From: Buxus sempervirens
Lineage: Eukaryota > Streptophyta > Magnoliopsida > Buxales > Buxaceae
Length of the DNA stretch: 64,000 bases
Assembly: GCA_947561395.2 (NCBI GenBank)
Contig: OX387184.1
Coordinates: 28,138,766 to 28,202,765 of the forward strand
Direction: 5' to 3'
In this document: piece after piece, positions 1-64,000 of the stretch
How positions within the stretch are numbered: position 1 is the stretch's first letter
Layout of the letters: each line of letters starts with the position of its first letter
Made by a program: the position numbers and the translations under genes
The notes under the pieces: generated by a model
Databases searched by the model: none
Seen by the model: only the letters and a program-made list of their open reading frames with translations
Told to the model about the DNA's origin: nothing

Positions 1-589
1 ACGTTTTTTTCATAGTGGAAATTTTACTGTACACAGTGGACATAGGCACATCGTCGAACCACTTAAATTTTGCGTGTTCTTCTTCTTCTTCTTATCTTTA
101 TTTCTTTATTATTCAAGTTGCACGATTCTCAACATTCTCCCATGTGGTTTGGCTGACGTGGCACAACGGCCGAAGCCTCTGGAAGCCACGCCACTTGCAC
201 TCATGAAGAAAGCATGAAAGGTAACCATATTGCCACAGGGAGCCCCGTATTCATAATGCGATGAATGCAAAATGATAATAACAGTAAGCTCCATACGGTT
301 CTCTATGATTTTCAATTTTAAAATTGGAAACACATGTACTAATACATGTGTTCAAATTTCAAAATATTTTCATCATCTTCATATTTCGGTGCAATTTGGG
401 GTTTCTACATCTCCAAAGTGAATGTAATTTTATAGTAACCCGCATTAAATCTTGGTATTCTTCTTTCTTTCATTTTTTTTGTTTTCATTTCTACACATTG
501 GGAGAATGGTGAAGGCCATACTCATTAAATTGGAACAACTGCTGTTGTTGCTCAACCAATAACTTTTTTCTATAAACATATTTGTTTAT
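1..589. other. No gene recognised
   Basis: AT-rich DNA. Short open frames on both strands lack family motifs, and no transposon ends were found. Confidence 0.5.
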
Positions 590-1020
590 ACAGGGTATAT
601 AATAAAATTTAATATTTTTAATAAATTAATGTAAAATGCTTTAGGGTCAACCCCATTTATGACTTACCAAACCGTAACTTTTGGGAGCAGATTGAGGGTT
701 GGTGTAAAATCACAGTGATCATTGGACTGCCACGCGCCTTATACGGGACTAATTAAGGATTGGAGTCATCACCATCCAAAGGATCTCAGTGTCGATGGTC
801 ATCAAAGTATGCTTAAATCTTGAAAATGAGCTAAAGTAGGCTCAATCAAAAGTCTATACCAGATTTTAGGGTAAAAGGTTAGGTTATAAATGTGGGAAGG
901 TGTTAGGCATTCCCACTAATCCATCTAAGGGTGTGTAAACACCCTGAATTGGGCACAAAAATCAAGGTCAAACTAGAGACCCAAATTTGTTTGCATGCTT
1001 TTGCTCATGTGGTAGAGCGT
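590..1020. repeat. Degenerate LTR-like remnant, Ty3/Gypsy-type
   Basis: The stretch with 'ggagtcatcaccatcc' and, further on, 'gggaaggtgttaggcattcc' resembles text common in plant Ty3/Gypsy LTRs. The LTR at 56201-59012 has a similar 'ggagtcgcca' phrase. Neither terminus nor target duplication is visible, so this is an old fossil of uncertain extent. The 400 bases that follow hold nothing recognisable. Confidence 0.35.
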
Positions 1021-1623
1021 GTTGAAATCTGACTTAAAAGGAGTGAGTTATAGGGTAAATTTTGGAAGCTAGAAGTGTCACGTATCATTGTTGTAAGCAT
1101 TCAAGTAATGCCTACACAAATTTGGGAATATTTTGGAGGTGCCATGTCACAATTTTTGGTGACACATGGCATGACCATGAGCCTCACATGGCAGGCATAT
1201 AGTGTCACACGTGTCCAGTTGAGGGTTGTTGACAAGTCAAATAAAAAGTAAAAATAAATAATAAAAAAAGAGTAATTCAAAAAAAGAAAAATGATAAACC
1301 AAAAAGGTGGGAAGGATAATCTCTTTGGAGAATGGCTAAGGATGAGTTGGCAAAGTGAAAAGGAAGATGAGGTCGTTTGAGAAGAGGAGAGTTAGGGGAT
1401 AAGAGAGAAGCAATATTTTAGGATCCAAGATGTTTTAGGCTGCGTTTGGGATTGCTTAAATAAGTGCTTATTTGGGCTTATGGCTTATGAAAGCACTTAT
1501 TTAAGCTTAAAATCTGTTTGGTTATCTTAGATGGGTAAGTACTTACCCACAAGAAGAAGAGGAACATGACCCACAAGGAGAAGCACTTGAGAGTGGCTTC
1601 TCCTTCCTCTATTTCGATAAGCG

Positions 1624-1657
<34 letters not shown>
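1624..1657. repeat. Run of 34 consecutive C
   Basis: An uninterrupted C34 tract lies inside the Harbinger element, just upstream of the captured gene fragment. Such a run can form G-quadruplex or i-motif structures. Its true length may be uncertain because homopolymers sequence poorly. Confidence 0.9.
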
Positions 1658-1658
<1 letters not shown>

Positions 1659-1743
1659 ATCGAGAGGGAGAAATGTTGAATTGTCTAACACGAAACGAGT
1701 CGACGGATGGACGAAGAGGAAATCGACAGAGACAGACCGAAGG

Positions 1744-2040
1744 ATGGACGAAGAGGAAATCGACGATTTGGTCGCTTTGTAGAAAAGGGAACTCATGGCC
1801 ACGAGAGATGTTGAATCCGATCTCGAACTTGCATTTCGATTGCAGATGCAGGAAGCCATCTCTGCATCTCTTTCCTTTCAACCCTCTACCTCGGCTTCGT
1901 CCTCGACCTTATCGCCTTTGCTAGCGGAATCAGCGGTACTCAATGATGACGTGTCTCGTTTTGAGGACATTCAAACCCTAGAACTCGATAAATTCCATCA
2001 AGAACGGAAAGATCGACGGCAAAGCGAGGCTGAGAAGGGT
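1744..2040 (+). pseudogene. Captured N-terminal fragment of a plant RBR-type E3 ubiquitin ligase (inside Harbinger)
   Basis: From the ATG at 1744 the frame reads MDEEEIDDLVAL, a stop codon, then KRELMATRDVESDLELAF and on through RLQMQEAISASLSFQPS. After a Ser-rich stretch comes RFEDIQTLELDKFHQERKDR and QSEAEKGM. This matches my memory of the N-terminal region of plant RBR/RNase H-like ring proteins (an ELMA-x-SDL-x-AF-x-LQMQEA block, then the ERF/ELKDR helix). That region precedes the RING domains in the full protein; no RING or IBR cysteines follow here. The text stops resembling the family near 2040. A 23-bp segment at about 1701 is repeated at 1742. Nothing like this belongs in a Harbinger transposase, so gene capture is inferred. 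Family assignment is from memory and moderately sure. Confidence 0.6.
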
Positions 2041-2640
2041 ATGGTATCAGCCACTTGGCGTGGTAGGAGGGAAGCTTTGGTTTTAGTTCCTGAGAGTTTC
2101 ATAATAATCTCTTTACCTGGGTACAGATCCTTCTCTAAAAAGAACAAAAGAGAGGTTGGATCATTTGTGATATGGCTAGATATGTCCCAATGTATTCAAT
2201 ATTTTCAAAATTGATGCCCCCTTTGAACATGTCATGCATATTAGCCAAAGCACTAGGATTGATGTCCCGTTGCATCCCTTTTAGATTTGCAAAAGTTGAT
2301 AAAAATAAATAAAGCAATCCACAATAACCATGACTAATAGCTACAAACCCTTATGGTTATGGAATGGTAAACATTAAGGCCTTGAGCTGTGGAACCTTGT
2401 TGTAATTGATCATTGATAAATTTCGGCATGATTGTGTTGGGCAGTACACTTTGCCAATAAATTTCTTACGTTGTTGTAGCATCAAGACCACTGCTGTAAT
2501 AAGCTACAAAATAAGGTAGACAAAAAATTATCATTGCTTGCACCATATTGAGGAGTTCTTTATCATTTTCAAGACTTTTGACGTGGTAGTCGAGCTACAG
2601 GGGAAAAAGAATTATTTAATTATACCCATACATCGTTACG

Positions 2641-2917
2641 AAATGTGATCAAACAATGTTTTGGTGTATTGAAGGCGCGGTTCCCAATTTTAAAATTGAT
2701 GGCTCTATATCCATTTTCAACACAAAGATATATTGTTGTGGCAACAATGGCTATACACAATTTTATTCAACAAGCTGCATTATATGATGATCACTTTAGA
2801 CAATATGAAGATGAAGAGTGCATATGTGAAGATGAAGAAAGATCTTTTAATGATGAACCAAATCTTGATGGTATCATGCATCCAGCAGCAGCTGCTTGGG
2901 GAGATGGGTTGTACTAG
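2641..2917 (+). pseudogene. PIF/Harbinger transposase, C-terminal fragment (DDE_Tnp_4)
   Basis: The frame reads NVIKQCFGVLKARFPILKLM, then a spacer, then VVATMAIHNFIQQ and an acidic tail. This is the conserved end of the Harbinger nuclease domain, where the family normally has NVIERCFGVLKARFP and CxIHNFI. The third catalytic residue, the Glu of IER, is replaced by Lys (IKQ), so even this piece could not be active. The two upstream catalytic Asp regions are absent. A second Harbinger, on the minus strand at 47-48.5 kb, carries the same block with the Glu intact. The 2215-2640 stretch is not recognisable. Confidence 0.85.
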
Positions 2918-3694
2918 AGATATAATTGCAAATGCTATAAAATTTGCACATGATAGTGGTCATATTAGTTTTAGTTAATCACATATTTTGTCATTTGATA
3001 CATATGCGGGGTTTTATTTTGTAGCTGGTATTTTCTTTTGTTATGAATTACTTTTTATATTTTCTTGATAGATGAATTTATTTTGTTAGTTACACTTATT
3101 CTTTTTTTTTTATTCCTTATCAAAACTTATTTGTAACCTTATTTTCCTTTTTTTTTTTTTAGTTTTTTGTTTTTTATAGGGATCCAAATAAAGTAAGTGC
3201 TTTAATATTTAATACATATGTTTACCAAACAATTTCCTTAACCAAAAAGCACTTACTATATTATTTAAGTGCTTAAATAAATGTGTTTACCAAACACCAA
3301 ACTTGTCTTATGAGCACTTTTTTATAACTATGGATAAGTACTTAAATAAGCCAACTTATCTTTTAAGTACTTATCCATAAGCACTAGCAATCCCAAACGC
3401 TACCTTAGAGATAGTGGAGAAGAGATTTGAATGGGAGATATAAGGGGCCGTTGGGTTGAGGAGGCCATTCTACTACTCCTAAAAGCAAAAACACTTTCAT
3501 CATTGGCCATTTTTTTCTTGTTTTACTGATTCAAATTACAAAAAGGTTTACGAGATAACAAATAACTTATTACTTTAGGGTGGAAGTTGTATTGAATAAA
3601 ATTATATTGAAGGATAAATCAGTAAAACGATTGTTGAGCAACAATGTTTTGATGTCGCAGTGATACGTATAACTCCTCATTTTCTTTCCCTGCA

Positions 3695-4045
3695 TCTATA
3701 CTGTTAATAAAGAGAAAGGGGGTTTCTTTCCCTGCATCTATACTGTTAATAAAGAGAAACCGGGGGGGGATATTCCCTCTAGATTCTGGCCGGGGGGGAG
3801 GATATTCCCTCTAGATTCTGGCTTCTTTTTTCTTTTTCCGAATATTGTCCTCCCCAAACAAAATAATCCCCCACTATTTAAGAGGAAAGGGGGGGGGGGG
3901 GATATTCCCTCTAGATTCTGGCTTCCTTTTTCATTTTCTGAATATTGCCCTCCCTAAACAAAATAATCTCCCACTATTTTAAACATGTTGTAACTACCTA
4001 AGTGGGCCCATGTTTTCTACGCGCGTAGCGCATGCAGCCCCCTAG
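3695..4045 (+). mobile_element. Small non-autonomous Helitron with duplicated 5' terminus
   Basis: The 5' end reads A|TCTATACTGTTAATAAAG, a typical plant Helitron start inserted after A. The 3' end has the perfect palindrome CTACGCGCGTAG (4017-4028), then 13 nt, then CTAG followed by T (4042-4046). That is the hairpin-plus-CTRR-T ending of Helitrons. The 5' terminus occurs twice, at 3695 and 3737, in tandem. The interior has G-rich runs and three copies of a block containing 'atattccctctagattctgg', and no coding capacity. Confidence 0.75.
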
Positions 4046-4617
4046 TCATTTATAAACATAACCGCAGGTGAAAACCGAGAGTCTCATGATCTGATGACGT
4101 TTAAGATTGCAGAAAACTACTTCGTCTTCCTCTCTTCAATTCACCATTACTTTTTCCTATTGATTTTGAGCAAGCCATGGTCGATAAATACTGATTAGAC
4201 ATCCCCATTACTCCATTTGAAATGTTATCGTCAGAGCAGCTTCTATTCCAAATTTCTGACTCTACCTGAACACAAACCAGTGTATTTAATTTATCAAGCT
4301 CACGACGGAAAATGCCAATTTCACTCCAACATTAATGTTGCATCTTGCAAAATATCTTGATGTAATTGATAGTCTGAAAGGTGCATTCAATTAATTTAAT
4401 TCTATGGGTTTATATTATGTTCCTTGAAGTTCTTTTTGATGCTTTTTTCTACTCATATTACATATTATAATCTAATATATAGTTTCTGCAAATAAGTAGA
4501 GATCCACTTATTGGAAGGTAGCGCATGCTTATACAATGGAGCCATTTATAATGGCAGGATTAAAGGCTTCAATGGTGGAGGTTTGCTCGATTTTACTCAC
4601 TTGTAGGCTTTCTTCCC
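4046..4617. other. No gene recognised
   Basis: AT-rich sequence between the Helitron and the TRIM. No family motif or element end was found. Confidence 0.5.
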
Positions 4618-4899
4618 CGTTAAGGAATATAATTAAATATATAAAATTCACCTCTACTATAAGCTTGAGCTTTTAGTAAGAACGGTTTTTTACATGGTAT
4701 CAAAGCCTTAGGCAAACGCCAAAGTCTTGGGTTCAAACCTTAACTCCACCCGTTAAGAAAAATATTCCACGTGTAGAGCCTCCCCAAAATGGGTTTGAGT
4801 CAAACCCACATATGAGGGACGGTGTTAAGGAATATAATTAAATATATAAAGTTCACCTATACTATAAGCTTGAGCTTTTAGTAGGAATGATGTTCTACA
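4618..4899 (+). mobile_element. TRIM (terminal-repeat retrotransposon in miniature), whole, 282 bp
   Basis: Two 77-bp direct repeats (4618-4694 and 4823-4899) begin around GTTAAGGAATATAATTAAAT and end in ACA. Directly after the left repeat comes TGGTATCAAAGCC, the primer-binding site complementary to initiator tRNA-Met. Just before the right repeat lies a short purine-rich tract (GAGGGACGG). The unit is flanked by a perfect 5-bp duplication, TTCCC (4613-4617 and 4900-4904). It encodes no protein, as expected for a TRIM, which depends on helpers. The two LTRs are very similar, so it is fairly recent. Confidence 0.88.
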
Positions 4900-6154
4900 T
4901 TCCCTATCCTGTTGAGTCCATCACATTCATGTAAATGTATTTTTATTTTCTCACTTATTGGCTCTCTTTCCTTGCACATAAGGGCCACTATAAAGATGAG
5001 GACTGCACATATTTAGAAATTCTGATGAATTGAAAAATGCCAGTCTATTTTCCTTTTTCCTTTTGTAAAATGTTCCGAGAAGTTCTTGCAAAAAACAAAC
5101 TTTTTGTTGACAACTCTAATTCTACTTTGATGCACCAATTATTATATTCATAGGTAGGAAGGTGGATTCTTTGCTGAAATTTTCCTTGTTTCTTTCTTTC
5201 ATTTTCCTCTTTTTTTGTTTTTTTTATTTTACAACGTAATATCATTCATTGTAAATATAAAAAGGTTCCAAAGGTTACTCAATCCTGCAAGGACTATAGA
5301 AATCCTTACCTTCCTATGAATCCTCCTGATATTAAGAAATCATGCGGATATGCTTAATTTTATTATCAAAACTTAGCTGTATCTGCTCATGCTTACTTTC
5401 TAACTAAGAGTTGGTTATGCCCAGTCTACTTTAGGTCTTTATGGAAAGAAAAAAAGAGCTTGAGAGGAATGTGCTTCTTGCTTCAATTGAGAATATGTAA
5501 TATGCTCTCACAGTGGATGTTCTCCACACTATAAACATTGTATTTGAAATTTTCTTGTTCTGAACTTGTCTCCTATAGTTGTATGTGCTCAAATATGTCT
5601 ATGGAATCATTAGAGTTTGTCTAATTCAGGTATTCTCAGTATTTGGTACCATACAAAAAATTGCAATATTTCAGAAGAATGGTGGAATGCACGCTTTGGT
5701 TTAATACCCTGGTAAGGCTCATTTTATTTTTCTTATTGTCATTTACCCTCTTGTTATTTTCCTGTTTCTCTTGGTATTTTTTTCCTTTTAAATGTAAATA
5801 AGTTTGAGTATTGCTGTAGATCTTGTTGCCATATTACTCAAGTAAGTTGGGATCTTACTATCACTTGAATCTGGTAGAAACTGTTATGAAATATTTTGGT
5901 TGTAACTATTTATCTTCTTCTAATTATAGCTGATGTTTACTTGGCTTTTTTTTTAGTTCTTCACTAGGACATAGGGGACTGGATTGCTTTCCATTCCTTT
6001 CACTTACAATTTTTGAAATGTATCTTTAAGGATAAAAGACTTTTTATATTAGTTAGAAGATATTTTAATGGCAACTTTTGGCAATCAAAGGCTTCTAGAG
6101 AGAGTTATTGAGTGTAAATAAGAGACAGTTCACGGGATTTTTTATTTGGAAGCT
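4900..6154. other. No gene recognised
   Basis: AT-rich, with pyrimidine runs and no long frame on either strand carrying family motifs. Decayed intron-like or intergenic sequence. Confidence 0.5.
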
Positions 6155-6254
6155 TTTCTTGTTGCATCGTATACACAGGGCGGTGCAACATAAAATTATG
6201 TTGCTCCATGCATATGGAACAATGCAACACAAAATCTCTCTGCACCATTCCACA

Positions 6255-9200
6255 TAGGGATGCTTATTGGGCCTTCCTAAACGGGCACGTGGCCCGTTTA
6301 GGCACGGCCCGCCAGGGCACACGCCCAACGGCAAGCCGGCCCACTGGCTAGCTCTCTATTCCCTCCAAAAAAGTGGTTTTTAACCACCTTTTTTGCCCCT
6401 TTTACCTCCAAAAAAGTGGTTTTTAACCAACTGCCAAATAACAATCATATTGGAGGGTAGAGGTGGTAAAAAGCACTTTTGGTTTTCTATAAATAGGCTT
6501 ATCCTTTCTCACTCCAAACCACACCTCTTCCACAATCTCTTACTCTCTTCTTCTACAATCTCTCTAGCCTATCAAGAAATAGTTGCTTTGCTTAAATTGT
6601 TCAAGCATCAGAAGTGGGAAATTGGACTCTGGAAGTTGAAGGCTTCAACTGCAAAGTTCAAGTTTCATTCTAAAGAGGTATTCTTTTATTTAATTTTCCG
6701 ATTTTAAAATTAGTATAAATATTATATAAAAACAAGTAAGTCTCTCCTTCTACCTTTCTTATTATTTTATAGCCTAGTATAGTAGGTGAATATTGTGCAA
6801 CTAAGTGCATCTCTAGGAAATTTCTGTCATAAAGGACGAGATAATTGCCTAAGGAAAGTGGGTTTTAAGCGGGACCATTTGTGACCCCTCCACTTACCTG
6901 GGAATTTTCCTGGTGCATTTTTGCATACTTATTGCTCAATTTACTATAGGTAGTGTATCACCAAAAATTTATTATTATATTATTTATTAAGAAAATTTTT
7001 TCCAAAATTTGATAATGATCCCACGCATCCTATGTTCTTTAACACTAAGGAAAGGGAATTTCTTAGACCCTATTTTGACCCAACTTTTTCTGATGATGTG
7101 ACCCAATCCCAATATGGTGACCCTCCCATCCAAGATCATGAAACTGAGTTGTCTTCCCAAGAGATGGGATCATCTTCCTTACCAGCTAGGAGCACCAAGA
7201 GGAGAAGAACCTCTGGTGTTTGACTCAATTTTACAATTGAAAATATAGGGAGTGAAGAGAGGCCAGTTTGTAACCACTGCAAAAAAAAATTTTAGTTGTA
7301 AACGAAAAAGTGATACAGGCCACTTGCAACGGCATTTGCAGAAATGCCTTCCAAAACATGGCCAAATAGACCCTAGGCAAGCCCAAATTTCCAGCAGTAG
7401 TGTTAATTTTGGTAATTTTGTTTTTAATCAAGAAGAAACTAGGCTTGAAATAGTAAAGTAGGTAATACAAGAAGAATTATCCTTTAGATTAATAGAATCT
7501 AAAAGATTTAACCGTCTAATAATCAAATATCTAGCACAAGGATTTAAATCCTTCTCATGCCAGACTTTAAGAAAGGATGCTATAAAATTATACGAAAAAA
7601 TGAAAACCGGATTAATAAAAACTTTTTCAAACAATAACTTTAAGGTAACTTTAACCTCAAATATCTAGACAAGTAGAAGGTACTAACTTTTGAAGCACTA
7701 AATTCTAGCCATTCTGGACTAATTATAGCAAATACTATAGCACAAAATATAAGAAAATATAAAATACGAAATAAAATAATGGCTCTAGCACTTGATAATG
7801 CAAGTGCTAATAATATTGTAGTAAATATATTAAAACAACACTTAAACTTAAATATAGATGGATGTTTATTTCATGTTAGGTGTGCTTGTCACATCCTAAA
7901 TTTAGTTGTGCAGGATGGCTTAAAAATTGTCCAATATCATTTAACAAATATTAGAGATGCAGTAAGATATTTAAAACAATCTAGCACAACTACTAAAGAA
8001 TTTAAAAATTATTGTGCAAGTTTAAGAAAGCAACCTAAAATAATTACCCTAGATGTTGAACATAGGTGGAACTCAATATATTTAATGCTAGAAGCTGCAC
8101 TAGAATTAAAACAAGAACTTACACTATTTTATAAAACAAAAGTGCCTCAAAGTGAACTAATAGAACTTGATTGGCAAATAGCAGAAATTTTAAGAGATTT
8201 TTTAAAAGTTTTTTATGATGCAAAAAGATATTTATCAGCGGTTTATTACCCACATCCCCGAGTATTTTAAATTGTTTATATCAAATAAGTATTTGCTTTA
8301 AACAATATAAAGACATGCTTGTTGCTAAGGATATTTGTCATGCAATGGAAGCTAAAATTTTAAAATATTGGCAAGATATGCCTAATTTATATTGTTTAGC
8401 TACTACAATGGACCCTAGGATTAAATTAAGAGTGGAAGACTTAATAGATGGAATAAATGAGAATATGAATTCTTCTTTTGAAATAGATATACGTAAAATA
8501 AGAACCCCATTAGAAAGACTTTTTTCTGAATATGATACTAGCTGTAGCAGACAAGGTTAGACTCAGACCCAAGAAGCACTACCAGATAATTCCCCTTGGA
8601 ATTTTTTAAGTGAGAGAAGAATGGGAAAACAACCAGCATCTGATAGTGGGGGATTATCTGAGTTAAGGATTTATTTAGAAAGCCCCCCCAATACTTTTCC
8701 ATACTATGGAAGAGCATAGTTCTTTTAACATTTTGACATGGTGAAGCAAAATCAGGTTAGTTATCCTGTGCTTGCCGCCATGGCACGTGATCTACTAACG
8801 GTTCCAGTGTCCACAGTTGCATCAGAATCAGCTTTTAGCGCAGGTGGACGAATAGTGGACGACTATAGGAGCAGATTAACACCGGAGATGGTGCAAGTAT
8901 ATGTCTGTCTTACAGATTGGTTAAAGGCTAAATTGAGAGATCAGGAATATCAAGATGATCAACTTGTTGAAGACTTCGATGATTTGAATCTTGATGAATT
9001 TAGTCATCCAGATTAGTCTAAGTTTTATTATATTTTTTGTAATCAAATTTTAGGAACTTTACTTTATCTTTTTTTTTCTTTTAAACTGCAAATGAAAGAT
9101 AGATGAGTGGGTGCCAACCTAGTTGGGATGTGCTCATACTATAGTGATGCTGTATTATTTGTGCAAATGATTATGTATTATTTGTAAAGTTGTAATTGTA

Positions 9201-9392
9201 CTTGTAATAATTAATTAATTTATATTTTCTAAGCAAAATCTATCCCAATATGTGTAAGACAATTTTGTGAATAATAAAAATATTTTTCAGAATTTTTTGG
9301 AATTTTTCATGATTTTTTATTAAAAAAATCATTTTTTATTACCCCCCGCCCGGTATATACAAAACGGGCCGCGGGCCCGTTTAGCACACCTA
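6255..9392 (+). mobile_element. hAT transposon, 3138 bp, with 8-bp target duplication
   Basis: The ends TAGGGATGCTTATTGG and (complement of the right end) TAGGTGTGCTAAACGGG are short imperfect inverted repeats. They are flanked by identical 8-bp ATTCCACA (6247-6254 and 9393-9400), the hAT signature. Both subterminal regions are GC-rich, with repeated AAACGGGC motifs that are probable transposase-binding sites. The interior holds a decayed BED-finger/hAT transposase. Confidence 0.93.
7032..9016 (+). pseudogene. hAT transposase pseudogene (BED finger to hAT C-terminal dimerisation domain)
   Basis: Pieces appear in the family's usual order. A Ser-rich N-terminus (7032-7223) is followed by a BED zinc finger (VCNHCKKKF ... 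TGHLQRHLQKC, about 7263-7350). The RNase H-like core has LALDNASANN, FHVRCACHILNLVVQDGL and RWNSIYLML (7779-8270). A middle domain with AMEAKILKYWQDM lies at 8315-8560. The C-terminal dimerisation domain (8738-9016) has VPVSTVASESAFSAGGRI and SRLTPEMVQ. Stops after the finger, at the end of the core and within the middle domain, plus frame changes near 7670-7780, break it in at least five places. It resembles the plant RICESLEEPER/Ac-like branch. Confidence 0.88.
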
Positions 9393-9695
9393 ATTCCACA
9401 CAAACGGTGCAAATTCTGTTATAACCCATATGCTCGTGCTAAGGTGATGTAGCAGCTGAAGGTTCTAGTCGCCACCTCAGCACAAACTTTATGCATTGTT
9501 TATGTACAACGGTGCCGCACCATTCTTTATGTATATGATGCATAAAGAAAAAATGTATTTTGTATTTACATTACATGTATTAACCTGATAGAAAACAGAT
9601 ATATATATTTTAAGTACAAAATATTTCTATCATTTTCTCGTATTTTGGTGCAATTTGGGTATCTACGATTGACCCGTCCATAATGCTATTGCTAT

Positions 9696-10020
9696 TAGGT
9701 ATTGCAAAGATTCGGTTTTGAGAAAAACCAAAACCAAAACCAAGCTTATTAAATATGCTCAAAATTGAAAACAAATCAAAATCGAATGGAAACCAATGAA
9801 TGAAAACTCAAAACCAATTCGGTTTATCGGTTTTGGGTGATAATTAATGATATAACTTTTGGGTTCGGTTTGGCCTTAAAACCTAAACGGAACCATAACC
9901 TAAACGCTTTTATATAGCATAAACCACAATCGAACCGAAACGACAATTCAAAACCAACCCTAAGAGGTTTGGCTCGGTTCAGTTTATCGGTCTTAACTTT
10001 TAACCAAACCGTTGCTATCA
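9696..10020. repeat. hAT-type MITE-like repeat (CGGTTT-rich)
   Basis: The segment runs from TAGGTATTGCAAAGATTCGG to an inverse-like end (reverse complement TGATAGCAACGGTTTGG). It is full of 'ggttttgg', 'accaaaaccaa' and 'cggtttatcggt' text, as in many short non-autonomous hAT elements. No matching target duplication was found. Confidence 0.35.
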
Positions 10021-10239
10021 TATAGGGGTGGATAAGGCCGACCGATGAACTGTCCCGGTTGTCGTGAAGAACCTTTTATTTGAAATTCCTTTCTCACACA
10101 AATTCTCTGTTCTATGAAAGCATTCTTGTGTTTTGTTCTCTATTTTACGCCTTGATTGCATTGTACGCAGAAGAGCCTTACTTCTTCGAGACTTCGACCA
10201 TTGTGGGGAACTGTTAGGCTGCTTAATCCCTTTTCAGCC

Positions 10240-11004
10240 TCCATGGCGGGGATTGCCTGTAGCTTTTTCTTCAAACCAGTTATGACTCGAAGAACAACAC
10301 TGCCCCCTACTCCCTATCTCTCTTCCCTTGAGTCCAATGTTTTCTTTGTTCGTCCCTGTAACACCAATTTCGTCAAAATTAACTGCGACCCTTCCGTCTC
10401 CTATGCTTTCCAGACTTCGATCACTGCTCGGTATGGTGGATACCGGCCGAGTCTCGACGATTCGAGGAGGTCCACACAGACTTGGCAACACCCCGAGTTG
10501 AAAACTGATTCGGCCCTCGATATCTCCCCCATCAGGTAGCGTTTCCGTATGCATTTAAGTTCAGATGTATCCATGATTGACTTGAATGTGACTGTTTCCA
10601 ACATTTTTTTTTTGGCTTTTAGGACTGTACTAAGTGAATGAGGTTAAGTCTCCCTTTTTTTTATTTTAATTTTCCGCTGATTTTTTCTAACTCTATATTT
10701 CTTTCTGATAGACCAGCTTCAGAAAGGGTTATCCATGTACAGCAAAATGTGGTTAGTTGTTTATGCCCTAAATTTCTGTACATATTTAAGTTTGTTTAAG
10801 TTTTTTCATTTGGGATTTAAATTTCCATAAGGGAATCAATCTTTCTATGTTTTCAGATTACTAAAAATGAAGCCATTAAAATGAAGCTGAAATTAATCTT
10901 GTATGTAACTTTATATTCCATCTGTAGATTATCATTTCTCAGATGTGATAGGTTTGAAAAAGAGTTGAATATATTGTTGGTTTTAGTCAACAAATACAGA
11001 CCTC
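10240..11004 (+). CDS. Plastid-targeted-like protein of unknown function, exons 1-4
   Basis: The ATG at 10240 opens MAGIACSFFFKPVMTRRTTL, a Ser/Thr/Arg-rich, acid-poor leader like a chloroplast transit peptide. Four exons join in one open frame across GT..AG junctions: 10240-10535, 10712-10751, 10857-10900 and 10943-11004. After the leader come GGYRPSLDDSRRSTQTW, then RPASERVIHVQQNVITK, NEAIKMKLKLIL and CDRFEKELNILLVLVNKY. The phases (2, 0, 2, 1) agree at every junction, which makes a real gene likely although I do not recognise the family. A fifth exon with matching phase is proposed at 18798. Alternatively exon 4 could splice, also in phase, into the PsbP-domain exon at 19549. Confidence 0.55.
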
Positions 11005-11996
11005 GTAAGCTTTAACTATCTTTCTGTTTGTTCATATCTTGATTCTATCTTATGCTGTTATCTTATGCTGTTATCTTTTAATTACTGTCTATTTGTTTTA
11101 ATTGAGTGTATATGAGATATTTCATCATCTTTTTATAAGATATTGGAGTATAGCATAAAATCAGATATTTAGTATGCATTCTATGTCATTGAATAAAATG
11201 GTGGTAGACTTCATGTCATTTGTTATCAATTTAGGAAGATAATCCAATGTTGATAGGTGCCTGCCTATGCGATGACAAAGCATTAGACATTTAGAATGTC
11301 TCACCTTGGTTTTGGATGGAGGAGAGTTACTATGTACCAGAAAAATTTGTTAGAGTCTATCCTAGAAGAAAATAAGTATATATTGTATAATATTATTATT
11401 TTGATGGTTCTTCTGGTCATCATTGGAGTTTTGGATGTTTGTGGAATTAGTATTGATCATCTATGTCACACTCTGGCATTTTATTTTAATCACTTTGGTT
11501 CTGGAAACCTATATAAAACAGAAGCATTAGCTTGATTGTGTATTGGAAAGTAATTAAATGGAGAAAGCATCATAGTGGAAGGAGATTCTTTATCGTAATT
11601 GGATGAGGGTGAAGAAAAGAGAGAGGATAGCAGGAGATCAGCAACTTAGTGAGAGAGATATGAAACTTGAGTGTAGCCATGAACAGGCCTTGGGCAGCTA
11701 ATGGTAAATGCACTTTATTGTTAAAATTGTTGTCCAGCCAAGAGTTTTTGATATAATTGCTTTAGTGCTTTTGTTGTAGTTGCTTTTTGCCCTTAATAAG
11801 TCCTTGTTTGTAATCTTTTTTTTTCTTTTTTTTCTTTTCATTTTCTATCGTTCAAACATGGCATGAAATGGCTATCATTAATTGATAGTTGAGTTTCATA
11901 AAAGATGTACAACCTCATGTTTGTCCCTCGCTTTCACATGATTGCATAACTCACATGTGCATTAATATAAAACCATCTTCGTTACACACATATCTG

Positions 11997-12549
11997 TAGG
12001 GGCTGATCACTGGGTGGGGTGGGCTTGGGAGGGTTCGGGTTGGGCCAAAGGTCATGCATAAGCTATATGGTCTTTGTACAAGCCCGCCCAACTCAAACAT
12101 CGGGCTTGTACTTTATGACCAAGCCTATCCAAAGAAGAGATCTAAAATCCCAAGCTCCACCAAGCCTGCCTGGCTATGAATGCTTATACATCTAATTTCA
12201 AAAAAATTAATTTGTTTTTTTTCTTCTAATAATTGAAAAAAAAATTGATGTTAGGGTTGAGCGAGACAACAAGTATTACAATGCGGATGGTACTTTTCTA
12301 GAATTATAAGAAAAATATGAAATATTAAAGTAGCAAAAAACCAATAAACATTTTAAAATTTTGACATATATATGTAACATTGGGCCTGGCCAGGCCAGCT
12401 TGTGGTTTCTCATACATGACGAAGCCCATCCAAACTTTTTTCGGGCTTTTCAAAAGCAATCTAAGCCCAACCCTATGGTCAACAAATCCATGACCAAGCC
12501 CGTTCAAGAACGGGGCAATCACCGACCCGCCTGGCCCATGAACACCCTA
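11997..12549. repeat. hAT-like MITE with TAGGG..CCCTA ends
   Basis: The left end TAGGGGCTGATCACTGGGTG and the right end (reverse complement TAGGGTGTTCATGGGCCAGG) form an imperfect inverted repeat. GC-rich subterminal motifs such as 'gggcttgg' and 'aagcccgttcaagaacgggg' lie inside. The 8-bp flanks CATATCTG and TTATGTGC do not match, so the duplication is decayed or the ends are slightly misplaced. Confidence 0.5.
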
Positions 12550-13739
12550 TTATGTGCGGTGGGTGTTTCCCCTTATCTATATGGGATAAATATAAAACCT
12601 ACTCCTAATGTTACTTCAACTCTTTAATTTATCATGTATCCTTTTCTAATCATAATCTAATAACTATGGCCCATAAAAGAGTCGAGATATACTAGCAAGA
12701 GATAAAATGAACTAAATGAAGATTCACCCAAAGAACTAATTGGATTGTTGCGAGCGGAACAAACGGGGCGTGCTTTGGAAGAAGCAATCTAACCACCATT
12801 AATTGTTTACACCATAATCTAACAAAGATTCTAGACACCCTTATAGTTATTGAAATTTAGGTGGTGGCAATTTTGACTCATGACTCTCCAACCCGCCTGG
12901 TTTAAGGTGGGTTTCGATTGTCTGTTTGAATCCGTGAGTCGAATTCGAGTTTGTAATTGTCAACTTGAGAATAATCGGGTTGGGTTTGACCCATCAACCC
13001 AATAGGTCATTGATGTCTGTACAAAAACTAAAAAAAAAAGAAAACAATGCTGTGATTCTGTGGACATTTACATTAGCCATTAGGGTTAGCCAGTTAGTTT
13101 TTTTTTTTTAAAAAAAAAAATTCTCCATCAACTTTTATCTATTCTTCAAGTTCAAAGTCTCAAACTAGAATCACTGGAGTAAAGGCTGAGCTCTCCCGTT
13201 TGTTAAGCCATCGATCCTTTCTTCTTCTTAACGCACGATTTAGTCATCATCTTTTGTCGATTTCTCATTGTTGGTGGTTGAGTGTTTCACAACTTGAGCA
13301 GTTCTTCTCTTCCTCTTCTTCATGCATTGCTATCTTCAAGCTTCACAACCTAGCCACGCATAGCATCAAATTTCGCTTCATCGTCATCGGTTGTCAAGCA
13401 ATTGAGCCCCTTGTCCACTCAAGTGTCTTTTTTCCCTCACATAAATCTCCAAATCTTTTATTCCCATTGTTTAAGAATGAATGAAATCTTACATTCCTCT
13501 TCCGTTAATGTCACTCTCATGAGTTCACCATTATAGTTTTATATATAATTATATAGGGGCCATTTTTTCTAAAAATTTTGGCTTTATGTGGGTGAAATTT
13601 TAATTGTTGCTCTTTGTGGTTTTGATTCCTAGCTTTTTTCTCCCTATACACACACACGTATAGCAATGGTAAATGGTTGTTGTATCTGCATTTCGACATT
13701 TCATAATAATAGTTGTGATTTCATTCATTTATAAGGGTT

Positions 13740-16200
13740 TTTATTTCATGGGGTGTGGACCCCATCCAGGGCGTATAGGCTACAGAACAACCCCCTTAAT
13801 TACATCTCAGGAACATTAGAAAAAACCGTTTGATTCTAACTTCACGAACCTTGATTACTTGCATAGTTGGAATTGGTTTGATTTGTTTTAATTGTGATTA
13901 AACCCGATTTGTATTTGTTTGTGCTGCTTACATACCCAATTTTGGGATTAACTCAAAATGTAGTTCAATAGGCAATTTTGAATTGAATTTGATTTGATTT
14001 ATTTTTAGTTGTGGGTGAACTTGATTTTTATATTTTTCGAACTGCCTACGTACCCAATTTTTAGATCAAGCCAAACGTAGTTCAGATAGTTAATTTGAAT
14101 TTTGATTTGATTTGGTTTGTTTTAAATTGTGGCAGAACTCAATTTTTATATTTTTCGTGCTGCCTATGTAACCAATTTTGGGATCAAGCCAAACGTATTT
14201 ATAGAGCAATTTAAGTTTGAAGTTGATTTAGATTTGATTTTGTGAATTTGTTTTAGGACAACATTTAATGTCTAGTTTAATTTTAATTTTATTTCCAAAG
14301 CAATGGACTATGGAAGATAATATTTTGGGTTTGAAATTGAAGTGTTTGATTGATTGTATTTGGTTTTAATTCTAAGGAATTAGACCATGGAAGATCTGAA
14401 CTTAGATTTAATTTGATTGGTTGTACCATTAAGATTTAATTTGAGCTTTGGTTTAATTTGAGTGATTTAATGTTTAAGGTATTGGATCGTAAAAGATCAT
14501 ACCTTAGATTAAACTATTTGAGTATAATTTGATTTATTTTGAATTGGTGGGACCATTAAGATTCAATTTGAGATTTGGCAACAATTCTAAGGCATTGGAC
14601 AACACGAATCGTACCCTAGATTGAACCATTCATTTTAATTTGGTTCATTTCATTTAATTAGACCATTAAGATCCATTTTGATTTAATTTAATTTGAATGT
14701 TTAATGTCTAAGACATTGGACTGTAGAATATCGTACCTTACATTGAATTATTTGGTTTAATTTGATTAGTTTGATTTGGGTTAAGCCGGAAAGAGGAAAA
14801 CAACTTAATTTAAAAGGGTTTGATTTGATTTGGTTCAATTCCAAGGCATTAAACTGCACGGATCCTACCTAGATTAAATCATTTGGTTTCATTTTATTTG
14901 GGTTAAACTGTAAAGGGGAAATGGCTTACCTTGAAAGGATTTGATTTAATTTGATTCAGTTCCAAGGTAGTAGACAGCGCGAATCCTACCTTAGATCGAA
15001 CCATTTGAATTTGGATTGATTTGACCACTTTAATAAATGGAATCATAAGGAAAATGGTTTAAATTGGGTAAATTGAAACATAAAGTGCATGGGGGCTGGT
15101 TTGAACTGTTTTGATTATATGGTTCATGCAAAACATTATTTGGTTTGGCTTGATGCCATTAATTGCATGGTTTGGTTCAATTTTATAATGATTTTGGTTC
15201 AATTTGAAATGAATTGGTTCAATTTGAGAACCTTAAATCATTTTGAACACTTGTTGGTTGAATTTAGGACATATTGGATTGATGTAAGACACTCTAGTTG
15301 AAGGCTGAACACTTTTGAGAAGACTTTAGGTTGGTTTAAAGCATTTTTGGAAGTATTTAATAAATGAAAGAGAGCAATTGCACTTTTACATCATGGTATG
15401 TAATGCAATTTGGATTTTAGAAAGTTTTAGGGATTTTTAGGAATTTTCTGGATTTTTCCGAGTTGAAATAGGGCTCAAATTGGACAAAATAGGCAATTCC
15501 GGATCATCTAGGCCGGTTTTCTGGTTCAGAATAACCGCGGTTTGGTCCAGGAACAAACCAGCGGGTCGGGTGCTGCGGGCCAGGCTTTCACACGCAGGTT
15601 GAGGCTGAAGCACGTGGATCTATGCGGAACCTGGGACCGCGCATGGGCCTTATGTCCTGGGTGCTTGCTTGCATGCTGACCTAAGGCGTGCTTGGACCCA
15701 ATGCACTTAGGACTTGCGTGTACTGGCCAACGCATGGCCCAACACATTTTCAAGCATGTGTGTGGCTCAAAACGCCTAGCCCAATGCACTAAATGACTTT
15801 TTAGGCCCCTTTTTTGTTTAATTTATATTTTTTACCACTTATTGACCCTGCATATTCCTGACGAATTTCAATCGATTTTTGGGCATTATAATACCCTCTT
15901 TTTTTGCCTTGAAGCTTATTTTCATAGGTTTAAACCCTGTGAGAAGCTTGGTGGTCCATGGAAGAACCCTATCACCATATCAAAAAAATTTTAATTAAAT
16001 TCCTGTAAATCTTGTCTACAATATTTCAACTTTCATAGCTTGGGATGTAAAATTTTGGGGTTTTAAAGAGACTAAGTCTTCCATGGAAGACTCCTTGCAT
16101 CCCTAAACCCTAAAAATTATGACGAAATAATGAGAACCCTTTAGGGACCAAGTGATCCATAGAAGAATCCCTGTATTGTGGGGTTCTTCATCATACTTCC
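13740..16200. repeat. LTR-like fossil region with diverged tandem units
   Basis: Three diverged copies of a roughly 120-bp unit with 'gctgcctacgtacccaat' lie at 13.93-14.2 kb. About seven diverged copies of a roughly 110-bp unit ('aaggcattggac' ... 'accttagattaaac') lie at 14.3-15.0 kb. 'Gcctacgtaccc' text is common in plant Ty3/Gypsy LTRs. Termini and target duplication were not found, so family and extent are tentative; it looks old. Confidence 0.35.
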
Positions 16201-16684
16201 CCCAATCTCCCAAACTAAAAAACAAAAAAAACTAAAATAATATAGACAAAGATAGAAGAAGAAAACTTTAATTCACCATTGTTATACCTTCTTCCTGCAG
16301 AATTTTCGTCTTCTTCCAACAAGATTCTTCCCAATGCAGAGCTCCGAAGAGAATTCTCCAACGTCTCTGTCAAACCTTCAGTCTCAAAAGTCCCCCTCTC
16401 TGCCTCAATCATCTTGTTTTATAATGTGGAAGTTTTGTAACTCCCATGTTAGGATCTCAACAAGTGGTAGATATTGCCAGATAGTGAGAGATCTCCCCAA
16501 AATGTGTGGGACTGACATGTGGCATGTTAGTTTCGATAAAGGAGAGCCCATTTCTTATTATTATTTTCTTTTTAAATGTGGGTCCACTTCCTCTTTATCT
16601 TTCATTCATTTTTTTTAGGGAGGTGATGTCTCCTACTTTGTTTTCCTTATTTATTTATTTATTTTTTTAAGAGAGAGAGGACGT

Positions 16685-17741
16685 TCCCTTCTACAAACTC
16701 GTCCATCAATTTGAACAAATACTAATGGTCCTTGATTTTGTCGAAAGCATTAACAGATTTGTGAAAAATTGCTCTTCCATCACAATAAACCAAAAAGTTA
16801 ATGATCGATAGCTTGGTAGGCCCAGTCCAACTATCACACATCAGGGCCCATTTTTTCATAAATGACTTTATGTAAGTCTGTATCTCATCTACCTCAACAT
16901 CCAATATAGGGCCTATGATCTCATATGGAGTGGGACCTTTAATTCCTGGTCCAGCCCTAGCGATCTCATCAATCATCGTCTAATAATATGGATTATTTGC
17001 AGCGTTTGGTGGGATATTACTGTAAATAAACCACCTACCAATAGCTTGCCTCACATTCTTCGTTCATTTTCCTGGATGCCAAGCATCCTTCAACCTACTT
17101 TGCTTTGCATCTCTATTCCGATATATTGAAAGATTCATCTCCTCTATAGTAGATCCCCTTGACTTCTTCGGCCTCCCAACCATTTTGTCAAAAGCTTCTC
17201 TAACACTTGTACTGCGCATCAAACCACTTCCATGACGACGCCCCCCAAAACTATCTCTACCTGGCGTGCAACCAATATCTACAGATTCTACACTTCTTCC
17301 TCCTTGCTCTCTGTAATGAATGTCTTCAATTGATCTTCTCATTGCTTCATCAATATGCTCTCTCTCCTCTCGTGTCATAACATCTTCTCTATCATCATCA
17401 GCATCAGAATCATCATCATTCACACAGATGCCCTTTCCCCTAACCATCCGTGCTAGCCTCCCAATTAACCTATCTCTCAAAGCATCCCTCTCCATGGTAA
17501 TGCCCTCCTTCTTCCTTGCAGCTCTAAGAGGCTCACTCATAGCCCTGGAAACTTCTACAGGATAGTTGTAGCACTTTTCTACATTAGGATTCCCACTAGC
17601 AAGATGATGCTTCAATCTAGTAACTCCACCCCCTCTAAGCTCTTTCTAACAATATTTGCATTTTGTATGCAATCTATTTCCTTCAACCATCGCTCCGTGT
17701 TGCCAATCAATGTTGACCCCTTTCCGTTGTTACGTTTTAGG
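16685..17741 (-). pseudogene. BED-finger/DUF659 hAT-like transposase remnant
   Basis: Read from 17741 leftward: a BED-type finger with a stop inside it (CKYC, stop, KELRGGGVTRLKHHLA), then NVEKCYNYPVEVSRAM and an acidic linker (NDDDSDADDDRED). A basic segment ending RDAKQSRLKDAWHPGK is followed by another stop. DUF659 then begins: RWFIYSNIPPNAANNPYY, GPTPYEIIGPIL, ALMCDSWTGPTKLSIINFLV. It ends in KDH-stop-YLFKLMDEFVEGNVL and lacks the rest of DUF659 and the dimerisation domain. It is truncated, with at least four disruptions, and sits antisense in the long intron. No element ends were found. Confidence 0.8.
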
Positions 17742-18797
17742 TGTCATATCTACAAAATAATTGAAAATATAACAACAAGCATGTAAATGGCATCACCCAA
17801 CATCCCAACCTCTCTTAGGAAAAAAAGTTGAACCCAAACATCAAATTTAATAAAAATAAAATTTATTTCCCCATATTTTTAATTAATATTCTGCAAAAAC
17901 AATTATTAAAAATAATTTTATTGATGAAAATTTGCAAGAATCATAGGGTTAATAGATCAACCCCATGTGCATCTCATATAAAAAATTGAAGACAAACCTA
18001 AGTTTTATATAATTTTTTTCAAAAAAAAAAAAAAAAAGCATTTTTGCAACTTTTTTTTATATTGCAAAAAAAATTTATTTTTTACTCAAAAAGACTATTT
18101 CAATCTATGGATTTCACTTGAAATTGATAGATTCATACAAAACATTGTCAAACCATGTTTAAATATGAAAAAGTAATGATTTAGATTGAAAAAAAATTGA
18201 AAATCTACAATACCTTTCAAAACAGTAGACGTTTTTTATTTCTATTGCTTGATTCGTTGTTTGAAGTTGTTTTTCAGAAATTCCAGCACTAATTAGGTCG
18301 AAAATAGGTAGATAATGATGGGGTATCACAGATTTTTGAATGGGTTTTTCACTAAGGAGCTATATTTATTCTTCTAAAGTGTTAAAACCTGCGTTTTTTT
18401 TACGTTTTTTGGCCTATGTATCGACTTTATCACTCGATACAATCGATACACACTCGATACAGACTGTTTGTGGAAACAGTAATGTGTATGGTGCCGTTAG
18501 GCAGGATACACAATACGTATCGCGCAATACACGCGATATGGAACGACAATTAGTTTTATGCTCAAAATATATCTCCAATCGAGATCGGCTTCCTAGGCCA
18601 ATATATGCCTAACTGTCAAATGCCTCAAAGCCCTATAATAAAAGGAGACATAAAAGGAAAGGGGGGGAAGGAAGAATGAATTTGTACTTAAAAGAGTATT
18701 CAATTAACGAAAAAAAGATTCATATATAACGTTGAAATTTTTCTTACTTGCATGTCATCATTATTATAGTTATCCATAACAACTGTTGAACCACCAG

Positions 18798-18882
18798 CTG
18801 ACTACGTGTTATTAGATGAGGAAAAAGAATGGCAAATATACTCATTAAAAGCAGATCTTTTTCCTCAAATCCCTGAAAAATG
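18798..18882 (+). CDS. Candidate fifth exon of the gene starting at 10240
   Basis: The acceptor CCACCAG precedes an open frame reading DYVLLDEEKEWQIYSLKADL then FPQIPEKW, with a GTATGT donor at 18883. It begins with two bases of a split codon, which is what exon 4 (10943-11004) needs. The frame stays open to about 19036 if the donor is not used. The protein family is not recognised. Confidence 0.4.
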
Positions 18883-19548
18883 GTATGTTTGGCTTAGAAA
18901 TTTTCAAAGATGGGATTGCCCACCTTTGTCCTATTTATATTGTTGTAGCCTACAAGACTGCTTTGGAGAAATGGATTCGGTGTCAATGGATTTAGTTTGC
19001 AAAAAACTGTTTCACTCCATTCTAACTGGAGTTACCTATTGAGGGTGATGTACTCAAATTGGTTCAGAGCTATGCATTTGAATGGTAAGTATTACAAACT
19101 CTGGGGGAATCAGATAATTATTTAAGTCGCAAATAAACCTGTTTGTAATTTGGATGACAACTATGTTAATGGTAAAAGGGAATTTCAGATAATGAATAAG
19201 GTTTCCATGATTTTGGTTGAGTTTCCAGAATGGTTGCTTTGGATTCTGATGCAGTGAAGTTATGATGGAAGTTCTTCAGTTTGTTGAAGTTCAGATTTAT
19301 AAGGAAAAAATGGAAATATCTTACCATATGCTTGCAATAATGCATAAAATGATTTTCGCACAATTTGATTGACACCTTTTCTTTAGCTATTTTTACATAT
19401 TCTCTATTCAATTGGTGATCATTTTATCCTAAATGGATTGCTAAGCTATGATATTTTGTAAGTCAGTGCTGAATATGATTGATTTGTACAACATTTAACG
19501 GCTTCTCACGATAGGCATTTTATTATAATCAGACTAAAGTTTTTGCAG

Positions 19549-20558
19549 TTACAAGGAGGAGTGCTGTAGCCTTAATGTTATCAAGCTCTGTCGTTTGGCT
19601 AGTTGGCTTGCACAATATTGCATTAGGTCAACCATCTGTTGGCTTCAGAGAATATATAGATACTTTTGATGGTTACTCGTTCAAGTACCCCCAGAACTGG
19701 ATTCAAGTTCGAGGTGCTGGTGCAGACATATTCTTTAGAGACCCCTTTATTCTTGATGAAAATATTTCAGTGGAATTATCTTCTCCTTCATCCTCCAAGT
19801 ACAAGAGTGTTGAAGATTTGGGTCCACCACAAGAAGCTGGTGAGAAGGTACTTAGGCAGTATTTGACAGAGTTCATGTCCACTAGACTCGGTGTTCGTCG
19901 TGAGTCAAATGTCCTCTCAACATCCTCAAGAGTTGCAGATGATGGGAGGATCTATTACCAAGTTGAGGTAACAACATTTGCAATATGAGAGATATTAATT
20001 ACGGATTATACTTTGAAAAATCATTTTAGGTTTTGGTAATTTTGAATCAGGCCAAGAACTATCACACTAGAACTTTAGACTGTAGTTGCCTTCTTTGATT
20101 TACTTGATCGATCAGATGGCAATGATATATGGCCAACATGTTGAAACTGGGCTAAGGATGTCATGTGACTCATGTCTGTGCCCATCTAACCTGATTGATG
20201 TAAAGTGGAGTACCAGTGTGTGCAGCTTTAGATGATATATGTGCTTAAGAATGGACATTTTAACCTTTTATTGCAATTTTTGCATATCCTCGTGTTTGTA
20301 TTTTCCTTACTATTTTAATTATGTGTTATGCAGGTAAATATTAAGTCATATGCAAACAACAATGAATTAGCTGTTATGCCTCAAGACCGAATAGCTCGCC
20401 TTGAGTGGAACCGACGTTATCTTTCAGTTCTTGGTGTTGAAAACAATCGATTATATGAGCTCAGATTGCAGACACCTGAAAATGTATTTGTGGACGAAGA
20501 GAATGATTTACGGCAAGTTATGGACTCCTTCAGAGTAATCAAGGTGGCTGCTGCTTGA
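19549..20558 (+). CDS. PPD2: PsbP domain-containing protein, chloroplast thylakoid (PPD2-like)
   Basis: Exons 19549-19967 and 20334-20558 join in frame (QVE|VNIKSYA). The first opens with TRRSAVALMLSSSVVWLVGL and ends that segment in ALGQ, a twin-arginine plus hydrophobic thylakoid-transfer signal. The PsbP fold follows: FREYIDTFDGYSFKYPQNW, GADIFFRDPFILDENISVE, EKVLRQYLTEFMSTRLG, DGRIYYQVE, NNELAVMPQDRIARLEWNRR, then VMDSFRVIK and a stop. From memory this is close to Arabidopsis PsbP-domain protein 2, a lumenal PsbP paralogue rather than the oxygen-evolving subunit. The first exon with the stromal transit peptide is not obvious nearby; the acceptor is phase 1. The mature region looks intact. 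Confidence 0.85.
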
Positions 20559-22495
20559 TATTTGAAGTTACAATATGGAATTTCCAAAGTCCTAATCTTT
20601 CCATTCTTTGGTTGTATTTTGGGAACCAGATATTAGAAGTAATTTGATCTTTGCTTAAATGAACTAGGCATCATTTTGGGTTTTGTTGTAAATCATGTTG
20701 TTTTAATCAATATGTCAATTTCATTTTTGATCATTAATGATTCTGGTAGAGTGAATGATCCAGATTATCTGATCAGGCATGCCAGGATGTCTGACCCATT
20801 TGATCATATGATTTATTGATTCAGTTTGTTTATAAGCCAATCGTACGGTTGCCCTGTTCAGACATAGCCCATGCAATGAAGTTGCCTTGACCAGACTTCG
20901 GAGGAGCGTTAACATATGCAAAATGTGAATCTAATAGAGTTTTATTGAAAATCGGTAACTCCAAACTGAAAACTGAACCAAGCATAATGTGGGCTCGGTT
21001 CGGATAAGATCTATTTAGTGAAAAAACACATTTTTAAGTCGGGTTTCAAACCAAATTACTTCAGGTTGAGGATTTCAGAATCAAAACTGAACAATAATTT
21101 TTTTGAAACCCAACTGAAACCAGTACAAAGTCAATTTGGATTATTGGGTTCTCAGTTTAATTTTAACTGAACCATGTTGCACCCCAACTTTAGCATGCAA
21201 GGGTCCACATATTCTGTCGTATACTCAGCGAAATCACCTGTATACCTATAATGCCCCAATCCTACAATCAATCATATTGTATGCTTTGGTTTGTTGAGCC
21301 TAACGGTTTTGTTCTTTGGTTTTACCTCAAAAGGCCTTTTTGGTTGAGAGAGTTACGATTGGGTATATATATATCCCCAAGCAATGTGGGATTTCAAGAT
21401 CTCACAATCCACCCCATTAAGAACTGCATGTTCCCATGTGCCTGCCAGTCTACTAACCTAAGCCCACCTACGTGCACCAATATATGTATATACTTGTGGT
21501 GGCACGTGCATACTGCACATCTTGAACCCAATAAATATAACATAGAATTAGTTGTGGGGTTTAAATTTGAAAGTAGAAACAGCGGTGGATCTAGTGGTTA
21601 TAGTTTGGGATTCTTTTGGTTGCAAAGAGTAATATTTAGGGGAAAAAGAAAAGAAAAGCCAGAATCTGAAAAATATTCATCCAAGTTCGCTTTACTCATG
21701 GTATAGATATAAATATTTGGTTCAGTTTTGGTTCAGAAAGCATATAAATATTTGGTTCAAAAAACACTAACCTAAAGGTTGGCTCATTAGTGGAAATTGA
21801 GCCTCATATTAGTTGGACCAAAAAAAAAAAATGACTGCCTGCCCTTTGTCTATCGGTAGAGGCAATGAATGAAAAATTATGTATGAAAAAACATAAAGAG
21901 CGGATTCTACGAACCAAACATGTGCCATCTATTTTTGTATATTGCAGGCCAGCTAACAAATTCATTGACTTGAGATGGAGAATTAAAAAGTAATAAATTA
22001 ATGGTTACTAATAAAAAATTAACAAAGAATTGGGTCAAACAAGACAAAATTTTTTGTTTAAAAAAAAAAAAAATCAATCTCCATGTGGAGGTTACTCTCA
22101 GTGAACTATGCCAACAAGTTTTTTCTCACTTTTTTATCCTGTGATTATTTAAACAATGCAATAAGCAACTTCAAGGGAAATGGAAGGATGGTTCCACTTC
22201 TTGGATAAGTTTAAAAAAAAACCAATTAGGACCATTAAGTAAGTGGCTTGATTGAGCAAACACCCCCCTGTTGAAAGCCCATGACTTTAAGCGGGCTCAT
22301 GATGTGATAAGTACAGACTACTTTATATTTTGTATGACTGTGATCATCCGGCCGTTGCTTCTGGCCTTTGGTTTTGCTCCCTTCTTGCTTCACAAAGCTA
22401 CTTTATATTTCTTCTGATCTCTCCAATTTGTGCCTCCCTTCTCCTAAGTTGCAAAATTTTCATTTCAAGTCAGTTGAGGAAGTAAAGAGGTGCAA
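20559..22495. other. Intergenic region with repeat debris
   Basis: 20930-21180 has 'aaccgaaccaagc/ggttcggat' text like short hAT derivatives. Around 21380-21420 'gcaatgtgggattt' followed by 'ctcacaatccacccc' resembles a widespread dicot LTR or TRIM phrase. Ends were not resolved. There is no gene until the receptor pseudogene. Confidence 0.4.
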
Positions 22496-24543
22496 ATGAC
22501 AGAAGCAGCAGTATCCTTTCTTATTAACAAATTGGGGGAGTTTGCAAGTTCAAAAGTAGGTTGGCATCGACCAATAAAGATGTGAACCTACTACAAGATT
22601 GGTTGATCGAAGTTCGCCATGACCGCCTAATTATTTCAGTGGTTGGCCCCGGAGGCCTGGGCGAAACTACTCTTGTTAAGAAAGTCTACCATCACATCAA
22701 GGGACAATTTGACTGTTATGCATGGATCTCTGTGTCTCAGGACTTCAAAATGCAGCAAAGTTTACAAATCACATGCTAAAACAATTCTATGAAAGTAGAA
22801 GAGAGGCAATCTTGCTCAAACCGTGTGGATGCAATGGTTTCGGAAGAGTTGGTCAAAAATATCCATAACTGCTTGCAGGATAGAAGGTACCTTCTAGTCC
22901 TTGATGATGTTTGGGATGCCCAAGTTTGGAAAGCAATCAAAGGTGCATTGCCTCGTGAAGGCAAAGGTAAGATTATTTTAACAACTCGCTTGTGAGCTTT
23001 AGCTTCTCCAGTAAATGACATCTATAAGGTTCATCGTATGAATCGATTATCCAAAGAATTATCTTAGGAACTTTTCCGTAGAAAAGCATTTAGGAATAGC
23101 ATTCCTAAAGGGTATTGTCCACCACGTACACTAGAGACAAACAGGAGGAGCATTGGTGCAAAAATGTGAAGGGTTGCCATTGGCAGTTGTTGCCATTGGA
23201 GGCCTCATGTCACAAAAGAGTTATAGCTTGTCCTGGTGGGATGACGTCCTGGAGAATCTAGATTGGGAATTGAATCACAATCTAGATCTAGAAAAACTAA
23301 GTCGCGTCCTTTTGACAAGTTAAAATTACTTGGCTCCTCCGTTGAAATATTGTTTCTTATATTGTGGTATGTTTCCGGAGGATTATGAAATCTAAGCATC
23401 AAGATTGATTCGAGTATGGGTGGCTGAAGTTCTTGTAGAAACTCACACTCGAAAAACATTGGAGGAGGTTGCAAATGAATACTTCTCTCAACTGGTTAAT
23501 AGGGGCTTCCTTCAGCTTGACAACACTTCTAAGGAGTTGGGACAAAAACGCTTTCGAGTGCATGATCTCATGTGGGATATTGCTATTCACATAATGAAAA
23601 AGGAAGAATTTGGTGAAATTCTCGACGATCGAAGCAATAACATAGTTTTAAACAGACAACCTTGTGTGGCAATTCAGAGCAATGGGTTACGTGTTCATCA
23701 ACACCACATGGCTCATCTCAACACTCGCTCTTTTCAGACATTTGAAAAGATAAAGCTATCATATGAGACAATACTGCGGCCTTTGTTAACGACTAAGGGT
23801 ATTAGAACTGTCAGGAATTGTATTCCTTGAGCATTTGCCCAGTGAAGTGGGGGACTTGGTTCGCTTGCGTTATTTGAGTATAAAGAGGACACAAATATCT
23901 GAAACTCCTATTTCATTACAAAATTTGTACAATTTACAGACATTAGATGTTCGAGATACACTCTAGTTAAAAGTTTTCCACAAGGAATGCTTGAAAAGCT
24001 CCCACAATTAAGGCACGTTCTTCTAAAACGGCGAAACTATGATGTACATTTCTTCATTTTGCAAAACATTGCTATTGGTCTCAGCAACTTAATCAACTTG
24101 CAGTCATTGTCCGGAGCACTCGTTGATGAGAGTTTAATATGACAATTTGAGTACTTAACAGGCCAGAGAAAATTGAATCATGAAGTTATGGAAGGACAAG
24201 ACTGTGTGGAGCTTTGTTCTCATATTAAGAAGATGAAAAATCTACGCATCTTGGGAATAAGATGTGATAATGAATGTCTTGATTTGGGAACCATGTCTAC
24301 ACTGTATCGAGAATTTTTTTGGTGTGTGCCATCATTAAGGGGGAGTTACCTTCATCGGTAGGCTCTCTCATCTGTCTTCATACAATCCATTTGTGAGGTA
24401 GCAAATTAAAGGAGGATCCAATGAGCACCTTTTCAAAATTGCCTAGTTTGGAGGTCCTTCAATTATTTGATGCTTACGTTGAAAGAAAGATGAGTTGGGG
24501 TGATGGTTGTATGGAGCTATTTCCGAGACTTAAATTTCTATTC
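22496..24543 (+). pseudogene. CC-NB-LRR (RPM1-like) immune receptor pseudogene, part 1
   Basis: The start MTEAAVSFLINKLGEFASSK is the usual Rx-type coiled-coil opening. The frame then breaks and most of the coiled coil (about 140 residues) is missing. The NB-ARC follows: P-loop GPGGLGETT at about 22645 (Lys replaced by Glu), HFDC-like FDCYAWISVSQDF, Walker B LLVLDDVWD, GKIILTTR, GLPLAVVAIGGLMSQK, YCFLYCGMFPEDYEI, RLIRVWVAE and VHDLMWDIAIH in place of MHD. LRRs begin near 23830 (DLVRLRYLSIKRTQISETP). At least eight stops or frameshifts occur. The LRR runs into the LINE insertion at FPRLKFLF and resumes at 31524 and again at 44153. Confidence 0.92.
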
Positions 24544-24782
24544 TTTTTTTTTGGTAGGAAGATAACTATGCCATTTCATTCATAATGAAAAACATTACAT
24601 TGAGAATGGCCGCAACCTCCATTGATGAAACAGAAAAACAACCATGAAAAGGTTGTGTCAAAAAAATATAAAAGTGGGAGAAGCTGAAGCCCCATTAGAC
24701 AAATTGCAATTCTTAAACAAGGGGTCGGACTTGTAGCCAAAGCTATATGAAACCACCTGAAGAACAAGGGTGAGTTCCGATA

Positions 24783-27700
24783 TGTAACACCCCAGATCCA
24801 AGTTTATTTAAAAACATAAACCCAAACCTTGAATGTTAGGATGAAGGCCCAGAATAACTAATCCAGACTTAAACAATTCCTGTAAATATAATCAAAGTGC
24901 GACAATAAAAGAATTTTTCTTCATAGAAGTGCGGAATGTAAAAATAAAACATCCAATACCAATCCATCAAACTAAGTCTGGATGGGTCAACTAAAATAAA
25001 AATAGTTCAATATCTGCCAAGGTCATCTAAATAAAAATAAACCAATAAAATCCCTCAAAATACTAAGTCAATCAATATTAATGTTCCCTGAACCTACACA
25101 GGAATAAAATAATCTTCTTCCTGGTGGTCAACAAAATCTCCTAGAGTGTCTACCCCTGTAGCGTCCTCACCAGGAATATCTGAAAACAAAACCAATAAAA
25201 CGAATATGTAAGAAACAACACCTCAATAAGTAGTCATGCAAATAACTTAATCAGTTAAAATATATGCAATGTTTAATCAAACTAATCACGGTAAATACAG
25301 CATAATAATAAACAAAAAAAAATGAATACAGTGTAACCACAAATATTTTTACCTCATGGGACTCATGAAATAGAAAACCAGAGAAAGAACGTAAACATGT
25401 GCCAATATGCTACCTAACTAATTTACAGGTGGACCAGACGAAACCACAGACTGGATATTTAACACCCAACGGAAGTACCCAACCAAAACTGGAGTGGGTA
25501 ACGTAGCGACCGACAAATCCAAGAGCGGTACCATCCTCGAGATGATAGAATGCCTATGTCACAAAATTCAAACCCCTCTAAAAGATATTTCACTTACTAG
25601 CTACTCTATGGATCCATGTAAGCGCTAAGCCCACTCAACGGTGGAAAACCAAACCAGGTGATGGACATATCTCCTGAAAATACCTACATATGCGGAGACA
25701 CAATCGTGTCAATATGTAAAACCCTGGATTTTCCTAAAATAAAGTAAATTAAATAAGCCTAATTATTGAGATTTTAAGATTTAATTTAGGTATTGGAGGA
25801 ATAATATTATGATCCAAAGAGATATTAGTAACAAAATAAATAAAAAAATAATTTTGAGTAACTAGGGATTTAAATTGTGGTAGGAAAGAGCAAGGTCGAT
25901 TTAGACAAATTGGGAGAGTGACTTAAATATAAATGTTGGAAAATATAGGTATTAATCCAAGTACATTATATGGTTAAGATGGATGTGAGGAATAAAGAGG
26001 AGAATTTTTGGAAAAAGATCCAAAGGTTAAGTATGGAATTACAAGGAAATGGTATTTTAGTCATTTTCCAATTAGCCAAATTAATATATTAAGTAATTAA
26101 ATAATTATTAGACTTGAAATATTTAACTAGACCTAATTTGGGTTAGGTTTGAATTTAAATAGTAAATTATGGCTTAAAAGTAAGAAAAAGGGTATATTGG
26201 TGATTATGGTTGATAAGGAGCCTTAAATTTGAGGATAAGAGGAGCTTTGGGGTGTTTTAGTAATATTTTAAAATAAGAAATTAAAGTAGCACGAAAATAA
26301 ATTAAAATAAATCCTTCTTTTGTATGAGATACTTAAAAAAGGAATTAGAAGGAGGGTTAAGATAGGGAGGTTTCCAATTAAGAGTGGGAATTCTATTTAG
26401 AAGGTCTTTTAAACCTAGTGGGACTTCTAATTAACAAAGCTTATGAAGGGGAGGTCTAGGAAAGGTTTAGGGTTTTTAGCAAGTCAAAAATAAGGAGGAA
26501 AGAGGGGAAAATTCATGCTTGAGCTTGGGAGAAAAATAAAGGAAAGAAGAGAGGAGAGAAAAGAGAGGGAAGAAAAGAAAAAGGGAGGTGTTGTAGAGGT
26601 CCGACCAGCAGACTTTGAACAACGATACACTCAGATCTAGTCGTTGGATCGTCATGAAATTTGGAGGTTATGCTTTATACATGAGATACTTTAATCTCAA
26701 CGGTGGAGATTGGATTTAGATGAGTCTAAGGTGGTGCAAATTAACCCAGAAGTTGGTAGAAAATTAGAATTTGAAAGAAAAAGGAGTTGCAGAGATGACC
26801 GACTAGCCAACTTCGAACGACGAGATAGAAAGATCTAACCGTTGAAATTGGCTGAAATTTTATGATTTTGTTCTACTCATGGAGGCCTTCAAACTGAACG
26901 GTGGAGATCTAATTTAAGTAGTTTAGAGGGGTGCGGTCGAGCTCCAAAAACGGGCACAGAAGAAGTTCTGAAAATTTGGGTTATCAAAAAGGCAAGTAAC
27001 AAACACTTGAAACTGGAGGAACTGCATATTTTCTTGTGTTTTTATAATTGATCGTATTGGTTTTTAAATTGGATTTCATTGGAAAAGTTAGATGATTATA
27101 AAGTTTGATTTGGTGATTTAAATCTCTTTTTAAGAATCAAGAAAAGTGTTGTTCATGGGTGGTTTGATTTAGAAAGAAACCTTAGTTAAATTTTAATCAC
27201 CAAGATTTGTTTAGCATCGTTTTAATCTGTGTTTTGGATTTTGATCTTGGAGATTAGCCGAACTGCATGTTTATGGAATATCTTAATTTCGTACTTGAGT
27301 TTTCGATGAGATTTTGAGGCGTGATTTTGGAGTGCGTTAGATTTATTTCGTTTTGCATTGGATCATCTATTTATAGTGGTAGAAGTATAGGAAAATCTTT
27401 ACAGAGGTTTAGAACTTGGTCAGTCATGGAGTTTTTCGCATTACAGAAAGTCGCAAATCGTAAAGGGTGTCCACCGAGCTGCCGCCAACTTCTATGCTCG
27501 CAGCGGCAACTCAGCGCAAGAGATTTTCGGTGTCCGCTGGGCTGGTGCCGACCTGGTGCCAAGTGTCTGGAGTCAGCGCTAGTGATGTTATGGGTTACCA
27601 CCGAGTTGGTGCCGACCTTGCGCCAAGCGCCATAGGTCAACGCACCCAATAAAATCTTCAGAAACATGCGTCTGACCAATCCAAGCCCAAATTTGATATT

Positions 27701-30624
27701 TTGAGGCTTCAATCTCTTAACCAAAGACTAGATTAGGATAATAGAAGTATCTTATCTACTCAAAAACATCCAGAGTTAAGTCAAACTATTGGTAATCTTA
27801 TGAGTTCCCGAAGTGTTAATTGAAGGACTGTTGGTAGGTTATTTTGTTGTTCCTAACACTATGGGTTGATGATTTAATTTTCTTTTATGTTTTATATTGT
27901 TTTCCAATTGTAAATTTGTTTAATCTGGGTTTGCTTGATTTCAAAGTGCTGAACTGTATTTTTAAAATTTATCTTGGTGTGGGTAAATGGATTTTACTAT
28001 CAGTTGGACATGTGCTTTGGGTTGGAATATTTTACTAAGATATCATGAGATACTGTTCTGGTCTGGAATGACTTGTGATGAGTTGTATTGGGTTATACAT
28101 GATGGTGACCAGTGTTGGTTGTTGTTTTGCAAATGCTGAGTTTTATGAAATTGTTTTACTGTTTTGGTTTAGCTCTACCTAGATCCATGTCTAAGCTTAG
28201 TAATGTGATGGTCTTGTTTATTGATGTAATTGCATGGCCTTGTGTATTGCCACGACCGGTGTAGAGCAACCAGAAACCCTAAGTAGGCCTGGTTATCAAT
28301 GCCGAAACCCGGGGAGTAAGCCGACATTGGATGACGAAACCCTGAGTATGTCGTCTTTTCAAAATTCCGAAACCCTGAGTAGGCCGGAACTGTGTACATG
28401 GAGGAGTAGATATCTCATTGGCATGTCAATTAATCAATTCAAACAATAGTCATGACATTGACCATTCAATGTTTTATTGGTATTGTTATTGAAATATTAT
28501 TTGATAATATTAATGGGATTGTATTTAAACTTTGGAATTATCCTTGTTGATGTTGTCGTTGATTTAATCGTACACCTCATGACTTATTTTATATAAACAT
28601 GGACTGATTTCACGCATGCACCTTGCTACTTGTTGAGATTTATTCTCACTCCGGTTTCTCCCATTTTTCAGGTACTCTTGGTGAAGACGTCAAATTGTGG
28701 GCTAGTTGTAGCTGGGTAGTCTATATAGATGTAGGATTGCTCATGTAATTGAAATCCTTGTATATCATAATTGTTGAATAATAAAGAGAATTTGAATTCA
28801 AGTTTCCGCATTTACTCTGACTATAAAGTTAGAAAAAGTTTTAAATTATTCCATATTTTAGTTGCTTTTGTTGCTTACCATAATACCTCAGGTTTTGGGA
28901 ATTGGACCCGGAACTGGGGCGTTACACAATAACATACCCACAATAGTGGAATAAATAAATTAGGCAATAGCCTTGTAACTATAATGATCGAAAACCCACA
29001 TACGTGGAACCAATACATATGTCTAAAATCCAGGTTTCAACAGGCAACTATGTCCCGGGTGTGTATCGAATAATTCGATGCGCAAAACACGTTCAAGTAA
29101 CTCAAATACAAGTATAGGAACTCTTGAAATCAAGTTTTGTTTAAAAGGGAATTGTCTGGAACAACGATACTCAGGTAAAATGCCACTTTAGTAAAACATA
29201 CTCAAAATCTTTATAAAAATTTATTTTAATTATCCGCTAGTGCAAACTATCTCTAGACACTCAAATCTTAATGGTACATAGGTTTAAATTGAATAAAAAC
29301 ATTTTGTAGTGGAAAACTAGGTAGGTTGGAAATTTGGGAAAAATCTGTCTAGGGCGCTCAAGTGGCATCAAGCGCTCGAACGGGCGGTGTTGAAAACTAG
29401 ATGAATTCAGGGTGGCTGCTCAGCAGTCGCTGGAACGGCGGTTCGGGTATTCCCTTTCTGGGTTTTGATCACTTTCGGGTTTTGAAAATATTAGAAAACC
29501 ACAGGCAGGGCGCCCTCGATAGCGCTCGAGTGCCCATGATTTACCTCTAGGTGCCTACTTGGGCGCATCGAGCGGCAATTCGAACGACCGTTCAAAAATA
29601 CTAATTTCTGCAACTTCCGAAAAAGTGTGTAAATCCATAAAAATTCGAAAACTAAACATTCAAGGCATCAAATCAATTGGGAATCAATTGAAATCATTAT
29701 ATAATCATACTGGGATAGTTTCGGACAATTAAATCTACAAGTACTGTTCAAATGTGACAAAGTCATTCAAAGAAATCATGCTTGGACAGAAATTTCAAAG
29801 AAGCTGCAACCTTCACTAGGCACTGCATAAATCATCTCTAACCATAGGAATTGTTTTCAAAATCATTCTAAAACATTTCTAAGTATCTCAGACATTAAAA
29901 ACATGTATTTATATCCCAAATCAATCACAAACGATTCTTCAAATTCCCGAATAATCATGATCAATGAATAATCATCAAAATATTTGTTTATGCATATTGG
30001 AAAGGACTACTTACTTCTTTTCTGAGATCAAGCCTTCTCCAACAACTCTGGAAATCAACCCAAAAACTAAACAGAACTATAAATCGATCCTTTATTACAT
30101 TAAAACCACACGTGATTGTCTCTTCTACTCCTTCTGATTTTGATGGTTTGCACGAAAATCAAGGCTTGAACTCGCGTATGGGAAAACAAGGAGTAAGAGA
30201 AATGAAAATGGCGGCTATTCACTCTTGGACGTGGACAGTCGCATGCCAAAACTAGGTTAGTTTATTATTATTATTTTTTTCCTTTTTTACTCTTTTGCCC
30301 ATACTAACCTATTAACCCTACTATTCAAATCATCAAACCAAACATGGTCTTGGTCAACCTCACCTCCTCTAATGGGGGTTCAACCACTTAACTCCTTCTC
30401 TTTTCAACAATTAATTAAATCACCAAATATTATAAAAATAATAATACTTAAATTCTAACTTAATATCGAATTAGAAACTCACCTTAATTTAACTCTCGAA
30501 GTTCTCCGAGTCACCTTGAACTTCTCCGGTTTGAACCAATTCCTCATCCCCTGCTTTGTTAACAACCTTGATTAATTTAATTATTTGCCACGATTATTTT
30601 ATTAATAAAATCTGGGATTTTACA
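24783..30624 (-). mobile_element. Solo LTR (about 2.6 kb net), nested in the LINE
   Basis: On the minus strand it starts TGTAAAATCCCAGATTTTAT at 30624 and ends CTGGGGTGTTACA at 24783. It is flanked by CGATA (24778-24782) and CGACA (30625-30629), a 5-bp duplication with one difference. Without the element nested inside, it measures about 2625 bp, close to the related LTRs at 50195 and 50535. It shows no internal domains or second LTR, so it is a solo LTR fossil, probably of a Ty3/Gypsy-type family. Confidence 0.75.
25715..28926 (+). mobile_element. Solo LTR, 3.2 kb, nested in the LTR of 24783-30624
   Basis: It begins TGTAAAACCCTGGATTTTCC and ends GGAACTGGGGCGTTACA, with a perfect CAATA duplication (25710-25714 and 28927-28931). 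It lies in opposite orientation to its host LTR but shares the TGTAAAA..CC / GGGGYGTTACA termini, so it is a relative. No protein-coding part is recognised. It is younger than the surrounding LTR, since it interrupts it and its duplication is unchanged. Confidence 0.8.
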
Positions 30625-31523
30625 CGACAAAGGGTCCATATCAACACGGATTAAAAGTCCCAATAAACGGAATAAAGGCATCTGCATCGAACATGAGATA
30701 GCCAACAAGGGAGTTCTCAGTGAACTGAGAAAACTCCGACTAACAACTGCAATAATCGGGGGCAAATCACCCCTTTAACAAGTAGGCCCAATACAGAAAC
30801 ACCAAAACACTAAACAATAAGACTTAAATCTAAACCAAAAAACCAGAAAAGGGCGATCATCATCACTGGTTTCACCCTGCTTGGGGACCATAGTCCTCCC
30901 ACCGGAGTCGTCAAAAAGCTTCATGGAACTACCAGAAAAGGCGAACAGGATCATGAACCAGCCCAAACACAAAATTCAAGCAAACCCATCGGTATATTAT
31001 GATTTTCAGAGGACCTCCAACCGAAAGATGTAAAAGCAAAAAGATGGCGGTCAGATGCAGAGGGTGATCACCCATCCGGCATTTTCTAATAGTGAAAATT
31101 AGCTAGAACATGACCCGGATGTCATCGTCATCCGCATTGGCGTCATCGTCCTCTTTAGAAGTGGTTTTCATCTTCGTGGTACTTACCAACACAAGAGCTT
31201 AGCCAGAGAAACCAAAAACCCCAGAAGATTAATAGGAAAGAAACAAGCTTGACAGACTTGACAGAGGGATACGAAAAAACGCTGATGAAAATGAGAGTTA
31301 AAGCAGGACGGAGATTTTTAACCGGAGAACAAAGAGGACGACCTAAGCAAGAACACAACCATGAACCCACGAAAACAGCTCATGAAAACTGGAAAGACAT
31401 GGCAAACCTGCTCACTGACAGGGAAATCCACTTAATCTGACTGAAAACTTCAAAGTCGCCTCAAAGCCTTACGCTGACAAGACCCCACTGCCCTCTTTTC
31501 AAAATCGCCTTAAATTTCTATTC

Positions 31524-31600
31524 GTAGGCATTATGTTTGAAGTGGACGAGTTAAGTGAGATAAAAGAGGGCACAATGCCACACTTAGCAAATGGGATCCC
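31524..31600 (+). pseudogene. NB-LRR pseudogene, part 2 (LRR piece between LINE and MULE)
   Basis: The frame continues VGIMFEVDELSEIKEGTMPH, then LANGI, directly from FPRLKFLF on the far side of the LINE. 'ELSEIKEGTMPHL' is the usual late LRR text of RPM1-like receptors. The piece is cut off by the MULE inverted repeat at 31601. Confidence 0.85.
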
Positions 31601-31714
31601 ATACAACCTTTATCTGCAAACCAAAATGCAGCCCAACCACGATTGCGACAGGTGTCCGCTCGTTTTTTAACATAACGGGTTGTATGGGACTAACGGAAAC
31701 GGAGCTTACGCGTT
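31601..31714 (+). repeat. MULE left terminal inverted repeat
   Basis: It matches the reverse complement of 44030-44144 throughout except for a run of six T here against seven there. The match extends 13 bases further out (CAAATGGGATCCC), because the target site itself is palindromic. Confidence 0.95.
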
Positions 31715-31793
31715 GAAATCCGTCAACGTTGCTCTCCCCATTTTCTCTCTCTTCTAAGTCGTAGAGGGAAAACTTCCTTCCAAAAAACAATCT

Positions 31794-31990
31794 GAGCACG
31801 AGAAATTTTGGGACTCTCTGAGGTCGCAAGCTCAGAGAAATTTTGGGACTCTCTGAGGTCCCTGAGGTCGCAAGCTCAGAGAAATTTTGGGACTCTTTGA
31901 GGTCGCAAGCTCAGAGAAATTTTGCTTGCGAAATTTTGGGACTCTCTGAGGTCGCAAGCTCAGAGAAATTTTGGGACTCTCTGAGGTCGC
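31794..31990. repeat. Subterminal tandem repeats, about 35-bp unit, left end of MULE
   Basis: About five copies of a unit built from 'gaaattttgggactctctga' plus 'ggtcgcaagctcaga', some truncated. It sits between the terminal repeat and the presumed transposase leader, where transposase binding or promoter sites would be expected. Confidence 0.9.
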
Positions 31991-33306
31991 AAACCCATTG
32001 CTAACATTGCTGAGCTGCGTTCAAAGATCTTCAAACGACGAATTCAGGTTTACAAAGAACACCGGAAGGTTCTTCGCGTTGTATTGGCTGCATCCTCTGT
32101 TTAATAGATTGGTTTGAGGATCGGCAATCGATGGAGTAAGCAAGAGAGTGAGTGATTTCTTTTTCTTAAACAAATCTCCATTCTCACTGTTGTATCCTTT
32201 CTTTTCTTTTCCCCTTTTTTCTTATTTTGTTTTTCTCTGAAATCAATCGGATTGTGGTTTGTATTCTGGGGGGGTTGAAATGCTACTAACGTTATTGGAA
32301 TTCATGCACTTGGATTTCACAATTGGGGGTTTCCTCCATTGGTAATTGACAGTTATCTGCATGCCAATGGTCTTTGGATTCTACCTTTTTTTTCTTTTCT
32401 GTGCTCATCAAATGGAATACACTTTGTGCTGGGTTTGATTTTTTTTTTTATTCACCACTGGTTAAGTAACTATTTCCTTAACAAGCATATTCAGTTACTG
32501 TTGGAGGGTTTTACTTTTCATCATGATGGAACTTTTATTACCTTCGGGTTTTTATCATTAGTATTTTTGAGTCCTTTATGTCCTAAATCTTAACCCTCCT
32601 CATTTTTTTCCAAGTTATTTATCTCTAATCATATAGTTGTAGTCTGTTTTAGAATTAAATATTAGTGCCAAATGAGCAAAGCTACCAATTTGCTCGAAAG
32701 TTGACTTGCATGATAATTGCCTGCTTCTTATGGATTTTGGCTTTCTAAAATGCTGTAATTAAACTGCATATGTGGTCATCTATTGCTGGTCCTTAAGATA
32801 TTTCATTTTAGACTGCAATAGTAATTAATTTCCCATATATATTACATTACAGGTTCTAACAAATGGGATAGAAGTGAAGCTACAGAGAAATGCCCTTAGT
32901 GTGATTGAAGCTCCAACTGGTCATGAGGATGACGAAGACTTTGCTTGCTATAACACGCAGTGGAATGGCTCCAATATTGGTAAGTTTAGCTTGATACATC
33001 ATATAATCTACTTTATTGTGAGAATGGCTCAGACTTTGATTTTTGTTCGCTTGAGAACATAAAGTGCTGATAAAGGTCTGTTTTAGATCATTTGGACAAA
33101 CTTTCAATGCTATGCTGTTCTGCATTTTATTATTGTTTTCAATCTTCATGAATATGGAACCAGACTCCCCTGTTTTGCTACCTGAGCACATCAGGCTCCT
33201 CCTCCATGTTGCAGAATAGGACTCCACATGCTCCTTTATGCACTGACCATGTAGCAATCAGTAAGAACTTAAACCTTAACAAGATAGACCTTTAGTTTCA
33301 CTTTTA
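31991..33306 (+). other. Presumed 5' leader and introns of the MULE transposase gene
   Basis: After the tandem repeats a GT-starting intron-like stretch begins near 32150. A possible exon 32853-32980 follows a 'ttacag' acceptor, reads IEAPTGHEDDEDFACYNTQW and ends at GGTAAG. Its role is unknown; it may be a coding or leader exon. Confidence 0.35.
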
Positions 33307-33307
33307 T

Positions 33308-33712
33308 CTTCCTACCATTTCAGTTTCACATGGGGCTTAAGGAAATAATTTTGCAACCAATTTTAAGTCTTGGGAAGTGCTAGCTGCATGAAAGCAATAA
33401 ATAATAATAATAAGAGTACAATATTTTACTTTATTGACTGCTATTTTACCATTTCAGTTTCTAATATATACATTAGTTCATGCCCTTTATTTAGTTATTA
33501 GACACTCATATCTTCCTACCATTTCAGTTTCACCTGGGGCTTAAGGAAATAATTTTGCAACCAACTTTAAGTCTTGGGAAGTGCTAGCTGCATGAAAGCA
33601 ATAAATAATCATAATAAGAGTACAATATTTTACTTTATTGACTGCTATTTTACCATTTCAGTTTCTAATATATACATTAGTTCATGCCCTTTATTTAGTT
33701 ATTAGACACTCT
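33308..33712. repeat. Tandem duplication, about 203 bp x 2
   Basis: Two nearly identical copies begin 'atcttcctaccatttcag' at about 33308 and 33511 and end before the first large transposase exon. The copies duplicate a potential splice acceptor tract. Confidence 0.9.
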
Positions 33713-33786
33713 TGAATTATTTTACTTTATTGACTGCTATTATATTTGTCTATTTATCTATTTTCTTTTTGTGTTTGTTCTCTAAT

Positions 33787-36378
33787 ATGCTTTCTAGTGA
33801 GAAAGCATATAAGAGGTGCAGTTTGGTTACTTGGGAAGACTTATCAGTGAATATGTCGACCCAAAAGGAGAACAATGAAGAGAATGTTGAGTTGGTTATG
33901 TCGACCCAAAAGGAGAACGGTGAAGAGAATGTTGAGTTGGTAGTTATACCTAATGTTGACCCGCAGTATGTTCCTACCATTGGGAAAGAGTTCGTTTCAC
34001 CTAAGGAGGCATATGATTTTTATAATGCATATGGTGGGTTGCAGGGTTTAGTATACGGAGAAGCTTTTCTAAAAAGGATAGTGGTGGTGTGATAATGAGT
34101 AAATCATTTTGTTGTTCAAAAGAAGGATTTAGGGTTGAGGCATCTGCCATTCGGACTAGGCCGATTGCACACACGAGGTGTGGATGCAAGGCTTTTATGA
34201 CAGTCCGATTGAATCTTGACGGGAAGTACTTTATTTCGGCTTTAAATGAGAGCCATAACCATGAAATGCTTCCGTCCAACATGAGTCATCGGTTGAGATC
34301 ACAAAGAAAAATTACCCCTGCCCAGGCAGCTCAAATTGAGACTGCTGAAGGTGCTGGATTGACACCAAGAGCTGGTATGGAAGTTTTGAGTACACAAGCT
34401 GGCGGAATTGAAAATGTTGGATTTGTGCGTGAAGACTACAGGAATTACTTACGTACAAAGAATAAGATACGGATGCAGAAGGGAGATAGTGGTGCACTTG
34501 CTGCTTATTTTCAGAAGAAGCTTTGTGAGGATAGGGCATTTTTCCATGCTATTGATATGGATGAAGATGACATGATCACGAATATATTTTGGGCAGACGG
34601 TCAAATGGTTACATATTATCGTTATTTCGGAGATGTTGTAAGTTTTGATACGACATTCAAGACAAACACTGAAAACCGGCCACTTGCACTTTTCGTAGGA
34701 TTAAATCATCATAGGCAGACAGTTTTTTTTGGTGTTGCCCTCCTTTATGAAGAGAGCAGTGATGCATTTTCCTGGTTGTTCAAGACTTTTGTCAACTGCA
34801 TGCATGGAAAAGAGCCACAAACAATTATAACAGATCAAGATCAGGCAATGGCAAAAGCCATTAATTCCGTGTTGCCTCGAACAATTCACCGGAATTGCAT
34901 TTGGCATTTGTATCAAAATGCCGCAAAGCATCTCGGTTCTCTATTTCACTCTTGTAAGGGTTTTGCTGAAACTTTTAAGCACTGTATATACAAGTGTGAA
35001 AACGATTCCGAGTTTGAAGAGGCATGGCGTGACATGATTGATAGGTTTAGCCTTTCTGATAATGCGTGGTTGGAAGCAAAGTATAAGGAAAGGGAGAAGT
35101 GGTCGCTAGCGTATGGTCGAAATTATTTCTGTGCTGATATGCTTAGTACTCAAGTATCAGAGAGCATGAATGCCTCAATAAAAAATGCCTTGAACAGACA
35201 AAAAAGTATGGTGCAACTTCTAACCCAGATTGATGTTGTTGTGGCGAGGCATCTATATAGTGAGTTGGCAAGTGATAGCAACATGCTGTTGAAGAGGAAA
35301 GAAGCAGATCTAATACAACCACTCTTTAGACATGCATGCAAGGTGTACACTCCTACAATATACGACCGGCTTGAGAAGGAAGCAATAGGCATTTGGTCAT
35401 TCAAGATTCTAGACTCTTCAAAAAACGGGGATGTTGAGATATTTAAGATTGTTAATAAGGGTGAAAGCATCTAGGAGGAGCACACAATGACATATAACAG
35501 TGTACATAGAGATGTGCAATGTAGTTGTAAAAAGTTTGAGTTTGCGGGTATCTTGTGCAGGCACATCTTCTTGATTTATTTTTTTAAGGATGTTACTAAG
35601 ATCCCAGATAAGTACATCCTAAAAAGGTGGAGAAGAGATGCTAAAGATGGATTACAATGCACTATGTCACATGGGTCACCAAGTGTAAGTGGTGAGACGG
35701 TAAGATATCGAATCGATATTCTTATGTTTGTTCTACTTTGGTTCAAATAGCCTCTAAGTCAGCTGCCTGTCAAAAAGCAACCGATTATGTTATGGATATG
35801 GCAACAAAGATGAATCAGGAGGTTGAAAATATTGTGAAACAGACTGTTTTTCAAGAGCTTCCGAAGGACAACGATGCTTTGGGCAGCAATGTATCATTTG
35901 AAAATGAGCAAAATTCTTATGTGGGTGGAAAACTTGTCAGTGAGGACCATATGAATTCTATAGATATTAATGTAGTTGAGGAAGTTGGAAGTTGTGCAAA
36001 TGAGCAAACATATGCAAATGAAGACCTTGGTGGGGAACAACATCCTGATGCAAGTACGGGAACTAATCCGTTAGTTGCCATTTCACAAAAGCGCATTGAA
36101 AATGCAAAAGGTGTCAAGGTAAAGGAAAAAGCCAAACGTGGTGGTATGAGTCTTCATAGGAAGGTGGATGCATTAACTCAAGCAACGAGGAAAAAAAGGC
36201 GCAAAGCACAAAACAATGAGTGTGGTGGTGCTGAGCAAGTGGTGCCACCTACCCAAAGATCAATGCTAGTGCTTCCTCCATCCGCTGAATCTTCTACGTT
36301 TTCGTATCCTCATGTTCAAATGGTGTGTCTACTAACCTAGTCAATATCTCCCTTTTTTAAATTGTAACTTTTTCCTCC

Positions 36379-36410
<32 letters not shown>

Positions 36411-36621
36411 CCCCCCCAAATTTCAACACACAATTGCTAACTTCCCTTTTTTTTATACACAGATGCCTGCACACCTTTTGCATCCTTTCCTATACAATAC
36501 AAATTCACCCATGGGATCATATCAGCAATTGAGCGATGGTCGATCTAGCATGATGCAGATGCTACAAGAAGCAGAGATGCCTAGCCAACCTTCACCCCGT
36601 TCTCCCAGGCGAACTTTGTAA
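33787..36621 (+). pseudogene. FAR1/Jittery-type MULE transposase, nearly intact
   Basis: The ATG at 33787 or 33853 leads into a 15-codon tandem repeat (MSTQKEN..EENVELV). A FAR1 DNA-binding domain follows (FVSPKEAYDFYNAYG ... SKSFCCSKEGFR). The MULE core has FDTTFKTN (Asp at 34647), IITDQDQAM (Asp at 34833) and NCIWHLYQNAAKHL. A SWIM finger CSCKKFEFAGILCRH lies at about 35517-35565. A spliced tail ends in SPRRTL, stop at 36619-36621, with introns near 35700-35750 and 36337-36461. Defects seen: one frameshift near 34040 inside the FAR1 domain and one TAG at 35472 just before the SWIM finger. The 461-codon core is open. Host FAR1/FHY3 genes are relatives, but the flanking inverted repeats mark this as the transposon's own gene. 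Confidence 0.92.
36380..36417. repeat. C-run (30 C, G, 7 C) in the last transposase intron
   Basis: A near-pure C tract lies between the donor ATG|GTGTGT and the acceptor 'tacacag'. It is the second such tract in the window, again inside a DNA transposon. Its length may be unreliable. Confidence 0.9.
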
Positions 36622-37085
36622 TGTCGAGAAGGTTAGTGTCCGTACTTGTTGGTATCATGCAAGAGCAAAGCCATGAAGTTTGTAAAGTTCCTTTTTAAGT
36701 GTAATTAGCTATCCTTTTTTTTTTCTAATAATTTTTTTAGTGGATTAGAATAAAATGAAAAAAAAGTTAAAGCAAGAGCAAAGCCATGAAGTTATGTGGA
36801 TTATTGACTCATGAGTCATCTGGTTGGGACTCCAACCTCCTCATACCTACTACATCTTATTTGTCTTGATAGTATTGTTACTATATAATATAAGATGGGA
36901 AACCACTAAGTCATCCTTTCCCATTATTAACATCTTTTTTGGGTCTTTAAAAATAGTTAATCACTGTTGAGGGACCATGTGTCTGTGGTCAAACCTCCAG
37001 GATTATAGTGTCAAAGAATAAACAAATTAAAAAGAAGAAAAAGGTCTATGGTCGGTAGAGTAATCAAAATGGATCCTCATTCTTG

Positions 37086-37207
37086 TCAACTCCATATGAG
37101 ATTCCCAAGATTTGCACTATGATCTGCATCTACTGCCCAACTGGTGAACCAGCTAATTGCATTGAATTCATCCTTTGTAATCCCAAGATTTGTCAGGTAT
37201 CCTTTAT
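37086..37207 (-). pseudogene. Exon-like fragment of unknown gene, possibly captured by the MULE
   Basis: On the minus strand a 'cttacag' acceptor is followed by a frame reading KGYLTNLGITKDEFNAISW then FTSWAVDADHSANLGNLIWS and a stop. The composition is protein-like and a splice acceptor is correctly placed. I do not recognise the family, so it could also be a chance frame. Confidence 0.35.
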
Positions 37208-37299
37208 CTGTAAGACAGCAAGAAACAAACCTAATTTGGGTTATAATTAAACCATATATAAAGTATGACCAGTCAAGAAATATTAGGAGCAGAACCATA

Positions 37300-38036
37300 C
37301 AGGTGGTTGGATTCCTGGATTTCCTATCAGATAAATTGTTCTTGTTTGAAAACAGATATATATCAGATTAAGAGTTACTGAATGGTACATCCAGAAAATT
37401 ATTTCTATTAACAATACCTAGTACTCTAGAATTATTTTTATTTTTAAAATTATTAATAACATTCTCATCTGAAGCATGAATTTTAAGTATTGGTGATAAA
37501 ACAAGTGTTTCCAAAAAGCAAGGGTAAGTAGTGATCTTGAGAAACTGGTACACAAACAGGGCACTTTTGTCATTTTGAAAGATGGGTGCCAAAAAAGGGT
37601 ATGTTTTGTTATTTTAAAAGATAATTTTAAAACAAGGCATTTTGGTTATTTAAAAACACAGGTAGGAAATAGAAACTGTCAAGGTGAGTTTGGCCTTTGG
37701 AGTGTGCAAAATTGGGTGTTGAAATGTACATGGCAAAATAGTACAATGGGTTGACTCAAGCTGACCCCCGGATGAACTTGTTTGAACTTTGAACTAGCCT
37801 GCTCCCCTTGCTGGATTGGCACCCTAGCTGGGTTTTAAAACATTTTAGATTCCATTTTTTGGTTGTCATCACCAAGAAAGTTTGTTTGAACTTTGAACTA
37901 GCCTGCCTTCTATGGCATTATTTCAATCATTTTGGTGTTCTGTATTTATTCTGTTTTCCTTTTTCCTGAACAAACACTATGAGTCTGTTAGATGAGCTTT
38001 CACCATTGAGTTGTCTGATGTTTGTTCTTTTATATC
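37300..38036. other. No gene recognised (inside MULE)
   Basis: AT-rich filler between the minus-strand exon-like fragment and the CDPK piece. No motif was found. Confidence 0.5.
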
Positions 38037-38964
38037 AGTGGCGCAATAACTAAAGGCTGGTTTGAGAAGATATGGATCAAACTTGAACTAAAGGCTGGTT
38101 TGAGAAGATATGGATCAAACTTGAAGGAGTCAGAGATCCGTGATCTTATGGATGCGGTAAAATTAACACACTTCTATGCTTTGACTGCAATGTTTCATGA
38201 AAAAGATGAAATTATCTTTGGTATTACTTGAGATTGGTGCATTACAGCATAGAAAGTTTTGCCAACTTATTACTCATTCATCTGAGAATCCAATTTAAAG
38301 CTATCTAGAATTTGAGTGACAATTGTATCCCATGCTCTGATAAAGCTTGTTGAGATATTGAGAAATCTCCCTCACTGCTTATAGCAAAGTTATATGTTCA
38401 TAGAAGTTAGATAACAATTAGCTACCAATTAAGTCTTAAATATCTTTTGAAAATATTATCTAAATTTTCAACTCTTGTAACTAATTTCATTTCCCATTTC
38501 ATTTTTTCCACAACTCTTGTAATATGCTTCATAACATTTTGTTTTATGCCAATTTTTTCTGAACTTGTAACTGTTTTCTCATTTAATTTTCATGCAACAG
38601 AACTTTGGATATATAGCAATGCTGTCATGCATAGTCAGTCACTGTTCTTTATAGAATGATTTGGTGCTTTGAGGTTGTTTATTAATTGATCAGGACTGTT
38701 ACTTTTATTTTTATGCAAGTCATTAGAGAGAATGATGAACAGGTTGATGCGACAGAAATGGTTTCAGCTTATAATTGTTATTCTCAGTTGTTATTGAGTG
38801 GGTTAATTCCCTCATAAATTTGAGCTTGCATGGCCACTTGGACTATAAAAACTGTCCCCCTGACTCTAGTTGTCTTTATTCACCTCTTCTTTGATAAATT
38901 ATCAAAACCCCAAGTTTGCCAACTTAGTCAAGTTTGTGAAGTACAAATGAAAGTAAGACAAAAA

Positions 38965-39065
38965 ATATTGTTTTTGGTAAATGATGAAGCAATTTTATTA
39001 ATAATAAAAAATGGTATACAGAACCCCCTATCCCAAGAAGACAAAGGTAGTCCTAAGAGCAGATA
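38965..39065 (-). mobile_element. LINE 3'-end fragment in the captured CDPK intron
   Basis: On the minus strand the text ends 'tattattaataaaattgctt' and 'catcatttaccaaaaac', like plant LINE tails. It is heavily 5' truncated. Confidence 0.45.
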
Positions 39066-39123
39066 AAACTTAAGTTTCAATATATACATATATGTGTTTG
39101 TGTTATATGTACACATCACCTGT

Positions 39124-39556
39124 GGCTCTGTTTGGAGTTTAGTATTTTATGAGAATATGTAGAAAGGCCAAATTTCCAACCAAAATAGAGCATCTGGATA
39201 CTGAGATCTTGAAGTAAAGCATGGTTAACTGGAAACCTATCCTCATTCACTGCCTTGAACCCCCAAAAAGGCCAACCCGGAAATTCTTGAAAAAGGCACA
39301 GTGGAACAGGAATATAGAGAATTTTACTTTATCTCTTTTAGACCAAAATACACTGCAACTCTTATTTGATCCCCAAAAAAGGCATGCACAACTTTTTTTC
39401 TATGCCAAAAATACCTTGCATCATTGAGTGTTCTTCATTTTCTTTCACCATCCAAATTCCTTGCATTAACTTTCTTGCATGTTATTTTACATTAGTTTTC
39501 CTGCACATTACTCTTCCAATGAATTTTCCAGCGTGCTTTTTATATCCAAACAGAGC
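39124..39556. repeat. Possible MITE in the captured CDPK intron
   Basis: GGCTCTGTTTGGAGTTTAG on the left and (reverse complement) AGCTCTGTTTGGATATAAA on the right form an imperfect inverted repeat about 430 bp apart. No clear target duplication was found. Confidence 0.35.
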
Positions 39557-40149
39557 TGCATGAACGGAACCTAAAGCTGAACAGCTTTTGGTACAACACA
39601 AAACATATACAAATACACACACATATACATATATACTTGAAAGATATATGTAATTACATAAAAATAGCTTTAAATCTAGTTTTAAAGGTATTTGAAATAA
39701 AACTAAGACGATAATGGTTGAATGGAAATATACTGTAGTGGAATTGATTAGAAAGAACTCGATCTTGCTTTCTGTGGGATCCAATTTTTTCATTGGGAAG
39801 TAACATATTTATTAGGAGATGTTTACTTTTGAAATGTTCATAAAATTTCTTCTGATGTTTGGTATGTACATCCAGGTGACCATGACTTATTTTGGTTTTT
39901 CAATATACATTTATCTGGGGTTTCTGAGGTCTTTCATGTCCTATTTAGCTTATCATGGTTAATCTATTACAGGCTGATGTGGACAACAGTGGAACCATTG
40001 AATATGGGGAATTTATTGCTGCAACTGTTCATCTTAACAAGCTAGAACGTGAGGAACATCTCATTGCAGCTTTCCAATATTTTGACAAAGACCGAAGTGG
40101 TTATATTACTGTTGATGAACTCCAGCAAGCTTGTTCAGAACATAACATG

Positions 40150-41272
40150 TTGATGGACTGGTTATGTGTCTTAGTACTCTATACTCTAAGAAGCTTAGTA
40201 GTGATTTGTGGTTGAATTCAATTATGCAATTTCGACGATTTGGATTGTTTTATGTTTTGGCTTATAGGATGCTAAAGGGATAGCTTACTTAAGATCATTT
40301 GGTTATTTTCCACCTTTTTTTGTATTGTTGTTCTTCCAATTTTATGATCAGTTTCCAATCACGACTTTGAATATGGAGTTCAAAGGGATTGCTTTCCTCT
40401 GTATTGCGTTCAAGACCCAGAAAAGGAAAATGCATCAATAATGCTCCATCAAAACCACCAAACGACGAGAGGAGATAACTGGCATCAGAGTAAAAGCCTC
40501 TTCCTTAGATCTCAGATATCGTCCTACCAGTTCGCTCTTGCACATTACAAGGCAGGCACCAACACAGCCCCAATTAACAAAGAAGGAAACTCCATAACTG
40601 GCCATTCGCAAATAAGGTGATCCACTATAGTCTGCTGCTTTTCACATGCAACTCCTATTAGAGAGAAACTAATTGCTTGCGGCCAAGTTATTCATGTGGA
40701 AAACTTCTGTAGAGTAGCAGTCCATATAGAAATTATTTTTGGGTGGCATGGGGCTGACCAAATTAGCATATGTGGCCCAAGATATTTGATTAGAGATATC
40801 TTATGCATAAAAATTTTTGCAAACACGACTTTTTATTATGGTTGGGATGATACAGTCTATGCGCTTGCCAGAAAACCACCTTATAAGCAATGAAAAGGGA
40901 TTTAGTTCAACTGTTTACTGCAATTCCACAATGCCAGTATCGTCTCTTCCCCCGGGTAAATCACCTATAGGTGATTTAACAACATTCAAAAGATACTGAT
41001 ATAAAACAAACAAGATAAACAAGTTTCAGTTAGAACGGTACCACAACTAACAGCAAAGATTCATATAAATAAGATTCATACGCCCAAAAATAGCAAAGAT
41101 TCATATAAATAAGATTCCTAAAGCCTATTTAGGAAATTGCTATCAAACGACATTAGTTAGTGTTCAACAAAAACAGAAATTGTCTTCTAGGAAAAAAAGT
41201 GATAAAATAAACATGCGAAACTCTATTTACAAGAACATTCCTAAACCCTAAAGACAAGAAGAATCACTGTTT
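40150..41272. other. No gene recognised (inside MULE)
   Basis: Mixed sequence between the CDPK piece and the GRF gene. 40380-40990 is less AT-rich and may be a remnant of a coding element, but no motif could be named. A short direct repeat ('agcaaagattcatataaata') lies at about 41050-41110. Confidence 0.4.
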
Positions 41273-41949
41273 TCACTTGTCATTTAATGACAATCCATCC
41301 AATTTGTCTAAAATCTTTCGACCTAAGTTTACAACTCTCTCCGACGCTTCAACTTCCACTTCAAGCATTCTTTTTATAGATTCAACGCGTTGGAGGGTTG
41401 ACATGTCATGGCATTTTGGATCGGCTGGCTTGGCTGGATCAGGAGTAGCATCTTCAGGATTCTTTTCCACCCAACTAAAATACCCACAACCGTGATCTTC
41501 CAACTGTAATACAAGAAATTAAGTATCAATATATCACAATATAATAAATATCAAACCACCAATAAGAGTAACAGTAAATACCTTGGATACAGTACATGCA
41601 TAGAAGCGTTGCCCAATTGAACCATGCTTCTTAGAGGTTAACACTCTGCATGGCCCTCTATTGCAGGGACACATCTTGTACTCGTCAATCCACAAAAAGA
41701 AACCACAGTCCTTACTGTCTTTCTACATCAATATATAAATTGTCTTTAGAATCTATATTTGATTAATGAACGCCTTTTTATGACAGACAAAAAGTGTTTA
41801 AGCTAGACACATACCCAATGTGGGCATCAAAAAAAATCCCTGCCGGGATTTTTCTCCGTCTTTGATGTTTTAATCACACAATGACCTTTTCCACACGAAC
41901 ATAGGATATTACTATTTGCTAGCGTTGACGACGAAGAAGCTTCAGTCAT
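41273..41949 (-). pseudogene. Tandem GRF-type zinc-finger protein, three exons, at the MULE's right side
   Basis: Exons 41949-41815, 41722-41582 and 41503-41273 join in phase 0 with GT..AG ends (about 168 codons). Finger 1: ILCSCGKGHCVIKTSKTEKN, PGRDFF, stop, CPHW|KDSKDCGFFLWIDE. Finger 2: CPCNRGPCRVLTSKKHG, RFYACTVSK|LEDHGCGYFSWVE. Both show the GRF pattern (CxC, TS, GRxFxxC, CGxFxWxE). A Pro-rich linker and a charged helix (LQRVESIKRMLEVEVEASER) that may form a coiled coil close the protein. Small plant proteins with this layout are known as At4g04775-like. One TGA replaces the residue before CPHW. It points inward from the right terminal repeat, convergent with the transposase gene. Confidence 0.85.
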
Positions 41950-42109
41950 TCTTCCTTTCTGTAAGACCTTAAGGAATTACTATTTGCTAAAATCGTTATT
42001 ATAGTAATTAAAATATGAGTGGACATGAGACCTTAAGCTGTAGAAAACTACAAACCTAATGATAATGAGAAATATTTCTAAAAATATGATGCATAAGCCA
42101 CATTAGCCA

Positions 42110-42310
42110 AACAGATGGATTGTTTTTTTTTTTAATTCTAAATTCTCACCAGAAAAGGAAAAAAACAAAAACCTTAGTGCTTCCTCTTTTCAGAACAAGA
42201 CTAGACCAGATTTTGTTTTTTTTTATTCTAAGTTCTCACCAGAAAAGGAAAAAAACAAAAACCTTAGTGTTTCCTCTTTTCAGAACAAGACCAGACCAGA
42301 TATTTGTTTA
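42110..42310. repeat. Tandem duplication, about 88 bp x 2
   Basis: Two copies of a block containing 'ttctcaccagaaaaggaaaa' and 'cttttcagaacaagac', upstream of the GRF gene on the minus strand. Confidence 0.9.
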
Positions 42311-43529
42311 TATAAATCTAAATTCTAAACTGATTTCAGAACAAGTTTTTATATTTCAGGCATGGTTCATGGCGCCTGGTGTATTATCTATACTCTGAAT
42401 TTCATGCCCTCAATCCTTCATGGCGCCTAGTGTTCTGAAATGTGCTCAGTGATTGGCATTTGGCAAGTAACATTATACTCTCCAAAGGGTAGTCCAAAGT
42501 TCTAATCTATTGCCACTTCACTCTAATTAGTCATTCGATTTCTTCCCCTTCGATGTCATAGAGATCTAGCTAATCTATTGTCATAGAGATTTCTTCCCCT
42601 CCCTATAGGTATATGAAATCCACCACTCCCATGCTCTTACTAGTTCTCCAGCATCTTCTAATACCCCATGTTTTTGTATTACCCTATGAATGTTTGCAAT
42701 AGAAACTGTTTCGTTGGAGCTCCGTTCTACAAAAATCCTTGTTCCAAAGTTATAAGACATTTCATACTAATGCAATATACTGATCATGCTTATAAATATC
42801 ATAAATTGCAGGCATTATTAATAATTATATAGTCAAAACAGCCAATATTTTAGCATCAGAATTGCAGTCAAATTTTCCATATTTTTATGCAAAGAAAAAT
42901 TAATTATCAGAATATCAATACTAGCGCTCAACACAAAGATATTTCCTATTTTAGTCAATTTATGCTCATATTGCCATGTATCAGTTAATCTAAGGTCATC
43001 CTGCCCAGTTACTCAAATATGCAAGGATTCAGGGGTTTTCATGTTTAATACATATCATTAAAAGTCTTGTGTACGCAAACAACAAATTTATCTTTAGTTG
43101 CAAATTTACATAATAATTTACTTATAAAAGAAGCATCAGATGAATCTCTCAGAAAAAAAAATGTTCAAATTCATCGGTGGTGTGAGTGACTAGTATGTAT
43201 TTTAGGAGGATCGAACAGAATTAAACAAAATCAATTATCTTCTTGTAAATCCAAATTGTGGCATTAGCAGGTTTCATTGTGAATTTCTGCAAGTCCTTAA
43301 TTCCATCTAAGGAAAGATATGATAAAATATCTATAAAGCAATTAAGTAGCAATTAGTAAAGGAGTCCCATCAAATTCAGTTGTTTCCATCCGTGTTTTTC
43401 GTTACCCGTATGTGTTGCAGTGTCTTGATACATAAGAAATGGGTGGAGCTACTACCTTCAATGTAGGATATCAAGAATTATTTCCTAAACAATTATCATC
43501 TTCAGAAATGGAAAAAGATGCAAGAATCA
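42311..43529. other. No gene recognised (inside MULE)
   Basis: AT-rich. It may be promoter or leader-intron sequence for the minus-strand GRF gene. No exon could be set. Confidence 0.4.
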
Positions 43530-43930
43530 TACCTTCAAATACTTTGTCGACAAGTTGAAAAGAGGAGGAGAAGAGCAAGAGACCTGCTTTCGTGGAGAAG
43601 AGCAAGACGTGGTATGGTTTCGTGGCTTTCGTGGAGAAGAAGAGCAAGACCTGGTATTTTTGTGCATAAACTCATGGAGAAGAAGAGCAAGATCTGGTAT
43701 GGTTTCGTGCAGAAAGAAGAGCAAGATCTGGTATGGTTTCAAGATCTGGTATGGTTTAGTGAAGAAGAAGAGCAAGAAGAAGATTTGGTATGGTTTCGTG
43801 AGGAAGAAGAGCAAGAAGAATAGCAAATCTGGTATGGTTTCGTGAAGAAGAAGAGCTTTGAAAATTTTGGGAAATGGAATGGGATCTGATTTGTTCGTGA
43901 AGAAGAAGAGCTTTGAAAATTTTGGCAAAT
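43530..43930. repeat. Subterminal tandem repeats, about 30-bp unit, right end of MULE
   Basis: Many imperfect copies of 'tggtatggtttcgtgaagaa' plus 'gaagagcaagatc', grading into 'gaagagctttgaaaattttgg' units. The long Glu/Phe-rich frames here are repeat artefacts. The block mirrors the tandem repeats next to the left terminus, and both contain 'aaattttgg'. Confidence 0.9.
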
Positions 43931-44029
43931 GGAATCCTATCTATCGACTGCGTCTGCTTTTTGGCCCGGCAGTACGGCAGTCCACTTTTTGAAAACGAAT
44001 TTTCAAATTTTGAAAAACTTCCGTTCACG

Positions 44030-44144
44030 AACGCGTAAGCTCCGTTTCCGTTAGTCCCATACAACCCGTTATGTTAAAAAAACGAGCGGACACCTGTCGC
44101 AATCGTGGTTGGGCTGCATTTTGGTTTGCAGATAAAGGTTGTAT
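44030..44144 (-). repeat. MULE right terminal inverted repeat
   Basis: Complement of the left repeat with one homopolymer-length difference. The outer end is at GGTTGTAT|GGGATCCC. Confidence 0.95.
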
Positions 44145-44152
44145 GGGATCCC

Positions 44153-44366
44153 ATTTGAGTTACTTTTGTTATACTGTACTGCCCAAAATTGAAAAAGATT
44201 CCACATGGGCTTCAATATCATAAAGCACTTAGGGGCATTCACTTATATGACATATATAGGGACTTCATCAAGATCGAGGTTGCATCCATGTGAAGTGGAA
44301 GGAGATGGCAGAAAAAGTGGAGAGGACAATTGGTTGATCCATCGCATTCCCAACATCAATATATAA
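44153..44366 (+). pseudogene. NB-LRR pseudogene, part 3 (C-terminus)
   Basis: Beyond the MULE the frame reads LYCPKLKKIPHGLQYHKAL, then RGIHLYDIYRDFIKIE. In a shifted frame it continues HPCEVEGDGRKSGEDNWLIH, then RIPNINI and a stop at 44364-44366. 'CPKLKKIPHGLQ' and the closing 'HIPNI' text are the usual C-terminal signature of RPM1-like receptors. At least one frameshift lies within this piece. Confidence 0.85.
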
Positions 44367-44447
44367 GGAGTTTATGGAGAAGTTGAAGTATTCCCATAGA
44401 TATCCAGTCAAAATGGCCCATTGTCGACGATTGAAAAAATGCACTTG

Positions 44448-44485
<38 letters not shown>

Positions 44486-46321
44486 TTCATATGAGATCTA
44501 ATAGTATTGTTTAATCACTTATAAATGCCAATTATCTCCTCTCTCTCTCTCTCTCTCTTCTTTCATATGAGATCTAATAGTATTGTTTAATCACTTATAA
44601 ATGCCAATTATCTCCTCTTTGTTTCAATTCTATTTTTACAATAAACTTGGAACTATCCATCCTTTCTTAGTATTTATAAAGTGTGAGATGACAATCCAAT
44701 TTCCTAATTTATTTTCTTTTCTCACCTTTATATGAAACTGTTTAACTTCTTTTTAATTCATTGTTTTTGTACGTGGGCAAAACCATTCCTTTTATTTTTA
44801 GGCTTCTCAGTTGAGAGCTTTATGTATATATGGTACCTAAGAGCTTATTCTTCGCATTTTTTTATTTTTATTTATCCTCTTTTCTTTAATGCTTCTCTAT
44901 ATTCTACTCCTCCAACATTATGTTCACTTATTTGTTTAATTTTATTGTTAAAATATTCAAACTTTTGTACATATTTAAACATCACAAACCTTCAATAGCC
45001 ATGCCATAAGAACTATTGTAAGCTCTCTAATTATTGCATCACCTTCATTAAGGGCTTTTATTTATCACTCTAAGCATATGGTACCCAAAGATGACCAATA
45101 ATGTTAATCAATGGATTCAAAATTCCCAACAAAAAAATTATTTAAAATGACATCATTTTTAAGGTTGGAAAATGTGAAAGCTTTTCAATTGTTCTCACTG
45201 ATAGATGCAAACATTTTTATTATAATTTCGGAGGATTTTATAGATGTTATTCTAACTCATTTGTAACTTTTTATATCAATGTGAAATTATGAGACTACAT
45301 TTTGAGAGTTTTAGAGGGGCTTTGTTTTATGACAATTTCCACTCTCCTTATCTTTGAAGAATCATGCAACATTGGGTCTTTTTTAAACTTCAGAGATGTC
45401 TTGACCTTTATTGTCTGTTTAATTTCAGGTAATAATGGGACACTTGCTTGATGTTTTTCATTGACACTGGACCCAATCAATGTGCCATGCAGCTACTGTG
45501 TCTTCCTCTTCGGCAAGCATGATTTATTTTTTAAACTCAAAATTATTGTGTGTTTGACATTTTTTTTTTTTTTTTGGTTTTTTCTGTTTTATAGACTTGT
45601 GGGTGTGTAATCAAGATCTTTCTCTTGTTGCTTGTGTTATTTTACATCAATGTATTGCTTTGTATTATTTTGGTCACTAGAGCTACAGACATGAGATTCT
45701 TATAAAGCTATCACTGCATGATCTTTCAACTAAGTTTCAATAGTTGGTTTTGGATTATCTGCATTAGGAGTTCTCTTTTCTATTTTTTCTTTCCCTTTTC
45801 CATTTTTTTTATTGAAAAGTTATCATCTAAAGAGGCTATGAATTGGATATGATGGGGCTCTGCTTTTCTTTGTATTTTCAATTTTTTTCGTTACGTTTTT
45901 AGTAACCATCTTACCAAAGTTTTAGCATGAACATCACCAAATTCTATGAAATGCTAAACCACAGCGATGAATTTTTAAGGAAAAATAAGCACGGTACAAA
46001 TTTTGTTGAAGGCTTGTTTAGCATAGGCTTCTTTGATTCCAATCCATAATGCTGTTGATCCAAATTCATCAGACGGTTTGGAATGACAAGATGGCCTACT
46101 AGGAAATCATGAATGTGATTATGTGAGAGCATTTGGGAGAGTATTGGGCCGGATTGGTTGAGGATAAATAAGCCCGGCTTAGCCCAGCCCAAACACTAGT
46201 TTTTGTAAACATGCTTTATTAATCCAAAATCCGTAATGCTTTGCGCATAAATTAGGACAGTTTTTTTTAATATCTATATTAGATTTATGATAACTAGCAA
46301 GGTGCACATGCAATGTTGCAC

Positions 46322-46323
<2 letters not shown>
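44367..46323. other. Intergenic, with CT repeats and a tandem duplication
   Basis: At 44450-44630 a CT-repeat plus about 75 bp ('tttcatatgagatctaatag' ...) occurs twice in tandem, period about 95 bp. Around 46150-46200 'gcccggcttagcccagccc' looks like the end of an hAT-type MITE. No gene was found. Confidence 0.5.

Positions 46324-46398
<75 letters not shown>
46324..46398. repeat. (GA)n microsatellite, about 75 bp
   Basis: Uninterrupted dinucleotide repeat. Confidence 0.97.
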
Positions 46399-46400
<2 letters not shown>

Positions 46401-47039
46401 ATAGTTTTGCAACTGTCTAGATTTTAAATAAACTAGTGATGAGCACGCACTGAATAATGAGCAGAGGAATGTAAGAATAATATAAAATTTAAAAGTTTTC
46501 CATAATATATTGATTTGAAAATCAAGTTTACATGTTCTTTGAAACATTAAATCAACTAAATAATTATATATAAGTAAACAAAACCAACATAGAGCCTCTC
46601 TAACCAAAAACAAAGTAAAATTTACTTGAATTTAAATAGTGACATGGTTTAATATGAAAAGCGAGCCTAAAAAATTATAGCTTAGTGCCATTTAGGTTCC
46701 TTAAAGACTCCTTATCAGTATTTTCATAAGTTAGTGCAATCAAGTTATGAAACTAGAGGCCGTTTGGTTATGTTTTTTTTTTTAAACAAACAGTTTGAAA
46801 ACTAAAAACATGTCCAACTGTTTTTAGGTTTTTGAAAACTAGTGACAAGAAACCTATTTGGTAACAATTGATAAGAAAACGATTCAAGTTTTTAAAATCA
46901 ACAAATATGAATTGCTATACAACCTGCAACGCTATTAAACTATAACAAATTTTCTATGAAAAAAAAATGAGTATTTCAGATTTCCATACCACAAATGACA
47001 AAGGATTAATCCCATAAACTCCTCCCCATAATTACATTT

Positions 47040-48459
47040 CTAGGCAACTCTTACACCATTAGTTATTACCATTTCGTATGTGATTCTATCTCTAAGTGCA
47101 ATCATTCCTCTTTGTTGAGTTGCTTGTGAACTACCTTCTAGAGGCTCTATATTCTATCCATCTTCACTTGAAATAATCAAGTCCTCCCTTCTGTATTCTT
47201 CAAATAATTGATCCTTTTGTGTCTCATGTCTAATGAAATTGTGAATTGTGCATGCTACGATAACAATGTATCCTTGCGTGTGAAGAGAGTACAAAAGCAT
47301 AAGCTTTAAAATTGGAAATCGAGCTTTCAACACATCAAAGCAACGCTCTATCACATTACATAATGAAGAATGAAAATGGTTAAATAATTTTTTAGATGTA
47401 CGTGCCTTTCGATCTCGTCCTTGAAAGTCTCATAAATGATATTGTTCTCCACAATAGGGTACAAGATAACATGCCATGCTAGTGTAATCAGAGTCCAAAA
47501 CATAGTACTTACCTAAGACAACATGATAATTAATAAAAATTATGATTTGATATTTTAACTCAATTTTATAATTGAAAGTATATATATACCTGGGGGAGGG
47601 TGAGGAAAGTTTAAATCTGGAATATTGATTGCATCTAAAAGAACCCACGAATCATGTGCGGTGCCTTCCCAACCTGTATATACAAATGTAAACTTCATAT
47701 TAAATGAACATGCACACATAACATTCTGTGTGGTAGTAGTTTTTCTCCCACGATATGGAACTTGTTTCTTCACTGGAACATAAGCACTAACATATGTCCC
47801 ATTTATTGCTCCAATACAATCCTATAAGAGATAACAAATAAAAAATTAATCTTTATTTCAAATACCATTAAATAAAACATGATTTTTTTATTTACCTTGA
47901 ACCAAGGATAGTACTTCATGTTATTGCCAATTTCATTAGGAGTTTCTTGAAAAGATGGTGGCATGATAATTTCTTTCCCCAATAGTAGAATAGCTTTTAA
48001 CACAATTTTAAAGTGTCTAGAAACAGTTTCTCCAGAGTGTTGAAAACGATCAGCGATCATTCGATTTCTTTGATTATGCCCTAAGGTCATTAGAAACATA
48101 GCCATTTGCTCTTCTATGCTCACATAAAGCAAATCATATAAGAACTTCTCCTTAAGGGTGTGATAAAGGGATAAAAATACATGTTTTTCCATCCAGAGTA
48201 TGTCATAACACCCTTGAGTATTGCTATTTAAGATATTCATCACATAATTTGCACCAATGTAATCATCACTTCTATATAGTGATTTACAAAACTACGTATT
48301 ATAATGATTTGCAATTGCTTCTACCACAACCATTTCCACCATTAAATCATGTTCCTCATCAGATTCTAGATTATCATAATCCCCATCTGATTGAGAGTCA
48401 TTATCATGAAATACAGAGTTACTATGTGACTCTACTTCTAGTTCGCTATCTGACTCCAT
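47040..48459 (-). pseudogene. PIF/Harbinger transposase (DDE_Tnp_4) pseudogene
   Basis: The ATG at 48459 opens an acidic N-terminus (MESDSELEVESHSNSVFHDN). A helical domain follows (ILWMEKHVFLSLYHTLKEK, SIEEQMAMFLMTLGHNQRNR, FQHSGETVSRHFKIVLKAIL) and a splice after YYPWFK. The nuclease domain has DCIGAINGTYV, where the family has AIDGTH, so the first catalytic Asp is Asn; then WEGTAHDSWVLLDA, then NVIERCFDVLKARFPILKLM and CTIHNFIRHE. Stops follow HYNT, GEQYHL and SSEDG. The end is TNGVRVA and a stop at 47040. Two introns of about 75 bp are recognisable. At least three stops plus the Asp loss make it inactive. Confidence 0.88.
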
Positions 48460-48917
48460 TATATCTATATGAAGATAAAGGTATCTTAAAACATTGATAT
48501 AAGAAAGAAATATATACAAAAAAGTATGCAAGGAAGAAGCAATTCATCTAAAGTATATAAAGCACGTGATATAAGAAAGAAATATATGCACAAAAGCATG
48601 CTATAAAAAAAACAATTCATCTAAAGTGTATAAAGCATTATTATCGAAAGAAATATATGCACAAAAGCATGCAATAAAAAAAATTCATCTAAAGTGTATA
48701 AAGCATTATTATCGCTAATAAATAGAATAAATCATCCGTGCTAAACAAAACATTATCTAAATAAGCAACAATAACAATTGCATAATAAAGTAGTAATTAC
48801 CACAATCTAAAAAGCTAACAATAATATTCTCTAAAACATCATTCTTCAAAACAAAACATCAGTAGTATAGAAAGGCATTGGTATAGCCTAAGAACCTATA
48901 ATCTCTAAGAAAAAAAG

Positions 48918-49887
48918 TCAACACAAGGGAGCCAACCAAATGGCCTTCCCTTCTGCAGACATCTCCATAAAATCCTCCCTCCAACCTTTGGATTGAAATT
49001 TCTCAATTGCATTAATGTAGGCTTCTGATGTCCATCCTTCCATCTTTTCAAGGCATTTGATACATTCAGCAAGTATATACTTAGACACCAATCGATTCAA
49101 TGCACTAGCCCTAGCCAAAGATGCTTAGCTGATATACGAAGGGAATCAGATAATTCTGTGGTTCTTGGCTCTTTTCTCCTTTTGCCACTACTAGATACAT
49201 CATTACGACGTCGACGTCGATCAATTTGTGGGGCATCTAATGTAAAATCATCTACCTCTTCATTTGTACTTGAACCTGCCACCATATTGGTATCTTCAAG
49301 ATGGAACTCATCATCACTAGGTGGAGCATCCACTGTGTTTAAAAAGGCCAAGTTTCCCTCAGCACTTGTATCGTCATATATGATGCGTAACTTCTAATAC
49401 ATTGGACATCCTAATTTGCGTAATTTTCTTGCATTTGGGTTCTCCTAAAATCTAAATATTCACGTGTTAGTCTAAATATTAGTTATTAAATTATAATAGT
49501 ACTAACTTTATATATATATTTGAGTAGGATTGATTTGTATTTACGTTTATATAGTTATCCCATGTATCATCTTCCACGATCACATTCTTAGTAATTGGAT
49601 TCCAACCAAATCCACTTTCCTTTTCTATCAAGTTCTTGAACTCTGTATTTTTTTCTTCAGCCATTATACTTATTTTTTAATTGCTCTCTCATATACCCTT
49701 TTTTAATTGGCTAAAATAACTCCTCTCGAATCTCTTTCCATGAAGTTCTTGTAAATGTTTAAGTTGGTCTATTTCCCTTTTTAACATGATCTACCCTTAT
49801 ATCAATGAATATTTGTTCATTTGTTTGTGTCCAAATGGCTGGCTCAATCTCGTCACGATCAATATCTACACCCGTGGCTGCTGCCAT
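48918..49887 (-). pseudogene. Harbinger Myb/SANT-like accessory protein pseudogene
   Basis: The ATG at 49887 reads MAAATGVDIDRDEIEPAIWT, NEQIFIDIRVDHVKKGNRPT, then after stops TSWKEIREELF, REQLKNKYNG, TEFKNLIEKESGFGWNPITK and VEDDTWDNYI. That is the Myb_DNA-bind_3 trihelix-like domain. An intron (donor at 49544) is followed by ENPNARKLRKLGCPMY, a stop, a basic nuclear-localisation-like stretch (QIDRRRRRNDVSSSGKRRK) and a C-terminal helix (KYILAECIKCLEKMEGWTSE). It ends at 48918. In PIF/Harbinger this protein binds the transposase and helps nuclear import and end recognition. There are at least four stops or frameshifts. It lies upstream of and parallel to the transposase gene. Confidence 0.85.
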
Positions 49888-50534
49888 CTGAATGAAAATC
49901 ATCAAAGATATAATTTCAAATGTAAAGCTGTCCCCTTAACAAGAATAACAACAATAGTAGCAAGAAATTATCTCTCTTATAAAATTGTTTTAAGAGCTAT
50001 CCCCTAAGAGAGATAATCATGGTAGTTGGCCATGTTTTTGTTCTGGTTGTGCACCCCAAATAATCAGGTTTTGCCGGCCAAAAACGCTTAATCCATTGGA
50101 ACAGACTCATGAACATTACGAGATAAGTGTTGAAAAAGATGTGTGAAATGACATAAAATATAAAGCCAAGGAAAGAAATGTTCAAGAGAGTATATGTAAA
50201 ATCCTAGATTTTATTAATAAATAAATGAAATAAAATAACTATATTAATTGTCAATATTAATATTGCAGAGAATGAAGAATTGGTTCAACCCGAAGAGTTG
50301 CAAGGTGACTTGGAGAACTTGGAGAATTAAATATAAGGTGAGTTTATATTTTAGTTTTAAGATTATTATTATTATTAATATTATAGATGTTGGATGATGA
50401 GAAAATAACTAATAAGTAATTTAAAAGAAATATGATTAAATTCTTTATATAGTGGCCGAAACCCACTAGAAAAGGGTGTGGTCAACTAAGACAATTTTAT
50501 TGAGAGTTAATACAATGGTTTAAATGGTTGAAAG

Positions 50535-53098
50535 TGTCACACCCCAGAACCAGGTATGCCTCTCCAAGGCATTCCCCCTGTCCCAGACCGTGACGGGTTG
50601 GTCTTTAGACCTAAAGAAATGCGGAAAATTTAAAACTTTTTCCTAACAAGTGCAAGTGATAGAACAATTCATACTTGTGCATATCAAAAGTGTGTTTATA
50701 TATATATGAAAGGTAATAAGTCCCAAGGACGTCAAAAATAATTACAAGACGTGGGTGACTAATCACTCCTCTCAAGTCTAAGATTTACAATCCAAAAAGG
50801 AACTATTCATGTACAATAAAATAAAACCCTAAGGCCTATAATAATCTTCCTCTCTATACCCAATAGCTTTCTCCTTGCCTCTATCCCCAGCCCAGTCCTT
50901 CACACCAGACGTCGATAGATTTGAAAAATAATATAAAACAACTTATGAGACGATTGTCTCAGTAAGCAACACATGCATGCACGGGAAAACACAGTTCAGG
51001 CATATATCAATCGGTTAAATCATGACATACGGCTATTTGAAATCATAAATAAGATATCACAGTTCAATGCCATACAAGTTGGTGCATGCTTGTGCGTCGG
51101 TGTACAAGTAATCTATTTAATAACAATCCTCATTCAATCTTATCACTTGGTTATCTAGGATGTTTAGTATATAATACACATGGCCCCATCTAGCTTCACT
51201 GATTACCCATGGTGGCAAGGCATCTACGCCGATTACCCTTGACGTAGACATCCATACGCCGATTACCCTTGACGTACAAGCATCCATTGCCGATTACCCG
51301 TCACAAATGGGCATCGGCCATCGATGTTGCTAGTGTCGGGATGATATCACAATAGAGAACAATAGCAATAACACTTGGCCATGGCATATATATACAAACA
51401 ATCCTATTTAAGTTTACGGATCCATAACTTAAGGGTTCATTATGTTGATGTGTCCATTCATCAATTTCACAACAAGTATATCATGCACTCATGCATGTCA
51501 AATCTCAAGGGTAGCTCATGGCCTTACCCGAGTCATTCTTGGGCCAAGCCCTCTTTCAGTTCTCATGGATTCTGGGCCACTGCCCTCCATTCAATATATC
51601 AATAACACTGGGCCACTCCCCTTTCATTCAATGTGTCGATATCAATGGGCCACTGCCCTTTTATCTCATACTAACAAACAATGGGCCAATGCCCTTAATA
51701 TCATGCAAATTTAATACGGGCCAATGCCCTTCATACTATATGCCAAATATCGGGCCGAAGCCCTTCATATCATGTGTGGTGTACTCACAATAAAGCTCAT
51801 TTGCAAAAGTATAGCTTTCAAGAAAATTCTACATTTCATGGCTCACTTAGGCAACCTATGCTTCAAACCTTTGGGAACACGTACAACTTGGTTTTGGTTC
51901 CTGGTTTCTACTTCCAAGGGTTATTTGGAAGGTGTTTGAAGTGGTAAAATCAATTTATCCTACTTCTATAGGAATCTGGGACAAAAACTCTCTAGAAGAC
52001 CTTCTTTGGCAAAACGTACCCAAAATCCTTGTTATTTGGCATTTTGAGATATTTCTAATTGGAACACTTCCTAGACACCTAACTCTCACTTATACATGGG
52101 TTGGATTTGAATAAAAACAATTGGTAGTTTGATCTAGGCTAAAAATCACATTTTTGGAAAGTCTAGACAGGGCGCTCGAAGGGTCACTCGAGCCTGCTAC
52201 GAGCGGTAAAACAGCTCTCAGGTTCTTCAGGTTCAAGCAGGTCGCTTGATACCGCGCTCGAGCGGTGGTTCAGGAGGCTGGGCTTCTTGACAGTTCGCGA
52301 AATCCGAACTTTTGGGATTTGTGGTTTTTCTCAAATCTCACTTACTTTGGTGTTTTTGGGCTCTAAATTGCTCCTAGCATGTGGGGAAAACTATTTCCTA
52401 CAAAACCCCTAAAATAAATCACTCCTATTTGTACAAATAAACACTTTCATCTCTCAAACCCTATCTTTCACATCTACATACAAAAATGGCTGAAAATTTA
52501 AATATGGGTTGGGGTGGTGTTGCTTACCTCTTACAATCACCCAAGAAAGCTTCCTAGCTCCTTTTGCAACCCACGAATTAGCACCTCTTGGCATTTTGGA
52601 GATTTCTTCACAAATCCCCAAGAAAAGCTCCAAACAAAAATGCCCAAATACTTGGGTTTTCTTCTTCTCTTCTTGCAAGCAACTCTTCAAATGGGTTTTA
52701 ATAATGAAAGGGGTCGAAATGGGGGAGAAGATGAAGGGAAGATGAAGAAGAAATGAGAGTGGAAGAGAAGAGGGAAATGAAGAAGAAGTAGGGAATGGGT
52801 TTGGTCATATGGGGCTTCCTCTTGGGTTTCCTCCACTTAAGCAACTTCCCACAAAGCACAATATTCACAAGTTTGCCATTCCACCTCCTATATTGCACAA
52901 TGCCAACACTTAGCCATTTTTTATCTTCACACTAATAAGCTAAATCTGGAAATTCTAGAGATTACTCACCTCTCTCGGTTTCTGATAAGCCTGGACTTAG
53001 CCACGTGGCTGGCTTCAAGTCTAGGCTCCTCCAACTTCACCTACACGACAACTTCACAGATTAGGGTGTGCTAAGGGTATTGGAATTGGGGTTTCACA
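50535..53098 (-). mobile_element. Solo LTR, 2.56 kb, antisense inside the LTR of 50195-59208
   Basis: On the minus strand it starts TGTGAAACCCCAATTCC at 53098 and ends CTGGGGTGTGACA at 50535. The flanks are GAAAG (50530-50534) and TAAAG (53099-53103), a 5-bp duplication with one difference. It belongs to the same family group as its host, with 'gcgctcgag'-rich interior text. No coding domains. Confidence 0.72.
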
Positions 53099-55098
53099 TA
53101 AAGGGTAAGAAGGTAAAAGGAAAGATTATTAAGGTTAAGTAGTAGTGCTGGACGAAAATATAAAAAGAAAATAAAATTAGAAGTTTGCTATTCACGTACA
53201 AGAGAGAAAAAAAAAAGAGGAGAAACATAGCCGCACACCCACTTTCTCTTCCTAGTCGTGTCCTCCCAGAGCTTGAATCCTTGCTGTTTTATTTTTCATC
53301 AGACCAAAGAGAAGGAGAGTGTGATTCCATTCGAATTTAAGGTAAGGAACAGATCAACTTATGGTTCTATCTCCAACTCGTTTGGTTTTGAGTTTATTAA
53401 GTGCTGAAAAGTATATTCGTATGATTTAAATAGCAAAGGAGTTGCTGTGTTCATTTGAATTTGTTAGAGAGTGATTTCTGGAGTCGTTTGGGGGAGGATC
53501 TAATCTCAGAAGAGAGGTAAATAGCCCCTTACAACTTGCATAAATAGATATACTTTGGTTTATCGAAGAACATGTTTAAACAAGAGTTTTTCGGTTGTTT
53601 GTGAATGATTTGATATGGAAACATGTAGTTTGATGTATTTGATCATCTGGAATAGTTTAGAGTGTTTTGAAGATGAAAACCCAAGATTTGGAAGTGATTC
53701 GAGGTGTTAAAAATCGAGAAAAATAAATTTGAATTTATGAAAAATCGCAAATTCCGGAAAGTTACGAATTATAACGAATGCCTACAATGATGCTCGAGCA
53801 TCACCCCAGGCACCAGTCGTAAAGAGCGGACACTCGTCGCCGCTCGAGCGCTACCCAAGGCGCCACCTGTGTTTTTTTAAGTTCTGAAACCCAAGAGTTG
53901 ATAGTTTTCGATAACCGAACGCCCGAGTCGTTGCTCGAGCGCCCTCTTGAGCGACCAACTTTCTAAGAACCTTTTCAAAACCTGTTTGTAACGAACACCC
54001 GCACGAGCGCCCAACGCCACTCGAGCGTCCCTAACAGCAAATGCTAATATTTTGAAACCTACCTAGTTTTTTACTATAAAATTGTTTTTATTGATTTCCA
54101 ACTTATGTACTAACAAGATTTATGTGTTTAGAGATTTTTTGCACTAGCCGTTGATTAAATCGAATTTTTATAAAGATTTTGGGTACGTTCTACTGAAATA
54201 GCTTTTATCCGAGTTTATCGTTCCAAACTCTTTTTTTAAATGAAATTTGATTTTATGAGTTTCTACACTTGTATTTGGACTATCTAAACATGTTTTGAGC
54301 ATTGAATGATTTAATTTACACTTAGATCATATTTGCCTATTGAAAACATGATTTTGGACATATATTTGTCTCCACGTATGTGGGTTTATTATCACGTATG
54401 TGACTTGGCGTATGCCTATATTATTGATTTCGCGTATGCGGTTTTTTGGTGACGTATGTCTACTACCTGGTTTTGGTTTACCACTGTTGAGTGGGTTTAG
54501 CTCTTACATGGATCGATAGAGTAGCTAGTAAGTGGAATGTTATTAGAGTTCGGATTTTAGGTCATAGGCATTCCATCATCACGAGGATGGTACTGCTCCT
54601 GTAATGGTCAGTTGCTATGTTACCCACTCCTGGATTGGTTGGGCCATAAATGGTAACTCACTCCGGTATCGGTTGAGTTCTTCCGTTGGGTGTCGAATAA
54701 CTTGATCGGTAGCGGCTGGTCCACCTATAAACCGATTAGGTAGCATATTGGCATAATTTGTCGATTCACTATTTTCTATTTCATGGGTCCTGCAAGACTT
54801 ATTGTGAATGCTTATTTTTGAGATTTGATTGTTGGATTAATCTGATTATTCGTTTGCATATTTAGAACTGTATAAATGTTTCTTTTCTACATGGCTACTT
54901 GCTGAGATTTTATTATCTCACATCGTTTTATCGGATTTGTGTTTAGATTATCCTGGTGAGGACGTTGCGGAACCTGATTCGCAAGGGGACTATTCTAATT
55001 ACAGAGAAGAAGACTACTTCACTGTGTAGGATTAGGGAACAATATTATTTTATGTTTTAGTTGAATAGGAAGTTTATAGTAGTTTGAAAAACAGGGTT

Positions 55099-56143
55099 TT
55101 GACTCTAAATACACCTAGAGGGGTGTGAATAGGTGTAGCACAGCGGAATAAAATTCTACTAATTAAAAACAAGTTCTTAATTAATAGGCATGCACAAGTC
55201 TTGATCAATTAATAACAATCACACAAAATTGCAAATAAAGTAAAGAGACAACACAAGCAATTTTGGTGACGAAGGGAAAACTCTATGAGAACTCTCACTT
55301 GAGAAAAACCCTCCAGGCTATGCAGGAGCCACCTAAAAGATCCAATATGAAAAGAGGACTTACAACCTGTAGTTCAGACGACTCAACATCCTTATGCTAG
55401 ACTCTGCAACTCACAGACTTGAAAGTATCTGAGGAACTCCTCAGATTTGCTCCACAGCAACACCTCAGAACTCTGAAGATCTTCTCACACGATCACCCAA
55501 ACAAACTCGCCTGGTATCCGTTGGAACTCCCACGATCATTCTCCCCAACCCGGAACTCCAAGGTAGAGGAAGGAAGAAGAAAAGAAAGGTTTTATGGCTC
55601 AAAAGATGAAAACCTAGAAGAAGGGTTTTCAGAAGAGAAAAGGATATTTAGGGCTTCTAAAACGTGGCTCTCTTAGGTTTAGAAGATCCCTAATCCTATT
55701 TAAAGGTTCCCCAAAAAGTTTGAAGTCAATCTGAATTGAAACAAGTAAGTTATGTAATTTTTCATAACTTTTCGGAAATTTTGCTATTTGAACGTTCGAA
55801 CGCTCAGCAAACGCGAGGCAAACGCCACCCTTTAAAAATTGAAAGTTCGAACGGCCAGAGAACATTGGTCGAACGCTAGCCTCGGGTTTGTCTGCAGAAC
55901 ATAAACGTTCGAACGGCTAGAGAACGTTGGTCAAACGCCACTCTCCAGAAATTGAACGTTCGAACGGCCAGAGAATGTTGATCAAATGTTGGGCATAACT
56001 TCTTCAATTTGACTCCGATTTTGACGCCGTTTGAACCATGTCTTCTTGGACTCAAACTAAACATTCTAAACACACTTAAACACTTTCTTTTTGACACTGA
56101 ATTAAGCCAAACTAAAATATTAAACCTAACATAGTTGATCATG
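55099..56143. mobile_element. Probable solo LTR of another family, about 1 kb
   Basis: It begins near TGACTCTAAATACACCTAGA, with 'ggggtgtgaataggtgtagc' following, text common at the start of plant LTRs. It contains several 'gttcgaacg' repeats. GGGTT lies on both sides, but the right end is not a clear CA, so the boundaries are tentative. Its length fits the expected net size of the host LTR. Confidence 0.5.
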
Positions 56144-56200
56144 GGTTATTTTAGAAAACTGTAGTTAAAACCATATCAGACATTTTTATTCGATGGTTAC

Positions 56201-59012
56201 TGTGCGTACCTATTTTCGCACAACGAGGCGCATGCAAGAATGCGTGCCTCGGGACTATTGGAGTCGCCATTGCCTGAGAGGTGCAAGCAGACACAAGGGT
56301 GCCTAATCGGGTCTAATTTTGCCTGGTCTACTGCTTTTTAGAGATTCGGACAAGTTCTCGGTTACGTCCGGGAAAGTCCGAAGATACCTCAGCCCGCCCC
56401 GTCGGTTTGACAGGTCCCTCGGGTCTCCCTGGTTTTGAGTCAACTATCTCACCCTTTCCTAATCCAGCATGTATATTTATTTGGTCTGGTGGGGACCACT
56501 GAAGGTGTAGGTCCCCTTAAATTGGTTTTATCTTCTTTTGGTTAAGTGGGTCGGGTATGGGCCTTGTTGGAAGGCCCATGGGAATGCCCAATTGGGCTTG
56601 AGCCCATGGCCCAGTCAGGGTTATCAAGTAACCCTTATTGGATTTGGTTGTTTTGGTTTTGAATTTATTTAAACATGTAAATTAAATGGGTTAAAAAAAT
56701 TTAAAGGCCCAATGGGCTTGGGATTGGCCCATGAGCAATTAACAAGATGGCCTTGGGCCCATTTATTGAAAACGAGCCTTGGTTTGGGCCAGGTTGAATG
56801 TATGTCCCATTGGAAGGCCCACAAAGCCTTGGTGGGCCCACTGTCTCAAAGTGGGTTTGGGTTGACTCAAGAGCCCAACTGGTTCAGCTTGCATTGAAAT
56901 GAGTCGGATTGGGTCCAACCGGGTCAAGGAAATTAATTTTTAATTATTTGCATAAATGAACTACATATGCAATGCGGTCTGGGCATAACCGCTGAACCGT
57001 ACTGAGTATGCGGTTCGGCTCGGAATTAAAAGATGGCCGAAATGCCACTGGGATCTGGTTTGCCTGGTTCTCTGGGATGTCCGCCGGCTTCTGCTGGGTT
57101 TCCAAGCACACTTCCAGTGATGAAAATGCTTTCATTTGACTTCAAACAGACCCTTTCACGGTGTTCCTCAATCGAAAATAAAAAAACAGTGATCTTTCTC
57201 CTTCCCTCGCATAGCAGTGGAATAGTGCTCCCGAGGCCTAGACCAAAGTCTAGCTAACTAATCCATGCACATATCCAACCATGTGGTTCTAAAAAAAATA
57301 ACACCATAACCATAAACATGCATGCAAATGATATTGATTATACCTTAAAGGATTTGCATGTGTGTATGGGATGATGCTAAGAAACACCTACCATACTACT
57401 GAGAACATTTTTAAGGGATGGTACTAATCATCGACACACTGTGCACGAGGGATGATTCAAAGATGCCTTACCTGCTTCTTATTTGTGTTAACATAAAGGG
57501 ATGTGTGTGTGCATATGAAGTTGTCATGTATACTTCAAGGATGATTCGAGCAACCTGTTCTATGTCTATGCAAGATGCTTAAGAAGATGTAGAACCTAAG
57601 ATGTGAACACACACATGCAAGACATTAATACCCAACATTTAACTGAAAGAAGGGAGAGCGGGGTGAGAGATTAAGGGTACAATAAGGATATGAAGGAGGA
57701 CAGACCCCTCCTTAAAATTATTAGTAAAGGGAAACCAAATAGGACTTATTTCAATGACCTCTCTTGGCTATGTTGCCAATGTAACTCTCTTCTCACCCTT
57801 CAAATGGGATCTCCCCCTCACCATGGGGAGCCCAGTATCATGCACAGAAAGAGCAAACAGGTTAGGATAATACTGCAAGAACAAAGTCTCAATAGAACTA
57901 AAAGGAAGCTTGTTGGAACAACATGATTTTCATATATGTCAAATACACAGCAAAGGGGAGACTCACCTTGCTATTACTTCTTCTTTTTGAAGTGTTGTGG
58001 TTCTCCTGTTGATGTGGACAGCACTTCAGATCCTCCTTTGGTTCTCAAAAGTGGCCTCCTCCTTGTCCTCAGGTTGAAGGAAGAGAAAAAAGAAAGAAAA
58101 GAGAAGATTGGAGGGTAAAATGGGGATTAGTGAAGCTAAGGTGGGGGAGAGGATGTTTCAGCAGGCTATTGGATGTGGGGGGACCAGGGGAGAAGATGGG
58201 GGACCAACAATCTTGAGCAATGGGGGCTGGGGCCCCCTTTTATAGAAAAAAAATTTCCAAAACCGCACTTGCAGTTTGGCCTAAACTGCTCTTAAAATGT
58301 AGTCACGCACATTTTTAAAATGTGTGATTTGAAACCATTTATCCAATTTGATTTTTAACCCAGATTCTGTCCGATTTTTCGGATTTTTTGAATATTTTAA
58401 TTAAAAAATAAGATATATTTTCTTATAAAATATTATTTAATTCCCAATATTTATTTGTTTCAACTTTTTCTGCTCTTTTGCCACTTGGGCAGTTTTTCCT
58501 GAAAACTTTAACTGGCCATAACTTTTTCATCTGATGTCCGATTTTAGCAAACTTAGTGGCATTGGAATTAGCTCGAAATTCCCTATCCACTGAGCTAAAG
58601 TTTGGCGGCAAATTCAGGATTTTAAACAGAAGTGCAAGACTGCTCCCCGAAATGTAATTTTGCTCAGATCTTGCTCTCTGGGACCCCGATTCCAGCAAAC
58701 TCAGTTGCGTTGGAATATTGGCAGGACCCTCTATCTAATGGGATCAAGTTGGGCAACTGAATTGGGCTTGAGCAGAAATGCACTTTCTGCTCTCCACAAG
58801 TTTGACCAGCTCATAACTTCTTCAGTTGGACTCTGATTTGCGCAAACTCAGTTGCATTGGAGTCGTGTCAAAATTCTCTCTTCAATAAGAAGTTTGATGG
58901 TCCATTCTCATTGTATCAAAAAGTCAATTTTTTGACCCTTCCAAATTTGACTTTTCAATTTGAATTTTTATTTTCTACATTTTTTTTGGGGTGCAAAGAT
59001 CAGGTGCTAACA
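56201..59012 (+). mobile_element. Solo LTR, 2.8 kb, Ty3/Gypsy-type
   Basis: It starts TGTGCGTACCTATTTTCGCA and ends AAGATCAGGTGCTAACA, with a perfect GTTAC duplication (56196-56200 and 59013-59017). 'Ggagtcgcca' and 'gagattcggacaagttctcg' are phrases typical of plant Gypsy LTRs. No internal region is present. The unchanged duplication suggests moderate to young age. Confidence 0.75.
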
Positions 59013-59214
59013 GTTACTATTAATTGTTGAAATTATTGGATACTTTGATTTATGTAATCCACGCTTATATTTAGGTTTCATATTTTTCTTCTGCACTCTG
59101 ATTATGAATAAACTTTTATTTTAATTATTGTCTGGTTTAGCATGTTTTGGGCCACTGTTACTTTAACACTCCGAGTTTGGATGCGAGATCCAAATCCGGG
59201 GCGTTACAGTATAT

Positions 59215-59430
59215 TAGTCTCAATAGAATATAAAATAAATATAGATTAGATGGTTTCGGCATGTGAAACAGAGACTTTAGAGGCACACTTAATATGCTGA
59301 AAAAAATTTCAGTTTTTGGCATGACATGTTCAAGAGAGTATAGTAACCTCAATAGAATATAAAGTAAATATAGATTAGATGGTTTTGGCATGTGAAACTA
59401 AGACTTTAGAGGTACCCTTAATATGCTGAA
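59215..59430. repeat. Tandem duplication, about 123 bp x 2
   Basis: Two copies of 'ctcaatagaatataaa(a/g)taaatatag ... cttaatatgctga'. Part of the unit ('atgttcaagagagtata') also lies at 50178-50194, just left of the LTR insertion, so the LTR landed in this array. Confidence 0.85.
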
Positions 59431-62176
59431 AAATTCTGTTTTGCTGTTTGAGACAAGGCTTAGGACTAGTCACAACACCTAACTATACAGGCCTAGTTCT
59501 ATACAATTATGCTATTGGTAGTATTGAAATTCATGAAAAGTGTGTGATGCAAAGCTTGAGTAACTATTTTATGGTCAATTGCATCACAAATTTAAGCACA
59601 CAATTGTGGCTGTAAAAAAAATTGATTATCCTCTTTGCTCTTTAAATGACATCCTTGATCATATTTCTATCCTAAAAAATTTTAACCCAAAATCAAAGGG
59701 TCCAATTGCTTTATCTTCTACATTAATTCCCCAATCTTCTTGTATGAATATTTGAATCGTAAAAAAAAATTGATGTTTGCATGATGCAATCAAGTTATGA
59801 AACTAAGTTAGCAATCCCCAAAAGATGTTCACAAACAGCCTAAGGCAAACCTGTAAACAAAGGAAACATGATGAGGTCAGAGCACTAAATGCAATCAAAG
59901 ATCATACCATATTGATGAACATAAAGTAAAAGACAAAAGCATGTAGGTAAAGTTTGTAAACTATCATCGATATAAAATAAACAAGTTGAATTTTGCTTGT
60001 ATCAATGATCAACATATGGCTACGGAGAATATTATAGAGGAGGTTGAAGAATAAACTAGTGTGTGTGTGAGTGAGAGAGAGAGAGAGAGAGAGAGGATTC
60101 CATTAACTTTGACATGAAAGGTGAAAAAATACTTCTCAAAAACTATACTAATGTTAAAGATATGGATTAAGAAAACTAAATAATGATTGTAAAATATAGT
60201 TGTTGAAGAAACAACAACATTACTAAAAATAATGTCATTTTGTATATAAAACTGTATGCTTTGGTAAAACAATGTAACTAATGGAGAAAAGAAATTGTTA
60301 GAATTTAAAGAAAGAATGCATAACCCTTTTTGAAACATCAATATGAAGTACCAACAAAAATAATTTAAAATATGATTTTCCTATATAAATATTTACATAC
60401 TATATTAAATGAATTATGGTGCATGATATATTTGATATCAAATCTTGCAACATTAACTTTAAAACCTATCGTAATTAAGAATCGGTCTAATATGTCTTAG
60501 GAGACAAGGCAAGGAAAGTGCATGAGGAAAGAGTACAAAGATAGAAAGCTAAAGAGAATCAAACATGGTAAAAATATATTTGCCATCATGAAACTAAGTT
60601 TCTTATTCCATACCTAGTAACTAAAGCTTTAACTTTTTTACTTAACGGTCACCCTTGTTGCATCTTTTTAGAAGAAAAGAAAAAAAAAGTGAGATTATGT
60701 GTCTTTTCATAGTCCTTTCAAATAATATGGATGAAGAAAGCAATCAATTCATACTACAAAGAACTGCATATTGCGGAATAATAATTTATTGATATTCTAA
60801 CGATGCCAAAGACTATACCTATATTATTTCCATTTATTTTTTAAATTCAATTCTCAAAAACATACAGATATCCCTTATTAGTTAAATCAATCATTGTGAT
60901 TCATCAGGAAACCTACCAAAGAAAAGTCCTCAAATCTACCTCCTAAAAATACTAACCAAATGTAGATCTACACTTCCACTTGACATCAATATTTGGTGTG
61001 ACATTGAAAACAAAGAACAATATCCATTGATTCATTCACACTAAATGATGGGTAGATAGCAAAATACTAATAACAAAAGGAAACTCCAAGAGAGAAAATG
61101 AAAAGGCAAATTCATCATAAACAAGTAGTAGAAACAAGAAATTTTTTCTTTGAAAGATATATTTCACAATAGGATAAGTATATTGTACAAAGTTGAAGTA
61201 CCTTATATTAGAAAAATTCACTACAAGTCTTATCCATACTTGTGGAGAATTATTATTCCTGTTTGTTCGCTAGATTTCTTTCCCTTCCATGCACCCCTAT
61301 CAAGAGACTTCACCAGTTCATGCCCACAATAACATCTCGTAGGATATTGAAAATTAGATTCCTGAGTCGAGTCTTCACCTATGATTTTTAGGGTGTTTAT
61401 ACAAAACCATCTAAGTGACATTTTATCTCTCCACCTCTTCAGCTTGTCTTGCTCTTCCATTTCACGAATCTCTGGGCTCACATACACCATGCTCCTTATG
61501 TTGTAGTCAGCACAAACATTGACAAGAAATTGAAGCACACAATAATCTCAATGCCAATGCAACACATGTATCTTCAATATGATATCCAAAAAGCTTAAAA
61601 GAAGGTTGCACAAAACAAAACATAAAGGAAATTTTAGGAAGACAATAAACAATGATGTTGCTATAAAAAGACCATGTTGAGTATCATGATCATTTGAAGT
61701 GTTTCAAGACAATAAACACATAGCAATAATGTTTTCAAGTTAAGTGAACCCTTGTCATGATATTTGCATTCACCATTAATGCATAAGAAGTATATCAGAT
61801 GATCTGCACTCATGATACCATGTGCTTTCAGAAACTACATCTATTACGTCAGCTCAATTGTGCTTTTTGATTGACCTCTTGGCTATCTACCGAAAAACAT
61901 TAGTTAATACATGAAGAACAATTGTTGCACTGTTAATGAAAAAATAAGTAAACAAACAGTGATAATTTCATACCTTTAAAGTATAGAGATTCTTACAACT
62001 AATACTCAAAAATTACAAAATCTAATCATGTCACAAGGTGCACAAGATCATAGAAGACATTTTGTGTTATGTAACAAATTGCTTGCTAAAACAGCAGCAG
62101 AAACGTTAGGCCTGGCGAATGGTAATCACAAATAAAATGTGTAGGGTAAGATGACAAAAGTTTACAATTGCTACAA

Positions 62177-62180
<4 letters not shown>

Positions 62181-62231
<51 letters not shown>
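62181..62231. repeat. (GA)n microsatellite, 51 bp
   Basis: Uninterrupted dinucleotide repeat. Confidence 0.95.
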
Positions 62232-62234
<3 letters not shown>

Positions 62235-62304
62235 TCATTAGATAGCTAAACAACCTTTTACTTGTAATATTGCCTCTCACGACACCCAAGTGCAAGCAAA
62301 CATG

Positions 62305-62628
62305 CTTTGCATTTCAGTAATTACCACCAATAAATATAAACTTGGTATAATGTTGAATGTCTTGAAGGAGAGAAAAGACACCTGTTTTGAAGTTTTAATC
62401 TTGTCTGGCTTATGCACTACATATCATATCAACTCTATACTATAAAGAGAATTCAAAGTAGACATGCCTTTGCATTTCAGTAATTGCCACCAATAAACAT
62501 AAACTTGTTGTAATTTTGAATGTCTTGAAGGAGAGAAAAGACACATGTTCTGAAGTTTTAATCGTGCCTGGCTTTTGCACTACATATCAAATCAACTCTA
62601 TACTATAAAGAGAATTCAAAATCTCGCT
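62305..62628. repeat. Tandem duplication, about 164 bp x 2
   Basis: Copies begin 'tttgcatttcagtaatt' at about 62305 and 62469, with roughly ten differences. It is an older duplication than those inside the MULE. Confidence 0.9.
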
Positions 62629-63528
62629 ACAGGATTTACAAACAAATGCACGTGTAATTGATCAAATATATGTCCTAGTGTATTTTTCCTAGTGTATTAT
62701 CCTTGAATCGAGAACTATTTTCCATCAAAAGTGCAATACAATGTATGGTCAGGACAACATTAAAGCAATTCAGAAATAATATCACACCCTAGACATGAAT
62801 GAAAGACCATAAATCAACTATTGAAAAGTATAAAGATTTAGACATGAATAAACCATAAAATGTATAAATCAGATATTAATATCATACCCTAGACATCAAT
62901 GAACCATATAGTGTATGGTTCAGGACATGCTTTTGTGTCTCTGTCATCACCAACAATACATCAATTTTAACTTTTTATTTTGCTGAAATTTTAAATTTTA
63001 TGATTTTTCTCAATTTTCTTTTCAATTTTATGATTTTCCTGAAATTTTTTAAATTTTATGATTTTCAGAATTTTTAAATTTTTTATGATTTTAAAATTTT
63101 ATTATTTCCCTATTTTTAAACTGTTAATGTTTTTCCTTTTATTTTCTTCTTTATTTATGATTCACTTTTAATAGACTTTCTTTTTATCTTTCACGAATAT
63201 TTATGTACTTGGCTGTTCTTCAAGTGCTCTATAGTATAAATGAAAAACAAGTCCTAACACACACAACTGAAGGACTAATTAGAACTTGAAGCAAATTACT
63301 TATCCATTGTTCTCAAACTTTCCCAACCGGTGCTCATTAATTCCAAATTTCTTCCAACCTTCTTCAGTTTTACTACATACCCTTTCCTACTCGTTAAACC
63401 AACCTAGGCTCTCATCTAAAACCTCCCCAAATGACTCACCCAAACTTCTCATCACCATGTAAACCTTGCAACCTACTATTTTTTAAAATCACTACCACTC
63501 ATTTTCAACAAAGCAGTAGCTGCCCACA

Positions 63529-64000
63529 CACTACTAACAAATTGGCCTTTACCGGCGTTTTTAAACCGCCGGTAAAAATAAAAAACCGCCGATAATTAAT
63601 TTACCGGCGGTTTCAAGAATTCCACTGAATCGAGCGTCGCAGATTGTATCCGCGGCGCTTTAAACGGCGTTTTTAGAACCGCCGGTAATAAAAAAATGCA
63701 TTTACCGGCGCAAAACGCCACTACTCTATTTTTGCTCATTCTCTCTATGACCACCGATAATAAAAAAAATGCATTTTTTATTTTTTTTTAAAAATGGGTC
63801 CAGGGCTCCCGCATCTACGCATGGCCAAAAAACAAAATTTAAAACCTTCAGGTCATCCCCATCAAATACACACTTACCAAAGAGGGCAAATTATCCACCA
63901 TAGCCATTTGAGTATTTTGAGAAGCTGAAGCTGCATAGATGGTTAATCAATCGTTAACTGTGACTGAAGCATCATTTGTGTCTTCTGCATTCATAGACTC
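63529..64000 (+). mobile_element. Left end of a CACTA (En/Spm) transposon
   Basis: CACTACTAACAAATTGGCC starts at 63529. It is followed within 200 bp by repeated direct and inverted copies of 'accggcggttt/aaaccgccggt' (63550-63715), the dense subterminal motifs of CACTA elements. The right end lies outside the window or is lost; no coding part is visible. Confidence 0.75.

Follow-up and report, generated by a model that had tools for sequence, protein, structure and literature searches.

A double GRF zinc-finger gene as a probable exchangeable accessory gene of MULEs with a MuDR-like layout in Buxus sempervirens

Introduction

MuDR carries two convergent genes (mudrA/mudrB) between its terminal inverted repeats (TIRs), and the account cited here ascribes to the second a function in insertion (PMC9168764). 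Jittery is given with one gene or ORF in the descriptions drawn on (PMC6446971, PMC9168764), a further cited account reports no mudrB homologue in it (PMC9569675), and the TIRs of the Jittery sub-group measure 39-292 bp (PMC6446971). In MuDR-like and Jittery-like MULEs of grapevine and melon, the transposase is followed downstream by ULP1 sequences in either orientation, which the cited passages explain by repeated capture (PMC2528002). Abermu, which is found in barley and other plants and adjoins the MuDR clade, has in its type II elements an oppositely directed ORFR between the transposase and the 3' TIR; this ORFR is described as fast-changing, with Ka/Ks below 1 and of unknown function, and the ORFRs of distant plants as mutually dissimilar (PMC9168764). 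The term "GRF" has 0 occurrences in the main text of that paper. The second genes of MULEs (mudrB, ORFR and vanB) are seemingly unrelated to each other. Binding to single-stranded DNA is described in the cited portions for the NEIL3 tandem GRF and for the APE2 GRF finger (PMC9737245, PMC6122073); those parts of the literature that were searched yielded no link between GRF and MULEs.

Here we analyze a MULE in a 64,000-nt stretch of Buxus sempervirens DNA (assembly GCA_947561395.2, contig OX387184.1, forward strand 28,138,766-28,202,765), called the window, together with its relatives; all counts come from this one genome. Sequence comparison indicates that its GRF gene is probably an exchangeable MULE accessory gene in a MuDR-like layout, with a putative function as a single-stranded-DNA-binding helper.

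Results

Architecture of the window element

The element occupies window positions 31588-44157 (12.57 kb) and is a MULE with a FAR1/Jittery-type transposase and a convergent GRF zinc-finger gene on its right arm. Its left and right TIRs differ by 0 mismatches and 1 gap. The features are as follows.

31588..31714, plus strand, left terminal inverted repeat, 127 bp
31800..31992, plus strand, left subterminal tandem repeats, period 35/84
32853..32980, plus strand, short open segment 5' of the transposase, also present in two siblings at 95 and 100% amino-acid identity
33464..36659, plus strand, transposase cassette, common to C6:28.38, C21:24.18 and C14:33.9 at 90.7-92.2% DNA identity
33853..36621, plus strand, FAR1/Jittery-type transposase gene, broken, last exon about 36462-36621
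36732..37113, patch, 95% to C3:2.157 Mb
37108..37878, patch, 98% to the C22:28.9-29.1 Mb cluster
37903..38355 and 39888..40149, patches, 86% and 98% to C4:0.746 Mb, EF-hand gene
38396..38512 and 38518..39887, patches, 99% to C15:32.93 Mb
41273..41503, minus strand, GRF exon 3, second half of finger b, conserved tail and stop
41582..41722, minus strand, GRF exon 2, second half of finger a and first half of finger b
41815..41949, minus strand, GRF exon 1, first half of finger a, in-frame TGA
43596..43856, plus strand, right subterminal tandem repeats, period 39-43
44030..44157, minus strand, right terminal inverted repeat, partner of the left one

A preliminary description of this locus had placed near-identical repeats of 115 bp around 31601-44144; their near-identity is borne out, and those ends were slightly short. 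Its other structural claims agree with what we find: a subterminal tandem-repeat block at each end, a FAR1/Jittery-type transposase reading in from the left, a GRF zinc-finger gene reading in from the right, and hence a convergent two-gene, MuDR-like layout inside the TIRs.

The plus-strand transposase matches the MULE (3.3e-30), FAR1 (1.1e-16) and SWIM (7.5e-6) domains. With its TIRs, the element thus has the domains and ends of a Jittery/FAR1-type MULE; this type is described with one gene only, and the window element and its relatives also carry the GRF gene. The FAR1 domain stands in place of the MuDR-type DBD_Tnp_Mut, which is found in the relatives C10_321, C9_214 and C15_99. The reading frame changes near 34030, meets a TAG stop at 35472-35474, and near 35697 probably changes again, the other reading being a splice site. 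The cassette around this gene is the sole stretch that the window element shares with C6:28.38, C21:24.18 and C14:33.9, whose ends and GRF gene differ from those of the window element. Upstream, the segment at 32853-32980 gave no match in a Pfam comparison and is possibly an old capture or a 5' exon of the transposase gene; the surrounding 32.2-33.3 kb matches C4:5.444 Mb at 97%, and the same place also matches the subterminal part of the element.

The minus-strand gene consists of three exons with GT-AG junctions and encodes two tandem GRF fingers (a and b). It matches the GRF zinc finger PF06839 at 5.9e-8, with exon 2 scoring 33.1 bits against a cut-off of 25.9. The MULE GRF protein is about 168 aa long and comprises two fingers and a tail; both lineages of the gene, GRF-A and GRF-B, have the identical three-exon double-GRF organisation. 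The double GRF of the relative C9_214, used as the query and tied to the window gene by its equal exon structure, matches the tandem GRF of NEIL3 (7omk and 7jl5) over both fingers, with E values of 2.6e-10 and 7.8e-10.

Decay of the window copy and its relatives

Decay and rearrangement mark the window copy: it has stops in both genes, the TAG in the transposase and the TGA in GRF exon 1, and it could move only with proteins supplied by other copies. Its middle (36732-40149, 3.4 kb) is pieced together from DNA that matches four places elsewhere in the genome at 86-99% identity, and the EF-hand exons at C4:0.746 Mb (7.8e-14) are read as a putative calcium-dependent protein kinase gene. A 9-bp target-site duplication (TSD) was looked for at its flanks and none was found, 8-11 bp being the length in Jittery/FAR1-type elements. 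Thirteen of 14 other two-ended relatives have a 9-bp TSD (eleven exact, two with one mismatch), and that of C4_236 is 7 bp; the ends were free to move in this search, and those of C4_105 moved by 7 bp, those of C3_507 by 19 bp.

A sibling at C15:6.16 Mb has a transposase 96% identical to that of the window element, a complete GRF gene, equal gene order, TIRs 84-86% identical to the window element's and an exact 9-bp TSD. It too is broken, with stops in both genes, and the subfamily of the window element yielded no copy in this genome whose two genes are both open. Three further TIR-matched elements are without transposase and keep part of the GRF gene, and C11:5.14 Mb has GRF exons 2 and 3 open with the transposase absent. 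No GRF match was found in six TIR-matched relatives of 0.8-5.8 kb, nor, by the queries used, at C11:18.9 Mb, which has TIRs, a TSD and an 841-aa open frame with 82% transposase identity; the GRF gene is therefore not strictly required. The preliminary description had proposed to gather siblings by their TIRs and to ask whether they keep the gene; the outcome supports its interpretation, with C11:18.9 Mb and the six short relatives as exceptions. Siblings with the same transposase and ends do not consistently lack it, and a recent capture confined to the window is ruled out by those that have it. A separate nested element is ruled out as well, by the gene order at C15:6.16 Mb and a layout common to 10 elements.

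The GRF gene beside MULE transposases across the genome

Among the matches listed, 13/49 FAR1-type places of more than 51% identity and 35/116 MuDR-type places have a GRF gene within 15 kb, convergent in every case; shuffling gave an expectation of 0.18 (maximum 2) and 0.35 (maximum 3) such neighbours, respectively. All 35 MuDR-type cases fall among the 76 places of 60% or more identity. The distance from GRF exon 1 to the right end is 1.5-2.7 kb in 10/10 elements measured. Across lineages the gene thus points towards the transposase and keeps much the same distance to the right end, and the orientation rule rests on perhaps five or six lineages, as copies within a family are not independent. 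A GRF gene specific to the FAR1-type family is ruled out, since MuDR-type elements of this genome carry the same gene. For 34/49 of the nearer FAR1-type places, many of them fragments, no GRF was found within 30 kb among the matches listed. In a sister FAR1 clade, a Transposase_32 gene occupies the GRF slot in 28/40.

Selection on the GRF gene

We compared dN/dS with neutral simulations for 19 GRF-A pairs (400 runs per pair) and for GRF-B pairs (200 runs per pair). Five distant GRF-A pairs gave low values: window versus the MuDR-type C10_321, 0.21 (0/400 simulations as low); C10_321 versus C14_338, 0.23 (0/400); window versus C3_378, 0.32 (0/400); window versus C15_87, 0.32 (1/400); and C3_378 versus C10_321, 0.34 (1/400). 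At most 7/400 simulations were as low in 10/19 pairs, and the other 9/19 were indistinguishable from neutral or worse, such as window versus C15_61 (0.49, 92/400), C12_210 versus C21_273 (0.78, 221/400) and C15_87 versus C9_233 (1.79, 398/400). For GRF-B, C6_283 gave 0.27 against C9_214 (0/200), 0.87 against C21_241 (101/200) and 0.64 against C14_339 (73/200). Many young GRF pairs look neutral, and GRF frames are kept between lineages at 0.21-0.34 in the five distant pairs, the conserved frame and dN/dS below 1 for which the preliminary description had asked. Collectively, these data show the GRF gene to be a long-standing part, under constraint, of several MULE lineages in this genome; the FAR1 type and two or more lineages of the MuDR type are among them.

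Reassorted transposase-GRF pairings

Each of the two GRF lineages is found with both FAR1-type and MuDR-type transposases. The transposases of the window element and C6_283 are 94% identical (dS 0.12), whereas their GRF genes belong to different clades (support 100) and no DNA is common to the two elements beyond the transposase. Conversely, the FAR1-type C6_283 and the MuDR-type C9_214 have only the GRF gene in common, at 76-80% DNA identity. Transposase and GRF gene thus occur in reassorted pairings. The recurrence in an equal slot and orientation across MULE kinds suggests a helper swapped between elements, either directly or through a host copy.

Discussion

The double-GRF protein, whose gene reads inward from the right end, may bind single-stranded DNA like the GRF of NEIL3 and APE2, and it might help transposition at the cut ends, on gap DNA, or in reinsertion as credited to MURB for MuDR. 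Binding of this kind need not rely on the transposase, so a single helper could assist transposases that are unrelated. We tentatively consider the double GRF a transferable single-stranded-DNA-binding helper cassette in the mudrB slot, interchangeable for FAR1/Jittery-type and MuDR-type transposases and traded between lineages, a possibility rather than an expectation. In that case MULEs would evolve as modules (ends, transposase, helper) and not as lineages, and a mudrB-type gene would gain its first plausible biochemical role.

An anti-silencing factor that shields the element from methylation, like VANC of Hiun/VANDAL21, appears a less likely identity for the GRF protein. The analogy draws on vanC, an accessory gene of a plant MULE described as anti-silencing in the cited account (PMC6446971), on Arabidopsis APE2, whose GRF-type finger belongs to a protein assayed in the cited work on active demethylation (PMC4191409), and on the open GRF exons at C11:5.14 Mb, which persist without a transposase; the APE2 finger, however, is joined to a nuclease domain, whereas the MULE GRF stands alone. 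Still less probable is repeated capture of a host double-GRF gene that is functionless for the element. MULEs do copy foreign DNA, as the window copy did from four places, young GRF pairs show no selection signal, and a free-standing host donor is conceivable because 206/255 GRF places have no transposase among those listed within 15 kb. Yet the largest of these sets with no listed transposase, examined at C15:9.98 Mb, proved to be another MuDR-type MULE with a convergent GRF, and the constant orientation, similar position and between-lineage dN/dS also speak against capture without function. The missing TSD of the window copy could hint at a chance fusion of two elements or at nesting of one in the other, which we consider highly improbable: the equal order and exact TSD at C15:6.16 Mb, with the layout of the 10 measured elements, refute it for the family, and a rearrangement at the window copy's flanks is possible.

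The helper reading concerns one accessory gene, of known fold and testable activity, recurring in one slot of distant MULE lineages. This recurrence, the constraint between lineages and the varied transposase partners make the question of a helper testable with one protein, and the Buxus elements show that in plant DNA transposons a transposase gene and an accessory gene can occur in reassorted combinations.

Comparison with known systems

By layout, the Buxus element resembles MuDR, a TIR-bounded MULE with two oppositely directed, convergent genes, but its transposase is FAR1-type and its second gene encodes a GRF protein. To our knowledge, MURB contains no GRF finger. With Jittery and the Jittery dicot/monocot sub-group it shares the N-terminal FAR1, MULE core and SWIM domains, while the Buxus elements add a convergent GRF or Transposase_32 gene. 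The preliminary view that Jittery-type elements have a transposase only applies to Jittery itself as described in PMC9168764, and not to the grapevine and melon Jittery-like MULEs with ULP1 in the cited part of PMC2528002. Like ULP1 in those elements, GRF lies 3' of the transposase; unlike ULP1, it has the convergent orientation wherever it accompanies a listed transposase. Abermu likewise has an oppositely directed second gene on the 3' side of the transposase. NEIL3 shares the two tandem GRF fingers with the MULE protein but, as a DNA glycosylase, has other domains besides; the MULE protein consists of two fingers and a tail. Finally, as in Pack-MULEs, DNA from elsewhere in the genome lies between the MULE ends of the window element, with one of its four sources shown as a gene; Pack-MULEs, however, have lost the transposase gene, and the window element retains one, broken.

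Organization of the two-gene element

The element occupies positions 31588-44157 of the window and is bounded by 127-bp terminal inverted repeats (TIRs) without a mismatch. The convergent two-gene layout proposed in the preliminary description was confirmed, together with its near-identical ends and both subterminal repeat blocks. A FAR1/Jittery-type transposase gene (domains FAR1, MULE, and SWIM) reads inward from the left, and a three-exon GRF gene reads inward from the right. The transposase is broken by a frame change near 34030 and a stop at 35472-35474, probably with a second frame shift near 35697, and exon 1 of the GRF gene contains an in-frame TGA. Other features in and near the transposase gene are listed here.

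33305-33711, 204-bp tandem duplication upstream of the coding region
33852-33941, 45-bp in-frame duplication where the coding region starts
36380-36417, 38-base run, mostly C, in the presumed last intron

At about 168 residues, the GRF product consists of a pair of GRF fingers and a conserved tail; a phase-0 intron interrupts the coding sequence of each finger. In the relative at C9:21.41 (loci are named by chromosome or contig and Mb position), both fingers align with the tandem GRF of NEIL3 (E 2.6e-10). According to two reviews, short single-stranded DNA (ssDNA) is bound well by the NEIL3 GRF repeats but not by single fingers (PMC9737245), and the APE2 GRF motif binds ssDNA (PMC6122073).

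Siblings and history of the window copy

A search of the 676-Mb plant genome with the window TIR returned 22 places.

Siblings sharing the window TIR
C4:10.53, 5.8 kb, transposase start only
C4:11.28, 2.0 kb
Three siblings, 3.6 kb each, at least 98.4% identical to one among the three
C4:23.6, 0.8 kb
C15:6.16, transposase with a convergent, complete GRF gene, both interrupted by stops
C19:7.52, C4:16.28, and C3:50.76, 5.9-8.4 kb, GRF exon 3 without transposase, common internal deletion
C21:26.55, a single TIR located, full-length GRF gene containing a stop

Because the GRF gene or parts of it occur in the last five loci of this list, the gene is part of the window's family. The preliminary description had asked whether siblings keep it in place, which holds for C15:6.16, where both genes are convergent; the members found are, however, mostly non-autonomous, and none of the TIR siblings found in the window's own subfamily has both genes open. 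Copies at C4:11.28, C6:39.56, C8:2.39, and C15:28.12 (L010-L013) are non-autonomous, with right-end copies at both ends (~340-bp repeats).

No target-site duplication (TSD) was found at the flanks of the window copy. Thirteen of 14 other two-ended relatives have a 9-bp TSD (eleven exact, two with one mismatch; end shifts were permitted, 7 bp being used in C4_105 and 19 bp in C3_507), and the fourteenth, C4_236, has 7 bp instead. The window's left arm is 96-98.6% identical to C4:10.53 from the end inward up to 34350, and its last 0.56 kb is 92.5% identical. Against C15:6.16, the body shows 88-98% identity and the outermost segments 80% (left 0.24 kb) and 71% (right 0.47 kb). Given this uneven identity, one of the lines compared either had its ends swapped out or has ends that evolve more quickly than the body.

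The stretch separating the two genes, 36732-40149, was pieced together from four genomic sources (86-99% identity), one with EF-hand exons, which we read as a calcium-dependent kinase gene. One segment sits between two portions of another source, and one joint has a 6-base overlap. Such capture of outside DNA resembles Pack-MULEs, although the window element also has a transposase gene.

Selection on the two genes

Two lineages of the double-GRF accessory gene were compared, GRF-A (window) and GRF-B (C6:28.38 and C9:21.41), counting the neutral simulations with dN/dS as low (400 runs for GRF-A, 200 for GRF-B, and 60 for transposases). In five distant GRF-A pairs dN/dS is 0.21-0.34 (at most 1/400), below the value of 1 asked about in the preliminary description, although young pairs often look neutral. 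Overall, 10 of 19 GRF-A pairs gave at most 7/400, eight gave 40-221/400, and C15_87 versus C9_233 exceeded 1 (398/400); in a larger set, some distant pairs that include decayed copies reach 0.5. GRF-B of FAR1-type versus MuDR-type elements gave 0.27 (0/200), two young GRF-B pairs look neutral, and C6_283 (C6:28.38) versus C15_99 (MuDR-type, C15:9.98) is saturated.

The window transposase gave 0.25, 0.35, and 0.18 against C6_283, C14_339 (C14:33.9), and C11_188 (C11:18.9), each 0/60, and 0.63 (19/60) against C15_61 (the sibling C15:6.16); its pair with C19_178 is saturated. C10_321 (C10:32.15) versus C9_214 (C9:21.41) gave 0.18 (0/60). These sequence comparisons indicate that constraint operated between lineages and that recent copies are decaying, as is expected of transposons.

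GRF genes near transposases

GRF hits from several searches (from three, only rows judged new) were merged into 255 places, and we tested at least 89 FAR1-type and at least 116 MuDR-type transposase places, the latter typed by similarity after removal of 15 of 131 rows, each a second fragment close to a row already included; every list gives a lower bound. A GRF gene lies within 15 kb of at least 13, and within 30 kb of at least 15, of the 49 listed FAR1-type places above 51% identity, and of at least 35 and 37 of the 116 listed MuDR-type places. Every listed transposase place with a GRF nearby has a convergent one, and an inverted pair at C11:41.6 accounts for two additional relations in tandem orientation. 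Shuffled positions gave 0.18 (FAR1-type) and 0.35 (MuDR-type) for a convergent GRF within 15 kb. By our own count, about five or six lineages back this orientation rule, copies within one family not being independent.

MuDR-type elements with GRF and located ends
C10:32.15, 10.5 kb, TIR 184 bp, TSD present
C11:19.04, 9.3 kb, TSD weak, in an AT run
C4:56.42, TIR ~0.9 kb, TSD weak, in a T run

Among the 255 GRF places, at least 49 lie no more than 15 kb from a listed transposase. A large GRF group without one includes C1:28.85, C11:5.14, and C15:9.98. The last holds a plant mobile domain gene, a convergent GRF, and a divergent MuDR-type transposase (DBD_Tnp_Mut 2e-15, MULE 3.5e-15) that is interrupted by 2.4 kb missing from C1:28.85; element ends were not found there. 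C11:5.14 retains the GRF and has lost the transposase. Dozens of similar copies make up a GRF-bearing family (L028, L056, and L060/L061) in which the MuDR-type transposase is divergent, a plant mobile domain gene is present, and long tandem arrays adjoin the GRF gene; one copy has retained the GRF gene but lacks the transposase.

Reassorted pairings

The window shares only its transposase cassette with C6:28.38, C21:24.18, and C14:33.9 (90.7-92.2% DNA identity); their ends and GRF genes gave no match in DNA comparison. Transposase dS between the window and C6:28.38 is 0.12, whereas their GRF genes fall in separate clades (support 100). Conversely, FAR1-type C6:28.38 and MuDR-type C9:21.41 share the GRF gene alone (76-80% DNA), and GRF-A groups the window with MuDR-type C10:32.15. 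A convergent GRF-B accompanies each of the five FAR1-type transposases with 90-94% identity, in one case 17 kb away.

In a sister FAR1 clade (48-51% identity), none of 40 places has a GRF within 15 kb among the matches listed, and 28 of the 40 have a convergent Transposase_32 gene (PF20167, 2.3e-23), found near the 49 nearer FAR1-type places once convergent and once divergent, at 14.6 kb. Many transposases of the sister clade are open (847 aa). One locus, at C19:17.83, is arranged as follows.

L057:2885-5425, plus strand, transposase
L057:7465-8592, minus strand, Transposase_32 gene

Judging by these pairings, the right arm looks like a slot for differing accessory genes. Transposase_32, as a second accessory gene, merits separate study.

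Proposed role and known systems

The GRF gene is conserved, keeps its position and orientation, and occurs in reassorted pairings. Its protein may bind ssDNA and, by analogy with MURB, credited with a role in reinsertion (PMC9168764), could help in cutting, gap handling, or reinsertion. The main rival reading is that it acts as an anti-silencing factor.

No link between GRF fingers and MULEs was found in the literature searched, mainly open-access papers. The earlier view that Jittery-type elements have a transposase gene only stands in part: Jittery is stated to have a single gene (PMC9168764) without a mudrB homologue (PMC9569675), and the table in PMC6446971 gives one ORF for its dicot/monocot sub-group, but ULP1 sequences are described in both MuDR-like and Jittery-like MULEs (PMC2528002). 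Abermu MULEs, too, carry opposite-strand ORFs, of unknown kind (PMC9168764).
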